Origin: Limnomonas spitsbergensis
Lineage: Eukaryota; Chlorophyta; Chlorophyceae; Chlamydomonadales
Reading direction: 5' to 3'
Length of the DNA: 64,000 nucleotides
Assembly (NCBI GenBank): GCA_037349105.1
Contig: JAYJMM010000114.1
Location: 310,001 to 374,000 of the forward strand
A program made the position numbers and the translations under genes. Position 1 is the first letter of the stretch. Each line of letters opens with the position of its first letter. This document shows, piece by piece, positions 1 to 64,000 of this stretch. Below the pieces are notes generated by a model, which worked only from the letters and a program-made list of their open reading frames with translations, had not been told where the DNA came from and did not search any database.

Positions 1-2
1 TG

Positions 3-2816
3 AAATCAGGATTTGGTCAAACTTCATTGTCTGAAGAATGTAGGGACATGACTGCGTTCTGGTGGAATGATAGGTGTTGGAAAACTAACCGAAATACCTT
101 TGGCCTTACCAATATGCCTGCATACTTCCAGCGAGTCATGAATACTGTCATAACTGAAGCAGGCCTTGACCACTGTTGTGTATGTTTTATTGATGATATC
201 CTGGTCTTTACCAAAGATCTTGCGTCGCACAAAGCAGCGCTTAAACTCTTGTTCGCTGCACTGAAAAATTGTCAAATGAAAGTGCATCCAGGGAAATGCA
301 AGTTCCTGTTTAACAGCCTAGAGTACCTTGGTCATATGATTGGGACGACAGGTATTTCCCCCAGTGAAACCAAGGTCTTGGCAATCAGGGCCTTGCCCAC
401 ACCTACTACTGTGCATGAACTGCGGCGTGTAATTGGGTTTGCTAATTATTACCGATGCTATGTCCCTAACTTCTCTGTCATCTCCAGCCCCCTTACAGAG
501 TTGTTTAAGAAGGACACTCCTTGGCTGTGGACGGCTGAAAGAGATAAGGCATGGGAACACTTAAAAGATGAACTCTGCAAACCTGGTAACGCATTGCGCA
601 CTCCTGATAAAAATCGCCGTTACATCCTTCACACAGATTGGTCCCAGAAAGGCATGTCAGCTGTTCTGGGTCAAAAGGATGATGATGGAAAAGAATATCT
701 TGTAGCCTGCATCAGCAGGACTTGCAATGTGCATGAGGCTAATTATGGCTCTTACAAGGGTGAAATGTTAGCTGCAGTATGGGGAGTGAGAGCCTTCCGC
801 TATTATCTGCTTGGAGCTAAAATACCATTTTTAATAATAAGTGATCATAAAGGATTGTCCTGGTTAATGTCTAATAAAGAGTTAGAGGGGCAGTATGCCC
901 GCTGGTCTGTCATGCTTTCACCATTCTCGTATGAGCTTGAATACAAACCAGGTGTTAAACATAGTGTTGCCGATGTCCCCAGCAGGTTCCCTGTCCAGTC
1001 AGATCTGGACTGGACAGGTACAAAGGAGAGTCACTTCGCAACAACGTGGCCCTTTTACTACAACTCTGCATTCTGCGGGTCAGGTGTAGACACAGACTTG
1101 ACTGCTAATAGTTCTAAAAGAGCTTATTCCCTCATGGCTGCTTGTTTGTCAAGAACGCCCCAGAGTGCAGTCCCGTGGGGATTTGCCATAGAACCTTTTG
1201 GTCCTGCAATTGATCCTGATCCAGCTCCTGATAAGGAGCAAGTTATTCCTGGCTTACAAATGATTTCTGAGGATGCTGAAATGTCTTTCCCTTCACCAGC
1301 CGAGTGGCCGGGCCTGCCTAGAACCCGAGCTATTTGGCCCTCTCCAACGTTCGGCCCGTCTGTTACAAATCATATTCATTCGTTAGCTACTAGACTGGTG
1401 CATCCTGATGACATGGATGAAATGAGTTGCTGTAATGCGTTTGATACTGCAGCTGCATTTGATTTTGAAATAAATGGCATTTCTTCATTTTCAACTCGTA
1501 TTCATGTGCCGCAGATGGATAATATGTCTGACAAACAGAAAGCCCTAAGAGGAACAGCTTCGTCGAGAGTTGAAGATTGCCGACTGCATTTGCAGGATTT
1601 GCCTCCTTCCCACTATACGTCACTGCAGGTGCAAGAACAGTCTCACGAAGGCAATCCAGTTGGGAAAGGAATTCAATCAATAAATTCTACACCTGTTCCT
1701 CAAAACAGCATTATTACTGCTGTGCAAGAAGGTGTGTCACTGATTGAGCTTTTTGGTGGCATGTGCGGTGGATTAGAATGCATGCTAAGAAATGGCATCC
1801 GCATCAATCGCTATTACTATGCTGACATTGATAACGGTGCAAGGGTTTGTGCCAAACACAGACTCAAGTTGCTCATGGAAGAGTATCCCAATCTTTTGAG
1901 TCATGATGCTGTTGCTAACACATTCACCCGGTTACCGCAGGATGTTTACAACATTAATGAGAGACATCTTATTGACATAGGATGCCTTGATGGTACCCAA
2001 TGGATGTTAACAGCGGGGTTCATGTGCACTGACCTGTCCTCTGCAGGAAAACGTACAGGTTTACAAGGAGAGAAAAGTTCCACATTTTTCCCTCTTATCA
2101 AAATTCTAGAATCTCTGCAGCATATGCAACAAGGAAGACGACCACCCATGTACTTTATTGAGAATGTTGCTGTACAATTTGCTATTGCAAAATCGCAGGC
2201 TATGATCGAGGGATTCCAGGAACTTACAGAGAGACTGGGACACCCAGTTTGCTTTGACGCTGTTGCTATAGGTAGCTATGCACACATGCTGCGTAACTAT
2301 TGGCAGAATATATGTTCCCCCGCGTCTCTGCAGTTGGTCATGATGTCATTTGTCCGTGATGATACATTGCGCTTGACTGACATACTTGATCATGGAAGAG
2401 AACCCCGTACCTGTTTCAAGGTTAACAGGTACCCATATCATCCAGCCAACATATTGGACGAACCTCTACGAGTTTTCCCAACTATGGTTGCAAGGATTGA
2501 ATCTTATGCGTTTCGTCCAAACCCTGAATATGAACCTGGACTTGTTTTGGAAACGGATCAAGCAGGAGTTGTCACTAGACATGCTCTGACCATTCATGAG
2601 CGTGAACGTGCCATGGGATATGCAGCCGACTGTACTGCTGGGCAAGATCTGATCTTTTCTGTGCGTCACAGGATTGTTGGAGGCGCTTTTGATGCTAATG
2701 CTGTCAGTCACCTGATTGCCGTGGGCTTTGCCATTCGATTTGCGTATATTCCACCGTTGCAGGAAATTTTTTCTGCTTTCAATAATTTCCTGCCTCATTC
2801 CTTTGCCACTACATGA
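3..2816 (+). CDS. Retrotransposon pol: reverse transcriptase - RNase H - C5-cytosine DNA methyltransferase (5' partial)
   Basis: Open from the window edge (first in-frame ATG at 27), so gag, protease and the first RT motifs lie outside. RT shows FGLTNMPAYFQ and the catalytic FIDD (nt 186-197). RNase H shows HTDWS, YKGEML, SDHKGL and VADVPSR (about nt 630-985). A linker of ~240 residues has no recognised domain. From nt ~1734 comes a cytosine-C5 methyltransferase: motif I IELFGGMCGG, motif IV MCTDLSSAGKRTGL (nt 2022 on, candidate nucleophile Cys), motif VI FIENV (2154-2168), motif X GGAFDANAVSHLI (2679 on). The CxDLS context resembles DNMT3-type enzymes (PCNDLS) more than the PCQ type; this subfamily call is inference. 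Stop TGA at 2814-2816; the integrase follows in the same frame. Confidence 0.9.
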   Translation, partial: KSGFGQTSLSEECRDMTAFWWNDRCWKTNRNTFGLTNMPAYFQRVMNTVITEAGLDHCCVCFIDDILVFTKDLASHKAALKLLFAALKNCQMKVHPGKCKFLFNSLEYLGHMIGTTGISPSETKVLAIRALPTPTTVHELRRVIGFANYYRCYVPNFSVISSPLTELFKKDTPWLWTAERDKAWEHLKDELCKPGNALRTPDKNRRYILHTDWSQKGMSAVLGQKDDDGKEYLVACISRTCNVHEANYGSYKGEMLAAVWGVRAFRYYLLGAKIPFLIISDHKGLSWLMSNKELEGQYARWSVMLSPFSYELEYKPGVKHSVADVPSRFPVQSDLDWTGTKESHFATTWPFYYNSAFCGSGVDTDLTANSSKRAYSLMAACLSRTPQSAVPWGFAIEPFGPAIDPDPAPDKEQVIPGLQMISEDAEMSFPSPAEWPGLPRTRAIWPSPTFGPSVTNHIHSLATRLVHPDDMDEMSCCNAFDTAAAFDFEINGISSFSTRIHVPQMDNMSDKQKALRGTASSRVEDCRLHLQDLPPSHYTSLQVQEQSHEGNPVGKGIQSINSTPVPQNSIITAVQEGVSLIELFGGMCGGLECMLRNGIRINRYYYADIDNGARVCAKHRLKLLMEEYPNLLSHDAVANTFTRLPQDVYNINERHLIDIGCLDGTQWMLTAGFMCTDLSSAGKRTGLQGEKSSTFFPLIKILESLQHMQQGRRPPMYFIENVAVQFAIAKSQAMIEGFQELTERLGHPVCFDAVAIGSYAHMLRNYWQNICSPASLQLVMMSFVRDDTLRLTDILDHGREPRTCFKVNRYPYHPANILDEPLRVFPTMVARIESYAFRPNPEYEPGLVLETDQAGVVTRHALTIHERERAMGYAADCTAGQDLIFSVRHRIVGGAFDANAVSHLIAVGFAIRFAYIPPLQEIFSAFNNFLPHSFATT

Positions 2817-2936
2817 CTGGAGCTGGGGGGGGATGGTGATCAGATATCTCAGCAGCTTAATCATTTATTTGCTGCTGGGGATTCTCTGATCTTACATGCA
2901 GCTCAGTCCTTAGCGGCTGAGTTCATAGAGCAGCCT

Positions 2937-5303
2937 ATGACCCGTGAGGAAGAGTCTCACTCGTTTGCAGATATCTGGCTGGACAATAATGCTATGCAAT
3001 ATCTGAGGCGTACAACTGACACAATGTTGCCTATGCTGACCCCTGTAGAACGCAAGCGTCTGCAACGACGAGCTGCGCTTTATCTCTGGTCTGCAGAAAA
3101 GAGTATCCTATATCGACGAATGCCAGGCGGTACAACTAAGGTGGTACCACCTCCTGGTGACCGGTTGGCACTCGTGCACAAAATGCATGTAGAAAATGGT
3201 CATTATGGCAGGCGCCGCACGACGGGGCTTGTTATGATGACTCACTGGTGGGTTGGCTTGTATAATGACTGCAAGAGAGTGGTCCAGTGCTGCGAGGCCT
3301 GTGATTACACTAAAGTATCGTTTAATGCTATGCAGCCTGTTATGCACCCCTTACCCATCAGAGGTTTAATGTACCGATGGCACTTGGATCTTTCTGGTCC
3401 TTATACGGCTTCTAACCGTGGCCATACCTATGTTATGGTAGCTGTAGAAAGCTACTCTAAATGGGTTGAGGTATTTCCCATGACTGCCAAATCATCTAAA
3501 GAAGTAGCTTACCATTTCCTGCACGGTATACTGGCACGATTTGGAGCATGCGCTGAAGTTGTCACAGACGGTGGTGGGGAATTTCAAGGTGAAATGGACT
3601 CACTGCTTGTTCGTGCCATGATTGATCATAGAGTTACGAGTTCTTTCCACCCCCAAGCCAATGGGCAAGCGGAAAGGCTGGTAAAGACAGTAAAAACTGC
3701 ACTATCAAGGCATTTGCATGTTTCAAGAGAACCTCGAGAATGGGACATGTATTTGCCCTGGATAGCACTCGGGTACCGAGTCACTAAGCATGCCAGTACC
3801 TTGATGAGTCCCTTCCAGCTGCTGTTTTCCTGTGAACCAGTCATCCCTCCTGCTATCATGGAAAGGTTGAATGGGGATCAGACAGTGGATTACCTGGATG
3901 TGGATGCTGCTGCTGAACTTGTACTGTCCCGTTCTGAATTGCTAGCCAAGAACTGCGTGATGGTCGGCCAGAACCTTTTGGTTGCTCAACAGCGAGATAC
4001 CCTGCGTTACGCAAGACTTCGCAGTGGAGGTTACCTCCCGTCAATAGCTAAGTATACTGAGGGGCAGTTTGTGTATGTGCGGGATGAGAACCGACTACAC
4101 TCTACTGCAAGACCTTACGTACTTCGAGTGTTTGATGTACGGCCAAGTGGAGTCATTGTCTTGGTTGGTCGCAATGGGGTGACTGTGGCTGAGAACGCTA
4201 TTAACTGCGCACCCTGTCATCTGCCCATAGAGGGACTGTTACTTCCATCCAAAAGATGGCAAAAGCCAGCACCAGATTTCCCTTGTCAGAGATGTCTGCT
4301 GCCTGATAATGCTAAGAAAATGATTCTGTGTGGCAGTTGTGGTCGAGGCACTCACACGTATTGTTTGGTACCACGGCTTACTACTGTCCCTGCTGGTTAC
4401 TGGATTTGTGAGCAATGCAGGATTGCAGGAGCTGACGCTACTGGTGCTGCAAGACGTGATGTTGCGGCGGAACTGGAGAAACCAGCGGCCGCCGTGACAG
4501 GTTACCAGCTGCGGCCTGCTAAGCAAAAGAAGGCAGGAAGGGTGATGGGAGCCGCCAGTGGCGGTGGCCTTGTTGAGAATGAAGAAGAAGGACGCACTGA
4601 AGACAAGGAAGAGGACGCAGATTGTCTTGCCGGGACCGCTGCAGGCGGTGCCAGAAGCAATGCGGGTGAGCTCGCCGGGACTGCCGCAGTCATCAGCAAT
4701 GAGGAAATTGCTGAGGAGGTGCAACCTGATGACCAGCGCCCCACCCGAGCATCTGCGAGGATCCGCATCCCCAACAAGAGGTTCGAAAGCCATGTCACTC
4801 ATCCTTGGGTGCCCCCGGACTTCATCAACTGGGGTGTCCGCGGAGATGCGGTGGCTGCTCTGAAGTCTTTAATGCCTGGAGTGTGGCGAGAGCGCGATGA
4901 GTCTATTTGGGCAACAGGGTGCCAGGAGGATGTTCGTACCAACTCTACCCTCCTTCACCTCTCACTATTGAAGACAGCGACTGTAACACTCTGCTGGACT
5001 GCCTTGACCTATCCCTGTCCCCCAGCATCCTTTTGCTGTTCAAGGATGATGGGCACGCCACAGAACTTCTGCAGAACAGTCAGCTTTACCCTTATCCTCA
5101 ATCCCTCCACGTTCTCACCAATTCGGGCATCGGCGTCAACGTTCCTGCAGATTACTGTGCTGATCCGCTGCAACCCTCCACCTACGAGTTTCTGCTGCGA
5201 CAGCATGGGCTGCACGTTCTCATCACAAACCCTCCGGCTGAATACGCTGATATCTCCTGTGCCCTTGCGGTCAAGTACGCACGGCACGTTGTCTGCTGCT
5301 TAG
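2937..5303 (+). CDS. Retrotransposon integrase with C-terminal PHD finger
   Basis: The frame is that of the upstream polyprotein and is open from 2817, so the ATG at 2937 may be internal to one long polyprotein interrupted only by the TGA. Seen: H2C2 zinc-binding motif (HVENGH about residues 84-89, CEAC about 119-122); the integrase core DDE (D151 in WHLDLSGPY, D211 in VVTDGGGEF, E246 in NGQAERL), spaced as in retroviral-type integrases; then at residues ~450-494 (nt 4284-4418) a C4HC3 cysteine/histidine pattern of a PHD finger, ending GYWICEQC. After it come acidic and Lys/Arg-rich stretches. Residues after ~660 (nt ~4,920) look like out-of-frame translation, because conserved-looking sequence continues in another frame. 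Integrase inserts the cDNA; a PHD finger usually reads histone H3 tails, so a targeting role is inferred. Confidence 0.9.
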   Translation: MTREEESHSFADIWLDNNAMQYLRRTTDTMLPMLTPVERKRLQRRAALYLWSAEKSILYRRMPGGTTKVVPPPGDRLALVHKMHVENGHYGRRRTTGLVMMTHWWVGLYNDCKRVVQCCEACDYTKVSFNAMQPVMHPLPIRGLMYRWHLDLSGPYTASNRGHTYVMVAVESYSKWVEVFPMTAKSSKEVAYHFLHGILARFGACAEVVTDGGGEFQGEMDSLLVRAMIDHRVTSSFHPQANGQAERLVKTVKTALSRHLHVSREPREWDMYLPWIALGYRVTKHASTLMSPFQLLFSCEPVIPPAIMERLNGDQTVDYLDVDAAAELVLSRSELLAKNCVMVGQNLLVAQQRDTLRYARLRSGGYLPSIAKYTEGQFVYVRDENRLHSTARPYVLRVFDVRPSGVIVLVGRNGVTVAENAINCAPCHLPIEGLLLPSKRWQKPAPDFPCQRCLLPDNAKKMILCGSCGRGTHTYCLVPRLTTVPAGYWICEQCRIAGADATGAARRDVAAELEKPAAAVTGYQLRPAKQKKAGRVMGAASGGGLVENEEEGRTEDKEEDADCLAGTAAGGARSNAGELAGTAAVISNEEIAEEVQPDDQRPTRASARIRIPNKRFESHVTHPWVPPDFINWGVRGDAVAALKSLMPGVWRERDESIWATGCQEDVRTNSTLLHLSLLKTATVTLCWTALTYPCPPASFCCSRMMGTPQNFCRTVSFTLILNPSTFSPIRASASTFLQITVLIRCNPPPTSFCCDSMGCTFSSQTLRLNTLISPVPLRSSTHGTLSAA

Positions 5304-5527
5304 TTTCCCAGGAATTCTTAACGTGCCATCCAGCAAGGTTTGAGTGGTTGTCCCAGCTACGCCGAGAGAGACGGCTAGTGATCCTGCAGTCTGTCAGCTT
5401 CACAGCAGGCCTGGGAGCTAACAGGTCCATTCACGGTTGTTGCAGTAATAAAGTATGGATCCTCGTGTTTGCAACTGCAGCTATCCGGGCAAGGATGCTC
5501 CCACCAATGCACTCGTTCATCCGCTAA
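4901..5527 (+). pseudogene. Methyltransferase-like domain with NPPA motif, -1 frame relative to integrase
   Basis: This frame is open from 4901 (after TGA 4898-4900) to TAA 5525-5527 and overlaps the end of the integrase frame. It encodes VLITNPPAEYADISCA (NPPA at 5228-5239), then VVCCLVSQEFL, an Arg-containing HPARFEWL segment and KVWILVFA near the end. The order (NPP[AFYW] motif after a hydrophobic strand, a hydrophobic strand plus FL, an R..WL helix, a final W-containing strand) is the layout of N6-adenine methyltransferase-fold proteins. I infer a second methyltransferase domain, originally fused downstream of the PHD finger. It has no convincing start codon, so it is reached by -1 frameshifting or has been cut off by a mutation. 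SAM-binding motif I is not clear. Confidence 0.55.
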
Positions 5528-5623
5528 CTCTTGAGTGCACTGCTTGCTAATGACTGAATTTGCCTGAGCTTTCGTATGATTTGACAATTGACTGTGTATC
5601 TGAACGGAATTTTCACTGGATCT

Positions 5624-5634
5624 GGGGGGGGGGG
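5624..5634 (+). other. G11 tract, polypurine-tract-like
   Basis: ATCTG followed by a G run (11 G), downstream of the last coding frame. It resembles the tracts at 5776 and 6252 but is followed by TTCTGA rather than AA. Confidence 0.4.
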
Positions 5635-5775
5635 TTCTGAAATATAGGACTTGAATTTGGGAATTGAATTTTCTGGTGCTGAGACTTGTGAGCTACAGCT
5701 GGAACTGAATGACTATGAATATTTGACTGAGAATACTTGATTTCAAATAAAATAAAATTGTGTGCAGTTTTCAAT

Positions 5776-5790
5776 ATCTGGGGGGGGAAA
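5776..5790 (+). promoter_or_regulatory. Polypurine tract copy (ATCT + G8 + AAA)
   Basis: Same ATCTGGGGGGGGAA core as the tract at 6252 and the one at 11576. It is followed by GGTTGTTGTG. Probable plus-strand primer site or a duplicated relic of it. Confidence 0.5.
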
Positions 5791-6251
5791 GGTTGTTGTG
5801 CATAATACGCACTTGAGGGTTTAGGAGGTGTCTACCGTGAGGTGGCATTCTCATATGTCTGGCGCGAGCCTATAGGCATCCTCGATCAGGTGTTAGTTAG
5901 GTGATCGGGAAGTTTGAGATGGTGTGGATTGGGAAACCAATTGCACTAGAGCAGGGCTGATGTAGTCTTCTGGACTTGGGGTCGATTGGGCCCTGGGGGA
6001 AGGTGAACAGTACCGATGGTGACGAGAACTGGGCTCTTCAGCTTGAAGAGGGTCCCTTAAAGCGACTGTGGCGAGTTACGGTAATGCGTAAAAGTCACAG
6101 CTAACGTACGCATTACATCGGAGGTTATTTTTCCTACCGGTACTTGTGCCCCATGGACTCTGGGCAGTGCCCAGGGGTGGGAAGTCTGATAACAATACGC
6201 AGTTCTCAAAACGCTGTCGTACTTGTTTATTACTGCCTCCAGTGTTTTTCG

Positions 6252-6265
6252 ATCTGGGGGGGGAA
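6252..6265 (+). promoter_or_regulatory. Polypurine tract (PPT) next to the 3' LTR start
   Basis: ATCTGGGGGGGGAA directly followed by TGTCTTG, the TG expected at an LTR start. In LTR elements the PPT primes plus-strand DNA synthesis and lies immediately 5' of the 3' LTR. Confidence 0.65.
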
Positions 6266-7232
6266 TGTCTTGTGTTCTTTTCGCTTGGTGCACCCATTCC
6301 TTAGGGTGCACCCCTGTGCCGCGACAGCTGTCACGACGTATGACTGCACCGTGCGTTTGACTGCGCCAACTGCTTTTTCGGTTGGAAGTTATGTGTGAAC
6401 CTGAACAAGTGTGGTTGCCGTCTTAGAGGATCCCGAACTGGGTCCTTTACTTTTTCTTTCTTACTTGATTTCACGGCCTTCAATAGACTCTTAACGTTTC
6501 TAGCTATTGTCCCTTATAATCGATCTGCAAGTTAATCGTCAATCCAAGTCTTACTAAGGGGAAACTGGCAGAGCACTTAAGCCAACAGCGACTCTATAAG
6601 CATCAACAAGTCTCCTGATACGAAGCTGGCAGAGCACCTAAGCCAACAGTCGACCATCTGCAGCATTTAGCGTTATTCTTGCCTCTTAACAAGGCATATC
6701 TCCAGTCTTACAGCTGGATATTACCACCAACCCACCATCACATCTCCAATCTACAGCCTTCCCTGTGGCTCCAAGTCGACCGTCTGATTTATCAGAGATA
6801 TCTTCACTCATCAGAAGTCGCCAAGCAAGCGATTCATCACACAGATCAACGGCCACAATCGCCCAAGATCGTCCCAAGAAACCCATAAGTACCTCAAGTG
6901 TCGAGGCTTTACGAGATCTTGTCAACAGCATCGAAGAAGTCCAGGTGAAGTAGCAAGAGCTATCACCTGTTATCGAGCTGATTTCACTGAGTTACAGCAG
7001 TGGATCGAGAAGCTCTTACTATAAGCTCTGTAAGAGTTTATTAGTACTTGTTTAGGATGTCTTGTGTTCTTTTCGCTTGGTGCACCCATTCCTTAGGGTG
7101 CACCCCTGTGCCGTGGATCGAGAAGCTCTTACTATAAGCTCTGTAAGAGTTTATTAGTACTTGTTTAGGAATGTCTTGTGTTCTTTTCGCTTGGTGCACC
7201 CATTCCTTAGGGTGCACCCCTGTGCCGCGACA
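6266..7232 (+). repeat. LTR-like region bounded by a 61-bp TG...CA repeat with a hairpin
   Basis: An identical 61-bp unit, starting TGTCTTG and ending GCGACA, lies at 6266-6326 and 7172-7232; a copy lacking the last 6 bp lies at 7058-7112. Each contains the perfect inverted repeat GGTGCACCC / GGGTGCACC (6287-6312, 7079-7104, 7193-7218). The region either belongs to the 3' LTR of the Gypsy element or is a small TRIM-like element flanked by 61-bp terminal repeats. TGTAAG near 7029 and 7142 may serve as a 3'-end signal. Confidence 0.5.
7000..7226 (+). repeat. 113-bp tandem duplication inside the LTR-like region
   Basis: Two copies (7000-7112 and 7113-7226) starting GTGGATCGAGAAG; the second has one extra A at 7171. 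Each carries one copy of the terminal TGTCTTG hairpin unit. Confidence 0.8.
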
Positions 7233-7600
7233 ATCTGATCCTTCAGTTGATCTTCCTCATCAAGAGTCGTTCAGTCAGTTCTGCATTCTTCTTCACTTTG
7301 GGCTGTTTCGTCCACAAGTCCGATCCAGGCCGCCTCAACCTGGCAACTGTCGTCTTCAGTGCATCACTCTCCTCAAGGGTCGACTTCAATTCGTAACTTC
7401 TGTCAATCTGGTACCAGCCAGATTATCGCTCCTGCACAGCAAGTTACCCTTGGTAAAGGGCTCCTAGCAATCCTTTAAGAAGAGAAGAATCCAGGTTTGC
7501 ATCACTTCGAATCTGCAGGCGAGTAAAAACCGGAAATAAGGTTCATGATCGTGTTTTGTTGCCGAAAAGTGGGCGATAACAGCGAACATATCCCAGTTTC

Positions 7601-9795
7601 GTGTTCAACCCCTGGATGAATTCCGATTCTACCCAGGGAAAGAAGGGGCATGAGGACCCGTTCCTTCCCAAGCATGTAGCTCTCCCCAGACTAACTTCTA
7701 ATCAGAGGGAAAAAGAAGAGTCTGACAGGAACAAGGCAGAGGTGAGCAGTAAGCTCACTAGGGATGCGTCGCCGAAGCGGGGAGGGAGCCTCCTCAACAG
7801 GGGGCTCGGCCTCTCACTGAGGCCGAGCAACGCATTCAGTAGTCGATAGCCAATGATCAAGCAGTGACAGCTAAGCATGTTGCCAAAAGGCTGATGGCAC
7901 ATAACACGGATAAGGCAAGGAAGCAGGCTGTAGCTGAAGCAGTCCATGCTGAAGCAGTCCATCAGCGTCAACGTGAAATGTGTCGTCTTGACGCAGTGCG
8001 ACGTGCGGCCGAGCAACTAGAGCAGCAAGCCCCGCAGCAAGCTGCAGATGAGAAAGAGATGAGGGATCACATGATCTGTAGTGTAGATGAGAGGCTGGCA
8101 CAAACCCCTAAAAAGGTGACCCGTACTCATTACGAGGGCCTGCAGCGGTTTGACCAGCATGTCCATAACCCTGCATACCTTGTTGCACAAGACGATTGTT
8201 GCAGTGTACTCTCGTCACCTGTACCTGTGTCTGTCAAGGTTGCATCCGAGCCCCGAGGGGATCAGACTTCCCTTCCAGCAATGGCCTTGCAGGAATCACC
8301 GTGATGGCTGGCTCTCACCAGCCCGGCAACGTAGCTTACATGATCAACTCAGCTGTCGCTGTTCATGTACCCGAAGGCTTCGAGCATGAGGTGAAGCATG
8401 CCACACCCACGGCGTCACGTCCGTCGGCTGACCATGTTGCTCCTGAGTGTACCCCCACCCCCTCGTTTGTGAGTGTGGTGTCATGTGAGGCTATGCAATC
8501 ATGGGGGCCCCTAGGTGGGGCTGTCTCTGGCAAGGAAACGGGGCGGCATGACCCCACTGGTTATCAAGGTAAGCAACTGAATATGAACTAGCGGTTAGCC
8601 GTTGTTCCCATTGCTTCCGGGGCGAACGAGGTCGTCACCATCAGTGAGTTGAGGGACCTGCTGCGAGACCTGCTAGGGAGTTTGCATCATGGACGCCCGC
8701 CACCACTAGTAGTGGTGCTGCAGGAACAACCAGTACAGCATGTACAGCAGTACATGGGCTTTGGTAGCACGCCGTCAGGGGAGGACCCTCCAGGTGAGTC
8801 TCACCACCTGGGATGGGAGGGCTTCCCGCAGAGAGAGGGACAATCCTACGCCGCCGTGCCGTCAACACCAGTACACGGAGTACAGCTCCATGTGGGTGCA
8901 GCTCGGGCCAGAGGTCTCAGTCACCCATGGGCTAGTGGGGGCACACACCGACCTTACGACCAGCATGGGCCATCCATCCAGGGTGGGCACATGCATCGTG
9001 CTCCTATGAGTGGGGGGGCTCCCGGTGCCACCGAACCTCCTTTTATATGGGAAGGGTGGATCTGAGGGGCATTCAAGGTGGCCTTATACCGACCGTGATC
9101 ATTCAGGGTATGACCCAGGCAGGCCCCCGCATGGAGGAGAGGGGTCATGGGTCAGATCCGGCGGGACGGGGCATCCAGACGGTTCAGGTGGTACTGGCAA
9201 TCCTGATAGACTAGGGTACCCAAAGGGCTCCAGTGGGCCAGGAAGAACCGGGGGTCCAGGATACTCAGAGAGATCAGGAGGTCCAGGATACCCAGGGGGA
9301 TCAGGAGGTCATGTGCAGGCATATCGTGGACATGACGCTCTTGTGTCCCCAAGGAGGAAAGCACATGCAGTTAGAACTGGGCTGCCGTATTGATGGTGGG
9401 GGTTCACCCCCGGTAAATGAGTCGGTGGAGATCATGTCTGACATGCGTGGTAAGAAGCTAGTGGGTTCTCCGACTACCGCTACCTCAATGTGGCTACCCA
9501 AGGTGAGATGATGTTGTGGCATACTGCCATGAAGATGGGGTTGCCCAACTCGCTAGACCCCACCGTCTCCCCACATGAGAACCCTGCGCAGTTCGCCACG
9601 TGGGTGTGCACCACGTACAATGCATTCCTAGCCAGCAACAAAGATGCCTTCCTAGGGGTGTCCAGCAACATGGCTATGGTGACGGTGGTCAAAGAGGGGC
9701 TCCCAGCCAACCTGAGGGTGGCTTGTGACACCGATTTCAACAAAGGAGGTATCTTCACTCAGGGACATGTGAGAGTGCTGGCCAAGGTAGTCTAG
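7601..9795 (+). pseudogene. Degenerate gag-like region of a second LTR element
   Basis: Several short frames follow each other in different phases: 7601-7849, 7864-8304 (Ala/Gln/Glu-rich, helical), 8649-9065 and 9010-9393 (Gly/Pro-rich repeats of the type GGPGYPGGSG), and 9490-9795, which looks like a helical capsid segment (MKMGLPNSLDPT, FATWVCTTYNAFL). No frame is intact. The protease remnant downstream on the same strand supports a gag identity. Gag would form the virus-like particle; here it is clearly broken. Confidence 0.45.
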
Positions 9796-10873
9796 GCAGC
9801 TCAGCACGCTTTTGAGGCTGGTGTGTGGGACAATATCACGAAATCTGCTGCGGCAGCTTCCCCTGACAGTGCCCCTGCTGCGTCAAAGGGCACACCCTGA
9901 AGTCATGCAGGCGCAGTCAGCACGGAGGGCCTGAACCTGGATGGGTGAGTCGCAAGACATGTTCCCTGAGGCCCAGTCTGGTGGGGAGGGTCACATGTGG
10001 AATAATAAAGCGGACGCCAAACCCGTGTACCCAACCACGGTCCACCCACCCAGAGGGGGTCAGGGAGCTCATGGGCGCTCAATGACTGGGAGCAATCAGC
10101 CCCCTCCCCAAGGAACCCTGAAGGCTTACGGGGCAACCATGCCCCTAAATCCTAGGGTAGGGCCAGCGCCACCCCGACCACCCTTGAGGCCCAGGATCTC
10201 AGGACTTCGAGTGTGGCTAACGGACCTGCTGGCCAGGACAAATGCCCTCCCACTGTTGCAGAGTCCCACTTTGGACAAGTGCAAGCGTGGGCCAATCTGG
10301 CTCTCAAGGAGCACCACGAGGGAGAGCGCCTCAAGCATGAGAACAGAGTAGCGCGGAAGTTTGAGGGCACGGCCAACTCAACACAGGCAGGTGCATCTGA
10401 CCATGCAGGTAAGGGCATATGGGGTGCCTTGCCTGAGGGGTTTAACCCCAAGATGATTAGGATCTCATGCAGGGTAACTGACTGCTTTCCCCTAAGGAAT
10501 TCTCGGTCACATCTCTGGCCAACACCTTGGGGAAGGTTAAAGATAAATACGCATAAGGGGGGTCAATTTTTTTCTTGAGACGTTCGCCAAATCGGCAGGT
10601 GTGCCCCAGACTGGGTCGCGCACCAATGTTGCAACGGTAGTACAAGACAGTTGCAGGGCAGCAACAGGTCGGGCCAGACTGTTATATGTTCGGCAGGGTG
10701 CGGGTTCATATGTGGACAACAGAGACAACGTAAAAAGTGTCGTTCGTACCCACGGTCCGCATTCCGCCAGGTGGCAGCCTATTCCTGGCAATGGGGTCAG
10801 GGTTTAAGCCGCCCCCGGTGGTGCGGATTCGCATAAAAGCCATCTTGCTCAGATCACTGCACAACAACACCCT
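9796..10873 (+). other. Gag-protease spacer, no intact gene
   Basis: Short frames only, among them 9941-10351 and 10213-10578, with no recognisable domain. Probably the decayed C-terminal gag/nucleocapsid part of the same relic. Confidence 0.3.
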
Positions 10874-11488
10874 TTGCGCATTCATGCCGTCCTTTTGTCA
10901 CCTTCTGGTCAGCCGCGAGTCTTCCCTAAGTCGGTTACGGTGAGTACGATTCATGAACCATACCCATTTATCATGTCGGCTCTAATGGCTTGTGCGCCCA
11001 GCGTCTCACATTACTTTAGGTCCCTCCCATGTCTCATGTTTTACTTCTCCAACCCGATCAACAGTCCAAGTGAGTGCATGGGGCTGGTGATCGACAATGA
11101 GAAGAAGATTCCGCTGAAGGCGATGCTTGGTTTTTGGTCCAACTGCTTCCTGAAAACTGATGTTGAGGCGAAAAGACTGCACATCCCTGTCGTTCCGTAT
11201 GATGTGGGGTTGAATACAAGCAATGGCATGAGCACGATCCTTGGGGTCACATAACATGTTGTTGTGTCGTATGGATTTGGCGTTACAGAGCTGCGCACAT
11301 CGCACTGCTTGCTGGTAGTCAGAGAGCCTGCCAATGCCGCATTCTCAGTCCTGATAGGAAATCTAGATGGCGTAGCCTTCTCCTCGATTCACGACGTGGG
11401 AAAAGGAATCCTCACTATGACGTCTGTTGATCCGCCGATTGTCCTGCACATGCCAATAGTGCTTCACAGCCCCAACAACATGTCATGA
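10874..11488 (+). pseudogene. Retropepsin-like protease remnant
   Basis: One frame split by TAA at 11252-11254. The order of segments fits a retroelement aspartic protease: LGFWSNCFLKTDVEAKRLHI, then PYDVGLNTSNG, then VVVSYGFGV, then a hydrophobic strand AFSVLIGNLDGVAF. The position where retropepsins carry D[ST]G reads GFW/S, so the catalytic Asp is missing. With the internal stop this is a dead copy. No RT follows; the polypurine tract comes only ~90 bp downstream, so pol has been deleted. Confidence 0.5.
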
Positions 11489-11575
11489 TCTATGATGGCT
11501 TTGATAAGCTGACAGTCTTCAGCTACCTGCGGCTAGGCAGAGTTCAGCAATGTTCAGATTGCGTCATGCTTCCTC

Positions 11576-11589
11576 ATCTGGGGGGGGAA
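11576..11589 (+). promoter_or_regulatory. Polypurine tract of the gag-protease relic
   Basis: ATCTGGGGGGGGAA, identical to the tract at 6252-6265. It is followed by GGCTCCC rather than TG. It marks the 3' end of the second element and ties it to the methyltransferase-bearing family. Confidence 0.5.
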
Positions 11590-11708
11590 GGCTCCCTGCT
11601 TCACACCTGAATCACAAGTGATGTTTTATTAAATAATTGTGCGGTTCCCTCCATCCCTTGCATGCCCCATTCACAAGTGAGTACGGTCACCTGTGGCACC
11701 AAGGGGTG

Positions 11709-12089
11709 TCATTTAATTGGGGATTGCTGCTTAGCCTGAATGAAGTACCGTTCTTCCAAGATGGTATAGTAATGCCGCTGACCCGCATCGCAGGTCCCCG
11801 CAGCGGAGGGCTGCGACTGCAAATCCTCGTCGTGGGGCTGTTCAGAGCCCCCTCGGCCGCGGCCACCACGGCCGCGGCGGCGCCGACGCATCAGTATCTC
11901 CGTCATGCAGTCATTATGCTCCCGCCGGTACTCCTGGTTCTGGGAGTGGAAGAGACTGGTAATCTGCCCCTTCATGGCAGCGAGCCAGATGGTCAGCGCG
12001 TTGTGATTGCCTCCACCGCCGCATCCCTGGCTGCCGTTCTGTGACATCTGGGGCCGACAGAGTAAATGCGAGTTAGTAGCGGACGGCAT
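11709..12089 (-). CDS. Unrecognised ORF with an Arg/Gly-rich segment
   Basis: 126 codons, minus strand. It has a Gly/Asn-rich start, a helical middle (SLFHSQNQEYRREHNDC) and a basic RRRRRGRGGRGRGG block that could bind nucleic acid. It overlaps the preceding minus-strand frame (12073-12312) by 17 bp in another phase. It may be part of an unlisted transposon or a spliced gene; no family recognised. Confidence 0.25.
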   Translation of the reverse strand: MPSATNSHLLCRPQMSQNGSQGCGGGGNHNALTIWLAAMKGQITSLFHSQNQEYRREHNDCMTEILMRRRRRGRGGRGRGGSEQPHDEDLQSQPSAAGTCDAGQRHYYTILEERYFIQAKQQSPIK

Positions 12090-12312
12090 AAGCGAACTGC
12101 TCCGCCGGGGTGAGCACCAGCTGAGCCTCCAGCTCAGCTAGCCAAGGGTGCAGGTCAGCGCCATGCCACGGGTTGGGGGAGGTCATGATCCCAGGGTACA
12201 ACGCTGGCCACATGCTAAATTCTACCAACATGTCCGCGAGAACATATCGATAGAAGTTAGCACGCATGTCGTAATGCGTGGCCCGGGTGGCCAGGTCCGC
12301 CCGATAACGCAA
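12073..12312 (-). CDS. Unrecognised ORF, possibly an exon or transposon fragment
   Basis: 79 codons, minus strand, soluble and balanced in composition (FYRYVLADMLVEFSMWPALY, HPWLAELEAQLVL). It looks more protein-like than its surroundings but shows no motif I know. Confidence 0.25.
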   Translation of the reverse strand: MRYRADLATRATHYDMRANFYRYVLADMLVEFSMWPALYPGIMTSPNPWHGADLHPWLAELEAQLVLTPAEQFAYAVRY

Positions 12313-13040
12313 TATGAGGACCGCCCTTGCAGATCGGCAAATAATGCGCAGTTGTCAGGGATTTTTACGATATCCCTAATCTCCATATGCCGTCCACACA
12401 GGGCTAGAAGCAGGGGGGTGCTGACCATGCGGCACCGGGTCGCCTTTGTAAATCTTTAAAATCTGTGATTATTGTTATTTTTGCCTAGGCGGGACAAAGT
12501 GGTATGTATGCGGGGGTTGATATGTGTGCATGATGAGTCATGCAAGTTTGCCTGTGCGTTAAATTATAATTGTATTTCGTCAGATTACTTCAGCTGTGAC
12601 TTGGTCGCCGTCCGTGCTGGAAAGGATGGCCAGCACTCAGGACCAACTGGCACCGTCGTAAAGCTGCGGGTCTAGAACGGGCCCATCCAGTGTTGCACCT
12701 GGGACCACCCAGCCACATGGGACCACGTTTGTGTCGAGGACCATTCGTTCGGTACAGGACGGTCAAAAGCCATCGTCCGTTCAGTGAAGCTGCGTGTCTA
12801 GGACGGGCATGGGCTTGCGGCCTGGGCCCGTCCTAGATAGAGCTTCCCGAGAATTGTTCAACATGCACGCCTTGCCTGTATGCCAGCTGACGCTGGGGCC
12901 TTATTTGCTGGGGAGGCAGAACAGGGTCGGTGTTGGTCAGTGCCGCAGGGTCGAGCTTCGCGCTTGAGCCGAACGACTGACACGGCTTCCTCGAAAAAAT
13001 CGCAAATTGCGCGCGTTCTTCTGCGCTTGATTGTTTGCTT
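12313..13040. other. Intergenic, no feature recognised
   Basis: Contains a short diverged repeat (GCTGCGGGTCTAGAACGGGC near 12,663 and a similar run near 12,790) and nothing coding that I can support. Confidence 0.4.
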
Positions 13041-13470
13041 CCGCGGCTTACGGAAAGGCAGGCCGAGATTCCCTGCCCCTGAAACACGAGAGAGACACAA
13101 GGGAAATTTGAGCAAGTCGCCGAGGTCCAAGGAGGCAAACAAAGACAACAAATTAATCATCAACAAAGTCCACCACGTCCTCAGCCAGTCAACAAAAGCC
13201 TGAGCCTCCCACCCAGGCCCTGGTACAACTGCTGCAAATCCGTGGCGGCATGGCGCCCTTCGGGAGACCTGCCGAACTTCTCGCCCTCAGCCTCTCCTTC
13301 ACGCTAGGGAGCATGTCTGCCATGTTGCAGGAGGCGCATGACCGGTTGGTCGAGCCATATATCCACTCTGGTCCCGGCCCTGACGCACACCATGCCAACT
13401 CTGGCTCCTCAGCATTTACTCTCTTGCACCTCTGTTGGCGCCGGCGCCAGAGCATGCTCCTGAGACGCAT
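13040..13470 (-). mobile_element. LINE-like C-terminal fragment (copy 1)
   Basis: Minus-strand sequence similar to that at 42,950-43,709: both carry the segment around PSVKE[RW]LRAR and share the flanking DNA with the core TCTCGCCCTCAGCC. The copy has frame changes. It is probably the end of a non-LTR retrotransposon ORF, by analogy with the CxxC...H...C pattern in the other copy. Confidence 0.4.
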
Positions 13471-13554
13471 CTGCCCAGTCTGCGGCAGCTGCCACCCTGT
13501 GCATCAGTGTTTTTTAGCGGTTACCAGACCACCTTTGATGGGCCGTGCTGCCAT

Positions 13555-13685
13555 GCGGCCACCCCTTGGCCGATTGACACCAAACCTGGACCAGCCTCCG
13601 GCCGGAGGCCCGAGCAGCAGGGCTGACCAGTTAGGGGCTTGTGGCCGCAGGCCACAAAGTTCCTGAAATGTAGCTGAAAGTGATG
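13555..13685 (-). repeat. hAT-like MITE, degenerate copy
   Basis: Minus-strand match to the family: contains ATGTAGCTGA, the CCTCCGGCCGGAGGCC palindrome and ACCTGGACCAGCC. Ends not resolved. Confidence 0.45.
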
Positions 13686-13689
13686 CGAA

Positions 13690-14600
13690 TGCAAAAACAC
13701 TGCCGTGCACGCTTCTCCCGTTGTGCGGGTGAGGGCATAGTAGTGGCTGGACATCAGAATGACGCCAGCTGAAGGGTCAAGGGTTTGGGGCTCACAAAGT
13801 GGGAGTGGTACTTCAACTCAGCAGGCATCAAGCGAGCCCAATGCCCCACTAAACCATGATTCCAGTCAGGGCTCTACAAACCGGCCGGTTCCCAGACAGA
13901 ATTGGACAAAAGAAAAAAAAGCCGGGGAAAAGCGAGAGGGGGGTTCCGGCGAAGCCGGGGGAAAAGGGGAAAGTATGAATGTTCTCCGGCTTTCGTGGTT
14001 TGGGGCCGGAGGCCCACAAACTCTTATCCGGCTCTTATTCTCCCCGGCTGTTCCATGTTTATTCCCTTGAACATACTCTGAGCACGCCATTATGGCTAGT
14101 GGTTCTAAACAGCGGTTGTCTGCTAGCCAACCCTTCAACTTCGGCATGTGGTCGTTAGACAAAGCGAAGGAGCTGCTAGCCACGTCTCGAAGTCGAGGAG
14201 CCACGTCGCGAAGTCGAGGTTGAGATCGACCTCACCGAAACCGCCCCAGCCGAAAAAGAAGAAACAGCCCCAGCCGAAACAGCCTCCTCTCTCGTCTGGT
14301 TGGCTCTTCCCTTGAAAGCCTACCTGATATACGCCCTCGAATCCCTACCTCTTCCGACAGCTCCAGAAGAGGAGGATAAACTGTAGTTATGTGTGTGCAA
14401 GTTTGTGTCAAGGAGTGTCTTTTGAGACTAGAGAAGATCGAACAGTTTGTAATGAGCGGGAAGAAAAAAATCGCAGTTTTCACACTATTTCGGAAAACCG
14501 GACGGAAAAATAAGATGACTCCGGCTCGGGAAAAAAAACCGGAGAGGGGGGGAAAAGTGCCCGGCTAAACCGGTCAGTTCCCAGACCCCATTGTAGACCC
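13690..14600. other. No recognised gene; short direct repeat at both ends
   Basis: Frames here are short. ACCGGCCGGTTCCCAGAC (near 13,880) and ACCGGTCAGTTCCCAGAC (near 14,570) form an imperfect direct repeat ~690 bp apart, perhaps the edges of an unidentified insertion. Confidence 0.3.
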
Positions 14601-14639
14601 CTGATTCCAGTGCCCAGTTATCCATGCACCTGCCCAAGG

Positions 14640-14876
14640 AGGCCCAACGGCCCCTCTCGCTAAATTCTGGGTGCGGCAGGGTCGATCCCATTGCATACCC
14701 TGGCACCACTCTCTCTCTCTCAGATCCTGGACGAATTTGCCTTCCCGGCCTCTCCTTCTGTTCCTTACGTTTTGTGTTCCCTCCTTCTTTTAGTTTCTTA
14801 TTTACCCCCAACTGAACATTTGGGTGCCCCTGCGGCCGAGCCTTCTTGTGCATGGCCCAGAGGTGTAACGTCATTG
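14640..14876 (+). mobile_element. LINE 3' tail (family ending TGTAACGTCATTGAC)
   Basis: Pyrimidine-rich 3' UTR, then GCGGCCGAGCCTT, GGCCCAGAGG and the end TGTAACGTCATTGAC. The same end recurs at 16,528, 25,5xx (-) and 42,898. TGTAA is the common polyadenylation signal in chlorophytes, so this looks like a 5'-truncated retrotransposed copy. Confidence 0.5.
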
Positions 14877-15089
14877 ACTCTCTCTCGCTTGCATTGGGCT
14901 CCTCGAGTCCCCTTGGGGCCGGAACACCATGCCAGGTCCCCTATTCCGTACGATCCTGGTGTAGCCATGATGCAAACTAATGTCTGATGGTTATGTCCCT
15001 CGGATCCACTCTGCCAGTCACATCTTAAGGCCGCATGGCGAAAGACTGCCCAATGTTGACTCATGTACCCAACAAAACCGAAGCATTGC

Positions 15090-15700
15090 CCAAGTTGTGC
15101 ACTATTTGAGACTGAACCGCTCCTTAATCGTCCAAGCACCCCTAAACCCCGAACCCTAAATTTCCACAGCCCCCCTGAACCCTGAAACACAATTTTGCAA
15201 GAGCTCCCCCAGACCCCGAATCCTTAATCTCCACTGGCTTCCCTAAAGCATGAACCCTAAATTTTCACCACCTCCCAAAAACCGTGGATCCTAAATTCCC
15301 ACAAGCCCCCTTAAATCCTGGACCCTAAATTAAAGACCGGCCCTCCTTCCACATGATGAAGAGTGCCCCCCTGCCACCTATAAAATGGAATTGGATCCGA
15401 ACCTGTCCCATGCATCAAATGTGATGCTCTGATGGACTGTAAAAACTGCACAAAACTTCACAACCTCAAAACCCGAACTCAATAAAGGCTCACTCATACT
15501 TAATTTTAAATGAGCCATCATCCCTGGATTTAACGCCTTAACTTGACTTGGGATCCATGCCCCTTTCACCTGGATCCGAACCAAGAGCCATGGATGCAAT
15601 TAAGGCACACACAGACGTAATTGTAAATCAACCTTCATACCTGGATCCAACCCAATTTACTTGGGATGAACCCTCCCTCCACTTGGATCCAAACCCTTAA
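15090..15700 (+). repeat. Degenerate telomere-like array
   Basis: Irregular repeats of ~40-50 bp built around CCCTAAA, CCCTGAA and CCTTAAA separated by C-rich spacers, grading into ACCTGGATCC-type repeats near 15,540-15,690. No coding sequence. Confidence 0.6.
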
Positions 15701-16420
15701 CCTGAATTAAATGATGGCGCACACATGATATCGCACATTCGACCTCATCCGCCGCACATTGCACATTTCTGGAGCCAAATAAAAGTGTCCGAGTCGCTCT
15801 GCGCACACCCGATGGATTCGTCTCTACGAATTATTTTAGGTAGATAAATTCGCTCCTTTCGGATAGGAGCCCCAGGCTTCTTGTTTGATACTTATGGTCT
15901 AGAGACCAAACAACCAAATCGGTACACTTTTGTGTGTAGCGCATCTCGTAGCGCATCTTGTAATAGTCGGGCATAATGATGCTAACAGAGTCTTGTCAGC
16001 CTCGAACTTCTAGAGGACACATGGACTTGTGGGACGATCTCTGGGCTATGGTTTACAACACAAACAGCAGTTAATAACTGATCAGTTATTAAAATCAAAC
16101 GAGAAATTACAAGCCAAGGGAACCGCAGTTACATAGCGATGTCCAGGCAACTAGCGATGCTTGTCATTTCAAGCGTGCGCACATGACAGGTCCGGGAGGT
16201 TCCCGGGACGTGGTCCAACATTACAGTCCCATAACTCGATGAGGGGATCATCAATACATGAAAGGCAGATTACGGTATACACTTATGGGCATCAGATTGT
16301 ACAATAATGGTTGCATCAGATTGCAAGCGCCCGCAAGTACCGTACATCAGATTATACACTAATGGTCATCAGATTGCAAGCGCCTGCAAGTATCGTACAC
16401 ATCAGAGGAGTGCGCACCAG
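15700..16420. other. AT-richer spacer with short duplications
   Basis: Contains a ~60-bp duplication (ATCAGATTGCAAGCGCC near 16,315 and 16,370). TGTAA motifs on the minus strand (near 16,106 and 16,221-16,225) could serve the gene ending at 16,646. Confidence 0.35.
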
Positions 16421-16424
16421 AGAA

Positions 16425-16528
16425 GTGCGCAACACCCCATTTCCTCTATTTTTCCTGCCCCTTTTACTTAGGCGCCCACGCGGCCGAGCCTTTTTTGAGC
16501 AGGGCCCAGAGGTGTAACGTCATTGACA
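16425..16528 (+). mobile_element. LINE 3' tail (same family)
   Basis: CCCACGCGGCCGAGCC, GAGCAGGGCCCAGAGG and terminal TGTAACGTCATTGAC. Only about the last 100 bp are present. Confidence 0.5.
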
Positions 16529-16645
16529 CAACAGAGGAGTGCGCACCAGAGCAGTGTGCGACAGAGGAGTACAGCCGGCAGTCCCCAAAGCTGGCAACAA
16601 ACGCTAACCGAGCGAGGGACAACTGACACGCAGCAGTCACCTGCT

Positions 16646-17674
16646 TCAGGCAGAAAAGCCCCCTGAACGGTTTGACGAGGTCATAGATGTGGAGGCGGCA
16701 CCAAACGGCTCATCCATCCCCCCGGCTCCCCCTCCCCCGCTGAAGCCCCCGCCTCCTCCCAAGACCTTGCTGCCGATGCGCAGCGCACTTCCCCCTCCTC
16801 CCCCCCCAGACGGTCCCTCATTGGTCTTGCTTCCGCCCTGGAACAGGGAGCGACCAGACGCCTCTTTCAGGCCGCTAGCAGCTTCAGCAATGCCGGAAAA
16901 TAGCCCATTCGCCATGCCCATCAACCCCATGCCGTTGCTCCCTGCAGCCGTGCCTGAGGAGGCGCCCGCACTCCCCCCGATGCTAGGCGGCCGCATCTGC
17001 GGACGTTGCGAGGATGAGGCCCCAGAACTCTTCCTTGAAAGGCTCAGTTTCCCCACCGTGGGGGACGAAGACGAGGCGCTGCCATCAAGTGATTTAATGC
17101 TGACGCCCGTGTTGCTGCTGGGTACTAGCCCCTGCGGCGGCAGCAGAGGCACTGCCGCATTGCTCGGGCCCGCAGCCAGACCCGGCGCAACGTACCCGCG
17201 GCCGGACGCAGCGCCCCACAACGACGACAGCAACGTGTGCCGGCCCGCAGATGACGCTGAGGGCTGCATCAGCGCGTCGCCATGCGCCGGCGGCGGCGTG
17301 AGCGCAGCAGCAGGCGCGCCGCCGCCACGCGCCGCCGCTGCCGCCGCCAGCAGCTGCGGCCGCATCTGAGACGCTTGGTTGATCAGCCTCATCAACTTGC
17401 CAGGGTCTGCCAACACAAAGCCAGTCTCGAAAGCAAACGGAGATGGCGCGGCCGGCCCCAATCGGGATGCATTCTTCTTGGACGGGGTTTCAGGGCCGCT
17501 GGTGGAAGCAGTCCCTTCGCCCGGATCTACTTCAGGACCGTCGGCTACCCGGCCCTGCATTGATGCCTCGGCGTCTAGGAGCAGCGGCTCTAGTCGGGTC
17601 AGTGTAGCCAGCTGCAACGCGGCCTGCTCCTCACCAATCTCATTGGAGTATAACTGAGTGAGCAGGTGAAGCAC
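16646..17674 (-). CDS. Coiled-coil gene, exon 4 (terminal)
   Basis: Acceptor TTCAG before GTGCTTCACC. It encodes the helical segment around [18 protein letters not shown], then a Gly/Ser-rich low-complexity tail; TGA stop at its lower end. Confidence 0.75.
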   Translation of the reverse strand: MLHLLTQLYSNEIGEEQAALQLATLTRLEPLLLDAEASMQGRVADGPEVDPGEGTASTSGPETPSKKNASRLGPAAPSPFAFETGFVLADPGKLMRLINQASQMRPQLLAAAAAARGGGAPAAALTPPPAHGDALMQPSASSAGRHTLLSSLWGAASGRGYVAPGLAAGPSNAAVPLLPPQGLVPSSNTGVSIKSLDGSASSSSPTVGKLSLSRKSSGASSSQRPQMRPPSIGGSAGASSGTAAGSNGMGLMGMANGLFSGIAEAASGLKEASGRSLFQGGSKTNEGPSGGGGGGSALRIGSKVLGGGGGFSGGGGAGGMDEPFGAASTSMTSSNRSGGFSA

Positions 17675-20600
17675 CTGAAGCACAGGGTCAGGTTTGAGGT
17701 TTAGGGTCAGCTGAGGTCAGGAGCAGTTTGCTCGTGCGCTTATTACGGGCCGTGTCTGGAAGGCAGAGGAGGGGCCCTCTACCGGATGGGACCTCAAATT
17801 GAGCGCTAGGGAATCGCTATGGGTTGTATGTGGGGGAAAACGTTTTGGTGGCTGAAGGCATGCAGGGTAGCCGAGCGTCTTTGGGTGAAGCAGGTCAAGG
17901 AAAGGGAATCAGCGACCTGAGGCTGGGAACGGGTCAAACGCAGGGGAGTCACAGGGCCCAGGCAGTGTATCTTGTTTCGTGACTCAGCAACATGTCAGCT
18001 ACAATCCAGCTACATCCCGCCGCTGGCCGGAGGCCCCGTTTGTGGCCTGACGGAGTTGGACTTGTAGCCGGGAAAAATAGTGTGTTTCTATTTTCGGATC
18101 CAAGGCCGCCCCGGATCCAAGGCCGCCCCACAGCTGTACAAGGGCCGGTATGGTCCCAACCTGGACCGGGGTCTCCGGCCGGCGGCCTAAGGAACATGGC
18201 TGGCCGCACCTAGGGCCGCCGGCCAGAGGCCGGGGTGTAGCTGAAATGTAGCAGAGTAAAAAGAAATAATACACCGCCAAGCTGGCATTGATACAGCTGG
18301 CAGAAGCCGTGTCGATCCTCCACACCTATTTCACCACACGATCCCTAACAAACCCCCCAAACCAGCACAATGTATCAACCAACACCACCCAACCGAACCT
18401 CTGGCACCCACGCCTACCAGTGGTTGCCTGATATTCCAATGGGCATCCATCCAGGATCCCAATCTGCATTTTGTGTGTGAGTGCACTGTTCACCGCTTGC
18501 CAGTGTATCTTTTGGGGGGACTCAGCTACATGTCGGCTACACTCCGGCCGCTGGCCAGCGACCCCTTTTTTGGCCAGCCTTGCTGCTTACTCCACCAGTT
18601 TTAGGCCGGTCCAGGTTTGGTCTGTATTGGGCCTTTGCCGGCCTGCATAAGTTAGACTTGTAGCCGGCAAAAGAGACACTGCCGGCCGGTCCGAGATTGC
18701 TACCGATTGGCAGCCGCTGGGTCAAAACAAAAAACTAAACCCTAAAACGACGTTTTGCCCCCACGTGAACCCGTGTAAATAATAAGCACCTACAACACAC
18801 ACACACAAAACTAAACCCTAAACCCATTTGACCAAGCTGTGCATTGTTTGTGAGTGCACTGTTCCCCGCTTGCCTTGGATTGCAGCTCAGAGTCGACTGT
18901 TGCCGTCGAACCCTCTTCCGTCGCCGATGCTGACATGGACGACATTATGAGGTGTGCCGTCTTTTGGTGCAGGTCAGCCACGTGCTCCTCGTGTTTCTGC
19001 AGTCAACAGAGGGGTCCACACGTTTTGAAGGGTGGTTTCAAAGGTCCAAAGTCAAGCAGTCAGCATTCTGCGATTGGATGGGATCACTCAGCGATATTTT
19101 TGAGGGGTCAGGGTTTAGTGCTGTAGAAACAGGGTTTGGAATTGTAGAAACAGGGTTAAGTGCTGTAGAAACAGGGTTTGGAATTGTAGGAACAGGGCTG
19201 CAAGGTCGCAGGTTTAAAATGTGTCAGGCATTCAGTCCTTAGGCTTGCAACACAGTCATGTTGATTGTCATGCTGTTCATGGTCAACCCCTCATGGTCAA
19301 CCCCTCATGGTCAACCCCTCATGGTCAACCCCTCATGGTCAACCCCTCATGGTCAACCCCTCATGGTCAACCCCTCATGGTCAACCCCTCATGGTCAACC
19401 CCTCATGGTCAACCCCTCATGGTCAACCCCTCATGGTCAACCCCTCATGGTCAACCCCTCATGGTCAACCCCTCATGATCAACCCCTCTTTAAATTCAGA
19501 TAGAGGATGATAAAATCGCAATGGGACCGTCATGACTCATAGGTAACTCATCAGCGTTTCTAAACCAGTGTGCCAAAATTTCGAGGGCCTCTAGCATTCC
19601 GCATGCAACGAGCTGTTGGACATGAGATACTAAGCATAGGATGTGTCCAAGCATCAGCAGACACACGCACACCCTCGAGTCTCTCCCACACACACACGCA
19701 TGCAGGCAGACTGAGGCGCAACGTCACGCACAAACAAAATGCTGATTTATTCATCTGGCTTATCAAGGCCTTGTTGCAGCCTGACCCATTCCCCCCAAAA
19801 CCATGTCTCCCTCCCAGATATTATTCCAGATATTATTCTACACAGCAATTGTTTCGCGACACAGCAACACTCCGGCCTCCGGCTGAAGGCCCAAGGCGTA
19901 GGCCGCAGGTCAGTCCAGGTTTGGTCTCTTAACAGAGCGGAAGGTGGACTCACAGCAAAATCATAGGCACCGTGAAAAACCTCTGAGTCCTCTCCACAAG
20001 AAACAGCACCACACAGCTGAGTGATTCTTGACTCGGCTACAAGAGAGATCGCATTAGACAGGCCACCCTGCAGCTGCCAAAGGCCCCATTAGGCCTCAAC
20101 CTGGACTGGCCTACGCCTCGTGGCCAGCACAGCAAGGCTGGCCACAAATAAGGCCTTGTGCTGTCGACCTGAGTGTAGCTGACATGTAGCTGACATGTAC
20201 CCGAGTCAAGAAAAAATAAACATAATCACACCGCTCCGCCCCAACAGAGGGCAGCCCCCTGACCTGCGAGTCCTCCCGCAGCCTCTCCTCCAGCTGCAGA
20301 AGCGTCACACGCGCCCGCCCCGCCTCCGCCTCCGCCCGCGCATTGCTCTCCTCCAGCCGCCCCATCAGCCCCGCGACCCGCTCAGCCTCCCCGCGGCTCC
20401 TCGCCTCAGCAGCCGCCAGGGCTGCTGCCAGCCCTTCGGCCCGCTCGCTGGCACCTTCCTGCAGGAGCTGCATGCGTCGGCTGCTTTCCTTCACAGCCGT
20501 GACCTGCAGGTGCGCTTCAGCCAGCTGGCACTCCAGCTTCAGCACCTCTGCCCTCTGCTGCGCCTTGTGCCGAGCCTCCAGCTGGCCCTCCACTTGGAGC

Positions 20601-22907
20601 AGGTGGCTGCTTTCCCGTACTGCCTCGACCTGCTGGCGCGCCTCCGCTAGCTGAGTCCCCAGCTGATGCAGGCGACAGGTGTGTGTGTGTGTGTGAGGGG
20701 GGGGGGGGCATCATGAGGAGGGACATTGCGAGAGGGGAGAGATCGTGACTTTGCGAGGGGGTGGGACTGCGAGGGGGGGGGTGGATGATGCAAGGGGGGG
20801 GGTTCAAGAGGAGCCTGATGAGTCAGCAGGGAGACTAGGCAGCGTCTATCTGTGCAGCATGGATCTCAAGCATGGATCTACAGAGCGCAGTACTACAGCC
20901 CTTCAAAAGCTGCAGACGAGTGAGGGGCAATCATCAGGTCGCAATTTTGACTCAAAAAAACGTTCCTGACGCGGAGCTTGATCATAGGCTAAGGAATCCA
21001 TAATTTAAATTGTTACCATGAACAGAATTTTTGGTTTTATAGATGATTGAATGAGAAGCGTGGCCATTCAAGAGTATTCCTACATGCCCTGTGGCTGATT
21101 CCTGCATACCCTGTAGCTGATTCCTACATACCCTGTAGCTGATTCCTGCATACCCTGTAGCTGATTCCTACATACCCTGTAGCTGATTCCTACATACCCT
21201 GTAGCTGATTCCTGCATACCCTGTAGCTGATTCCTGCATACCCTGTAGCTGATTCTTACATACCCTGTAGCTGATTCCTGCATACCCTGTAGCTGATTCT
21301 TACATACCCTGTAGCTGATTCCTGCATACCCTGTAGCTGATTCAGGATCAGGCTCTTATTTCTTGACCCTCGCATCATTATGTTGAAGGCTTTTATGGCC
21401 TATTATTTGAACCTTTTGAATGAAACATCTTTGTTCAAAATCAGTGGGTGCGATGCGGAATATTTAGGATCTAGGAAGGCACATGTGGGCATGTAAGGCA
21501 TCAAGGGGGGCATAAGGGCAGAGGGCACATAAGGGCATTTCAGGCAACAAGAGGGAACATGACATGTGACAACTTCCCCCATCAGGGCCATCACCCTGAG
21601 TTTGTTTCTACCCTACCGTTGTGAAGAATTCAAAGCTTTATTTCTAAGAGGCCACTTCTATCCACATGCCAGACACCCTCCAAATGAGTGTTTCTTTTTT
21701 CTGCTACAAGCCCACCTTTAGACGGCCTTAACCTATACTGGCCTACGACTCTTGGCCAGAGCAGCAAGGTTGACCACAAATTGAGCCTCCAGCCAGCTGC
21801 CTGAGTGTAGCTGACATGTAGCTGAGCAAAGAAAAAAGAAACACTGCTCCAAATTGCCCTCGGTCCTCAAACCAACCCCACACTGCATTTCCAAATGCTC
21901 CAAGGAAATGTGAGAACCCTTGCCTCCTTGACGTACAGGCATCCAGACGGACTACCAGCACGCATGCATCCATCCATGCATCCATGCGTGCAAAGCTCGT
22001 CAGCCCATGCGCGGACTCAACCCATGCGTCTGCTCATGCATGTATCTTCCCATGCAACCGCCCATGCGCCTACCTGCAGCACCTCGTCCCTCTGCTGCTC
22101 CTTGTGCCGCTGCTCCTGCTGCTCCAGCCGCATTTGCATCTCCCGCACTCGCTCCTCCCCCGCAGCTGCCTGGGCCTTGAGCTGCTCGCGCAGCCTCACA
22201 AGCTCCTCAACTTCCGGCTGTAGCGCCTGCGTAGCTTGGAAGCTCTGACGGCGGCTCTGTTGAAGGTCCTCCGCTAGCTCAGCCACCTGCTGGCGCAGCG
22301 CCTCCTGCTGCTGCCGTAGCCGTGCGGCGTCGGCCGCGCTCGCGGCTTCTGCCAAGCGCTGCTGAGTCAGCAACTGCCCCTGCTCACGCTCCAGAGAGGC
22401 TCGCGCCTGGCGATGGTCCTCTGCGACCAGCGCGAGCGCTGCATGCGACTTTGCCTGCTCCTGCAGCTGTCGGTGCCAGCTGGCTACGGAGCTGCTCTCG
22501 GCGCGCGAGGCGCAAGAGGCCTCCTGCCTTAACTTGGCGGTCAGTCGCAGCTGATGGTCTTTTTCGCGGAGCAGAGCGGCATTCTTGGCGCTTTCAAAGC
22601 GCGCTGCCTTCAGCTCCAATTCGAGGCACGTGATGGCCTCGAGCTGACGCTGGCGCTCAGCTTGTGCCGATACCAGCCGCTCGCTGGGGCTAGGTGGCGC
22701 CACGGAAGAAAAATGCGGCTGCTCCGACATCAGCTCAGCACTCCGCCTGCTCGCGGGTCTTCTTGCGGTGCTGCTGGAGGTGTGTTCAACAGTAGTGCGG
22801 ACGTGAGGATCGGCAGCGCCTAGCATCGTGCTGTCTATGAAATCTCGCGTGTCGTCTTTGGATTGGGAGTACAGGCCCATCTTGCTAAATTTTAAGGGAC
22901 CAGGCAT
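16646..22907 (-). CDS. Coiled-coil protein, four exons, complete (~794 aa)
   Basis: Minus-strand gene joined by hand: 22907-22074, 20662-20264, 18996-18874, 17674-16646. Every exon is a multiple of 3 (834, 399, 123 and 1029 bp with stop), so all introns are phase 0. The start is the ATG at 22907 ([15 protein letters not shown]). Residues ~80-440 form a long Gln/Glu/Ala/Arg-rich coiled coil; then a short Ser/Thr linker, a helical segment ([20 protein letters not shown]) and a Gly/Ser/Ala-rich tail ending GGFSA. There are no membrane segments. Long coiled coils with a small helical C-terminal part occur in golgins and centrosomal/flagellar proteins; I cannot choose between these. Introns hold MITEs and minisatellites. 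Confidence 0.75.
17968..18265. repeat. Two hAT-like MITE copies, head to head
   Basis: A plus-orientation copy (about 17,968-18,090: CAGTGTATC, CGTGACTCAGC, internally deleted) faces a minus-orientation copy (about 18,135-18,265: ACCTGGACC, GTGTAGCTGAAATGTAGC). Both lie in intron 3 of the coiled-coil gene. Confidence 0.55.
18501..18681 (+). repeat. hAT-like MITE, full length
   Basis: Starts CAGTGTATCTTTT and ends AAAAGAGACACTG (12 of 13 terminal inverted-repeat bases match). It sits in a duplicated copy of the exon-3 donor region (GTGCACTGTTCACCGCTTGC). No clear 8-bp target duplication. Confidence 0.6.
18874..18996 (-). CDS. Coiled-coil gene, exon 3, with GC donor
   Basis: 41 codons ([16 protein letters not shown]... 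ending ELQSK). Acceptor CTGCAG; the donor is AAG|GCAAGC, a non-canonical GC-AG intron with the strong flanks typical of such sites. Frame fits both neighbours. Confidence 0.6.
19275..19490 (+). repeat. 14-bp minisatellite (CATGGTCAACCCCT)n
   Basis: About 15 nearly perfect copies, in intron 2 of the coiled-coil gene. Confidence 0.95.
19850..19950 (+). repeat. hAT-like MITE fragment
   Basis: ACACTCCGGCCTCCGGC and GTCCAGGTTTGGTC in family order; both ends degenerate. Confidence 0.45.
20010..20225 (-). repeat. hAT-like MITE copy
   Basis: Minus orientation: begins near TTCTTGACTCGGCTACAAG and ends with TAGCTGACATGTAGCTGAC and GAGTCAAGAAAAAATAAAC, the mirrored family ends. It abuts exon 2 of the coiled-coil gene. 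Confidence 0.55.
20264..20662 (-). CDS. Coiled-coil gene, exon 2
   Basis: 133 codons of heptad-type sequence ([18 protein letters not shown] at the start, [13 protein letters not shown] at the end). Acceptor GCATCAG, donor CAG|GTCAGG. Confidence 0.75.
20675..20815 (+). repeat. GT/G-rich simple sequence beside the exon-2 acceptor
   Basis: (GT)n followed by G runs and GAGGGGG-type repeats; low complexity only. Confidence 0.7.
21080..21345 (+). repeat. 22-bp minisatellite (CCTGTAGCTGATTCCTGCATAC-type)
   Basis: About 12 copies with C/T variation at TAC/TGC positions, in intron 1 of the coiled-coil gene. Confidence 0.95.
21686..21846 (-). repeat. hAT-like MITE with perfect 8-bp target duplication
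   Basis: 161 bp. Terminal inverted repeats AGTGTTTCTTTTTTCT / AGAAAAAAGAAACACT. Flanked by CTCCAAAT at 21678-21685 and 21847-21854. An 8-bp duplication with a CAGTG-like terminus is diagnostic of the hAT superfamily. No transposase, so non-autonomous. It defines the family seen throughout the window. Confidence 0.85.
22074..22907 (-). CDS. Coiled-coil gene, exon 1
   Basis: 278 codons from ATG to the donor CAG|GTAGGC. Charged N-terminus, then continuous coiled coil. An upstream in-frame GTG at 22952 is less likely than this ATG. Confidence 0.75.
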
Positions 22908-22909
22908 GT

Positions 22910-23390
22910 CGGTCGAGGAGGGAGAAGGAAGGAGGGACGCACTACATGACACCGCATTTGCTACTCAATTGTTGCTAGCGTATTGAAGAAGTATGTCTTG
23001 AAGCTGGAGGAGTCCAGAAGACGAGAGACCGAAATCACGGGAGTTCGGTGCGAGAAAGGTAGGGTGATTCAACGATGTGCCACTGCGATTCTCTACTACT
23101 GCAGCGAGATTCCAAGCTAGCAAAGATGCCTTATCAACAACAAATGCACAGGGGAGGGGTTGTCAGGAGTGATGTGCCGTCCAACCTATACACGGCAAGC
23201 AACGTAATTATAATTCCACGTATTACAGTGCGCGAACAATCACTGTGTAGCTTTAACCACCAGGCTTGGTCTTGCGCATCCGTATCCGGCCTCCTCCCCT
23301 CCTCCCACACTATTCCTCATACCGTAATTTTGGATCCCTCGAAGTGCTTCACCCCTCTCTGTCCCGTTCTCAGCCCTTCAATATTCCTTC
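22910..23390. other. 5' flank of the coiled-coil gene
   Basis: Expected promoter region for the minus-strand gene; I see no TATA-like or other element I can defend. Confidence 0.3.
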
Positions 23391-25230
23391 GTGAGCAAGA
23401 CTGATTATTTGGGGCCTTCTATCAAACTTATTCCAACCCTTGGACAGGCACCTCCTTGGTTGAGCCTCCTTTTTCCGGTCCTGCACTGCTCAAGGCTATC
23501 CGATGGTCGTTGGCATCACTTCAAAAACAACCCCACATACCTACATCGACCTTCATCGTTGTTCCCAATTGAAAACAGGCCAAATTCATGACCCTCCTCA
23601 ACTCTGGCCATCCCCATATCTCTTACACCAACCTCCACCACACCCATTTACCTTTTCTTCCCCCGACCATCTCACTCCGGCCGATATTGCTAACGCAGGC
23701 ATGCCGAAATTTGACCTTCTCCTCCTCATCATCTCCAACACTCTTGGCGATACAACCCGTACTTTCCCATATCTTGCCCCCACTTTGGCCCCGGGCTCCT
23801 CCCACCCTTCTCGCACAGTGCTCCCTCCAGGTTTATTTTGGCCAGGTAAATCTCCTTCCTCTGCCCACCACAATCTTTGCACCTCCACCCTCAGCCCAGC
23901 CAAGCCCGGCAACCCCTCCACCCTACGCCCCATCCTACCCCCTCCGTTGGCACGATATACCGGCATATTACACCAATGGCTCGGCCCTATCTACACCTGG
24001 CAAAGGCACAGCCACGGGTGCAGCCTTCTATTGTACTCAAGACACCACTACCTACACAGTCCACCCCGATGGCCGGGCTGAAACCAACACTTTTACACGG
24101 GCTGAGCTTGCTGGCATCCATGCTGCCTTCACTCACGCCGCCTTACACCACACCGGTGATCTTACCATTTTCTCAGATTCCTTGGTTTCTCTGTATGTAC
24201 TACGTAGGCACTCGCACCACCCCCCACTGTCCCATATGCTCCCATTCCAATGATGCCCCTGGCCATCTTTTAGGCGGTTGTGCTCATTCCTCCGTGTCCG
24301 CCTCATTGCATTGCTGGACACGCCCGAGCTGTCTGCATCATCCAATCTGCTATTGCTAATGGCTCTCTACCTAGGATCCTCTTTTACTATCATGGATGCC
24401 ACTTCCCGTGCCAACCTTCCCTTCGGGGTCTATGACACCCGTCTTCCACGTTGGCTGGTGCCCCGACGACCTACCACTTTCCCTGACACCTTTGATTACT
24501 GTGACAAACTGCGACCGGATTTGCTTTTTGTCCAAGGTCTCCCACATTCCGAATTCCTTCGTCTTTACCGCGCTGGTCAACTCTCTAGCTCACAAACTAT
24601 GTCTCGCCTCCAGAAAACTTGCACTGTACACGTAGTTGAAGTCGGTTACAACTCCAAATTTTCTTTCGAACAATGCCATGCCCGTAAATCAGAACAACAT
24701 TTACAGCTTATCCTTCTCCTCAAACATAATGGTTGGACAGTTTCCTTGGCACCCGTTCTCCATACCGCCCTTCCACCTGATCCTTCGCCAACCCTGCCCA
24801 TCCCCCCCCCTCATCCTTCCCCGCCTCCTTCTCATACACATATCATCCTTCTGGGGACCGCAGGCTTTAAGGCTTCCTCTTTCGTCCTGCCGATAAAATC
24901 CTCAGCATGCATGTTCGGTGTCTCCAAACACGATATCTCCTCCGTCCTCAGCCGTCTCACCAAGCATACCATACGCTGTCATATAAACATTTTTCGTCAG
25001 CGTCGCCATCTGGAAAACTCCCCTGCCCATTATTGTCCGGTACCCCTAGACGACCCTCCTTACCCACCAGGTTTTTTGTCTCCCTGTGTACGGTATTTAA
25101 AATCCCTAGGGTTTCCATTCCTCAAGCCACGCTCAGGCGTTTTCTTTCTTTCTTTCTGAGAGATTTTTCGTATTCCTCAAGATATTTTCCTTTCTTATTG
25201 TTTTACTTCTTTATTGATCCAGCCCTTTGA
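23390..25230 (+). mobile_element. Decayed LINE (non-LTR retrotransposon), 3' half
   Basis: Contains an RNase H region, a CxxC...H...C zinc motif and a conserved-looking C-terminal domain, in several frames. The RT is absent. The plus-strand order RNase H, zinc motif, C-terminal domain is that of algal LINEs. Confidence 0.65.
23588..25159 (+). pseudogene. LINE ORF2 remnant: RNase H, zinc motif, C-terminal domain
   Basis: Frame 23588-24253 holds the RNase H motifs TNGSA (usually TDGS), TRAELAGIHAA and IFSDSL. A second frame near 24,215-24,300 holds CPICSHSNDAPGHLLGGC, the CxxC...H...C motif near the end of LINE proteins. Frame 24278-25159 holds DLLFVQGLP, HVVEVGYNSKFSFEQ, KSEQHLQLILLLKHNGW and HIILLGTAGFKASS; the EVGY...EQH...L...G pattern is what I associate with the C-terminus of chlorophyte LINEs and may be nuclease-like. 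Frame changes and the D-to-N change in RNase H show it is inactive. Confidence 0.6.
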
Positions 25231-25359
25231 CGCCCCTGTCACCGCCGCGGCTTTGTCTGTCCCCCACGCCCCTGGCTGAAAATTTAGGGTCACGGGTTTA
25301 GGGCGGAGCATGTGGAAGTTCAGGGTTAAGGGATTCGGGGAGCATGTGGAAACTCAGGG

Positions 25360-25552
25360 TGGCATGGCTGCACCATGTTCCCGGCTGTGCATGGTATTTG
25401 GACTTGATACCGTATTGCTCATCCTCTACCACTGTTACCAGCCTCCACGCAGCCAGGCGTTCAGCAGGGCCCAGCGGGTATGCACTGTTATAAACAGAAC
25501 CAACAGACAACTGTCAATGACATTACACCTCTGGGCCATGCACAGAAAACTG
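25360..25552. mobile_element. LINE-tail repeat cluster
   Basis: Plus strand: GTTCAGCAGGGCCCAGCGGG and TATGCACTGTTATAAAC (25,45x-25,495), also seen at 28,730, on the minus strand at 43,600 and in part at 52,765. Minus strand: 25,500-25,550 holds the mirrored TGTAATGTCATTGAC end. Two tails meet end to end. Confidence 0.45.
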
Positions 25553-26034
25553 TGATGACGTGCCTACAACAATTTGGACGCTGACACTGCCAAGTCCATC
25601 TAAGACGAACCTGGGTCAAAACACGGCCTGCTGCAAAATATTTACGGTATGTACAAGTGCGATCCAGATCTACCCATAATTGCATAATGGTGTCAACTCC
25701 TGGTGAAACCCTACAAACTAAATTTGACCAGGCTTGACATTTGACAGATTCCCATGCCGCATGCAATCGTCCCGGCATCAACAACTGACACATGTCAGCC
25801 CATCTCAGTTATTTAGGCCCTAAAGGCCGGTATAGCTCCATCCTCATCTGGCACATTCCGGCCCCATTGAGCGGGCCTGCAAAGACATGATAAGAACACC
25901 CAACAAGGAGAATATGTGGCGTATAGGACAAGGGCAGGACATTACAGACAGGTTGAAACACTCAAACATGGCGAGCGTGGCGTACACGGATTTGAGAGAC
26001 CGTACAAACAGGTTTGAAACATGGCGGAAAACCC
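25553..26034. other. No feature recognised
   Basis: Non-repetitive spacer; ACACATGTCAGCCCATCTCAG near 25,790 may be a MITE remnant. Confidence 0.3.
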
Positions 26035-26235
26035 TGACGGAAGACCCTGACGAATAACATGGCGGAAAACCCTGACGAATAACATGGCGGAAAACCCTGA
26101 CGAATAACATGGCGGAAAACCCTGACGAATAACATGGCGGAAAACCCTGACGAATAACATGGCGGAAAACCCTGACGAATAACATGGCGGAAAACCCTGA
26201 CGAATAACATGGCGGAAAACCCTGACGAATAACAT
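26035..26235 (+). repeat. 25-bp minisatellite (AACATGGCGGAAAACCCTGACGAAT)
   Basis: About 8 copies, nearly perfect. Its length of 25 is not a multiple of 3, so frames through it are not evidence of a protein. Confidence 0.95.
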
Positions 26236-26779
26236 GAAATGTAATGAGAGGCAGGAAAAAGGAGAGATCTCTGACTTTCTGTCCCCGATTTCTACATTCA
26301 GCCTCCACACACATATTCCTGAATATAAGATAAGACCCCTACTACTTGCTATCAGGCTACATAATATACGTTTGTGCACTACCCAGAGGATGCCTCCCCA
26401 CAAGAAACGGGGATTTAATTTGTCAAAAGAGGCAGCCGGAAACCCCCATGAGGGATGCGCCCTTGCAATCCTCCTGGCAGGTCTGGTGGTATGTGTACGG
26501 GCTGTACTGCAAACAAGTGTACTGTGCATGTGATGTCTTACTGCACACAACCTGTACTGCACATGGGGTCGCAACTGCACTGCACATGGGCTGACTACCG
26601 TTGGACAGAACACATGCACACTTTCCTTCAGAAGCAAAATAGCCTAAGCACACCGGGTCATTGGACCCCAAAATGGACTGTGCTGAACCATCGGCTTTAA
26701 AAGCCCGGAAACCTGATGCCATGTCACAGCTTGCCCCTGAATTGTAAACGTGCATAGGAGACTTGACAAAGCACGAATG

Positions 26780-27000
26780 CTGCACGCACCAGGAGATAGT
26801 CTAAGGTATGTCTGTATGATGAGCCAGCCCTCGGCACATTCTGAGAGGACTGAAGACACACAGCTCGGACAAACACAGACCTGCATCTGCAACCTATTAT
26901 GGGCTGCACCGGAAGATAGTCTCCGGTATGACTATACGAGCCAGCCCTCACACTTTGCGCAATGACTGAAGACAAACAGCTCACACAAATATATAGATCC
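26780..27000 (+). repeat. Two-copy ~120-bp tandem repeat
   Basis: CACCAGGAGATAGTCTAAGG and CACCGGAAGATAGTCTCCGG start two related copies. Confidence 0.7.
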
Positions 27001-27039
27001 AATGCCTCCCATGCGGCTCACAAAAAAAGAAATCTGACA

Positions 27040-27228
27040 CCTGCATCTCCTGCGGAAGCAGTACGACTAGATCTGAGATCTGCAGCTGATGCTGGAGCTC
27101 TTTGGCAAGATTTGAAGTATAAGATCTGCAGCTGCTGCACAAGTCCTGCGATTAGATCTGAGATCTGCAGCCGATGCTGGAGCCCTTTGGCGAGATTTGA
27201 AATCTAAGATCTGCAGCTGTTGCTGAAG
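27040..27228 (+). repeat. Tandem repeat with AGATCTGCAGCTG
   Basis: Two to three copies of an ~85-bp unit (GATCTGAGATCTGCAGC). Confidence 0.75.
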
Positions 27229-27371
27229 CTTGATGATGCGGAAGGCCCAGCGGGAACACAGACATTACGGGTTGGTGCGCCCCGTCATGAGGCCTTTTGC
27301 TACTGCTGTTCATATTGTTGCCGTTGCTGCTGCGGTTGATGTTGTTGCTGTTGCTGCTGCTGCTGTTGTTG

Positions 27372-27919
27372 CTACCACTGTTGTTGCTGCTGTTCCTTCT
27401 GCTGCTGCTGGCTTATCTGCAAGCGCTGCAGCTGCAGCTGTTGGAACTGTTGCTGCTGTTGTTGCAGCCTCTGCAGCTGCTTCTGAAGCTGCATGTCCTG
27501 GGAAGACACAACGCCCACAGCCTGCTGCTGCTGCTGCTGCTGCTGCTGAGGCGGGGGCGGCGGCCGCTGATGCTCCTGCGCCTTCTGCGGCTGCAGCTTC
27601 TGCTGCTCCTGCTCTCGCTGCTTCTGCTTCTGCAGAGGCGGTGGCGGAAGCTCCTGCAGCTTCTGTTGCTTCTGCTGTTTCTGCTCCTTCAGCTCCTTCT
27701 TCACTACCATCTTCTGCCCTTTATTTTGCTGCAGGTGCAGCGGGGGTCGTGGGGGCTGCGGGGCAGCGGGGGGGGCGCTTGCGGCGGCTGAGGCGTTCTC
27801 CGCGGTGAACGTAGGTAAGCTCCTGCCCTCCCAGTCCGCTCCCCTCAATGCCAGGGGCGCTTTGATGATCTTTATCAACCTGCTGGAGGTCATGCCATCC
27901 AGCTGCATGGTCTCCTCGC
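27372..27919 (-). CDS. Gln-rich exon (poly-Q protein), gene link uncertain
   Basis: Acceptor GCTCACAG before GCGAGGAGACC; the phase is 1 (one base comes from the previous exon). It encodes EETMQLDGMTSSRLIKIIKA, a Pro/Ala-rich part, a Lys/Gln stretch and long Gln runs. The frame meets TAG at 27372-27374 inside a CAG/CAA tract; a donor just before it (CAGTG|GTAGCA) would skip the stop. It may belong to the AP2-like gene upstream, but the phase after exon 31263-31416 (0) does not match directly, so an unseen exon or a separate gene is needed. Confidence 0.5.
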
Positions 27920-28039
27920 CTGTGAGCATCAGCCCATTCAAACGTCATTACAGACAGTTATGTGGTAGATTCAACCGGTACTGGGATCAGTAAATAAGCA
28001 CCGAAATCCTTGAATTTGGGTAATTTGAAGTCATTTAAG

Positions 28040-28115
28040 TTTTTAAGCCTTCCAGAGGTCATGCTATCCAGCTGCATGGCCTCATCACCTGCGAGTTTCG
28101 GCCCATTCAAAGCAG
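28040..28115 (-). repeat. Duplicated edge of the Gln-rich exon with its acceptor
   Basis: Minus strand: CTCGCAG followed by GTGATGAGGCCATGCAGCTG, a diverged copy of the start of the exon at 27919 (GDEAMQLDSMTSGRL against GEETMQLDGMTSSRL). Confidence 0.7.
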
Positions 28116-28119
28116 ATGT

Positions 28120-28690
28120 TTTGTTTGCGGTAGATTCAACTGGTATGAGTATCAGTTATCATATCAGTTATCATATACCGGTATCAGTTATATATCTGCT
28201 CTCTGGGCTGGCTGTGTCCATACCTGAAAGAGGGAAATGGTCCAGTTGTACAACACTGGTGGCATCCATACCCAAAGGTTGAGGGATCAAGCCCGCCAGA
28301 AAACCTCCCTATATCCACATCCCCGGGTCCATGACCCTGCCCCTTCTCACATGGGAGCGTGTCTGGGCTGCCCCATGTTCCTTGCTGTGCAAAGATGCTG
28401 AAATTGAGGTTGCGTGCCAGTTTGCTTTAGTGGTGTTCACTATTATAGGGTTGGGTACTGAAATCTTGTAATGGAGCGCCGCAGGATTGGCACAGGCGTG
28501 AAAGATCTCGATTCTCAGCTGTTTTTGCGCCTTTGGGGGCGATGGTTTTTGTCCTGAGAAACTGCTGGGTACTGCTCCTCAGAAACTGGTCCTCAAGGCC
28601 AATAGTTTTTCAATACCGTGTTTCGTTTGTGCCCGGTAGTGACTCTTAACCCTTAACCCTAAACCCTTAACCCTGAAACATCAGTGCTCC
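28120..28690. other. No gene; short repeats and telomere-like motifs
   Basis: ATCAGTTATCATATC-type repeats near 28,150; CCTTAACCCTAAACCC near 28,655. Confidence 0.4.
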
Positions 28691-28699
28691 TCATCCCTT

Positions 28700-28770
28700 A
28701 CCAGCCCCTAGCGGCCATGGGTTGTGCAGGGCCCAGCGGGTATGCACTATTTGAAACCCGGCTTCGTCCT
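28700..28770 (+). mobile_element. LINE-tail fragment
   Basis: GCAGGGCCCAGCGGGTATGC as at 25,465 and in reverse at 43,610. Confidence 0.4.
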
Positions 28771-29062
28771 CTGGCCCATGGCCCAGGCAGCAGGAGCATC
28801 GGGGGGCCCTCCTGCAACAGCCCCCCCAGAAAAAAGACTAGGCACACCGCCGAAGCACGAGGCGTCAGGACCACTTGACCCACAGCACTTCTATCCCGAA
28901 GTAGGATAGCCCGCTCGCGACTTACAGCAGGGCACTTTCAACAAAGCGCCAGACGTTTCCCCTGCTTACACCTGGAACACGGTATGAAATGAACCATGGC
29001 AGGATTCGAACCACTCACCTCAGAGTGGGCTGCCCATTTGCTGCCCCCCCAGCCATACCGGA

Positions 29063-29580
29063 AAATGAATAATAATCAGAATCAACTCTTCGCTTTCTTG
29101 GAAATACGAAAATAACGAATTCTGACAGATATGACGGTTGCTCGGATAGAACCATCAAGTGGGTCACTGATGACCCGGAGGTCCTGGAAATGATAATTCA
29201 GATGTCCTGACAAAAATGGATAAACCTGAAATCTAATAATAAGAAATAGGAAGTGTAATGAATCCGTAACTTCAAGGATTGGCTCTGAGGCTTGGCCCTA
29301 GAGGTCTGCGTTTAGTAGGTAAATTGTACCTGCAGCGCCCTGAACATGATTTAGTGTACCTCATCCGCCGACGCTCCTGCCCTAGCCACTCTTGTCTCCA
29401 CCAGTGACAGGATCGCCAGAAAATTCAAATGTTTGAAATCAAATGCAAACAATTTGAAATCAGTACAGTTGTTAAGTTATAACCCCGCCCCCCCAGACTT
29501 ACCCGAGAGAACGAAGTTGCAGTGCAGCACGCCGCGCAGCTTGTACAGCAGCCTGTGCACCAGGAGCAGTACACAATTAC
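29063..29580. other. No gene recognised
   Basis: Spacer upstream of a MITE; no repeats of note. Confidence 0.35.
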
Positions 29581-29584
29581 ACAC

Positions 29585-29785
29585 AAGTGTATATGTCGTG
29601 ACTCAGCCACCGGGTACATGTCAGCTACACTCAAGCCTCTGGCCGGAGGCCCCGTTTGTGGCCAGCCATGCTGCTTCGGCCACCAGCCGCAGGTTGGTCC
29701 AGGTTTGCTCCAGGCTAACGGACCTCTAGCAGCCACAGGGAGGCCTGCTCAAGCTGGACTCGTAGCTGGGGGAATACAAACAAGC
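29585..29785 (+). repeat. hAT-like MITE copy
   Basis: AAGTGTATATGTCGTGACTC, TACATGTCAGCTACACTC, CTCTGGCCGGAGGCCCCG, GTTGGTCCAGGTTTG and GACTCGTAGCTGGGGG in family order. Target duplication not clear. Confidence 0.65.
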
Positions 29786-29934
29786 CTTCAAGACTGCTTC
29801 CAAAGCAAGCGCGATTGCCCTGGCTGGCTTTGCATTCAGCATTTACACCGGTCGGGCTTTTGACATCGACAACCATTTTGCACGGTGGTTCTTCAGACAA
29901 AATATTAATGTTTCCCAGTGGACACAAACAATCT

Positions 29935-31035
29935 TACACCCGAATCCCTTTTATGTTAACACCCGAATCCCTTTTACGTTACACCCGAATCCCTTTTACG
30001 TTTCACCCGAATCCCTTTTACATTACACCCGAATCCCTCTTTATGTTACACCCGAATCCCTTTTGCGTTACCCCTGAGTCCTTTTTACGTTACACCCGAG
30101 TCCCTCTTTACGTTACACCCGAATCCCTTTCACCTTACACCCGAATCCCTTTTACGTTACACCCGAATCCCTTTCACGTTACACCCGGATCCCTTTTACG
30201 TTACCCCCGAGTCCCTTTAACGTAACACCCGAATCCCTCTTTACGTTACACCCGAATCCCTTTTGCGTTACCCCTGAGTCCTTTTTACGTTACACCCAAG
30301 TCCCTCTTTACATTACACCCGAATCCCTTTCACGTTACACCCAAATCCCTTTCACGTTACACCCGAATCCCTTTCACGTTACACCCGAGTCCCTTTTACG
30401 TTACACCCAAATCCCTTTCACCTTACACCCGAATCCCTTTCACGTTACACCCGAATCCCTTTCACGTTACACCCGAATCCCTTTTTCGTTACACCCGAGT
30501 CCCTTTTACGTTACACCCGAATCCCTCTTACGTTACACCCGAATCCCTCTTGTTACACCTGAATCCCTCTTTAGGTTACACCTGAATCCCTTTTACGTTA
30601 CACCCGAATCCCTTTCACGTTATACCCAAATCCCTTTCACGTTACACCCGAATCCCTTTCACGTTACACCCGAGTCCCTTTTACGTTACACCCGAATCCC
30701 TTTTACATTACACCCGAATCCCTTTTACGTTACACCCAAATCCCTTTCACCTTACACCCGAATCCCTTTCACGTTACACCTGAATCCCTTTTACGTTACA
30801 CCCGAATCCCTTTCACGTTACACCCGAATCCCTTTCACGTTACACCCGAATCCCTTTTACGTTACACCCGAATCCCTCTTTACGTTACCCCTGAGTCCCT
30901 TTTGCTTTACCCCTGAGTCCCTTTTACGTTACACCCGAATCCCTTTTACGTAACACCCGAATCCCTTTTTACGTTACACCCGAATCCCTTTTACGTTACC
31001 CCTGAGTCCCTTTCACGTTACACCCAAGCCCCTTT
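29935..31035 (+). repeat. 22-bp minisatellite (ACACCCGAATCCCTTTTACGTT), ~50 copies
   Basis: 1.1 kb. Variants carry AGT for AAT, CACG for TACG and CCCCTGAGT; their mixed order suggests repeated local unequal exchange or slippage. Confidence 0.97.
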
Positions 31036-31139
31036 TCCTTTGTCAGAGCCCAAGTAAGAAGTAAGAAGTCAGAGCCCAACACTGATTGCAAAGCATGCAG
31101 ATTCCTGTGGTTGCGATGTCGTTTTATGTGCTTGCATTA

Positions 31140-31262
31140 GTTGTTTGAACCCTAAACAAAAATCCAAAACCCTGAACTCAAACCCAAACCCTAAACCCAA
31201 ACCCTATGCCCAAACCCAAAACCCTTAACCCAAACCCTAAACCCTGAACCTAAAACCTAAAC
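31140..31262 (+). repeat. Interstitial telomere-like CCCTAAA repeats
   Basis: AACCCTAAACCC-type repeats with degenerate units, immediately downstream of the AP2-like exon donor. Confidence 0.8.
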
Positions 31263-31416
31263 CCTGCTGGCTACTTTGGCCCCCGTGACCCACATGTCTG
31301 CGTCCTTGGCTGCAATGCTGGGGTCGGGGACAAAGGCGCCGTAGCACTTGCGCTGCATGCCGTCGACTGTGTAGCCCACCTGTGCGCGCCACTTGCAACC
31401 CGTTTTCACGATATAC
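31263..31416 (-). CDS. AP2/ERF-like exon
   Basis: Acceptor CCTGTAG, donor AGCAGG|GTTTAG. One leading base plus 51 codons: YIVKTGCKWRAQVGYTVDGM, QRKCYGAFVPDPSIAAKDAD, MWVTGAKVASR. The W.A.V, G.F and AA..AD spacing fits an AP2/ERF DNA-binding fold, in a divergent form. Its first base completes the split Arg codon of the exon at 32140-34501 (AG + G). If it is AP2, the product would be a nuclear transcription factor. Confidence 0.55.
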
Positions 31417-31439
31417 CTACAGGGTGCAGGGCGCGGGGC

Positions 31440-32130
31440 ACAGGGTGTGGGGGGTGAGGGAGTTTAGCCCAACAGACAGAAGGGGTGGCCCTCATCTATA
31501 TGCTGGGTTCTTCTCCTTCTCACACTCCTGCTGCTCTTCCTCCACCGTGCACGGCTTCATCCTTAACCACCTGTTTAGCCCAACAGACAAAAGGGGTGGC
31601 TCTCACCTACAAGCCGTTCTTTTTCTTCGTCTCGCCCTCCAGATGCTCCGTAGCCTTCAAGCCTTCACCCTTAACCCTAAACCGCCTGCCGAGTCCAAGA
31701 GTCACTGGGTGGCTCTCACCTACAAGCCCAGTTTTTCTTCTTGTTTCCCTCCTGCTGCTCCTCATCCTGATAAGGCTTGTCATACTTCTGTCTCCATACA
31801 TGATTCTTAATTCACCTGTCCAGCCCACCATACAATTTAATAAATCTCACCTGTCCAGCCCACCAAACAATTTAATAAATCTCACCTGTCCAGCCCACCA
31901 TACGATTTAGTAAATCTCACCTGTCCAGCCCACCATACAATTTAGTAAATCTCACCTGTCCAGCCCACCATACAATTTAATAAATCTCACCTGTCCAGCC
32001 CACCATACGATTTAGTAAATCTCACCTGTCGGCTGGGATTTTCTTCTTGTCCCCCTCTGGCTGCTCTGCCTCTCCTTTTCCTAACCAGGCTTCACCTTAA
32101 GCCACCTGTTTGGCCCAACAGACACTGGGC
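31440..32130 (-). repeat. Tandem copies of an exon end with its splice donor
   Basis: The last ~25 codons of the exon at 32140 (KPCKEEEEQQEGESEKNPAY, then R) plus the donor GTGAGAGCC recur, diverged, at about 31,485-31,560, 31,600-31,670, 31,710-31,780 and 32,030-32,100 (for example GETKKKNGL, GDKKKIPAD), in a ~110-bp unit. Within it, 31,805-32,030 is a 35-bp sub-array, ~6 copies, each with CTCACCTGTCC (donor on the minus strand). Confidence 0.8.
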
Positions 32131-32139
32131 GGCTCTCAC

Positions 32140-34501
32140 CTATAAGCTGGGTTCTTCTCACTCTCGCCCTCCTGCTGCTCCTCCTCCTCCTTGCACGGCT
32201 TCACCTTCATCGGGCACTTGCTCCCAAAGCCCGCCGGTCCAGGTGATATTCCACGCACGCTGCCCGTGCCCGCCGGCCCAGGCGGTCTTCCACGCTGGCT
32301 GCCCGCGCCCCCCAGGCCAAAATTTCCCCGCTGGCTGCCCGTGCCCGCCAAGTCAGGTGGTATTCCCCACTGGCTGCCCCAGCTCTTCTTCCCGGCACCC
32401 TCCTGCAGCTCCGCCACTTCCCTGCAAATCTTCTTCGTCTGGCGCTCGCAGCCGCTGCCCGCCGGCCCCGACGCCACCGGCTGGCCGCCTGCCCAGCCCA
32501 GCTGGTAGCTGCCAGACACGACTCCCGGTCCGCCACTGGTGAACCTCATCTGGCTGCCTGCCCCCTTCTCTGGGCCTTCTCCGCCACAGGGCCGCTGCGG
32601 CTGCCTGCTGCGCTTCAGCACACTCTTGGCCTCCAAGCAGCCTCCGGCGATCCCGTCCTCCCCTCCCACCGCAGGCTCCTGATGTATCTTGGGCTCCTGA
32701 TGGATCTTGGGCTCCTGATGGATCTTGGGCTCCTGATGGATCTTGGGCTCCTGATGGATCTTGGGCTCCAAACAGCACCCAGTGCCATCAGCTCCACCAG
32801 TCCCAGGCCCAGCTGCCCCCAGCTGCCTGGTCTGCTTCTGAGCGCTCTTTAAATCCTTGCAGCAACCAGCGCCCTCAGCACCATCAGTCCCAGGCCCAGC
32901 TGCCCCCAGCTGGCTACCGGCCGGTCCCAGTGAGCTGCCTCCGCCGTCCAGCGGCTTCACCAGCTGCCTGGTCTGCTTCTGAGCACTCTTTGACGCCTTG
33001 CCGCACCCAGGACCTTCTGCAGCCCCCTCAGCCCCCTCAGCCCCACCAGCCCCACCAGTCGTGGGCCGAGCTGCCCCCAGCTGGCTGCCGGCCGCTCCCA
33101 AAGAGCCGCCGCCGCCGCCGCCGCCACCACCTCCGCCACTACTGCCGCCGCCGCCGCCCAGCGGTTGCAGCAGCTGTCTGTTCTGCTTCGGAGCACTCTT
33201 TGGCTCCTTACCGCACCCAGCACCTTCTACAGCGACGCCTGAAAGCTTACGCATGCTGATAGGGTCCAGGCAGGAGCGGGGGCCGTCAACACCGCCCGCC
33301 ACCACGTTTGGCGTGCTCGTCAGAAAGCTGGGTCCTTGGCTGTTCACTCCTCCAGAAGGCATCCTGTCGCCTGTCAGACAGGCCCTGGCATGGGCCACAC
33401 AGCCAGCGGGCCTCTGCGCGCTGTTGGGCTTAGCACAACTCCTGGGGCTGTGGAACCCACCCGGTGCGGGCCCTGCCCCTCCCAGCTGATAGCCCTTGGG
33501 CTCCGGCGCTCCCAACTGACAGCTGCGGCCCGCGGGCCCCCGCGCTCCCAACTGACAGCTGCGGCCCGCGGGCCCTGCCGCTCCCAACTCCGTGCTCGTC
33601 TGGCAGCTCAAGCCGTCAGCACCGCCAGCTAGGTACCGCTGCACGATCGCTTGCTCCGGGCAGCACCTGGTGGGCCTGTCCGCAGCGCCAGCCGCATGCT
33701 GGTGTGGGCGTTCCGTTCCGTCCGCACCTCCAGGCAGCGGCCTCTGCATGCTCTCTGGCTCCGGGCAGCACCTGGTGGGCCTGTCTGCAGCGTCAGCCGC
33801 ATGCTGGTGTGGGCATTCCGTACCGTCCGCACCCCCAGGCAGCGGCCTCTGCATGCTCTCTGGCTCCGAGCAGCAACAGATGCCGGCATCCGCAGCACCA
33901 GGCAGCGGCGTCGGCTGTCCTGCCCGGTCGCGTCCGGCACCATACCCCCTGCCAGCGGCGTCTTGCATGCTCTTGGACTCCAGGCTGGCCTTAGGGGAGC
34001 AGCCCGGGCCGTCCGCTGCTCTCGCCCAGGACTTCAGGCTGCCATTCGAAAAGCAACCTAGGTCGTGAGCTCCATTAGCTGAGGGGCCCGGGGAGCCAGC
34101 TAGGCAGCATCTGGCTATATCACCACCGCCAGTCAAGCCGTTGGGATCCAAGGCGCCTGCCTGGCAGCATCCAGCGCTGTCAGCACCGCCAGCCGCGGGC
34201 GTCTGCTCCGAAGCCATGGGCTTATTGATATCTGGGTAGCTCCGGGTTCCATCCACACCAACAGCCGGCTTATGCAGGCTTGTTGGACTACATCCGCAAC
34301 TTTCCACACCGCCAGCCGAGGGCTTCTGCATGCTCTTTGGCTTTGTTGCGCCGGTCAGGCAGCGCCCAGTGCCGTCCATGCCGGTAGCCGCGGGCTTCTG
34401 TGAGGCCATGGCCATGGCCGGGGCGGCAAGGGACTCTGGGGGGACTGGGTGGAAGGAGCCCCTGAGGGGACTGCTGCTGTTGTTGACAATGCGGGTTGAA
34501 G
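32140..34501 (-). CDS. Large Cys/Gly/Pro-rich exon upstream of the AP2-like exon
   Basis: 2,362 bp open without a stop. Acceptor CTCTGCAG at the 5' end (34501), donor TATAG|GTGAGAG at the 3' end. In-frame ATGs at 34415 and 34409 could also be the start. Product: repeated Cys-containing modules (CCPEPESMQRPLPGGADGTE), an 18-bp tandem coding EPKIHQ five times (32,68x-32,77x), a poly-Gly block, and an acidic end EEEEQQEGESEKNPAYR. Apart from the AP2-like part in the next exon no domain is recognised. Its phase (1) would also accept the donor at 44014 of the phosphatase gene; see rejected items. Confidence 0.65.
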
Positions 34502-34529
34502 CTGCAGAGGTGCAGAAGTGGGCAGGCAG

Positions 34530-34760
34530 GTGAGCAGGTAGGTCAGGTCAGCAAGCGATCAGGGCAGGAAGCCGCTGTGATTGGGAAAGGTGAGCATTGG
34601 TGAGCAGGCAGGTCAGCAAGCGATCAGGGCAGGAAGCCGCTGTGATTGGAGAAGGTGAGCAGTGGTGAGCAGGTAGGTGAGCAGGCAGGTCAGCAAGCGA
34701 TCAGGGCAGGAAGCCGCTGCGATTGGGGAAGGAGAGCAATGAGGTGAACGCGTGATCAGG
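34530..34760 (+). repeat. ~60-bp tandem repeat upstream of the large exon
   Basis: Three to four copies around CAGCAAGCGATCAGGGCAGG. Confidence 0.85.
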
Positions 34761-34799
34761 GCAGGAAAGTGGGACAGCGGGTCCAGTTTTTGTTTTGTC

Positions 34800-35686
34800 T
34801 TGATCGGCCCTGCAAGTGAAGAGAAATGATATGCGTCATGCATGACTCCATCACCCATCATTCAATAGGTAGTTGTTTGATAAAAGGACAAGAGGGTCAG
34901 CGGGTTCAGGAGGTTGTTGCTACAAATTTGACTCAACATCCCACAGCCTTTTGCGAAAGGCCCAGGCAGAGCGATCCGGGGGGAAACTGCAAACGAAAGA
35001 AACGCAACAACCACCCAAGAACAAACAGAGACACCAGGAGGTAAGCTGGGCGGATGAGTCCTGTAGGGCATGCTTCTTGATGCTCTGCGTGTTGAAGCTG
35101 GTCTGAGGGCAGGGAGGGGTCAGGGTGGGAAAGAGAGTGAGAGAGTATATGCGATGATTCATTACCCCAGAAGCAGCAGGGGTGATGAGGCCGAGGAGGA
35201 GGCTTGTGGATCATACTGCCCAGTATGTAATGAATCCAGGGGAAAGTCAGTGCAGGGAAGCTGTTTAGAGGGCCGTGATAGAGGTCTGCAGGTCCAGGAG
35301 GTGGTTCTGGCTGTGGAAGCTGAAAGAAGAGGAGCAGGGCAGGAAAGTTTGTCGGCCAGTATGGGCGGTATGGCTCATGGGGCCCAGGAGGAGGTTTTGG
35401 TCGCTGGTGGATCTGGCTGCGGAAGCTGTGCGGAGGGCAGGAGGGGAGCAGGGCAGGAAAGCTAGTCGGCCGGTATGGGCAGGTATGGCTTATGGGGCCC
35501 AGGAGGGCGTCCGCTGATGCAGCTAACATATTGAGTGGAAGGCTGGTCAAGGTGCACAGAGGGCAGGAGGGGAGCAAGGGCAGGAACGTGAAACATGAGG
35601 CAATCGGCGTGTTACGAGCTGACCTGGTCCTAGCCTGGCCTGCCCTGGTCATTGGGCATATTTATGGGCCCTGGCCTGGTCAAATG
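34800..35686. other. Possible 5' flank of the AP2-like gene
   Basis: G/A-rich duplicated segments (GGGCCCAGGAGG near 35,380 and 35,495). No promoter element can be defended. Confidence 0.3.
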
Positions 35687-38600
35687 GCAGTAGGGCAGTA
35701 GGGCAGTAGGGCAGTAGGGCAGTAGGGCAGTACGGCAGTAGGGCAGTAGGGCAGTAGGGCAGTAGGGCAGTAGGGCAGTAGGGCAGTAGGGCAGTAAGGC
35801 AGTAGGGCAGTAGGACAGTAGGGCAGTAGGGCAGTAGGGCAGTAGGACAGTAGGGCAGTAGGGCAGTAGGGCAGTAGGGCAGTAGGGCAGTAGGGCAGTA
35901 GGGCAGTAGGGCAGTAGGGCAGTAGGGCAGTAGGGCAGTAGGGCAGTAGGGCAGTAGGGCAGTAGGGCAGTAGGGCAGTAGGGCAGTAGGGCAGTAGGGC
36001 AGTAGGGCAGTAGGGCAGTAGGGCAGTAGGGCAGTAGGGCAGTAGGGCAGTAGGACAGTAGGACAGTAGGACAGTAGGGCAGGTGGGCAGGAGGGCAGGA
36101 GGGCAGGAGGGCAGGAGGGCAGTAGGGCAGTAGGGCAGTAGGGCAGTAGGGCAGTAGGACAGTAGGGCAGTAGGGCAGCAGGGCAGCAGGGCAGCAGGGC
36201 AGTAGGGCAGTAGGGCAGTAGGGCAGTAGGGCAGTAGGGCAGTAGGGCAGTAGGGCAGTAGGACAGTAGGGCAGTAGGGCAGTAGGGCAGTAGGGCAGGA
36301 GGGCAGGAGGGCAGTAGGGCAGTAGGGCAGTAGGGCAGTAGGGCAGTAGGACAGTAGGGCAGTAGGACAGTAGGGCAGGAGGGCAGGAGGGCAGGAGGGC
36401 AGTAGGGCAGTAGGGCAGTAGGGCAGTAGGGCAGTAGGGCAGTAGGGCAGTAGGGCAGTAGGGCAGTAGGGCAGCAGGGCAGCAGGGCAGTAGGGCAGTA
36501 GGACAGTAGGGCAGTAGGGCAGTAAGGCAGTAGGGCAGTAGGGCAGTAGGACAGTAGGACAGTAGGACAGTAGGGCAGGAGGGCAGTAGGGCAGTAGGGC
36601 AGTAGGGCAGTAGGGCAGTAGGGCAGTAGGGCAGTAGGGCAGGAGGGCAGTAGGGCAGGAGGGCAGGAGGGCAGGAGGGCAGGAGGGCAGGAGGGCAGGA
36701 GGGCAGGAGGGCAGGAGGGCAGGAGGGCAGGAGGGCAGGAGGGCAGGAGGGCAGGAGGGTAGGAGGGTAGGAGGGCAGGAGGGCAGGAGGGCAGGAGGGC
36801 AGGAGGGCAGGAGGGCAGGAGGGCAGGAGGGCAGGAGGGCAGGAGGGCAGGAGGGCAGGAGGGCAGGAGGGCAGGAGGGCAGGAGGGCAGGAGGGCAGGA
36901 GGGCAGGAGGGCAGGAGGGTAGGAGGGCAGACGGGCAGAAGAGCAGGAGGGTAGGAGGGCAGGAAGGTAGGAGGGCTGGAGGGTAGGAGGGTAGGAGGGT
37001 AGGAGGGCAGGAGGGTAGGAGGGCAGGAGAGCAGGAGGGCAGGAGGGTAGGGGGGCAGGAGGGCAAGAGGGCAGGAGGGCAGGAGGGTAGGAGGTCAGGA
37101 GAGCAGGAGGGCAGGAGGGCAGGGGGGCAGGAGGGCAGGAGGGCAGGAGGGCAGGAGGGCAGGAGGGCAAGAGGGCAGGAGGGTAGGAGAGCAGGAGGGC
37201 AGGAGAGCAGGAGGGCAGGAGGGCAGGAGAGCAGGAGGGCAGGTGGGTAGGAGAGCAGGGGGGCAGGAGGGCAGGAGGGCAGGAGGGCAGGAGGGCGGGA
37301 GGGCAGGAGGGTAGGAGAACAGGAGGGCAGGAGGGCAGGTGGGTAGGAGGGCAGGAGGGCAGGAGGGCAGGAGGGCAGATGGGCAGGAGGGCAGGAGGGC
37401 AGGAGGGCAGGAGGGCAGGAGGGCAGGAGGGCAGGAGGGCAGGAGGGCAGGAGAGCAGGAGGGCGGGAGGGCAGGAGGGTAGGAGGGCAGGAGGGCAGGA
37501 GGGCAGGAGGGCGGGAGGGCAGGAGGGTAGGAGAGCAGGAGGGCATGACAGCAGGAGGGTAGGAGGGAAGGAAGGCAGGAGGGTAGGAGAGCAGATGGGT
37601 AGGAGGGCAGGACAGTAGGAGGGCAGGAGGGTAGGAGGGCAGATGGGCGGGAGGGCAGGAGGGCAGGAGGGCAGGAGGGCAGGAGGGCAGGAGGGCAGGA
37701 GGGCAGGAGGGCAGGAGGGCAGGAGGGCAGGAGGGCAGGAGGGCAGGAGGGCAGGAGGGCAGGAGGGCAGGAGGGCAGGAGGGCAGGAGGGCAGGAGGGC
37801 AGGAGGGCAGGAGGGCAGGAGGGCAGGAGGGCAGGTGGGTAGGAGGGCAGGAGGGCGGGAGGGCAGGAGGGCGGGAGGGCAGTAGGGTAGAAGAACAGGA
37901 GGGCAGGAGGGCAGGTGGGTAGGAGGGCAGATAAGTAGGAAGTCATGAGGGTAGGAGAGCAGGTGGGCAGGAGGGCTGGAGGGCAGGAGGGCAGGAGGGC
38001 AGGAGGGCAGGTGGGTAGGAGGGCAGGAGAGCAGGCGGACAGGAGGGCAGGAGGGCAGGAGGGTAGGACGGCAGGAGGGCAGGAGGGCAAGACGGTAGGA
38101 GGGTAGGAGGGTAGGAGGGCATGAGAGCAGGAGGGCAGGAGGGTTGGAGGGCAGGAGGGTAGGAGATCAGATGGGTAGGAGGGCAGATGGGTAGGAGGGC
38201 AGGAGGGCAGGAGGGAAGGAGGGAAGATGTGCAGGAGGGCAGGAGGGCAGGAGGTCAGGAGAGCAGGAGGGCAGGAGGGTAGAAGGGCAGGAGGGCAGGA
38301 GGGTAGAAGGGCAGGAGGGCAGGAGGGCAGAGGAGGGCAGGAGGGCAGGACAGTAGGAGGGCAGGAGGGCAGGAGGGTAGGAGAGCAGATGGGTGGGAGG
38401 GCAGATGGGCAGGAGGGCAGGAGGGCGGATGGGTAGAAGGGCAGGAGGGCAGGAGGGCAGGAGGGCAGGAGGGCAGGAGGGCAGGAGAGCAGGAGGGCAG
38501 GAGGGCAGGAGGGCAGGAGGGCAGGAGGGCAGGAGGTTAGTAGGGCAGGAGGTCAGGAGAGCAGGAGGGCATGAGGGTAGAAGGGCAGGAGGGCAGGAGG

Positions 38601-38938
38601 GTAGAAGTGCAGGAGGTCAGGAGGGCAGAGGAGGGCAGGAGGGCAGGAGGGCAGGACGGTAGGAGGGCAGGAGGGCAGGAGGGTAGGAGAGCAGATGGGT
38701 AGGAGGGCAGATGGGCAGGAGGGCAGGAGGGCGGATGGGTAGGAGGGCAGGAGGGCAGGAGGGTAGGAGGGCAGGAGGGCAGGAGGGCAGGAGAGCAGGA
38801 GGGTAGGAGGGTAGGAGGGTAGGAGGGCAGGAGGGTAGGAGGGTAGGAGGGCAGGAGGGCAGGAGGGCAGGAGGGCAGGAGGGCAGGAGGGCAGGAGGGT
38901 AGGAGGGCAGGAGGGCAGGAGAGCAGAAGGGTTGGAGG
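35687..38938 (+). repeat. 3.2-kb decanucleotide minisatellite (GGGCAGTAGG / GGGCAGGAGG)n
   Basis: About 320 copies of a 10-bp unit. The left ~950 bp are mostly the TAGG form with islands of the GAGG form; from ~36,650 on it is nearly all GAGG. Because 10 is not a multiple of 3 but the unit lacks stops in C-rich translation, very long Pro/Leu/Cys frames appear on the minus strand; they are artefacts. The plus strand is strongly G-rich. Confidence 0.98.
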
Positions 38939-38989
38939 ATATTTCGTATTTGAATAATACCCGGAATTCAAGGTGGGCTTGGGTCAAGC

Positions 38990-39290
38990 TGCATCCTAAG
39001 GATCAGCTGTTAACCCTGAACCTTTTCTGTCAAAGTCCAAGGCCTGCTGGGTACCTGGCTGACAGCAGCTTGAAATTTTGAATTTATGCCCGGAGGTTAA
39101 GGTGGGCTGCGTCCAATGGACCAGCCCTGAACCCTGAAACCTAATTTCAAGGTCTGCTGGGTACCTTGCTGACAGCAGCTTAAAAATTTGAATTTTTACC
39201 CAAAATTCAAGTTGGGCTTGGGTTGAGCTGCGACCAGAGGACCAGCCCTTATTTAACCCTGAAACCCTGAAACCTAAGCCCAAGGCCTGC
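38990..39290 (+). repeat. ~110-bp tandem repeat, three copies
   Basis: Each unit has AAGGCCTGCTGGGTACCT-like and GACAGCAGCTT sequence and ends in CCCTGAACCCTGAAA-like runs. Confidence 0.85.
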
Positions 39291-39388
39291 GGACAGGTGC
39301 TGGGGGGGCAAGTGCCTGCTGACGTATGTCTTCTGGAAGTTACAGATAGGTATCAATGTGTCGAAGGCAGGTGTCATCCGTCAAGAAC

Positions 39389-39590
39389 GCAGTGTCAATT
39401 TTTCGTGACTCAGCTACCTGTCAAGCCACAATCCGGCCGTTGGCTGGAGGCCCCATACTATGTGGCAAGCAGTTATGCTGCTGTGGCCACCAGCCGTAGG
39501 CTGGTCCAGGTTTGTTCCAGGCTTTCCGGCCTCGTGCGGCCGCATGGCGGCCTGCCCAAGGTGGACTCCTAGCCGGACAAAATAAACTAG
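39389..39590 (+). repeat. hAT-like MITE with perfect 8-bp target duplication
   Basis: 202 bp, starts GCAGTGTCAATTTTTCGTGA, ends GCCGGACAAAATAAACTAG. Flanked by TCAAGAAC at 39381-39388 and 39591-39598. Second copy that proves hAT-type insertion of the family. Confidence 0.85.
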
Positions 39591-39599
39591 TCAAGAACT

Positions 39600-40130
39600 C
39601 AGGATCCATGACAATGTGCAGTCATGAACCGATGAACCTAGGTAGCCCTGGCTGTGTCGGCCTGCTGGTGGCCTAGTTCGCATGATGGCCTTCATTCCAA
39701 GGCAAAGAAAGAAAGGAAGCTGCGCCCCGTGGGGGCGTGAGAGTTAAGGAAACAGCGCAGCCTGGGCCGAAGCCACATCCGCAGCGCATGATGGCCTTTA
39801 TTCCAATGCAAACATGCAGGCGAGCATCAGGCTGGCAGGCAAGGCAGATAGGGAGTAGGGATTAGGGAGGTGTTGCTTGTCACCTAGCAGGCATGTCAGG
39901 CTGAATTCAAACATGGTAATGACAAGATACCCAGGTTTCCTAGGCAGGCTTCCTAAACAGGTTTCCTAGGCAGAAACAGGATGATGACCTTCAAACGTAA
40001 ATTGGTAGCTGAACAGCTGGCACGTCATGAATGTCTATCATCACATCGGATTATATCGCATCATCGCCGCCCAGGCAGTAGTCTGCAGTAAATCCTTTCG
40101 GCGGTCTTGCTGTAGAGATAGAGAAGGGCC
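39600..40130. other. No gene; short duplications
   Basis: GCGCATGATGGCC and TTCCAA segments occur twice (39,680 and 39,785). Nothing else seen. Confidence 0.35.
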
Positions 40131-40138
40131 ACAACATG

Positions 40139-40570
40139 TCATTTCCAGCAGTCTATGCCTCGCACACGCCCAGCGCCCATCTTGATGTTGATGGGGCAGG
40201 TCTTGCCCATCGCGATCTCTCTACAAGAAACGGGCACGACGCCCTGATCAATCAACTCACTCCGCGTGGACGCTCTTTCCGATGAGCAGCAGGCAAGGCC
40301 GAAAAAAGCGTTTGAAAACCACGGGGGAAGCGATAGCAGCCGGCCACGACGCTCCTCACAGGGTTGCAGGGGTGGGTAACGATAGTGATGGATTTTGTCG
40401 TCTATAATATTGAATGCAGTATCATCTACTTGTTTTGCGCCTCTCTGGGGCTTCCTCCTGGTATATTGCGGTCGTTGACAAAGATCGCTCTGTTTTTCAA
40501 GCGTGAACCAAGGTGTGAACTTCGATGGTGAGGAATCAATCAGCCAGGAATCCAGGATATGGACGCACAC
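40139..40570 (-). CDS. Unrecognised ORF (143 codons)
   Basis: Mixed composition without low complexity (for example DDKIHHYRYPPLQPCEERR, ASTRSELIDQGVVPVSCRE). It overlaps a plus-strand frame at 40503-40889 of equally unclear status. It could be transposon-derived. Confidence 0.2.
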   Translation of the reverse strand: MCVHILDSWLIDSSPSKFTPWFTLEKQSDLCQRPQYTRRKPQRGAKQVDDTAFNIIDDKIHHYRYPPLQPCEERRGRLLSLPPWFSNAFFGLACCSSERASTRSELIDQGVVPVSCREIAMGKTCPINIKMGAGRVRGIDCWK

Positions 40571-41225
40571 ATGCGTGTCGGCGGCAGGCCCACCCCACTA
40601 CGCCTGTCTCCTCCCAAAGGTGGAAGGCACACTGGCAGCTGCATTTACAGCCATCACGTCCCACCAGCTGCCACGGCACCACAATCAAGTAGTTTGTCCC
40701 TTGTCTGCATGCATGGAGCATGAAGACCTGAGCGATTCGGCATGTCCGCCAAGTGCATCCAGCCTCTTGCTTTCACAGGGCTTTTCCCCCCACATGCGCG
40801 TGCATACCGCAGCGGACCTGGAAGGTATGGCAGCTCCCTTCATCAAGCTGACCTTGGTGGACGACAACTCCGAGGGGCGGATGTCATGAGGAACCAGGGA
40901 TCAAACAGAATCCCTGCGCACAACTGTCACTTCTTAAAGAAGTGTTAGGAGCCCTTTACACAGGGTTACATGCTGGAGCTCTGAACTGGCTGGCTGGCAG
41001 TTTATACTCGCGTTAATCCTTAGGTTACTGCACTTACCTTTGATGATTCTTCTCTTGCTGTTGACAGAAGCTTGAAGGGAAGGTACACCCATACGTCGTG
41101 ACACGGGGAGCAGCTGCATGTCATCAGGGACTGGTAACGGCGCAGTCCAGGCCTAGGCACATGCCGCGCTGTTTTCTTAACCCTCACGCGCCTGGGGAGA
41201 GTACTCTTATTTCATTCTTTCAATC

Positions 41226-41408
41226 GGCGACGTGCTTCATGAGTGGATGACTTGGATGGCGGTGCCGGGGAAGTGGGGAATGCCTAGTGCCTGGGAGCCA
41301 GTCAGGATTCAGCCAGTCCAGAGGAGGAACGCCTCCCTCGACCCTGGCAATTACAGGCCCATTGCCATGCCGTCTGTCACGTACGAGCTTGCTCACTGCC
41401 ATTGACTC
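41226..41408 (+). pseudogene. LINE reverse transcriptase fragment
   Basis: The frame reads VLHEWMTWMAVPGKWGMP, then RIQPVQRRNASLDPGNYRPI and AMPSVTYEL before a TGA. The K/R-R...(G)NYRPI....V..EL pattern is the first conserved block of LINE RTs. Only this block is present. Confidence 0.65.
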
Positions 41409-41529
41409 AAGAGGACGGTGCAGCGGTCAGCAACGCTTTGCTGTCAGAAATGTTGGACAAGGGGAGATGGCGAGCATATGGAAGACTTGCTACATGCTTG
41501 CCTCCAAAGCCCTTATGTGAAGAAGAAAT

Positions 41530-42740
41530 AGAGCATCTAGCGCAATGTGGCCTTGCCCTTTCATTTGAATAAAGAAGGTAGTTTGTGGCATGAAAGTACC
41601 GTACCGTACAAAAGTGCTGTACCGTACTTTCAGAGTGCCATCACGCAAAAATAGTGTGTAAGCGATAGGCTGCCCTGACTGAACCTAATTGATATTTGAG
41701 GTGCGCGCTAACAACTAACGCTGGGCAGAAGTAGTAAGGATCGGTTGGAATCAGTTGGCATCAGTCAGAATCGGGCAGTGCAAGGGCTGGTAAAAGAAAT
41801 GTTCCCATGCGGGACTTGTGGTTTTACGAAGTTTTACAGTCCAACGGGGCATCACATTTGATGCATGGGACTTAATAAACAATTATAAAAACCTGCGGGA
41901 CCTGAAATTTTTTGTTTCCCTTGGGGTGCGGTTGGAAAGGCTACTGTATACGAGTGCACGGTAGTATGGTACTATGATTTTGCTTTGAAAATTATCTGCT
42001 GTTTTGAGCATCATATCAATGCTGAACCCCGATTTTAATTCACGCATGCCATGGTTTCGACCTCATGCTGTTCAGTCATTGCCCCAGGGCGCAAGGTTTT
42101 GTGTTCTTTGCTAGTTAACAACTGAACGACTGAACAATTAATCTGGAATACTGCAACACATCATTAAACGCCGGCCGGTAATCAGGAGAAATGCGCCCTG
42201 AGAGAATTACCGCAGGTTCTTGAGGTATTAACCCCCAATTCGTATGGGCCATGTCAAATAGCACCTTAATATCTCATGAAACGTCGTTCTAAATTGCAGC
42301 CATACATATTTTTTGCAAACGGTATTCACTGCTTAAAAACTGGTGATTGCTTTTATAGTCTACTTGTTATGCGATCTTTACTTGTCGAATTGTTTTTCGA
42401 TCCAGATTCCTTTGCATGGCGTGAGTGTGCTGATGTTGTATTGTGCTGGCAATGTTGGTGGTGTGTGCATGCTGTGATTTGCTACCTCTGGGCCCTGTTT
42501 CATAAAGCTCGGCCACGTCGGCAAACATAAAGTCAGTTACGAAAGTCAAGGTAGGAGGCACAAGAGGAAAGAAAGGAAAGAAAGTTTACCTTCCAAACAA
42601 CAAGAACAACAACACATAATGTCCTGCCCCTGAATACCAGCCTCCAAAAAATTCTGAAGTACAAGTGCCACAAAAGCCAGGACGTCCCACACCTGCCTAC
42701 TTATCTTTTTTTAGGCTTTGTCGAGAGTTAGTCTCTAGTG
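41530..42740. other. AT-richer spacer without recognised genes
   Basis: Includes an imperfect inverted repeat of GAAAGTACCGTAC near 41,598-41,632. No coding sequence that I can support. Confidence 0.4.
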
Positions 42741-42898
42741 GAAGTCAGGTGTTGGACTTGGTCTTCCTTGCCTTCCTGGCCTCTCCTTTTGTTCCTTTCC
42801 CCCTCTCTTCCTTTTAGTTCCTTCTTTACTCCCTTCTGAACAGTTGGGCGCCCACGCGGCCGAGCTTTGAGCGGGCCCAAGGTGTAACGTTATTGACC
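42740..42898 (+). mobile_element. LINE 3' tail (TGTAAC family)
   Basis: Pyrimidine-rich run, GGGCGCCCACGCGGCCGAG, GGGCCCAAGG, terminal TGTAACGTTATTGAC. Confidence 0.5.
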
Positions 42899-42949
42899 TG
42901 CCTACGGGCTATCCTAGTGCTTTTCTCGTAGGGATAAAAATGAGAGGAA

Positions 42950-43709
42950 CTTCAGACAAGAGGAAAGACAGAGAGGAGCATAAAGAACACCAACCCCCCT
43001 CCCAGAAAACGGGAAGGCAGACCAAAGGTCCCTACCCCTGAAAGCAAGAGAGACAAAAAGGGAAAGAGCCAGTCCTCAAGAAGGCAAAGCAAAGTCAATA
43101 ACCAGCCCTCGACAAAGTCGACCATGTATTCAACAAAAGATAAAGCATTCCACCCATGCCTGCCTTGATACAACCGCTGAAATCAGTGGCGCGTGCCCAG
43201 CCTCTCGCCCTCAGCCACTCCTTCACGCTAGGACACCGAAAGCACACATGCAGCGCATCCTTCACAAGCTGGCCATGTTCCTCAGCCCAGCAACATTGGC
43301 AGTAGCGTGTCTCATCGCTGCGCCGTCTTCTATTATCAGCTGTGCTGGCCGCTCCGAATCGCAGCCTAAAGTTTGTGCACACACGTGCGTATGCCCTTTT
43401 GCTACTGTGATTCCTGGCGCGTGCCTTCTGTAGGCTGAACCAGGCGTGGTAGGCGGCCGCAAGCCTGTGTTTGGTGGCGGGGTCTTCATGGCTGACGACC
43501 TCCATGTGCGCCCACTCACTCATCGGTGATACAATTGATGTCCGTTCCTCACCCCGCCCCCAGTGTACGTTAAACATAGGGTATAGCAAAGAAGTTAATA
43601 CGGTGCATACCCGCTGGGCCCTGCTGAACGCTCTGCCGCGTGGGGCTGGAAGGGAATGACTAAGCTCAATTCCAGCTACCGTGCACAGCCAGGACCATGG
43701 TGCAGCCAC
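42950..43709 (-). pseudogene. LINE-like C-terminal ORF (copy 2)
   Basis: Frame 43095-43709 (204 codons): basic region (FSLQKARARNHSSKRAYARV), then CQCCWAEEHG and ALHVCFRCPSVKEWLRARG, a CxxC...H...C-like zinc pattern as at the ends of LINE proteins. It shares DNA with 13,040-13,470. Its upstream (5') end overlaps the GGGCCCAGCGGGTATGC repeat at 43,60x. No RT. Confidence 0.45.
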
Positions 43710-43921
43710 ACAATCCTCCTACGTGAGAAGACAGAAACCTGGAACCCGACGATCTGGACATGGGGATAGAGAGAAGATCGTGAGGCGGGTTCCATCTCTC
43801 AACCTTTGGGTATGGATGCCACCAGCGTTGTGGTTTTAGCAATTATAAAAACAAAAACAGTTACCAAAATTAAATCATACAAGTACCCGGGCAAGTACCT
43901 GCTAAAAGTTTTGATTTTTGT

Positions 43922-43926
43922 TTACA
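43922..43926 (-). terminator. Possible TGTAA polyadenylation signal of the phosphatase gene
   Basis: TGTAA on the minus strand ~50 nt after the TGA at 43977-43979. TGTAA is the usual chlorophyte signal. Confidence 0.45.
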
Positions 43927-43976
43927 GCGAATCAGCAGCGAAATCTTCCGCCTGCCGGCCTCCGCTTCAATGTCCC

Positions 43977-45428
43977 TCAATCTGGGAGCCCCCACGAGAC
44001 TGCACCCTTCTTACCCAGGCGCGATTGCCTAGACTTGCCGCTGGCGCCGGCCATGGACGAGGTCAGGGCCCCCGGGGACGCCCGAGGGGATACCTCGGGC
44101 ACAAGTGCTATTGCCGTTGTTGCTGTTGTGGACGTTGTGCTAGAGTTGGGAGATGCACCCACTTCTACACCTTCAGACCCACCAGTCATGGGCCCAGCTG
44201 CCCCCAGATGGCTGCTGGCCGATCCCAAAGACCCAAGGGAGGTGTTGGGAGATACAGCCACCCCGTTCAAGTCCCGAGTAACATAACCGAAGGTACTAAA
44301 CGAAGCTGATGCCTCATCTCGGCCCGCCTCGGGGCCCTTGCGGCCTAGCGGGATAGCAGCATTGCCAAGACCCTCAGCGCCGGAAAGCAGGTTGCGCCCG
44401 TCACTGCCACCGCCGCCACCACCAGGCAAGTTGCGCCCGCTACCGCCGCCGCCGTCGCTGCCACCAGCAGGCAAGTTGCGCCCACCGCCGCCACAGCCGC
44501 CACCAGCAGGCAAGTTGTGCCCGCCACCGCCGCCGCTGCCACCAGCAGGCAAGTTGCGCCCGCCACCGCCGCCGCCGCCATCAGCAGGCAAGTTGCTCCT
44601 GCCGCTGTTTTCGTCACCCCCGTCACCACCAAGCTGGTTGCGCCCACTGCTGCGTTCCTCCTCGCTCTCGCTGAGGATGGCCGCCGCTATCTCCGTCCAC
44701 CGCTCGCGCGTGCTGAAGCTCTTTGGAAGCAGGACACGCCCCCGAGGGCTCACCGACGGCGCCAGGTCCAACGAGCCTCTGGATGCATGTTTCGGCAGTT
44801 TTGCTGCCTGCTGGAACGTTGTGCGGCCAGACTGAAACAGCCGGCTGACCGCAGACCTCCTCCCCAAGGTGTCGCCGCCGAGCGAGTCATCCTCCGCGGT
44901 CTTAGCTGCCCGGGGGGAGCGCCGCGCAATGCTGTTGACCAGGCGCCCAATGGCCGCAAACGACTTGGTCACCGGCGAGGAGCGCGAGCCATCGATCACA
45001 CCCTTGTCATAGGTGTCATAGTCGCTTGCTGGGCCCGCCGCTGCTGCAGCCGCCGCCGCCGTAATTTTGCCCGAACCGCCGCCGCTACCGAACGCCATGC
45101 TGCTCCTCATCATGCGGCCCACTGTCAACATGGATGGCATGTGTGCGTGGTGTTGCTTGGCCGGCGTCCGGGAGGCGACATGGGCCTTAGCGGCGTGGGC
45201 CTTTGCCGGCTTTTCAGGCATCCGGAAGTGCATGCGGAACGTGATGGCGCCCGCCGGCAGGCCCCCGTGTTCGAGCGGGAGGCGGACGGTGGCTTCGCGG
45301 AGCGCGCCGCCGCCCGCTGCCAGGATGAGCTGCGCGGCACTCGTCAGCGGGAGCACGCAACGGGCCAGGGTGCTGTGCGTCCCGCTGGAGGGGAGAAGCT
45401 TGCCGTCCTGTCGGTCCACCACGCGAAC
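43977..45428 (-). CDS. 5-phosphatase exon 14: C2 end and low-complexity tail
   Basis: Starts VRVVDRQDGKLLPSSG after GGCAG and closes the C2 domain (near FRMHFRMPEKPAKAHAAKAH). It then gives a ~390-residue tail with Gly-rich repeats (GRNLPAGGSGGGGG, about six units) and ends GKSRQSRLGKKGAVSWGLPD at TGA 43977. A good donor, GG|GTAAGA at 44014, lies 36 bp before the stop, so splicing onward is an alternative. Confidence 0.8.
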   Translation of the reverse strand, partial: VRVVDRQDGKLLPSSGTHSTLARCVLPLTSAAQLILAAGGGALREATVRLPLEHGGLPAGAITFRMHFRMPEKPAKAHAAKAHVASRTPAKQHHAHMPSMLTVGRMMRSSMAFGSGGGSGKITAAAAAAAAGPASDYDTYDKGVIDGSRSSPVTKSFAAIGRLVNSIARRSPRAAKTAEDDSLGGDTLGRRSAVSRLFQSGRTTFQQAAKLPKHASRGSLDLAPSVSPRGRVLLPKSFSTRERWTEIAAAILSESEEERSSGRNQLGGDGGDENSGRSNLPADGGGGGGGRNLPAGGSGGGGGHNLPAGGGCGGGGRNLPAGGSDGGGGSGRNLPGGGGGGSDGRNLLSGAEGLGNAAIPLGRKGPEAGRDEASASFSTFGYVTRDLNGVAVSPNTSLGSLGSASSHLGAAGPMTGGSEGVEVGASPNSSTTSTTATTAIALVPEVSPRASPGALTSSMAGASGKSRQSRLGKKGAVSWGLPD

Positions 45429-48400
45429 CTGCCATCGCGGATCACAACAACCGGGGTGAAAAAGTAATCGTAGTTGTTGCACACTCGAATAATTCCATAC
45501 ACTCCTTAAGTGTGAATGATCCATCAGGCCGAGAGGCCATGTCAGATGTTTTCACCACACCATGTGAACAGTCCACACATGTTCACATTTTCCACACCTA
45601 CCAGCAAGCGGTAGTTGTACAGGTCCTCTGCCACGGCAGGCTTGATGGCAATGTTGAATGGCTCGTTCCACACGGGGGACCGTGACTGGCGGACGACGGG
45701 CGTGCGAAATTCACCGTCAACGAGGCTGTGGCCCTGCAGCAGGGCACAGGGGCACAAGGGAGCAGGGTCAGCTCAGGAGGGGGCTGACGGGGGTGATGAT
45801 CCCCTCCCCCCCGGGGAGGGGGGAGATGATTTTCTGTGTTGGCATGGTTAGGCAAGGCTGTGGCCCTGCAGCACGAGGGAGCACGAGGGAGCAGGGTCGG
45901 CTCGGGAGGTGGCTGACGGCTTATTTTAGAGGAAGGCAGGCGAGAGATCACCCTCCCCCCCGCAGTGGTGGGTGATTTGCTGTGTTGGTATGGTTAGGTA
46001 AGGCTGTGGCTATGGGACAGGGCACAGGGGCGTGGAGGAACAGGGTCGGCTCGGGACGAGGACTTCTTGCTTGTGTAAGGGAAAGAAGGAGAAAGCAGGG
46101 GGGGGGAACTTGTCCAAAGGGCACGCTGTCCCCCTATCAGGGCCACAGGCTACGGGCCGTTTGGGCCACCAATTCGATTTCGGCCAAAACGGCCCGTATC
46201 CTATGTATGATTGTATTGATAAGGTCCACTACGGTGCACCAACTGGAAATCCACACTTTCACAGGATATTCACACTATTGAATCCCGTGTCGGGCCAAAG
46301 TCCCGTATCGCATCGTATCTCGTCGTATCTTAATATCGTATTCCGTATCCTGTGTCCCTGCCCCCTATGCCCCTCATGCTTCTCTATCTTGTCCGGGCCT
46401 CCGGGAGCTGACGGCTCGTGTAAGGGAAGGAAGGGGAAAGCGGAAGGCGGGGAGGGGGTATGGTCTGCTGTGTCCATGGGGTTAGGCACGCTGCCCCCTA
46501 TGCACCTCATGCTCACCCCTCCCTCCACCCACCATGAGCGGGATGAGAGCCTTATTAGCAGAGCTGCCTGCTGGTGCAGCTTGTTTACACGAAAAGGAGG
46601 AACTTGCATGTCACCTTGCAGCCGCTCATACCATTGGGGGTGGGCACGCTGCCCCCGATGCATTTCATGCTCACCCCTCCTTCCACCCACCCACCATGAG
46701 CATGACGTAGGAGTTGGGGAGTGTGCTGGTGACCTCCGACGCGGTCCGCTTCCGCAGGACGAACAGCCCCTCCACCGAAATGCTGGAGATGACCAGATGG
46801 ACATTGCCCTGGGGGACGGGCGCGCCAACGTCATGGCAGCGCCAGATGGTTGGGACGCTGAACACGGCCGACACAGGCTTGTGGTCTGATGACGACACGT
46901 TGGGTGCACAGAAGTAGTCAAGGACCTACGGTGTTAGGGGTTAGGGTTTAGGGTTCAGAGTTTAGGGTTCAGGGTTTAGTGACCATGACACGTTGGGTGC
47001 ACAGAAGTAGTCAAGGACCTACGGGGTTCGGGGTTAGGGTTCAGGGTTCAGAGTTAAGAGTTTCCCCATCCGCTTGTTCCCGCTTTTGCTACCCCTCCCT
47101 CCTTCATTACCCACATACGTGCAGAGGCGCAGGTGACGTTTCTTCTATCGGGTATACCTCACTTAACTGCTCTCGCTACCACCCACCTCCTTCGTACGGG
47201 GAACATACTTGTACCGCCTAGAGGGGGACATACCTGTAGCACTTAGAGGGGGACATACATGTACCGCCTAGAGGGGGACATACCTGTACCGCCTAGAGAG
47301 GGACATACTTGTACCGCCTGAGGGGGACATACCTGTAGCACCTAGAGGGGGACATACCTGTACCGCCTAGAGAGGGACATACTTGTACCGCCTAGAGGGG
47401 GACATACCTGTACCGCCTATAGGGGGACATACCTGTACCGTCTAGAGGGTGACATACCTGTACAGCCTAGCGGGGAACATACCTGTACCGCCTATAGGGG
47501 GACATACCTGTACCGCCTAGAGAGGGATATACCTGTACCGCCTATAGGGGGACATACCTGTACCGTCTAGAGGGTGACATACCTGTACAGCCTAGCGGGG
47601 ATCATACCTGTACCGCCTATAGGGGGACATACCTGTACCGCCTGGAGGGGGACATACCTGTACCGCTGGAGCCTAGCGGTGCCCGTATATAGGCATGCCC
47701 ATCTCCCTATATATGCCCCCCCCCAAGCAGGCCTCCCTATCCAACGATATCTGCTCTAAAACCCAGGACTGTCCCATCCCTCACCTGGGCTTGCCTGCCT
47801 GCCCCTCCCTCACCTGGGCCTGCCTGCCTGCCCCCTCCCTCACCTGGGCCTGCCTGCCTGTCCCCTCCCTCACCTGGGCCTGCCTGCCTGCCCCCTCCCT
47901 CACCTGGGCCTGCTTGCCTGTCCCCTCCCTCACCTGGGCCTGCCTGCCTGTCCCCTCCCTCACCTGGGCCTGCCTGCCTGCCCCCTCCCTCACCTAGGCC
48001 TGCCTGCCTGCCCCTCCCTCCCCTGGGCCTGTCTGCCTGCGCCCTCCCTTTTAACCCTAAACCCTCACCTGGGCCTGCCTGTCTGACCCCTCCCTCTTAA
48101 CCCTAAACCCTCACCCGGGCCTGCCTGTCTGCCCCCTCCCCCACCTGGGCCTGCCTGCACGGTACATTAGCCCGGTATAGCACCCGGTCACACCACGCTG
48201 GCAAGCGCTGCGACTTGTAGTGCAGACCGTCCCGCCGGTCAACCTTGAAGGTGGGTGAGAAGTCAATCGATTTGAATTTATTTAATTGGACACACCTCTT
48301 TAAGGCGGATGGGAAGTCAATGGGCATTGATGGGGATTTACGTCAAAATTATGATAACAAAGTAAACCAGCACATCAGGGGAGGGCATTGTGGAAAGCAA

Positions 48401-51400
48401 GTGGCTAAACACTAAAATTATGGTGTACCCTAATCCCTGAACCCCTAAATTCACACCTTGAAGGTGGGTGGGAAGTCGATGGCCCCCTCCGTAAACCCTA
48501 GAAATGCGCGCTTGGCTGCCATCTCCTTATGCAGCTGGTCGGTGTGGAGGAGCTGCGGGTAGTCGCCCCCTTGAATCTGTGGGGGGCATTGAAACACAAT
48601 TGGTGAATCGGGTCAAGTCGTTTTAGGTTGAGCTTTGTGATTCACATACCACAGGTTTGCATTGCCTCCCCCCGGGAATGAATGGAAGGAATGGGTGGTT
48701 CCAACATGCTTCCCTCGGATATTGATTTCGTTTGCTTGATGCCGGAGCTGACAAGGTCAACAAGAGACACACACTTGTTCACACTTGCACACACTTGTTC
48801 ATGTGCTGGTGCACCAGATTCGCATCCTTTGCTCTCATTGGTGACGCCAGGGGTTTCAGTGTCAAGGCGGCAAGAGAACCTTCTGAACAGGACCTGGGAA
48901 CTAAAAGACTCACATAAAATAAAAAAATAGGTCTACCACTCGGCGTGCAAGCATGGGCTAGGCATGGGCTAGGCATGGGCTAGGCATGGGCTAGGCATGG
49001 GCTAGGCATGGGCTAGGCATGGGCTAGGCATGGGCTAGGCATGGGCTAGGCATGGGCTAGGCATGGGCTAGGCATGGGCTAGGCATGGGCTAGGCATGGG
49101 CTAGGCATGGGCTAGGCATGGGCTAGGCATGGGCTAGGCATGGGCTAGGCATGGGCTAGGCATGGGCTAGGCATGGGCTAGGCATGGGCTAGGCATGGGC
49201 TAGGCATGGGCTAGGCATGGGCTAGGCATGGGCTAGGCATGGGCTAGGCATGGGCTAGGCATGGGCTAGGCATGGGCTAGGCATGGGCTAGGCATGGGCT
49301 AGGCATGGTCTAGGCATGGTCTAGGCATGGGCTAGGCATGGGCTAGGCATGGGCTAGGCATGGGCTAGGCATGGGCTGGGAGGAGATCTCGGGTCCCCGA
49401 AATGCTCCCTACACCCTAAGCCCGAAACGAGGGAGGAGATCTTGGGTCCCCGAAATGCTTATAAACTAAAAGCCATATCATTACCCTCGGGCTTGAAGGG
49501 TGAGCGTTGAGGGCACCAAAAAGGTCGTTAAAGTATCCCGGTTGTCCCAACCACGCTTGGCATAATGGAGGCCATTTTATGAAGGGTCTCAAAGGGTTTG
49601 GGATGGAGGTTTCAGGGTCCTAGAGGGTTTGGGATGGAGGGTTCAGGGTCCCAAAGGGTTTGGGATGGAGGGTTCAGGGTCCTAAAGGGTTTGGGATGGA
49701 GAGTTCAGGGTCCTAAAGGGTTTGGGATGGAGGGTTCAGGGTCCTAAAGGGTTTGGGATGGAGGGTTCAGGGTCCTAAAGGGTTTGGGATGGAGGGTTCA
49801 GGGTCCTAAAGGGTTTGGGATGGAGGGTTCAGGGTCCTAAAGGGTTTGGGATGGAGGGTTCAGGGTTCTAAAGGGTTTGGGATGGAGGGTTCAGGGTCCT
49901 AAAGGGTTTGGGATGGAGGGTTCAGGGTCCTAGAGGGCCGCTACTTCAGCTGCCTCATCCACCCTCAGCATATTGGAGGCCATTTCATTAAGGGTTCAGA
50001 TTTTGGGATGAGGGGCTCAGGGTCCTAGAGGGTTCAGGGTCCTGAAGTGTCACTGCTAAATCGTCACTGCTGTCCCACAATCAGCATTTTGGAGGCAACT
50101 GCATAAAGGGTTCAGGGCTTAGGGTCAATCTTAACCCTACGCCCTGAACACTACCAGCTGTACTGGTAGTGTTAAGGGCTTAGGGTTAAGATTGAGGGTT
50201 GAGGGCACACAACATATGTCCACCACATATTTGCCTTCCCTCATAATTAAAATTGTTTGGGTTTAGGGTTTATGGTCTAGAACCCCTAAACCCTAAACCC
50301 TGATTAAAATTGTTTGGGCTGTGGGATCCAAAAAACTACTGAATATTACGGTTCCAATATACTTCCTAATATACTTCCTAATATACCTCATATCGATTAT
50401 CAACGCCAGTTTTCAGTCAGAAATTAAGAGTTGTGGCAAAATATCTATCATTTATTCATTTGCCCTGAGGACAGCATTAAAATATGTCCCGGGGGCCACA
50501 TTGTTTCCATACCGAGGGAAGGCAAATCAAATGTACAGCATGTGCGCATAATCCGTGCGGGATGTATCCCTTGTGAGCTGTCATCCCCCAGATGGACGTA
50601 TGAAAGATTAATTACCGGTATTTTACATACCAGTAGCGTACAGTAAATTAAAATAGACTTCCCGCACCCCTAAGAAAGAAGTTTTTACCGGTATATTCAG
50701 CCCCGCACCGGTTTTGTTTTTGTTTATTAAGCCACGCAGGGGAGTTTTCATCCGCTACCGCCGATATACCGCCTGATTCCTTCCGACTGATTCCAAACGA
50801 TTTTAACCGATTTCGCGCAGCATTGCTGTCGTGCACCCCCAATATGACTTCCTTCATAGTTTGCGCGGCCTATCGCTTCTATTGCGCACCCCTTGTAAAC
50901 TATACTTTTGCGGGAAGGCAAAGCTAATCTACGTTACACAATCATTACCAATAATACTATAACTGCTGTGTACACTTATTCTGAATATTAAAATATTTTT
51001 CTTAGACAAATACCGGTCTCCTGAACAATGGAACAATATCACATGTACATATATTCTGAACACCGGTCATAAATACATTTCCCATGTACATATATTCTGA
51101 ACACCGGTCATAAATACATTTCCCATGTACATATATTCTGAACACCGGTCATAAATACATTTCCCATGTACATATATTCTGAACACCGGTCATAAATACA
51201 TTTCCCATGTACATATATTCTGAACACCGGTCATAAATACATTTCCCATGTACATTTATTCTGAACACCGGTCATAAATACATTTCCCATGTACATTTAC
51301 GCTGAATCATGCCCCCCCCCCCCCCTCACCTTGGACACCACCTCATCAAACTCTGGCTGTGAGGGAGACTCTGTGGGGTGTGTGGATTGTGTGCCGTAGT

Positions 51401-54400
51401 CCAAGCGGTAGTTCAGATCGCCCATCCAGAACACATGATGGTAGCCTGAGGGATCAGGGTTCAGGGTGTTAGTGTTTATGGGGTAAATGGGTTGGGTTTA
51501 GGGGGGTCTGTCGGGTGTGTGGATTGTGTACCGTAGTCCTGGCGGTACTTCAGGTCGCCCACCCAAAAGACGAGAGGATAGCCTGCGGGGTTAGGGTTCA
51601 GGGTTCAGGGTAAAGGGTGTTGGTGACACGTGATGATAGCCTGCAGGATTAGGGCTGGGGGCTAAGGGTCCAGGGTCCAGGCTGTTGGTATTGATGGGGT
51701 AATGGGGTTTGGTTTAGGGGACAATGGGCAATGGGCAATACCAGGTGTAAAATTACCGATAAGCAGTCAAGTGTCAGGAGCAGGTAATTTCAGGGGGTTT
51801 GGGAGGTTCGGGGTTAGGTGCTTCCAGATGATTTACTTCAGTGGTTTGAATTAGGCTTGAGGCTTGTGCACCTAGCTTAACCTAGGTCACGATGGGTTGC
51901 CTGTGGGCGACAGGGAGGGGTGAGGGGACTGACGAAGGGACTACAGAAGGCCCTTTCCGATGTTGTGGCTCCAGCCCAGCGTTTCTTCGTGTGACTCCGC
52001 TACATGTCAGCTACATGTCAGCTACACTCCGGCCTCTGGCCGGAAGCCTCATTTGTGGCATGCAGCCATGCAGCCTTGGCCACCAGCCAGAGGTCCGGCC
52101 TAGGTTTCATCCAATCCGGCCAATGCGTGGGACAGGTGCCCGTAAACGAATGAACTAGGACAGCGAGCAGAAAGTCAGGGTTAAGGGCTTAGGGCTGCCA
52201 ACCCTTAACCCTAAACCCATACCTGTCAAGGTGGCTTGGGCTGCCAACTGTAAGCCCACAGCAAGCCTGTCAAGGTTTGGTCCCCATCGGCCCATTGGTT
52301 GCTGCGCAGCGACCTGTCACACATAGTGCACTGCTCACCACACTTAATCTCCCACACACACCCACACCCTTCCACACCTTCCATACCCTTCCATACCTGT
52401 CAACACATCCATGCCGTGGGGGTCGATCCGGATCCCTCGGACGATATCCCGATAGTTGCTGTTCCTTACCTTGGTCCTGCAAAGGACAGCAAAGACAGCA
52501 GGTTTAGGGCTTATAGTTAAGGGTTGAAGGCTTAGGTTTGGGTTAAGGGGTTTAGGGTTAAGGGCTTAGGGGTTTCAGGCTTAGGGTTTAGGGCTAAGGG
52601 GTTTCAGGCTAAGGGTTTATGGGTAAGATTTGAGGGTTTGGGGCTTAGCAAGGGCAGCAGGTCCCGCACGTGTCAAGTGTCCCATGGTGCATGGAGGGAG
52701 CCTTTGGTTTAATTTTCCTTTTGGAGGAAGGAGTTCAGAACTGTGAATCCCGCTGAACCCTGCTGAACGCTCGGCTGCGTGGGGGCTGGCAGGGGATGAG
52801 CAATATCAAGTTACCATGCAACCATGCACAGCCAGGACCGTGGTGCAGTCATGCCACCCTAAACATGGAACCCTGCATTTCCACATCCTCCTCTAAACCC
52901 TAAACCCTCCTATGAACAGTTTACGTAACCTTCCTAAACCCCCAGACCACGAAGTAACAAGAGTGGACGGTTCACGCATGCTCGAGAGCTAAAAGGTGCG
53001 GAACATTGTTCTTGGTAAACAATTAACCTTGGACGGAAATAGAGTCATAGATTGAACTAGTATGAGCTTTTGGCAGCACACATGTTTGCGGCTTTGTACT
53101 TTTTCCCACACCCTGTCAAAGTAAATAGCAAGGGTTATGCTGCAATACACATGTTTAGGGTTGGTGACATACCAAGATCCTGAACCCTAGCCGATATACC
53201 CAATTACGCAGATCCTGAACCCTTACCGATTTGCCAAGATCCTGAACCCTAATCGGTGTACCCAGATCCTGAACTCTAAATCGATGTACCCAGATAGTGA
53301 ACCCTAAAACTATATACCCTGAATCCCAACCCTAGATGATTAAACCAGATCCTGAACCCTAAACGGTACACCCATTTCCTGAACCCTCATGATTTGCCAA
53401 GAACCTGAACCCGAACCGATTTATCTAGATCCTTGAACCCTAACCGACTTACTCAGATCCTGAACTCTAACGGATAAACCAGATCCTGAACCCACAACCT
53501 GAACCCTCCACCCACTTGTCCTGGTGGGCTGCCAGGTGGCTGTTGACAAAGCACAGCTCAGTGTCCCAGATCCGGATCCCAATGGCCACGCCACCCTTGT
53601 TGGTCGCAACGCCGGCCACGCCCGTCGCCTGCACACCCTTCTCCACGCGGTTAACCGCGGCGCACACATCATTGCGAGCAAACAGCAACAGCCTGATGGG
53701 GGGGCACGGTGTGGCAGGCACGGCTCAGCATCACTGACGGGGTTTAGGGTTTAAGGTTAAGGAATTAAGTTTCAGACCCTAATGTAACACCACATCCAGG
53801 TCAGGGCCACAGCAGCAGTCTGATGGGGACACGGTGTGGCAGGTAGGACTCAGCATCGCTGGCAGCCTGATGGGGAAGCGGGGTGTGGTAGGCAGGACTC
53901 AGAATCACCGACAGGGTTAAGGGTTTAGGTTTCAAACCCTAAATGCAACCCCACATCCTGATGGGGACACGGTGTGGCAGGTACGACTCAGCATCGCTGG
54001 CGGATCGAGGCCACCTCTCAGCCACGGAGGGCCTTGCGCAATTCTATATTTTCTAAAACAGGAGTATTTGAGTAGTGTGATGGTATCGGCGCGGACGCGG
54101 CCTCGGCCCATGCCGCACTGTTTCCTGAACCCTCGCATTCTCACACCCCTGCGGGCCCTGCAGTGCTTAGGCTGTAGGGATAAGGGTTAAGGGTTCGGAG
54201 GTGAAGGGCTTATAATTCAGGGTAAGGGCTACAGGTTTGGGGTTCAGTTTTCTTTCCTTCTTCCTCAACGTGACGACGTACTCTTCAGTGAGCCACGATG
54301 CAGAGTGTTGACTGAGATGTTTTGAGGAAATAGGGGCGTACCAGTACTGGTCCTTTCTAACCCTAAACTAAGGGAAATAGGGGCGTACCAGTACTGGTCC

Positions 54401-57400
54401 TTTCTAACCCTGAACTAAGGGAAATAGGGGCGTACCAGTACTGGTCCTTTCTAACCCTAAACTTAGGGAAATAGGGGCGTACCAGTACTGGTCCTTCCTA
54501 ACCCTGAACTAAGGGAAATAGGGGCGTACCAGTACTGGTCCTTTCTAACCCTAAACTTAGGGAAATAGGGGCGTACCAGTACTGGTCCTTTCTAACCCTA
54601 AACTAAGAGAAATAGGGGCGTACCAGTACTGGTCCTTTCTAACCCTAAACTAAGGGAAATAGGGGCGTACCAGTACTGGTCCTTTCTAACCCTAAACTTA
54701 GGGAAATAGGGGCGTACCAGTACTGGTCCTTTCTAACCCTGAACTAAGGGAAATAGGGGCGTACCAGTACTGGTCCTTTCTAACCCTAAACTTAGGGAAA
54801 TAGGGGCGTACCAGTACTGGTCCTTCCTAACCCTGAACTAAGGGAAATAGGGGCGTACCAGTACTGGTCCTTTCTAACCCTAAACTTAGGGAAATAGGGG
54901 CGTACCAGTACTGGTCCTTTCTAACCCTAAACTAAGAGAAATAGGGGCGTACCAGTACTGGTCCTTTCTAACCCTAAACTAAGGGAAATAGGGGCGTACC
55001 AGTACTGGTCCTTTCTAACCCTAAACTAAGGGAAATAGGGGCGTACCAGTACTGGTCCTTTCTAACCCTAAACTAAGGGAAATAGGGGCGTACCAGTACT
55101 GGTCCTTTCTAACCCTAAACTTAGGGAAATAGGGGCGTACCAGTACTGGTCCTTTCTAACCCTAAACTAAGGGAAATAGGGGCGTACCAGTACTGGTCCT
55201 TTCTAACCCTAAACTTAGGGAAATAGGGGCGTACCAGTACTGGTCCTTCCTAACCCTAAACTAAGGGAAATAGGGGCGTACCAGTACTGGTCCTTCCTAA
55301 CCCTAAACTAAGGGAAATAGGGGCGTACCAGTACTGGTCCTTTCTAACCCTAAACTAAGGGAAATAGGGGCGTACCAGTACTGGTCCTTTCTAACCCTAA
55401 ACTAAGGGAAATAGGGGCGTACCAGTACTGGTCCTTCCTAACCCTAAACTAAGGGAAATAGGGGCGTACCAGTACTGGTCCTTCCTAACCCTAAACTTAG
55501 GGAAATAGGGGCGTACCAGTACTGGTCCTTTCTAACCCTAAACTTAGGGAAATAGGGGCGTACCAGTACTGGTCCTTTCTAACCCTGAACTAAGGGAAAT
55601 AGGGGCGTACCAGTACTGGTCCTTTCTAACCCTGAACTAAGGGAAATAGGGGCGTACCAGTACTGGTCCTTTCTAACCCTGAACTAAGAGAAATAGGGGC
55701 GTACCAGTACTGGTCCTTTCTTTGCTGACCGGGCAGCCAAGTGGTCCTCCTTGCCGGCATTCAGCACGAATTTGTGATATGTTGCATATGTTGCATATGT
55801 TTCATGCGCACTCCCACCTGATCTGCCCCATGTGTGCGCTCTTCACCAGGGAGTAGTTGGGGCCCATGGCTCGGTTGACGTGCGCCTCCCACACGCTTCG
55901 GAACGGGCCGCTGGTAGCCGCATCCTGAAACCAAATGGGGGGGGAAATGATGAAAAGTGGGGAAGTGTGTGCAGTTGGGATGAGCCTCACATACGCTCCG
56001 GAACGGGCCGCTGGTGGCCGCATCATGAAAACATATGGGAAAGAAATGATGAAAAGTGGGGAAGTGTGTGCGGTTGGTATGAGCCTTCCACATGCTCCGG
56101 AACGGGCTGCTGGTGGCCGCATCCTGAATTCAAATGGGTGGGGAATGATGAAATGTGGGGAAGTGCGTGCGCTTGAGATGAACATCCCACACGCTCCGGA
56201 ACAGGCCGCTGGTAGCCGCATCCTGAACAGAAATGGAAGAAAGTGATGAAAAGTGGGGAGGTGTGTGCGCTTAAGGAAATGACACAGAGGATGGGGGAGG
56301 GAGAGGGGACAATTCCTATGTTTTGCTCACCGCCACTCAGCAACAAGCGAGAGAGGTGGAGAGAGAGGGGCCAGTTCCCACTATTCACTTGTCACACTCC
56401 TCAACAACAGTGAAAGGTGGGGGAAAAGAGAGGGAAAAAGAGAGGGAGAGGGATAGAGGGAGGGAGGGATGCTGATTCCCATATGTTTTACTCACCGCTG
56501 CTCCTCGGCCCTTGGGTCCCACCCTACGTCCCGCCTCCGATGCCGAGCCCTGATGCAGCCCTGCCGCCAACGTGTTCAGGTCATCCCCAGCAGGAGAAAA
56601 GTGCGCCAAGCCATAGCTGTCCCGCCACCCCTCCCGCCGCGGCGACGCCTGCCGCGGGCTGCCCGGCTGCGCCTCGCGCCCGCCCCCCGCCGTGGTGGCC
56701 GAGCCGTCGCTGTCTTGGACGCCGGAGAAAACCATGCGCGACTGCAGCGGGGAGGTGCTGGTGCCGGTGCCCTCCTCCGGTGCGGAAGCGACGGTGAGCA
56801 GGGCCTCTGCGAGCGGCCCCGCACCACCCGTCAAGGCAGAGACCCCTCCGGCCGCATGCCACCGCACGGCCGCCTCCGGCACTGCCGCGCCGGCGGTGGC
56901 GGCGGCGGAGCCGACACCGGCGTGGGCCTCCGGCTGCAGCCGGGGGGCCCGTGGCCCGTACCTGATTGGTGGCCCGTACCTGAGTGCGCCCCCTCCCACC
57001 GCTATCTGCGTGGCATGAGGGCCCGCCGTCGGATGCCTGGAGTCGGACAACCTGGCAGAGCCCCCAGACTGCAGGCTTAGCCGGCTAGCTCGTCCTGCCC
57101 CCATAGAGACGGCCGGGGCCCCGCCGCCAACGCCAGCAGCGCTGTATGGCACGCGGGCCTTCTCTGTTGCTCCGGAGCCGGGCGGTGGGCCGGAAGCAGC
57201 CGCCGAGTCCGCCCAGCCCGTGTTCATGGGCTCGACCGAGTCAGAGGAGAAGGAGAGCTTGCGCAACGCAGGCTGTGCGCCAAGCCAGGAAGGCATGCCC
57301 GGAGCCCCGGAGGGTCTCGAAGGGTCCAAGGGGCCTGTGTGCAGGCAGCAATGTGAAGTTTTTGTCAAGTTTTAGTGAAGTCTTATTGGAGGGGATCCAA

Positions 57401-60400
57401 CTGCAATTCTCAATGGGTCCAAGCCTAGTTCAAGATGGACGCTCTAGAAGGTTCCAAGCCAAGGGGGCTGTGTGCAGGCAGCGCTGTTAATTCAAGGGGA
57501 TCCATCTAAACTTCAGCTACTTCTCAAATTCAGCTACATCTAGATTCGGCTACATCAAAAATACAGCTACACCTTGGCTCACGGTCAGGGGTCCTTGGCT
57601 ATTTGAGCGAGGTTTATGGTAGCTGGCCGAACAGGTGGCTTACTTAATCCACTGGCGTACCATTTTATTCGTTATTTATTTATTTTTAGCTGGATGTAGG
57701 GTAACTGCGGGCATGCAGCAATCTCTAGTTATAATGCTTCAGCTACTTGGGGGCGACAGCTACATGGCTTTTTTTAGCTACGATGAGCTGACCCGTAGGG
57801 CACATCCGGTAAAGGGTTCAGCTGGTTGACCCCTGGCAAACATGCTGGGTGTCCATGCTGATAGTGATGTATGTGAGCTACGTAATTCAATTCAATAACA
57901 ATTAGGGTTAAGGGTTTTGGTTGAAACCCTAACCCACTCTTGCTCACATGACAGGCTTCCCCCAGATTCGCTCTGCCTGGCCCTGTCGAAAAAGGCCCTG
58001 GTTGGCTTTGTTGGTTTTGTTGGTTAAAGTGGTAACAGTATTTATTATTTGTGCTGCGCAGTGACACCTTAAGGAGGTGGCCCCGCGGCCGCAAAAGGCC
58101 CGATTAGGACAAAAAATGGACCAGCCTATGACTGGTGGCCTAAGCAGCAAAGCTGGCCACAACAGGGGCCTCCGGTCAGCGGCCGAAGTGTACCTGATGT
58201 GTCGCTGAGTCACGAAAAAATAAATTCTGGTTTACAAAACAACGTGACCGTCTGCCCTAGGACCCACCCTCCCTGTTCGCGTTGTCCGGCGAGGTTGGAC
58301 GACCGGACAGAGCCGACTCCCCAGGCTGCGCCTCGCTGGCCTGTGAGGAATACGTCCGGCTTCTCCCGATAGAGTCCTTCAGCGTCGACAGTCGCATGGA
58401 CGCAAGGGGTGGCCAGTTGCCTGGCACCAGATCTCCCTGCGATAGAGCGATCACATGATTTCGAAATTAAAAGTAGACAGCCATAAGGACGCGAGGGGTG
58501 GCCGGTTGCCTGGCACCAGATCCCCCTGCCATAGAGCGATCAGATGATTTCGAATTTGAAAGTCGATAGCTGTAAGAACGCGAGGGTTCGCCGGTTGCCT
58601 GACACCAGATCTCCCTGCAATAGGGCGATCACATGATTTTGAATTTGAAAGTCGACAGCCGCATGGACGCGAGGGGTAGCCGGTGGCCTGGCACCAGATC
58701 TCCCTGTGATAGTGCGATCACATGATTTCGAATTTGAAAGTTGACAGTTGTACGGATACGAGGGGTGGCCGATTGCCGAAGACCAGATCCCCCTGCGATC
58801 GCATTATTTCAAATTTAAACGTCGACAGCCGAATGGACGCGAGGGTTGGCCGGTTGCCAGGCACCAGATCTCCCTTCCATCACATGATTTTAAATTTGAA
58901 TGTCGACAGACGCATGGAGGCAAGGGGTGGCCGGTTGCCAGGCACCAGATCTCCCTGTGATCACAAGATTTTGAATTTGAACATCGACAGCCGCATGCAG
59001 GCGAGGGGTGGCAGGTTGCCGAAGACCAGATCCCCTTGCGATCGCATGATTTCGAATTTGAACGTCGACAGCCGCATCTACGCAAGGGGTGGCCGGTCTC
59101 CAGGCACCAGATCTCCCTACAATCACATGGTTTTGAATTTGAACGTCGACAGCCGCATCATTGCGAGGGATGGCCAGTTGCCAGGCACCAGATCTCCCTG
59201 CAACCACAAGATTACGAATTTGAATTTGTTAAGGGTTAGAAATAGGGCTTAGGGCTCAAAATTTAAGGGTTACTTTAGGCCTCATGGCTGAGGAGGTAAG
59301 CTAATTTATGATTTCGTTACGAGACCTACCGTGTCTTTCATGAGCACTAATGACCACCGCCCGGCCCTCAAAGACTAAGGGCTGAGAGATTAGAGATTGA
59401 GGTTCGGTTGAGGATTAAATCTAGGTTTAGGTTGGAGGGTTAGGGTCAAGGCGAGACCCACCACGTCCGTCATGACCACCGAAGAACGCCTCCCGACCCT
59501 CACAGACTTTGGAGTCGGCTGGTACAATCCCACGACACTACCGAGGCTGCCGACGCTCTCCCTAGCCGCATCCATCATCGCCCGGCTAGCCGCCGCCGCC
59601 GCCGCCGCATCCACCGGCTGCCCTCGGTTGTGCGCTACTCCTCCTCCTCCGCCGCCGCCAAGCCCGAACAGGCTTTGGAGGCTCCGTAGGCTCGGGGCCG
59701 GCTTGCTGGCTGTCGCCTTCCCAGCCGGGACAGCCAAGCGCGTTCCGCTGCCGCCGCCGTTGCCGCCTGCGTTGCTCCCGCTGCCCGCCCGCTGCAGCCA
59801 GTCGCCGTGCCCGCCACCGCTGCCGACCGTCGTGTAGCTCCCGGCCGGCGACGCGTCACGACTCTCCGCGATTGCCGGCGGGCTAAACACACTCGCCGCC
59901 GCCGCTGCCCCCGACTGCCCCACCGAAACCACAGATCCCATCTTCTTCTGCGGGGAACCCCCTCCGTGGATGCTGGACAAAGATATGCCGAGCATGTGGT
60001 TGTGGTGGTGCGGCGTCCCGTCACCGCCGACATAGCTGCCCAGGCCGCCGCCGCTGCCGGCCGAGGGATGCAGCGCTGCTGTGAAGCTCTCCTGCGGCCC
60101 CTCCCCCCCCGCCACGCTGCCCACACGGCCGCCAGGCTTGTAGGTGCACTCTTGAACACCTGGGTAGGGTTAAAGGTGAAGGGTTTTGGGTCCAGGGCTT
60201 CAGTTTCTGGGTGCAGCGTGACAGACACGTCGTCTTGCTGCACGTCCTCACCCCCCCTGCCACGCTGCCCACATGGCCGCCCGGCTTGTACGCACACTCT
60301 TGCAAACCTAGGGTAAGGTGAAGGGTAAAAGGTGAAGGGTAAAGGGCGCTCCTTCATGGATACATCGTCTTGCTGCACGTCCTCACCCCCCCTGCCACGC

Positions 60401-63400
60401 TGCCCACATGGCCGCCCGGCTTGTACGCACACTCTTGCAAACCTAGGGTAAGGTGAAGGGTAAAAGGTGAAGGGTAAAGGGCGCTGCTTCATGGATACAT
60501 CGTCTTGCTGCACGTCCTCACCCCCCCTGCCACGCTGCCCACATGGCCGCCCGGCTTGTACGCACACTCTTGCAAACCTAGGGTAAGGTGAAGGGTAAAA
60601 GGTGAAGGGTAAAGGGCGCTGCTTCATGGATACATCGTCTTGCTGCACGTCCTCACCCCCCCTGCCACGCTGCCCACATGGCCGCCCTGCTTGTAGGCAC
60701 ACTCTTGCAAACCTAGGGTAAGGTGAAGGGTAAAAGGTGAAGGGTATAGGGCGCTGCTTCATGGATACATCGTCTTGATGCACGTCCTCACCCCCCCTGC
60801 CACGCTGCCCACATGGCCGCCCGGCTTGTACGCACACTCTTGCAAACCTAGGGTAAGGTGAAGGGTAAAAGGTGAAGGGTAAAGGGCGCTGCTTCATGGA
60901 TACATCGTCTTGCTGCACGTCCTCACCCCCCCTGCCACGCTGCCCACATGGCCGCCCGGCTTGTACGCACACTCTTGCAAACCTAGGGTAAGGTGAAGGG
61001 TAAAAGGTGAAGGGTAAAGGGCGCTGCTTCATGGATACATCGTCTTGCTGCACGTCCTCACCCCCCCTGCCACGCTGCCCACATGGCCGCCCTGCTTGTA
61101 GGCACACTCTTGCAAACCTAGGGTAAGGTGAAGGGTAAAAGGTGAAGGGTAAAGGGCGCTGCTTCATGGATACATCGTCTTGCCGCACGTCCTCACCCCC
61201 CCTGCCACGCTGCCCACATGGCCGCCCGGCTTGTACGCACACTCTTGAACACCCTTCATAGTTCATGGTTCAATGTTCAGGGTTTAGGATGAAGGGTTCA
61301 GGGCGAAAGGTTTTGGGAAGAGAGATTGGGGTCAAGGGTTGCCGTATTGAGAGTTTCATTTCAGAGTGCTGCAGCTGGCTAGCTTGTAGGCGCACTCTTG
61401 GACAGGTAGGGAAGGGTTAAGGGTTCAGTGTCTAAGGGTTCAGTGTTTGGGGTTTCAGGGTTGACAGTGTGGGGGTACAGATTAAGGGTTCATGGTTTTG
61501 GGCAAGGACGAACAGGGAAGGGACTAGCAGGGCATCTATTGAAGGACCCTACTTGTACCTGATATTGAACCCTCTCACCTTTCACCATGAGATCATCTCC
61601 TCATCTGCCAGGCCGCTCGGCCACAGATCCAAAATATGAGCTCTGAACCCTACGGCATTATATCTGAACCCTCTTTCTCACCCACTGCCATGTGGTCATG
61701 CTCTGAATCCTCTCACCCACTGCAACTAGGTCGTGCTCCTGATCCGCCACGCCGCTCAGCCACTGCTCCAAACTCATTTTAAACCCTCCACCTTGACCCC
61801 AAACCTCAACACTGACCCTTAACCCTTGATACCTATTGCCACGAGGTCGTGCTCCTGACTTGCCACGCTGCTCAGCCACTGCTCCAAACTCAGCTTTAGA
61901 CCCTTCACCTTGACCCCAAACCTCAACACTGACCCTTAACCTCACCTATAGCCACTAGGTCGTGCTCCTGATCCGCCACGCCGCTGAGCCATTGCTCCAA
62001 CTCCTCCGGCGGCTTTGCGTTCCCAACATTCCAAGTACAGCACATGACGTCCAGTGGCCGGTGGACGCGCTCCGCAACGTAGTATATCTGGACTTGTACC
62101 TGCGCACATGGGATAGATCTGGATCTGGATCTAGGTATGGATCTGCATACATCAGGGATCTGCATAAGTGAATGTGTTATGACATGTCATACATCTGGAT
62201 CTGCACGCAGCGAGAACCCATGAGAGCATCAATAAAGGTATGGATCTTAATCTGCATGGATCTAGATCTGGATCTGGATCTGCATACATCAGGGTTTTGC
62301 ATTAGTGAACCCGTCAAGAAAAATCACACATCTGGATTCGCACACAGCATGAACCCGCAAGGACGCCATCAAGGGTATGGATTAAGATCAGCATGGATCT
62401 AGATCTGGATCAGATCAGCATGCATCAGGGATTTGTATGAGTGAACGGGTTTTGACAGATCATGGCCGGTATCGGAAGCAGCAGGGCATGCCTCAGTTCA
62501 CCCTGGTGGTTCGCCCTATGATGTTGCGGAATTACTGATACCAATTCACAAGCAGTGTCTGTAAGTTGAACAGCAGTTAGAGACAATGAGAAATCCTCAT
62601 GGACGGCAGTTAGAGGCAGCAGGAAGTTTCTTCACTCTACCATTGCCAAGTAGAGGCAGAGAGTAGTCCTAGTAAGAAATAAAGGAAAGATATACCTCCT
62701 AGGAAAGAAGGAAAGGAAAGATATACGACCTAGGAAAGAAGGAAAGGAAAGATATACGTCCTAGGAAAGAAAGAAAGGAAAGATATACGTCCTAGGAAAG
62801 AAAGAAAGGAAAGATATACGTCCTAGGAAAGAAAGAGAAGGAAAGATATACGTCCTAGGAAAGAAAGAAAGGAAAGATATACGTCCTAGGAAAGAAAGAA
62901 AGGAAAGATATACGTCCTAGGAAAGAAAGAGAAGGAAAGATATACGTCCTAGGAAAGAAAGAGAAGGAAAGATATACGTCCTAGGGAAGAAAGAGAAGGA
63001 AAGATATACGATATAGGAAAGAAAGAGAAGGAAAGATGTACGTCCTAGGACTGGATTAAGGAAGGCCCACGTTTCGCCGCAGCACTGTGTAGCCTACCAT
63101 CTAGCTTCGTGTACGGCTTGCCGGCACCGGGAGTACCAGAGGCTTGCCAGCCCCCATCTAGTATTTACTGAGTCGGATACATCTCTTAGGTCCAGAGGTA
63201 CAACCCTTTGCCCCTTCGTGGGATCGCAACAACCGCGTTCACCGGGAGCCGGTCAGTTGCATTGACACGACAGTCGACGACCTGCCTGGTGGTAGTCCTA
63301 TTGCATTAGCAAGTAGAGGCAAAGGGAAATCCTTGTAGGGTCCAAAGAGCACCGGGCCAGCCCGCCACCTCACCTGCCCTTGATCTTGCCCCTCCTGCCC

Positions 63401-63509
63401 ACCACCTCACCTGCCCCCTGGGCTTGCCCCTCCTGTCCCTCAATGGCAACCACGTGGGCGCGTTGTACTGCTTGGGCGTGTCGCTGATACTGCTGATGCA
63501 GATGCGGAT
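43977..63509 (-). CDS. Inositol polyphosphate 5-phosphatase with C2 domain (>=14 exons, 5' partial)
   Basis: Spans 19.5 kb on the minus strand. All exon joins keep frame and rebuild an IPPc domain with every signature: CCTWNVGN, VQEC, LLLFARND, NKGGVAI, NSHLAAHQDK, FWMGDLNYR, PPTFK, LPAWCDRVLY, SDHKPVSAVF. Enzymes of this family remove the 5-phosphate of inositol phosphates/phosphoinositides with Mg2+. A C2-type beta domain follows (GNVHLVISSISVEGLFVL, TPVVRQSRSPVWNEPF, VRVVDRQDGKLLPSSG), likely for membrane binding. Two low-complexity inserts (~560 residues in all, exons 3-5) sit inside the IPPc fold between VQEC and RAMGPNYSLV. The product in the window is >1,480 aa. Further 5' exons lie beyond the window. 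Introns are full of splice-edge tandem repeats. Confidence 0.88.
45602..45733 (-). CDS. 5-phosphatase exon 13: C2 domain middle
   Basis: 44 codons, phase 0: GHSLVDGEFRTPVVRQSRSP, VWNEPFNIAIKPAVAEDLYN, YRLL. TPVV..S.SPVWNE.F is the classic C2 strand pair. Acceptor CTGCAG, donor CTG|GTAGGT. Confidence 0.9.
45750..46060 (-). repeat. Tandem copies of the exon-13 acceptor edge
   Basis: CTGCAGGGCCACAGCCTTG (minus) near 45,860 and a weaker copy near 46,005 repeat the start of exon 13 in a ~130-bp unit, with GGCTCGGGAGGTGGCTGAC-like spacer. Confidence 0.65.
46490..46694 (-). repeat. Duplicated exon-12 donor edge
   Basis: Minus-strand CATGGTGGGTGGAGGGAGG near 46,520-46,545 repeats the exon-12 donor at 46694, with a shared GTGAGCATGA stretch. 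Confidence 0.6.
46695..46925 (-). CDS. 5-phosphatase exon 12: SDHKPV and start of C2
   Basis: 77 codons, phase 0: VLDYFCAPNVSSSDHKPVSA closes the IPPc domain (His of SDHKPV is catalytic); then QGNVHLVISSISVEGLFVLR and NSYVMLM open the C2-type domain. Acceptor CCGTAG, donor ATG|GTGGGT. Confidence 0.9.
46926..47035 (-). repeat. Duplicated exon-12 acceptor edge with telomere-like spacer
   Basis: Minus-strand CCGTAG plus GTCCTTGACTACTTCTGTGC is repeated at ~46,980-47,020, ~95 bp from the true exon start; the spacer is TTTAGGGTTC-type sequence. Confidence 0.85.
47210..47690 (+). repeat. 25-bp minisatellite (GGGGGACATACCTGTACCGCCTAGA)
   Basis: About 18 copies, in intron 11. Confidence 0.95.
47780..48144 (-). 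repeat. 30-bp array repeating the exon-11 splice donor
   Basis: Each unit reads (minus) GGCAGGCAGGCCCAG|GTGAGG, the end of exon 11 with its donor. About 11 extra copies lie downstream; some are altered (CCTAGGC, CCCGGGC). Confidence 0.9.
48145..48243 (-). CDS. 5-phosphatase exon 11: PAWCDR motif
   Basis: 33 codons, phase 0: VDRRDGLHYKSQRLPAWCDR, VLYRANVPCRQAQ. It completes the FPPTFK....R.PAWCDRVL signature. Acceptor TTCAAG, donor CAG|GTGGGG. Confidence 0.9.
48244..48456 (-). other. Intron 10 with direct-repeat ends (AAG|GT duplication)
   Basis: Exon 10 ends CCCACCCACCTTCAAG|GT and the intron ends CTCACCCACCTTCAAG|GT. Inside lie degraded copies of the same segment (GGCGGATGGGAAGTCAATGG near 48,305). 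Confidence 0.8.
48457..48576 (-). CDS. 5-phosphatase exon 10
   Basis: 40 codons, phase 0: IQGGDYPQLLHTDQLHKEMA to GAIDFPPTFK. Acceptor CCACAG, donor AAG|GTGTGA. Confidence 0.9.
48950..49378 (+). repeat. 11-bp minisatellite (GGGCTAGGCAT)n
   Basis: About 38 almost perfect copies; two units carry TGGTCT. Intron 9. Confidence 0.97.
49590..49935 (+). repeat. 31-bp minisatellite (GGTTTGGGATGGAGGGTTCA...)
   Basis: About 11 copies containing GGGTTCAGGGTCCTAAAG. Intron 9. Confidence 0.95.
49936..51025. other. Rest of intron 9, AT-rich with telomere-like motifs
   Basis: TTAGGGTTTATGG and CCCTAAACCCTAAACCC around 50,260-50,310, then AT-rich sequence without repeats or coding potential that I can defend. 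Confidence 0.4.
51030..51305 (+). repeat. 41-bp minisatellite (CATGTACATATATTCTGAAC...)
   Basis: About 6.5 copies with GAACACCGGTCATAAATAC; directly downstream of the exon-9 donor. Confidence 0.95.
51330..51445 (-). CDS. 5-phosphatase exon 9: GDLNYR catalytic motif
   Basis: 2 + 38 codons: YHHVFWMGDLNYRLDYGTQS, THPTESPSQPEFDEVVSK. Asp and Asn of GDLNYR belong to the active site. Acceptor CCCTCAG, donor AAG|GTGAGG. Confidence 0.92.
51500..51660 (-). repeat. Duplicated, diverged copies of exon 9
   Basis: Minus strand 51,580-51,508: CCGCAG then GGCTATCC..., encoding YPLVFWVGDLKYRQDYGTQS, THPT; the donor is lost. A shorter copy near 51,620-51,640 has TGCAG plus GCTATCATCACGTGTC. Confidence 0.85.
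51977..52155 (+). repeat. hAT-like MITE copy
   Basis: CAGCGTTTCTTCGTGTGACT, TACATGTCAGCTACACTCCG, CTCTGGCCGGAAGCC, GGTCCGGCCTAGGTTTC. 3' end unclear. Intron 8. Confidence 0.6.
52397..52476 (-). CDS. 5-phosphatase exon 8
   Basis: 1 + 26 codons + 1: TKVRNSNYRDIVRGIRIDPH, GMDVLT. RN..Y..I is the usual IPPc continuation. Acceptor TTTGCAG, donor ACAG|GTATGG. Confidence 0.88.
52490..52660 (+). repeat. Telomere-like TTAGGG/AAGGG repeats
   Basis: Alternating GGGCTTAGGGTTTAGGGCTAAGGG-type motifs, irregular. Confidence 0.7.
52660..53140. other. Intron 7, upper part: LINE-tail remnant, otherwise nothing
   Basis: CTGCTGAACGCTCGGCTGCG near 52,765 matches the LINE-tail repeat at 43,620 and 25,45x. No coding sequence recognised. 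Confidence 0.4.
53150..53512 (+). repeat. ~30-bp repeats AGATCCTGAACCCTAACCGA
   Basis: About ten diverged units around GATCCTGAACCCTAA, up to the exon-7 donor. Confidence 0.8.
53516..53692 (-). CDS. 5-phosphatase exon 7: NKGG and NSHLAAH core
   Basis: 1 + 58 codons + 2 bases: LLLFARNDVCAAVNRVEKGV, VATNKGGVAIGIRIWDTEL, CFVNSHLAAHQD. The NKG and SH...H motifs are catalytic/structural residues. The donor AA|GTGGGT leaves AA, completed by G of exon 8 to give Lys. Confidence 0.92.
53800..54005 (-). repeat. Tandem copies of the exon-7 acceptor region
   Basis: Minus-strand TGCCACACCGTGTCCCCATCAG recurs in part near 53,820-53,850, 53,865-53,905 and 53,950-54,000, matching the sequence that precedes and includes the AG of exon 7. 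Confidence 0.75.
54327..55722 (+). repeat. 47-bp satellite, ~30 copies, with palindrome and telomere-like core
   Basis: Unit: GAAATAGGGGCGTACCAGTA, CTGGTCCTTTCTAACCCTAA, ACTAAGG. Contains the 12-bp palindrome ACCAGTACTGGT and CTAACCCTAAAC. Variants differ at TTCC/TTTC, CTGAAC/CTAAAC and CTTAGG/CTAAGG. Fills most of intron 6. Confidence 0.98.
55818..55924 (-). CDS. 5-phosphatase exon 6
   Basis: 35 codons plus two bases: DAATSGPFRSVWEAHVNRAM, GPNYSLVKSAHMGQI. This returns to the IPPc fold (W...V...LG..Y.LV....M.QIRL). Donor CAG|GTGGGA; the split Arg codon AG|G joins to exon 7. Confidence 0.88.
55925..56240 (-). repeat. Tandem copies of the exon-6 acceptor edge
   Basis: Three extra copies, ~100 bp apart (about 56,025, 56,125 and 56,225), of minus-strand TCAGGATGCGGC...CAGCGGCC, i.e. 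the AG acceptor and first ~15 codons of exon 6 (DAATSGPFRSV-like). Confidence 0.9.
56496..57334 (-). CDS. 5-phosphatase exon 5: second low-complexity insert
   Basis: Two bases plus 279 codons, PLDPSRPSGAPGMPSWLG to EAGRRVGPKGRGAA. Ala/Gly/Pro/Ser-rich, no domain. Acceptor CACACAG, donor GCG|GTGAGT. Confidence 0.8.
57335..57490 (-). repeat. Duplicated exon-5 acceptor edge
   Basis: Minus-strand CTGCCTGCACACAG with CCCCTTGG occurs at the true exon start (57334) and, diverged, at ~57,470. Confidence 0.7.
57500..58084. other. Intron 4: CAGCTACATC-like repeats, no gene
   Basis: TTCAGCTACATC-type short repeats near 57,520-57,570, possibly MITE-derived; nothing else recognised. Confidence 0.4.
58085..58225 (-). 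repeat. hAT-like MITE copy
   Basis: Minus orientation: GCGGCCGCAAAAGGCCCGAT, TGGACCAGCCTATGACTGG, GGGCCTCCGGTCAGCGGCC, GCTGAGTCACGAAAAAATAA. Confidence 0.65.
58268..58436 (-). CDS. 5-phosphatase exon 4
   Basis: 56 codons plus one base: GDLVPGNWPPLASMRLSTLK to RPTSPDNANREG. Acceptor TCGCAG, donor GG|GTGGGT. Frame fits exons 3 and 5. Ser-rich, part of the insert. Confidence 0.75.
58437..59225 (-). repeat. Array repeating the exon-4 acceptor edge, 9 extra copies
   Basis: 80-90-bp units. Each carries (minus) a purine-poor stretch, an AG, then GGAGATCTGGTGCC...GGC and the GTCGAC of exon 4 (for example at 58,508, 58,598, 58,687, 58,856, 58,937, 59,100, 59,180). Some units read GGGGATCTGGTCTTCGGC instead. 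Confidence 0.92.
59285..59461 (-). repeat. Duplicated exon-3 donor edge
   Basis: Minus-strand GGTGGTCATTAGTGCTCATG...GGTAGGTCTCG near 59,345-59,325 resembles the end of exon 3 (GGTGGTCATGACGGACGTG|GTGGGTCTCG). Confidence 0.6.
59462..60159 (-). CDS. 5-phosphatase exon 3: VQEC motif plus low-complexity insert
   Basis: Begins mid-codon, G|GT, giving GVQECTYKPGGRVG, so the catalytic Glu is kept. The remaining ~220 residues are Gly/Ser/Ala/His-rich (SYVGGDGTPHHHNHMLG, GLGGGGGGG, AAAAAA) and end SSVVMTDV at a GTGGGT donor. Ordinary IPPc proteins have only a short loop here. Confidence 0.85.
60160..61420 (-). repeat. 135-bp array repeating the exon-3 acceptor edge, 8-9 extra copies
   Basis: Eight units at exact 135-bp spacing (GCCACGCTGCCC at 60259, 60394, 60529, 60664, 60799, 60934, 61069, 61204; true exon copy at 60111) and a weak one near 61,385. 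Each has (minus) CCTAG|GTTTGCAAGAGTGTGCG, frame-compatible LQECAYKPGGHVGSVAGG, and then a GTGAGG donor. Spacer: AAGGGTAAAAGGTGAAGGG-type. Confidence 0.95.
61560..61945 (-). repeat. Tandem copies of the exon-2 donor edge
   Basis: Minus strand: copies of LEQWLSGVADQEHDLVAVG followed by GT at about 61,780-61,720 and (frame-shifted by one base) 61,895-61,835, and a decayed one at ~61,620-61,570; unit ~110 bp. Confidence 0.85.
61946..62099 (-). CDS. 5-phosphatase exon 2: start of IPPc domain
   Basis: 51 codons plus one base. It contains RPLDVMCCTWNVGNAKPPEE and DQEHDLVAI. The Asn of WNVGN is the first metal/phosphate-site residue of the family. Acceptor GCGCAG, donor ATAG|GTGAGG. Confidence 0.88.
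62100..62430 (+). repeat. GGATCTGGATCTG repeats in ~120-bp higher-order units
   Basis: Three related units containing GATCTGGATCTGGATC, ATACATCAGGG and AGTGAA(T/C), upstream of exon 2. Confidence 0.8.
62655..63050 (+). repeat. ~31-bp minisatellite (AGGAAAGATATACGTCCT)
   Basis: About 12 copies of CCTAGGAAAGAAAGAAAGGA-type units, purine-rich. Intron 1. Confidence 0.95.
63411..63509 (-). CDS. 5-phosphatase exon 1 (first in window)
   Basis: 33 codons, phase 0 at both ends: IRICISSISDTPKQYNAPTW, then a basic LPLRDRRGKPRGQ. Acceptor CCTCAG, donor CAG|GTGAGG. It joins directly to VQVQIYYVAERVH. The function of this N-terminal part is unclear. Confidence 0.65.
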
Positions 63510-63699
63510 CTGAGGAGGCGGTACATTGAGAAGGGGGGAAAGGTGTGACCAAGTGGCAGTACAGGAAGTAACATCTAGGAAAATGGAAGGTCTACAAGTT
63601 GGTTTACTAGCCAAGCTATTTTTGTAAGCCATAAGCGAAAAAATATAAAAAGCAATTGGCCCCGTCAATTCTTTGAAGGGGGCCCTGTTTTTAAGATTC

Positions 63700-63944
63700 G
63701 CATATGGTTGATAAAAATAGCTTGGCTATTTTTGAGTTTCACTGTTGCGAGCAAACTCCCCAGGCAGGCGACTTCACGCATTGGCTACAGCAATTGTCCA
63801 CAGCGTCACAGCCCGATTACCGCTTCCCTTCCTGACCAGGGGAGCTTCCCTCCCTATACAGCATCACTGCCCGTATCCCGCTTCCCTTCCTGACCATTCT
63901 CTTTTCGGCAACCTCAACCTTCGGTTGGCTGCCCTGCAACTCCC
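63700..63944. other. Upstream flank: hairpin and short duplication
   Basis: AAAAATAGCTTGGCTATTTTT (63,714-63,734) is a perfect 9-bp inverted repeat with a 3-nt loop. CCGCTTCCCTTCCTGACCA occurs twice (~63,820, ~63,880). No exon recognised. Confidence 0.45.
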
Positions 63945-64000
63945 AAAGGCCCGATTACGACTAAAACCGGACTGGCATTCGACTGGTGGCCAAAGCAGCA
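63945..64000 (-). repeat. hAT-like MITE, cut by window end
   Basis: GGCCCGATTACGACTAAAAC, ACTGGTGGCCAAAGCAGCA, as in the copy at 58,090-58,150. Confidence 0.5.

Follow-up and report, generated by a model that had tools for sequence, protein, structure and literature searches.

A DNMT3-type cytosine methyltransferase domain inside the Gypsy-type pol gene of a retrotransposon with split repeats

Introduction

The closest known system to the element described here is KnitGypsy-Dnmt3 of Klebsormidium nitens. As set out in the main text of PMC5890265, it is an LTR Gypsy element that carries a Dnmt3 domain in its Pol frame, has a Ka/Ks below 0.2, and combines Gypsy domains with repeats in a DIRS-like A-coding-B-A-B order. 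In yeast, the KnitGypsy DNMT gave no methylation, a result that its authors call inconclusive (PMC5890265). SymbioDIRS-Dnmt3 of dinoflagellates likewise has a Dnmt3 domain in a retroelement Pol frame, but possesses a tyrosine recombinase where our element has a DDE integrase; CG activity was shown for it in yeast, and methylation of cDNA was proposed (PMC5890265). SymbioLINE-Dnmt is also a retroelement-borne cytosine methyltransferase, but the element is a LINE and the enzyme, of an orphan DNMT class, lies in an upstream ORF (PMC5890265). The ChloroDNMT clade of chlorophytes and charophytes, compared by description, also consists of green-algal cytosine methyltransferases; unlike our domain, these often have a PWWP domain and are not described as element-borne in the accessible part of PMC12344493. 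An orchid Ty3/Gypsy element with an m6A RNA demethylase has, by its description in PMC9289625, also captured a nucleic-acid modification enzyme, but not a methyltransferase.

Here we analyse a stretch of 64,000 nucleotides (the window; C114:310001-374000 of a 260-Mb assembly) that carries a Gypsy-type pol gene with a methyltransferase domain. Compared by description and not by sequence, it shares with KnitGypsy-Dnmt3 a Gypsy Pol with a Dnmt3 domain, purifying selection and A-coding-B-A-B repeats. The host of KnitGypsy-Dnmt3 is a streptophyte, whereas here we find chlorophyte relatives, three subfamilies, a PHD finger and a further C-terminal domain; a PHD finger is unmentioned in the main text of PMC5890265, its figures and supplements lying outside the comparison. 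These features, together with TG..CA ends on the split repeats, are new relative to KnitGypsy-Dnmt3 as described there. Because the Gypsy pol, the Dnmt3 domain in Pol and the repeat order are common to both, a single lineage and two captures are equally likely, and the proposal in the first-pass annotation that this is an instance separate from Klebsormidium is not supported. A literature search over titles and abstract openings, with subscription papers mostly outside its reach, returned no report of such an element in a chlorophyte.

Results

The methyltransferase domain

Window positions 1734-2813 encode a C5-cytosine methyltransferase domain in frame with reverse transcriptase (RT) and RNase H and ahead of the integrase (Table 1). 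Frame 3 of the forward strand is free of stops from base 3 to base 2813 (937 residues), and a Pfam scan of it recognised RVT_1 and RT_RNaseH, with the E-values of Table 1, and DNA_methylase (PF00145, E 1.0e-6). The profile search against C5 methyltransferases that the first-pass annotation had called for, run on 1734-2813 alone, gave a significant PF00145 match of 31.3 bits (E 1.9e-7), above the curated cut-off of 22; the claim of such an enzyme following RNase H in one open frame is thereby borne out. The same profile scored 25.2 bits in the subfamily A Pol of the C3 copy and 19.5, under the cut-off, in a subfamily B Pol.

In the PDB, all 26 sequence matches at E ≤ 0.001 were DNMT3A, DNMT3B or DNMT3C (best 6.2e-8). 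Profile ranking against solved structures placed DNMT3A (1.1e-12) ahead of DRM (4.1e-8) and HhaI (4.2e-6), with DNMT2 at E 1.3; the other C5 enzymes among the matches listed also ranked under DNMT3. DNMT3A was again on top when folds were compared with solved structures, at a TM-score of about 0.5 and roughly 16-20% identity over the fold. The domain is nearest to DNMT3 among C5 enzymes with solved structures; the methyltransferase tree holds a sole DNMT3 row and two other non-element rows, and its branches are long. The presence of a DNMT3-like C5-cytosine methyltransferase domain inside a Gypsy-type pol is thus supported.

The window domain contains the strings ELFGG, GFMC, IENV and LRNYW, which we take to be motifs I, IV, VI and VIII, and a C-terminal block ERERAMGY..RHRIVGGAFDANAVS. 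The catalytic Cys and the Glu of ENV/ENT are retained in 15 of 16 family rows, P0005 being broken there, and at all 30 genomic loci. The Pro that usually precedes the Cys of motif IV is replaced by Met in subfamilies A and B and by Glu in subfamily C and several relatives. At 28 of the 30 loci the Arg pair of motif VIII (HRLRNYW) is intact; the exceptions are the window copy, with Met in place of the first Arg, and L029, a copy open in other respects, with His in place of the second. Animal DNMT3A and DNMT3B, the best matches by sequence and fold, are like this domain paired with a PHD-type histone reader, but read SPC at motif IV where we find FMC, and the domain here is fused to RT, RNase H and integrase.

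Table 1. Features of the element copy in the window, in window positions (rve, integrase core; TGA, stop codon; MTase, methyltransferase)
Feature	Position	Strand	Evidence or remark
Reverse transcriptase, C-terminal part	3..341	+	Pfam RVT_1 E 2.3e-17
RNase H	528..926	+	PF17917 E 5.3e-28, PF17919 E 3.9e-25
Fast-evolving linker between RNase H and MTase, about 240 residues	1003..1733	+	No Pfam match; dN/dS 0.170
C5-cytosine methyltransferase domain, DNMT3-like	1734..2780 (3' edge approximate)	+	PF00145 E 1.9e-7; DNMT3A best by sequence and fold; dN/dS 0.085
In-frame stop TGA at the MTase/integrase joint	2814..2816	+	Stop here in 2 of 26 readable loci
Integrase zinc-binding domain H2C2	3150..3314	+	PF17921 E 2.9e-10; frame 3, past the TGA
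Integrase core rve, DDE type	3372..3650	+	PF00665 E 1.4e-8; frame 3, past the TGA
PHD finger, downstream of integrase	4284..4418	+	PF00628 E 6.8e-9; frame 3, past the TGA
Conserved C-terminal domain of Pol	4901..5527	+	Different frame from integrase (frame broken in window copy)
G run, polypurine-tract-like, directly before repeat B1	6256..6263	+	
Repeat B, first copy (B1)	6262..6326	+	
Repeat A, right copy (A2), 729 bp	6329..7057	+	1 mismatch to A1 at C114:300569-301297
Repeat B, second copy (B2); A-end plus B locally duplicated	7057..7232	+	Element end ..GCGACA at 7232
Right 4-bp target-site duplication ATCT	7233..7236	+	Left copy at C114:300565-300568

Structure and ends of the element

The window carries the 3' part of a copy that spans C114:300569-317232 (16.7 kb). 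Counted from stop to stop, its Pol frame begins upstream of the window at C114:308803 (the upstream frame in L031). Pol of this copy is broken at two places, by the TGA after the methyltransferase and by a frame break before the C-terminal domain; in the undamaged copies read, that domain shares one frame with the rest of Pol. The region upstream of Pol contains a long gag-like frame, in which a zinc-knuckle-like motif was recognised by eye, a protease-like frame (Asp_protease_2 E 0.0013, under its cut-off) and three further frames without a match.

Repeat A1 (729 bp) opens the element and the right end reads B1-A2-B2; A2 matches A1 at all but 1 of 729 bases. The outer ends, TGTCACG and GCGACA, are flanked by the 4-bp duplication ATCT. 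In a second copy, C114b, the target duplication is CCTG and the A repeats show 3 differences in 728 bases, so that TG..CA ends with a short target-site duplication are found in both copies that have both ends in reach. B1-A2-B2 right ends are present in C114b, C41, C71 and C116 (with a short A in C116); the C106 copy stops inside A, and the C3 copy is without the end of A2. In a search with the left end, A continues into the gag region in 39 of the 42 matches listed, the window copy included; 36 of these begin within 6 bases of the TG of A, and 3 at the first query base, 9 bases upstream of the TG. Since this query contained no B, the absence of B ahead of A1 is directly seen only in the window copy and C114b.

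The Pol order RT-RNase H-integrase with a DDE (rve) integrase is that of Ty3/Gypsy. Two equal complete LTRs were not found, the left end being A only and the right end B-A-B; what we claim is therefore a Gypsy-type Pol on split repeats and not a standard Gypsy element. The internal meeting point of B1 and A2 reads GCGACA-GC-TGTCACG and resembles an LTR-LTR junction. Assignment to the DIRS elements was rejected on the rve integrase and the 4-bp duplications, and Pfam scans of the frames scanned found no tyrosine recombinase.

Copies in the genome

The first-pass annotation had suggested a genome search for copies with the same domain order, and the methyltransferase query indeed met at least 113 scored places. 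Among the matches listed, 97 show 84-100% identity (subfamily A), 2 show 68-73% and 14 show 55-59% (subfamily B); 12 of the A places lie within open Pol frames of 2251-2253 residues, and 6 of the B places in frames of 2186-2215 residues, one of them with a stop recorded within the match. A complete reading of one A Pol and one B Pol gave, in both, the order RT-RNase H-MTase-H2C2-rve-PHD followed by the C-terminal domain. A genome search with PF00145 gave 123 scored rows, 69 of which constitute by profile range a third subfamily, C, with frames of up to 5315 residues. Eight of these 69 rows were read, and all eight have the C-type methyltransferase; Pfam resolves one (L074) as RNase H-MTase-H2C2-rve, and another copy (L081) has a PHD finger downstream of the integrase. 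The PHD finger is present in read copies of A, B and C. The order RNase H-MTase-integrase recurs in all three subfamilies as well as in one protein from Chlamydomonas eustigma and one from JGI, and the genomic copies bear out the placement of the enzyme inside Gypsy pol that was annotated at first.

The stop at the joint of methyltransferase and integrase is a minority state: among the best 30 loci, all of subfamily A, the joint is readable in 26 and stop-free in 24, the stop occurring in the window copy (L001) and in L008. Three loci on three contigs (L022, L023 and L024) show only 2-5 differences over 4077 bases, and this near-identity indicates recent copying.

Relatives in other sources

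Two protein searches yielded 13 relatives (P0002-P0005 and P0006-P0014). The only named ones, P0007 and P0008, come from Chlamydomonas eustigma (Chlorophyta, Chlamydomonadales), in keeping with the earlier impression of a chlorophyte case; no match in the set bears the name KnitGypsy-Dnmt3. P0007 and P0011 join RT, RNase H, methyltransferase and integrase in one chain, and parts of the same arrangement recur in P0006 (MTase-integrase-PHD), P0009 (RNase H-MTase) and P0010 (RT-RNase H-MTase-G-patch). The PHD finger is in P0006 and P0011, and was not found in P0007 or P0008. P0012-P0014 differ in that the domain follows a protease-like stretch, which in P0013 and P0014 scores under the Pfam cut-off; in these two, zinc knuckles precede the domain. 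PF00145 scored under its cut-off in P0003, P0006, P0008, P0009 and P0010; P0005, P0007 and P0011 gave no PF00145 match at the limits applied, and their domain is called by its 35-47% identity to the window domain.

Trees of RT/RNase H and of the methyltransferase, built from the same eight rows, both recover a clade of A, B and C. eustigma (support 100/100 and 100/99). There is no starred conflict; the two trees place the other four rows differently and with weak support, except for P0010 with P0011 in the methyltransferase tree. The agreement on the clade fits one old fusion inherited by descent. Capture from phages or viruses was considered and rejected: phage enzymes matched at best at 4e-7, over half the domain only and at 27% identity, and viral structures fitted more loosely than DNMT3 (TM-score 0.39 versus about 0.5). 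IMG/VR scans gave no confirmed relative.

Selection and mutation footprint

Selection was assessed on the 9 of 30 loci that are stop-free over 4077 bases (36 pairs), the other 21, including the window copy, being excluded. In these nine open subfamily A copies, dN/dS is 0.030 for RT/RNase H, 0.058 for the integrase part, 0.085 for the methyltransferase (codon bootstrap 0.056-0.117) and 0.170 for the linker; the 36 pairs are non-independent because three of the nine copies are nearly identical. Between A and B, where synonymous sites are saturated, identity is 79.6% for RT/RNase H, 66.2% for integrase, 56.7% for the methyltransferase, 50.0% for the PHD finger, 46.0% for the C-terminal domain and 38.1% for the linker. 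Purifying selection acts on the methyltransferase domain in subfamily A, and the two comparisons together show it to be kept, less strictly than RT.

No excess of C>T changes at CpG was found in the 21 decayed copies (77/2340 at CpG versus 652/21733 elsewhere; CHG 167/5786, CHH 485/15947), in a test that is biased by its use of columns where the nine open copies agree. Restricted to private changes, which are few, 14 well-aligning copies of these 21 likewise gave 5/2219 at CpG versus 59/18422 (Fisher p 0.55). The observed/expected ratio of CpG is 0.56 for window 1-5527, compared with 0.58 for window 7301-64000. The missing CpG excess is evidence against stable CpG methylation in old copies; it bears on these and not on cDNA or fresh insertions.

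The C-terminal domain of Pol

Searches of Pfam, PHROGs, NCBIfam, PDB, phage and plasmid sequences returned nothing convincing for the C-terminal domain, and a protein search with its frame found no relatives. Its pattern LTN..PADY..TNPP..SFTAG presumably resembles a degenerate N6-adenine methyltransferase. This identity was rejected: the libraries gave no convincing match, folding from the single sequence gave a poor model (pLDDT 36), and P0006, P0008 and subfamily B have lost the NPP motif.

Discussion

Cytosine methylation normally has retroelements as its targets, and elements with a de novo-type methyltransferase in pol reverse this usual relation. The sole published Gypsy case that we found, in Klebsormidium, did not settle whether such an element is more than an oddity. 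With three subfamilies and open, near-identical copies at different places in one genome, the gain that an element draws from its own methyltransferase can now be put to the test, by setting copies whose domain is intact against those that lack an intact one, in methylation, insertion site and copy number.

Judging from the sequence, we propose, at somewhat better than even confidence, that this is a retrotransposon with a Ty3/Gypsy-type Pol, whose DNMT3-type domain in Pol would methylate the new DNA copy or the insertion site; judged by its relatives, the host is probably a green alga. The methyltransferase would be made as part of the Pol polyprotein and would travel with RT and integrase in the particle; it could then act on double-stranded cDNA, or on chromatin at a site read by the PHD finger. 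Given its position within Pol, cDNA or the target locus would be the most likely substrate if the enzyme stays with RT and integrase. Several observations weigh against this proposal: the changed residues of motifs IV and VIII, the weak PF00145 scores in the B Pol and many relatives, the lack of a CpG excess in decayed copies, the negative yeast result for the KnitGypsy DNMT, and the two breaks in Pol of the window copy. In DNMT3A, a PHD-like ADD reader is joined to the same catalytic domain. The PHD finger of our element is a possible chromatin reader, and the polyprotein may couple histone reader, integrase and DNA-methylation writer much as DNMT3A is coupled to its ADD reader; the pairing offers a concrete reader-writer idea.

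Another possibility is that the domain has been kept for binding, as a DNMT3-like scaffold for Pol assembly or for holding DNA, with catalysis weakened or lost. The replacement of the motif IV Pro by Met or Glu in most members, the loss of a motif VIII Arg in one open copy (L029) and the want of a CpG mutation footprint would suit such a role, as would the inactivity of the KnitGypsy enzyme in yeast, inconclusive by its authors' account (PMC5890265). A pure scaffold, however, would not need the catalytic Cys and Glu, which persist in nearly all family rows and at every locus, and we regard this explanation as unlikely, while giving it some weight. An enzyme aimed at the host, methylating host chromatin in trans and so disturbing or feeding the host methylome, appears less probable still. 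High copy number (at least 113 places for A and B, and 69 of the 123 PF00145 rows for C) could give it the means; against this, placement inside Pol would tie the enzyme to the particle, and the element and the remaining window have similar CpG ratios, so that neither stands out.

The substrate might also be RNA, with m5C deposited on the element's own genomic RNA. DNMT2, an enzyme of the DNMT fold, methylates tRNA and provides a precedent, and the domain adjoins RT and RNase H; but its best relatives are DNA enzymes and DNMT2 itself scarcely registered in the profile search, and we think an RNA substrate quite improbable. A chance nested insertion, which the first-pass annotation had named as an outcome that would overturn its reading, or an assembly artefact would be in line with the single copy in the window and its stop after the domain. 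Many copies with the same fusion have already refuted this reading: the fusion recurs in three subfamilies and in proteins from other sources, and the ends of the element are clean and flanked by a target duplication. We give this explanation practically no credence.

Returning to methylation of the new copy or insertion site by the element's own enzyme, an extended version of this reading can be imagined, which we offer as a tentative and rather doubtful one. In it, a PHD reader, a DDE integrase, a DNMT3-type writer and a C-terminal domain resembling a degenerate N6-adenine methyltransferase would act within one polyprotein, so that chromatin would direct each insertion and the insertion would write its own methylation; integration would be of the circle type, across an LTR-LTR junction preserved as B-A within the copies read, and the lineage would extend through green algae from Klebsormidium to Chlamydomonadales.

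Of separate interest are the split repeats with integrase-type ends, which raise their own question about the integration substrate. With such ends at the outer edges of A1 and B2 and an internal B1-A2 meeting point like that between two LTRs, integration of a circle or junction may occur. We infer that integration might proceed via an LTR-LTR-type junction, and that it may start from a circle or junction form.

Subfamily C and a second placement of a related methyltransferase

In subfamily C, one of three families of methyltransferase-bearing elements in the Limnomonas spitsbergensis genome, the C5-methyltransferase lies within very long single open frames of up to 5315 residues. This subfamily accounts for 69 of the 123 PF00145 rows in the genome, an assignment made by profile range with 8 of the 69 rows read. 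Three relatives from the protein searches (P0012, P0013 and P0014) are retroelement-like proteins in which a protease-like stretch is followed by the methyltransferase, with zinc knuckles ahead of it in P0013 and P0014; here a related domain has a second placement. Other C5-methyltransferase genes or pieces occur outside these elements (L051, L052, L053, L054-L060, L062, L063 and L068), and by eye these look closer to bacterial or viral enzymes than to DNMT1 or DNMT3. An HMG-box-like stretch was seen by eye in L052 and L053.

Subfamily C examples and C5-methyltransferases outside elements (genomic contig and position)
Feature	Locus	Position
Subfamily C example		C40:531980
Subfamily C example		C4:4135179
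Subfamily C example		C26:2193536
C5-methyltransferase outside elements	L051	C30:293433
C5-methyltransferase outside elements	L052	C93:390191
C5-methyltransferase outside elements	L053	C14:272908

Surroundings of the window's element and its repeats

The window's element lies within an older repeat like the A region of subfamily B: this repeat, 79% similar to that region, is present in the left flank (C114:300115-300568), and by eye the right flank also fits it. Window 11604-12446 contains pieces, partly inverted, that resemble the subfamily B element in its 5' region at 74-82% identity. Elsewhere, B-A repeat units form a tandem array of about 50 kb (C111:199402-252318), spaced mostly by about 917 or 1014 bp, which looks like an LTR-derived satellite of the window's element. 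In the subfamily B copy L033, the B-type repeat (L033:515-564 and 9426-9475) is also present inverted, near the left side, where an array of 34-base repeats adjoins it.

Other observations in the window

The C-terminal domain of Pol (window 4901-5524) has the pattern LTN..PADY..ITNPP..SFTAG, which we take to be reminiscent of N6-adenine methyltransferases; Pfam, PHROGs, NCBIfam, PDB, phage and plasmid libraries gave nothing convincing for it. Long tracts of simple and low-complexity repeats with several frames open occupy window 35630-38552 and 30078-30953, and the open frame at window 23573-24253 resembles, by eye only, the RNase H of a different retroelement.
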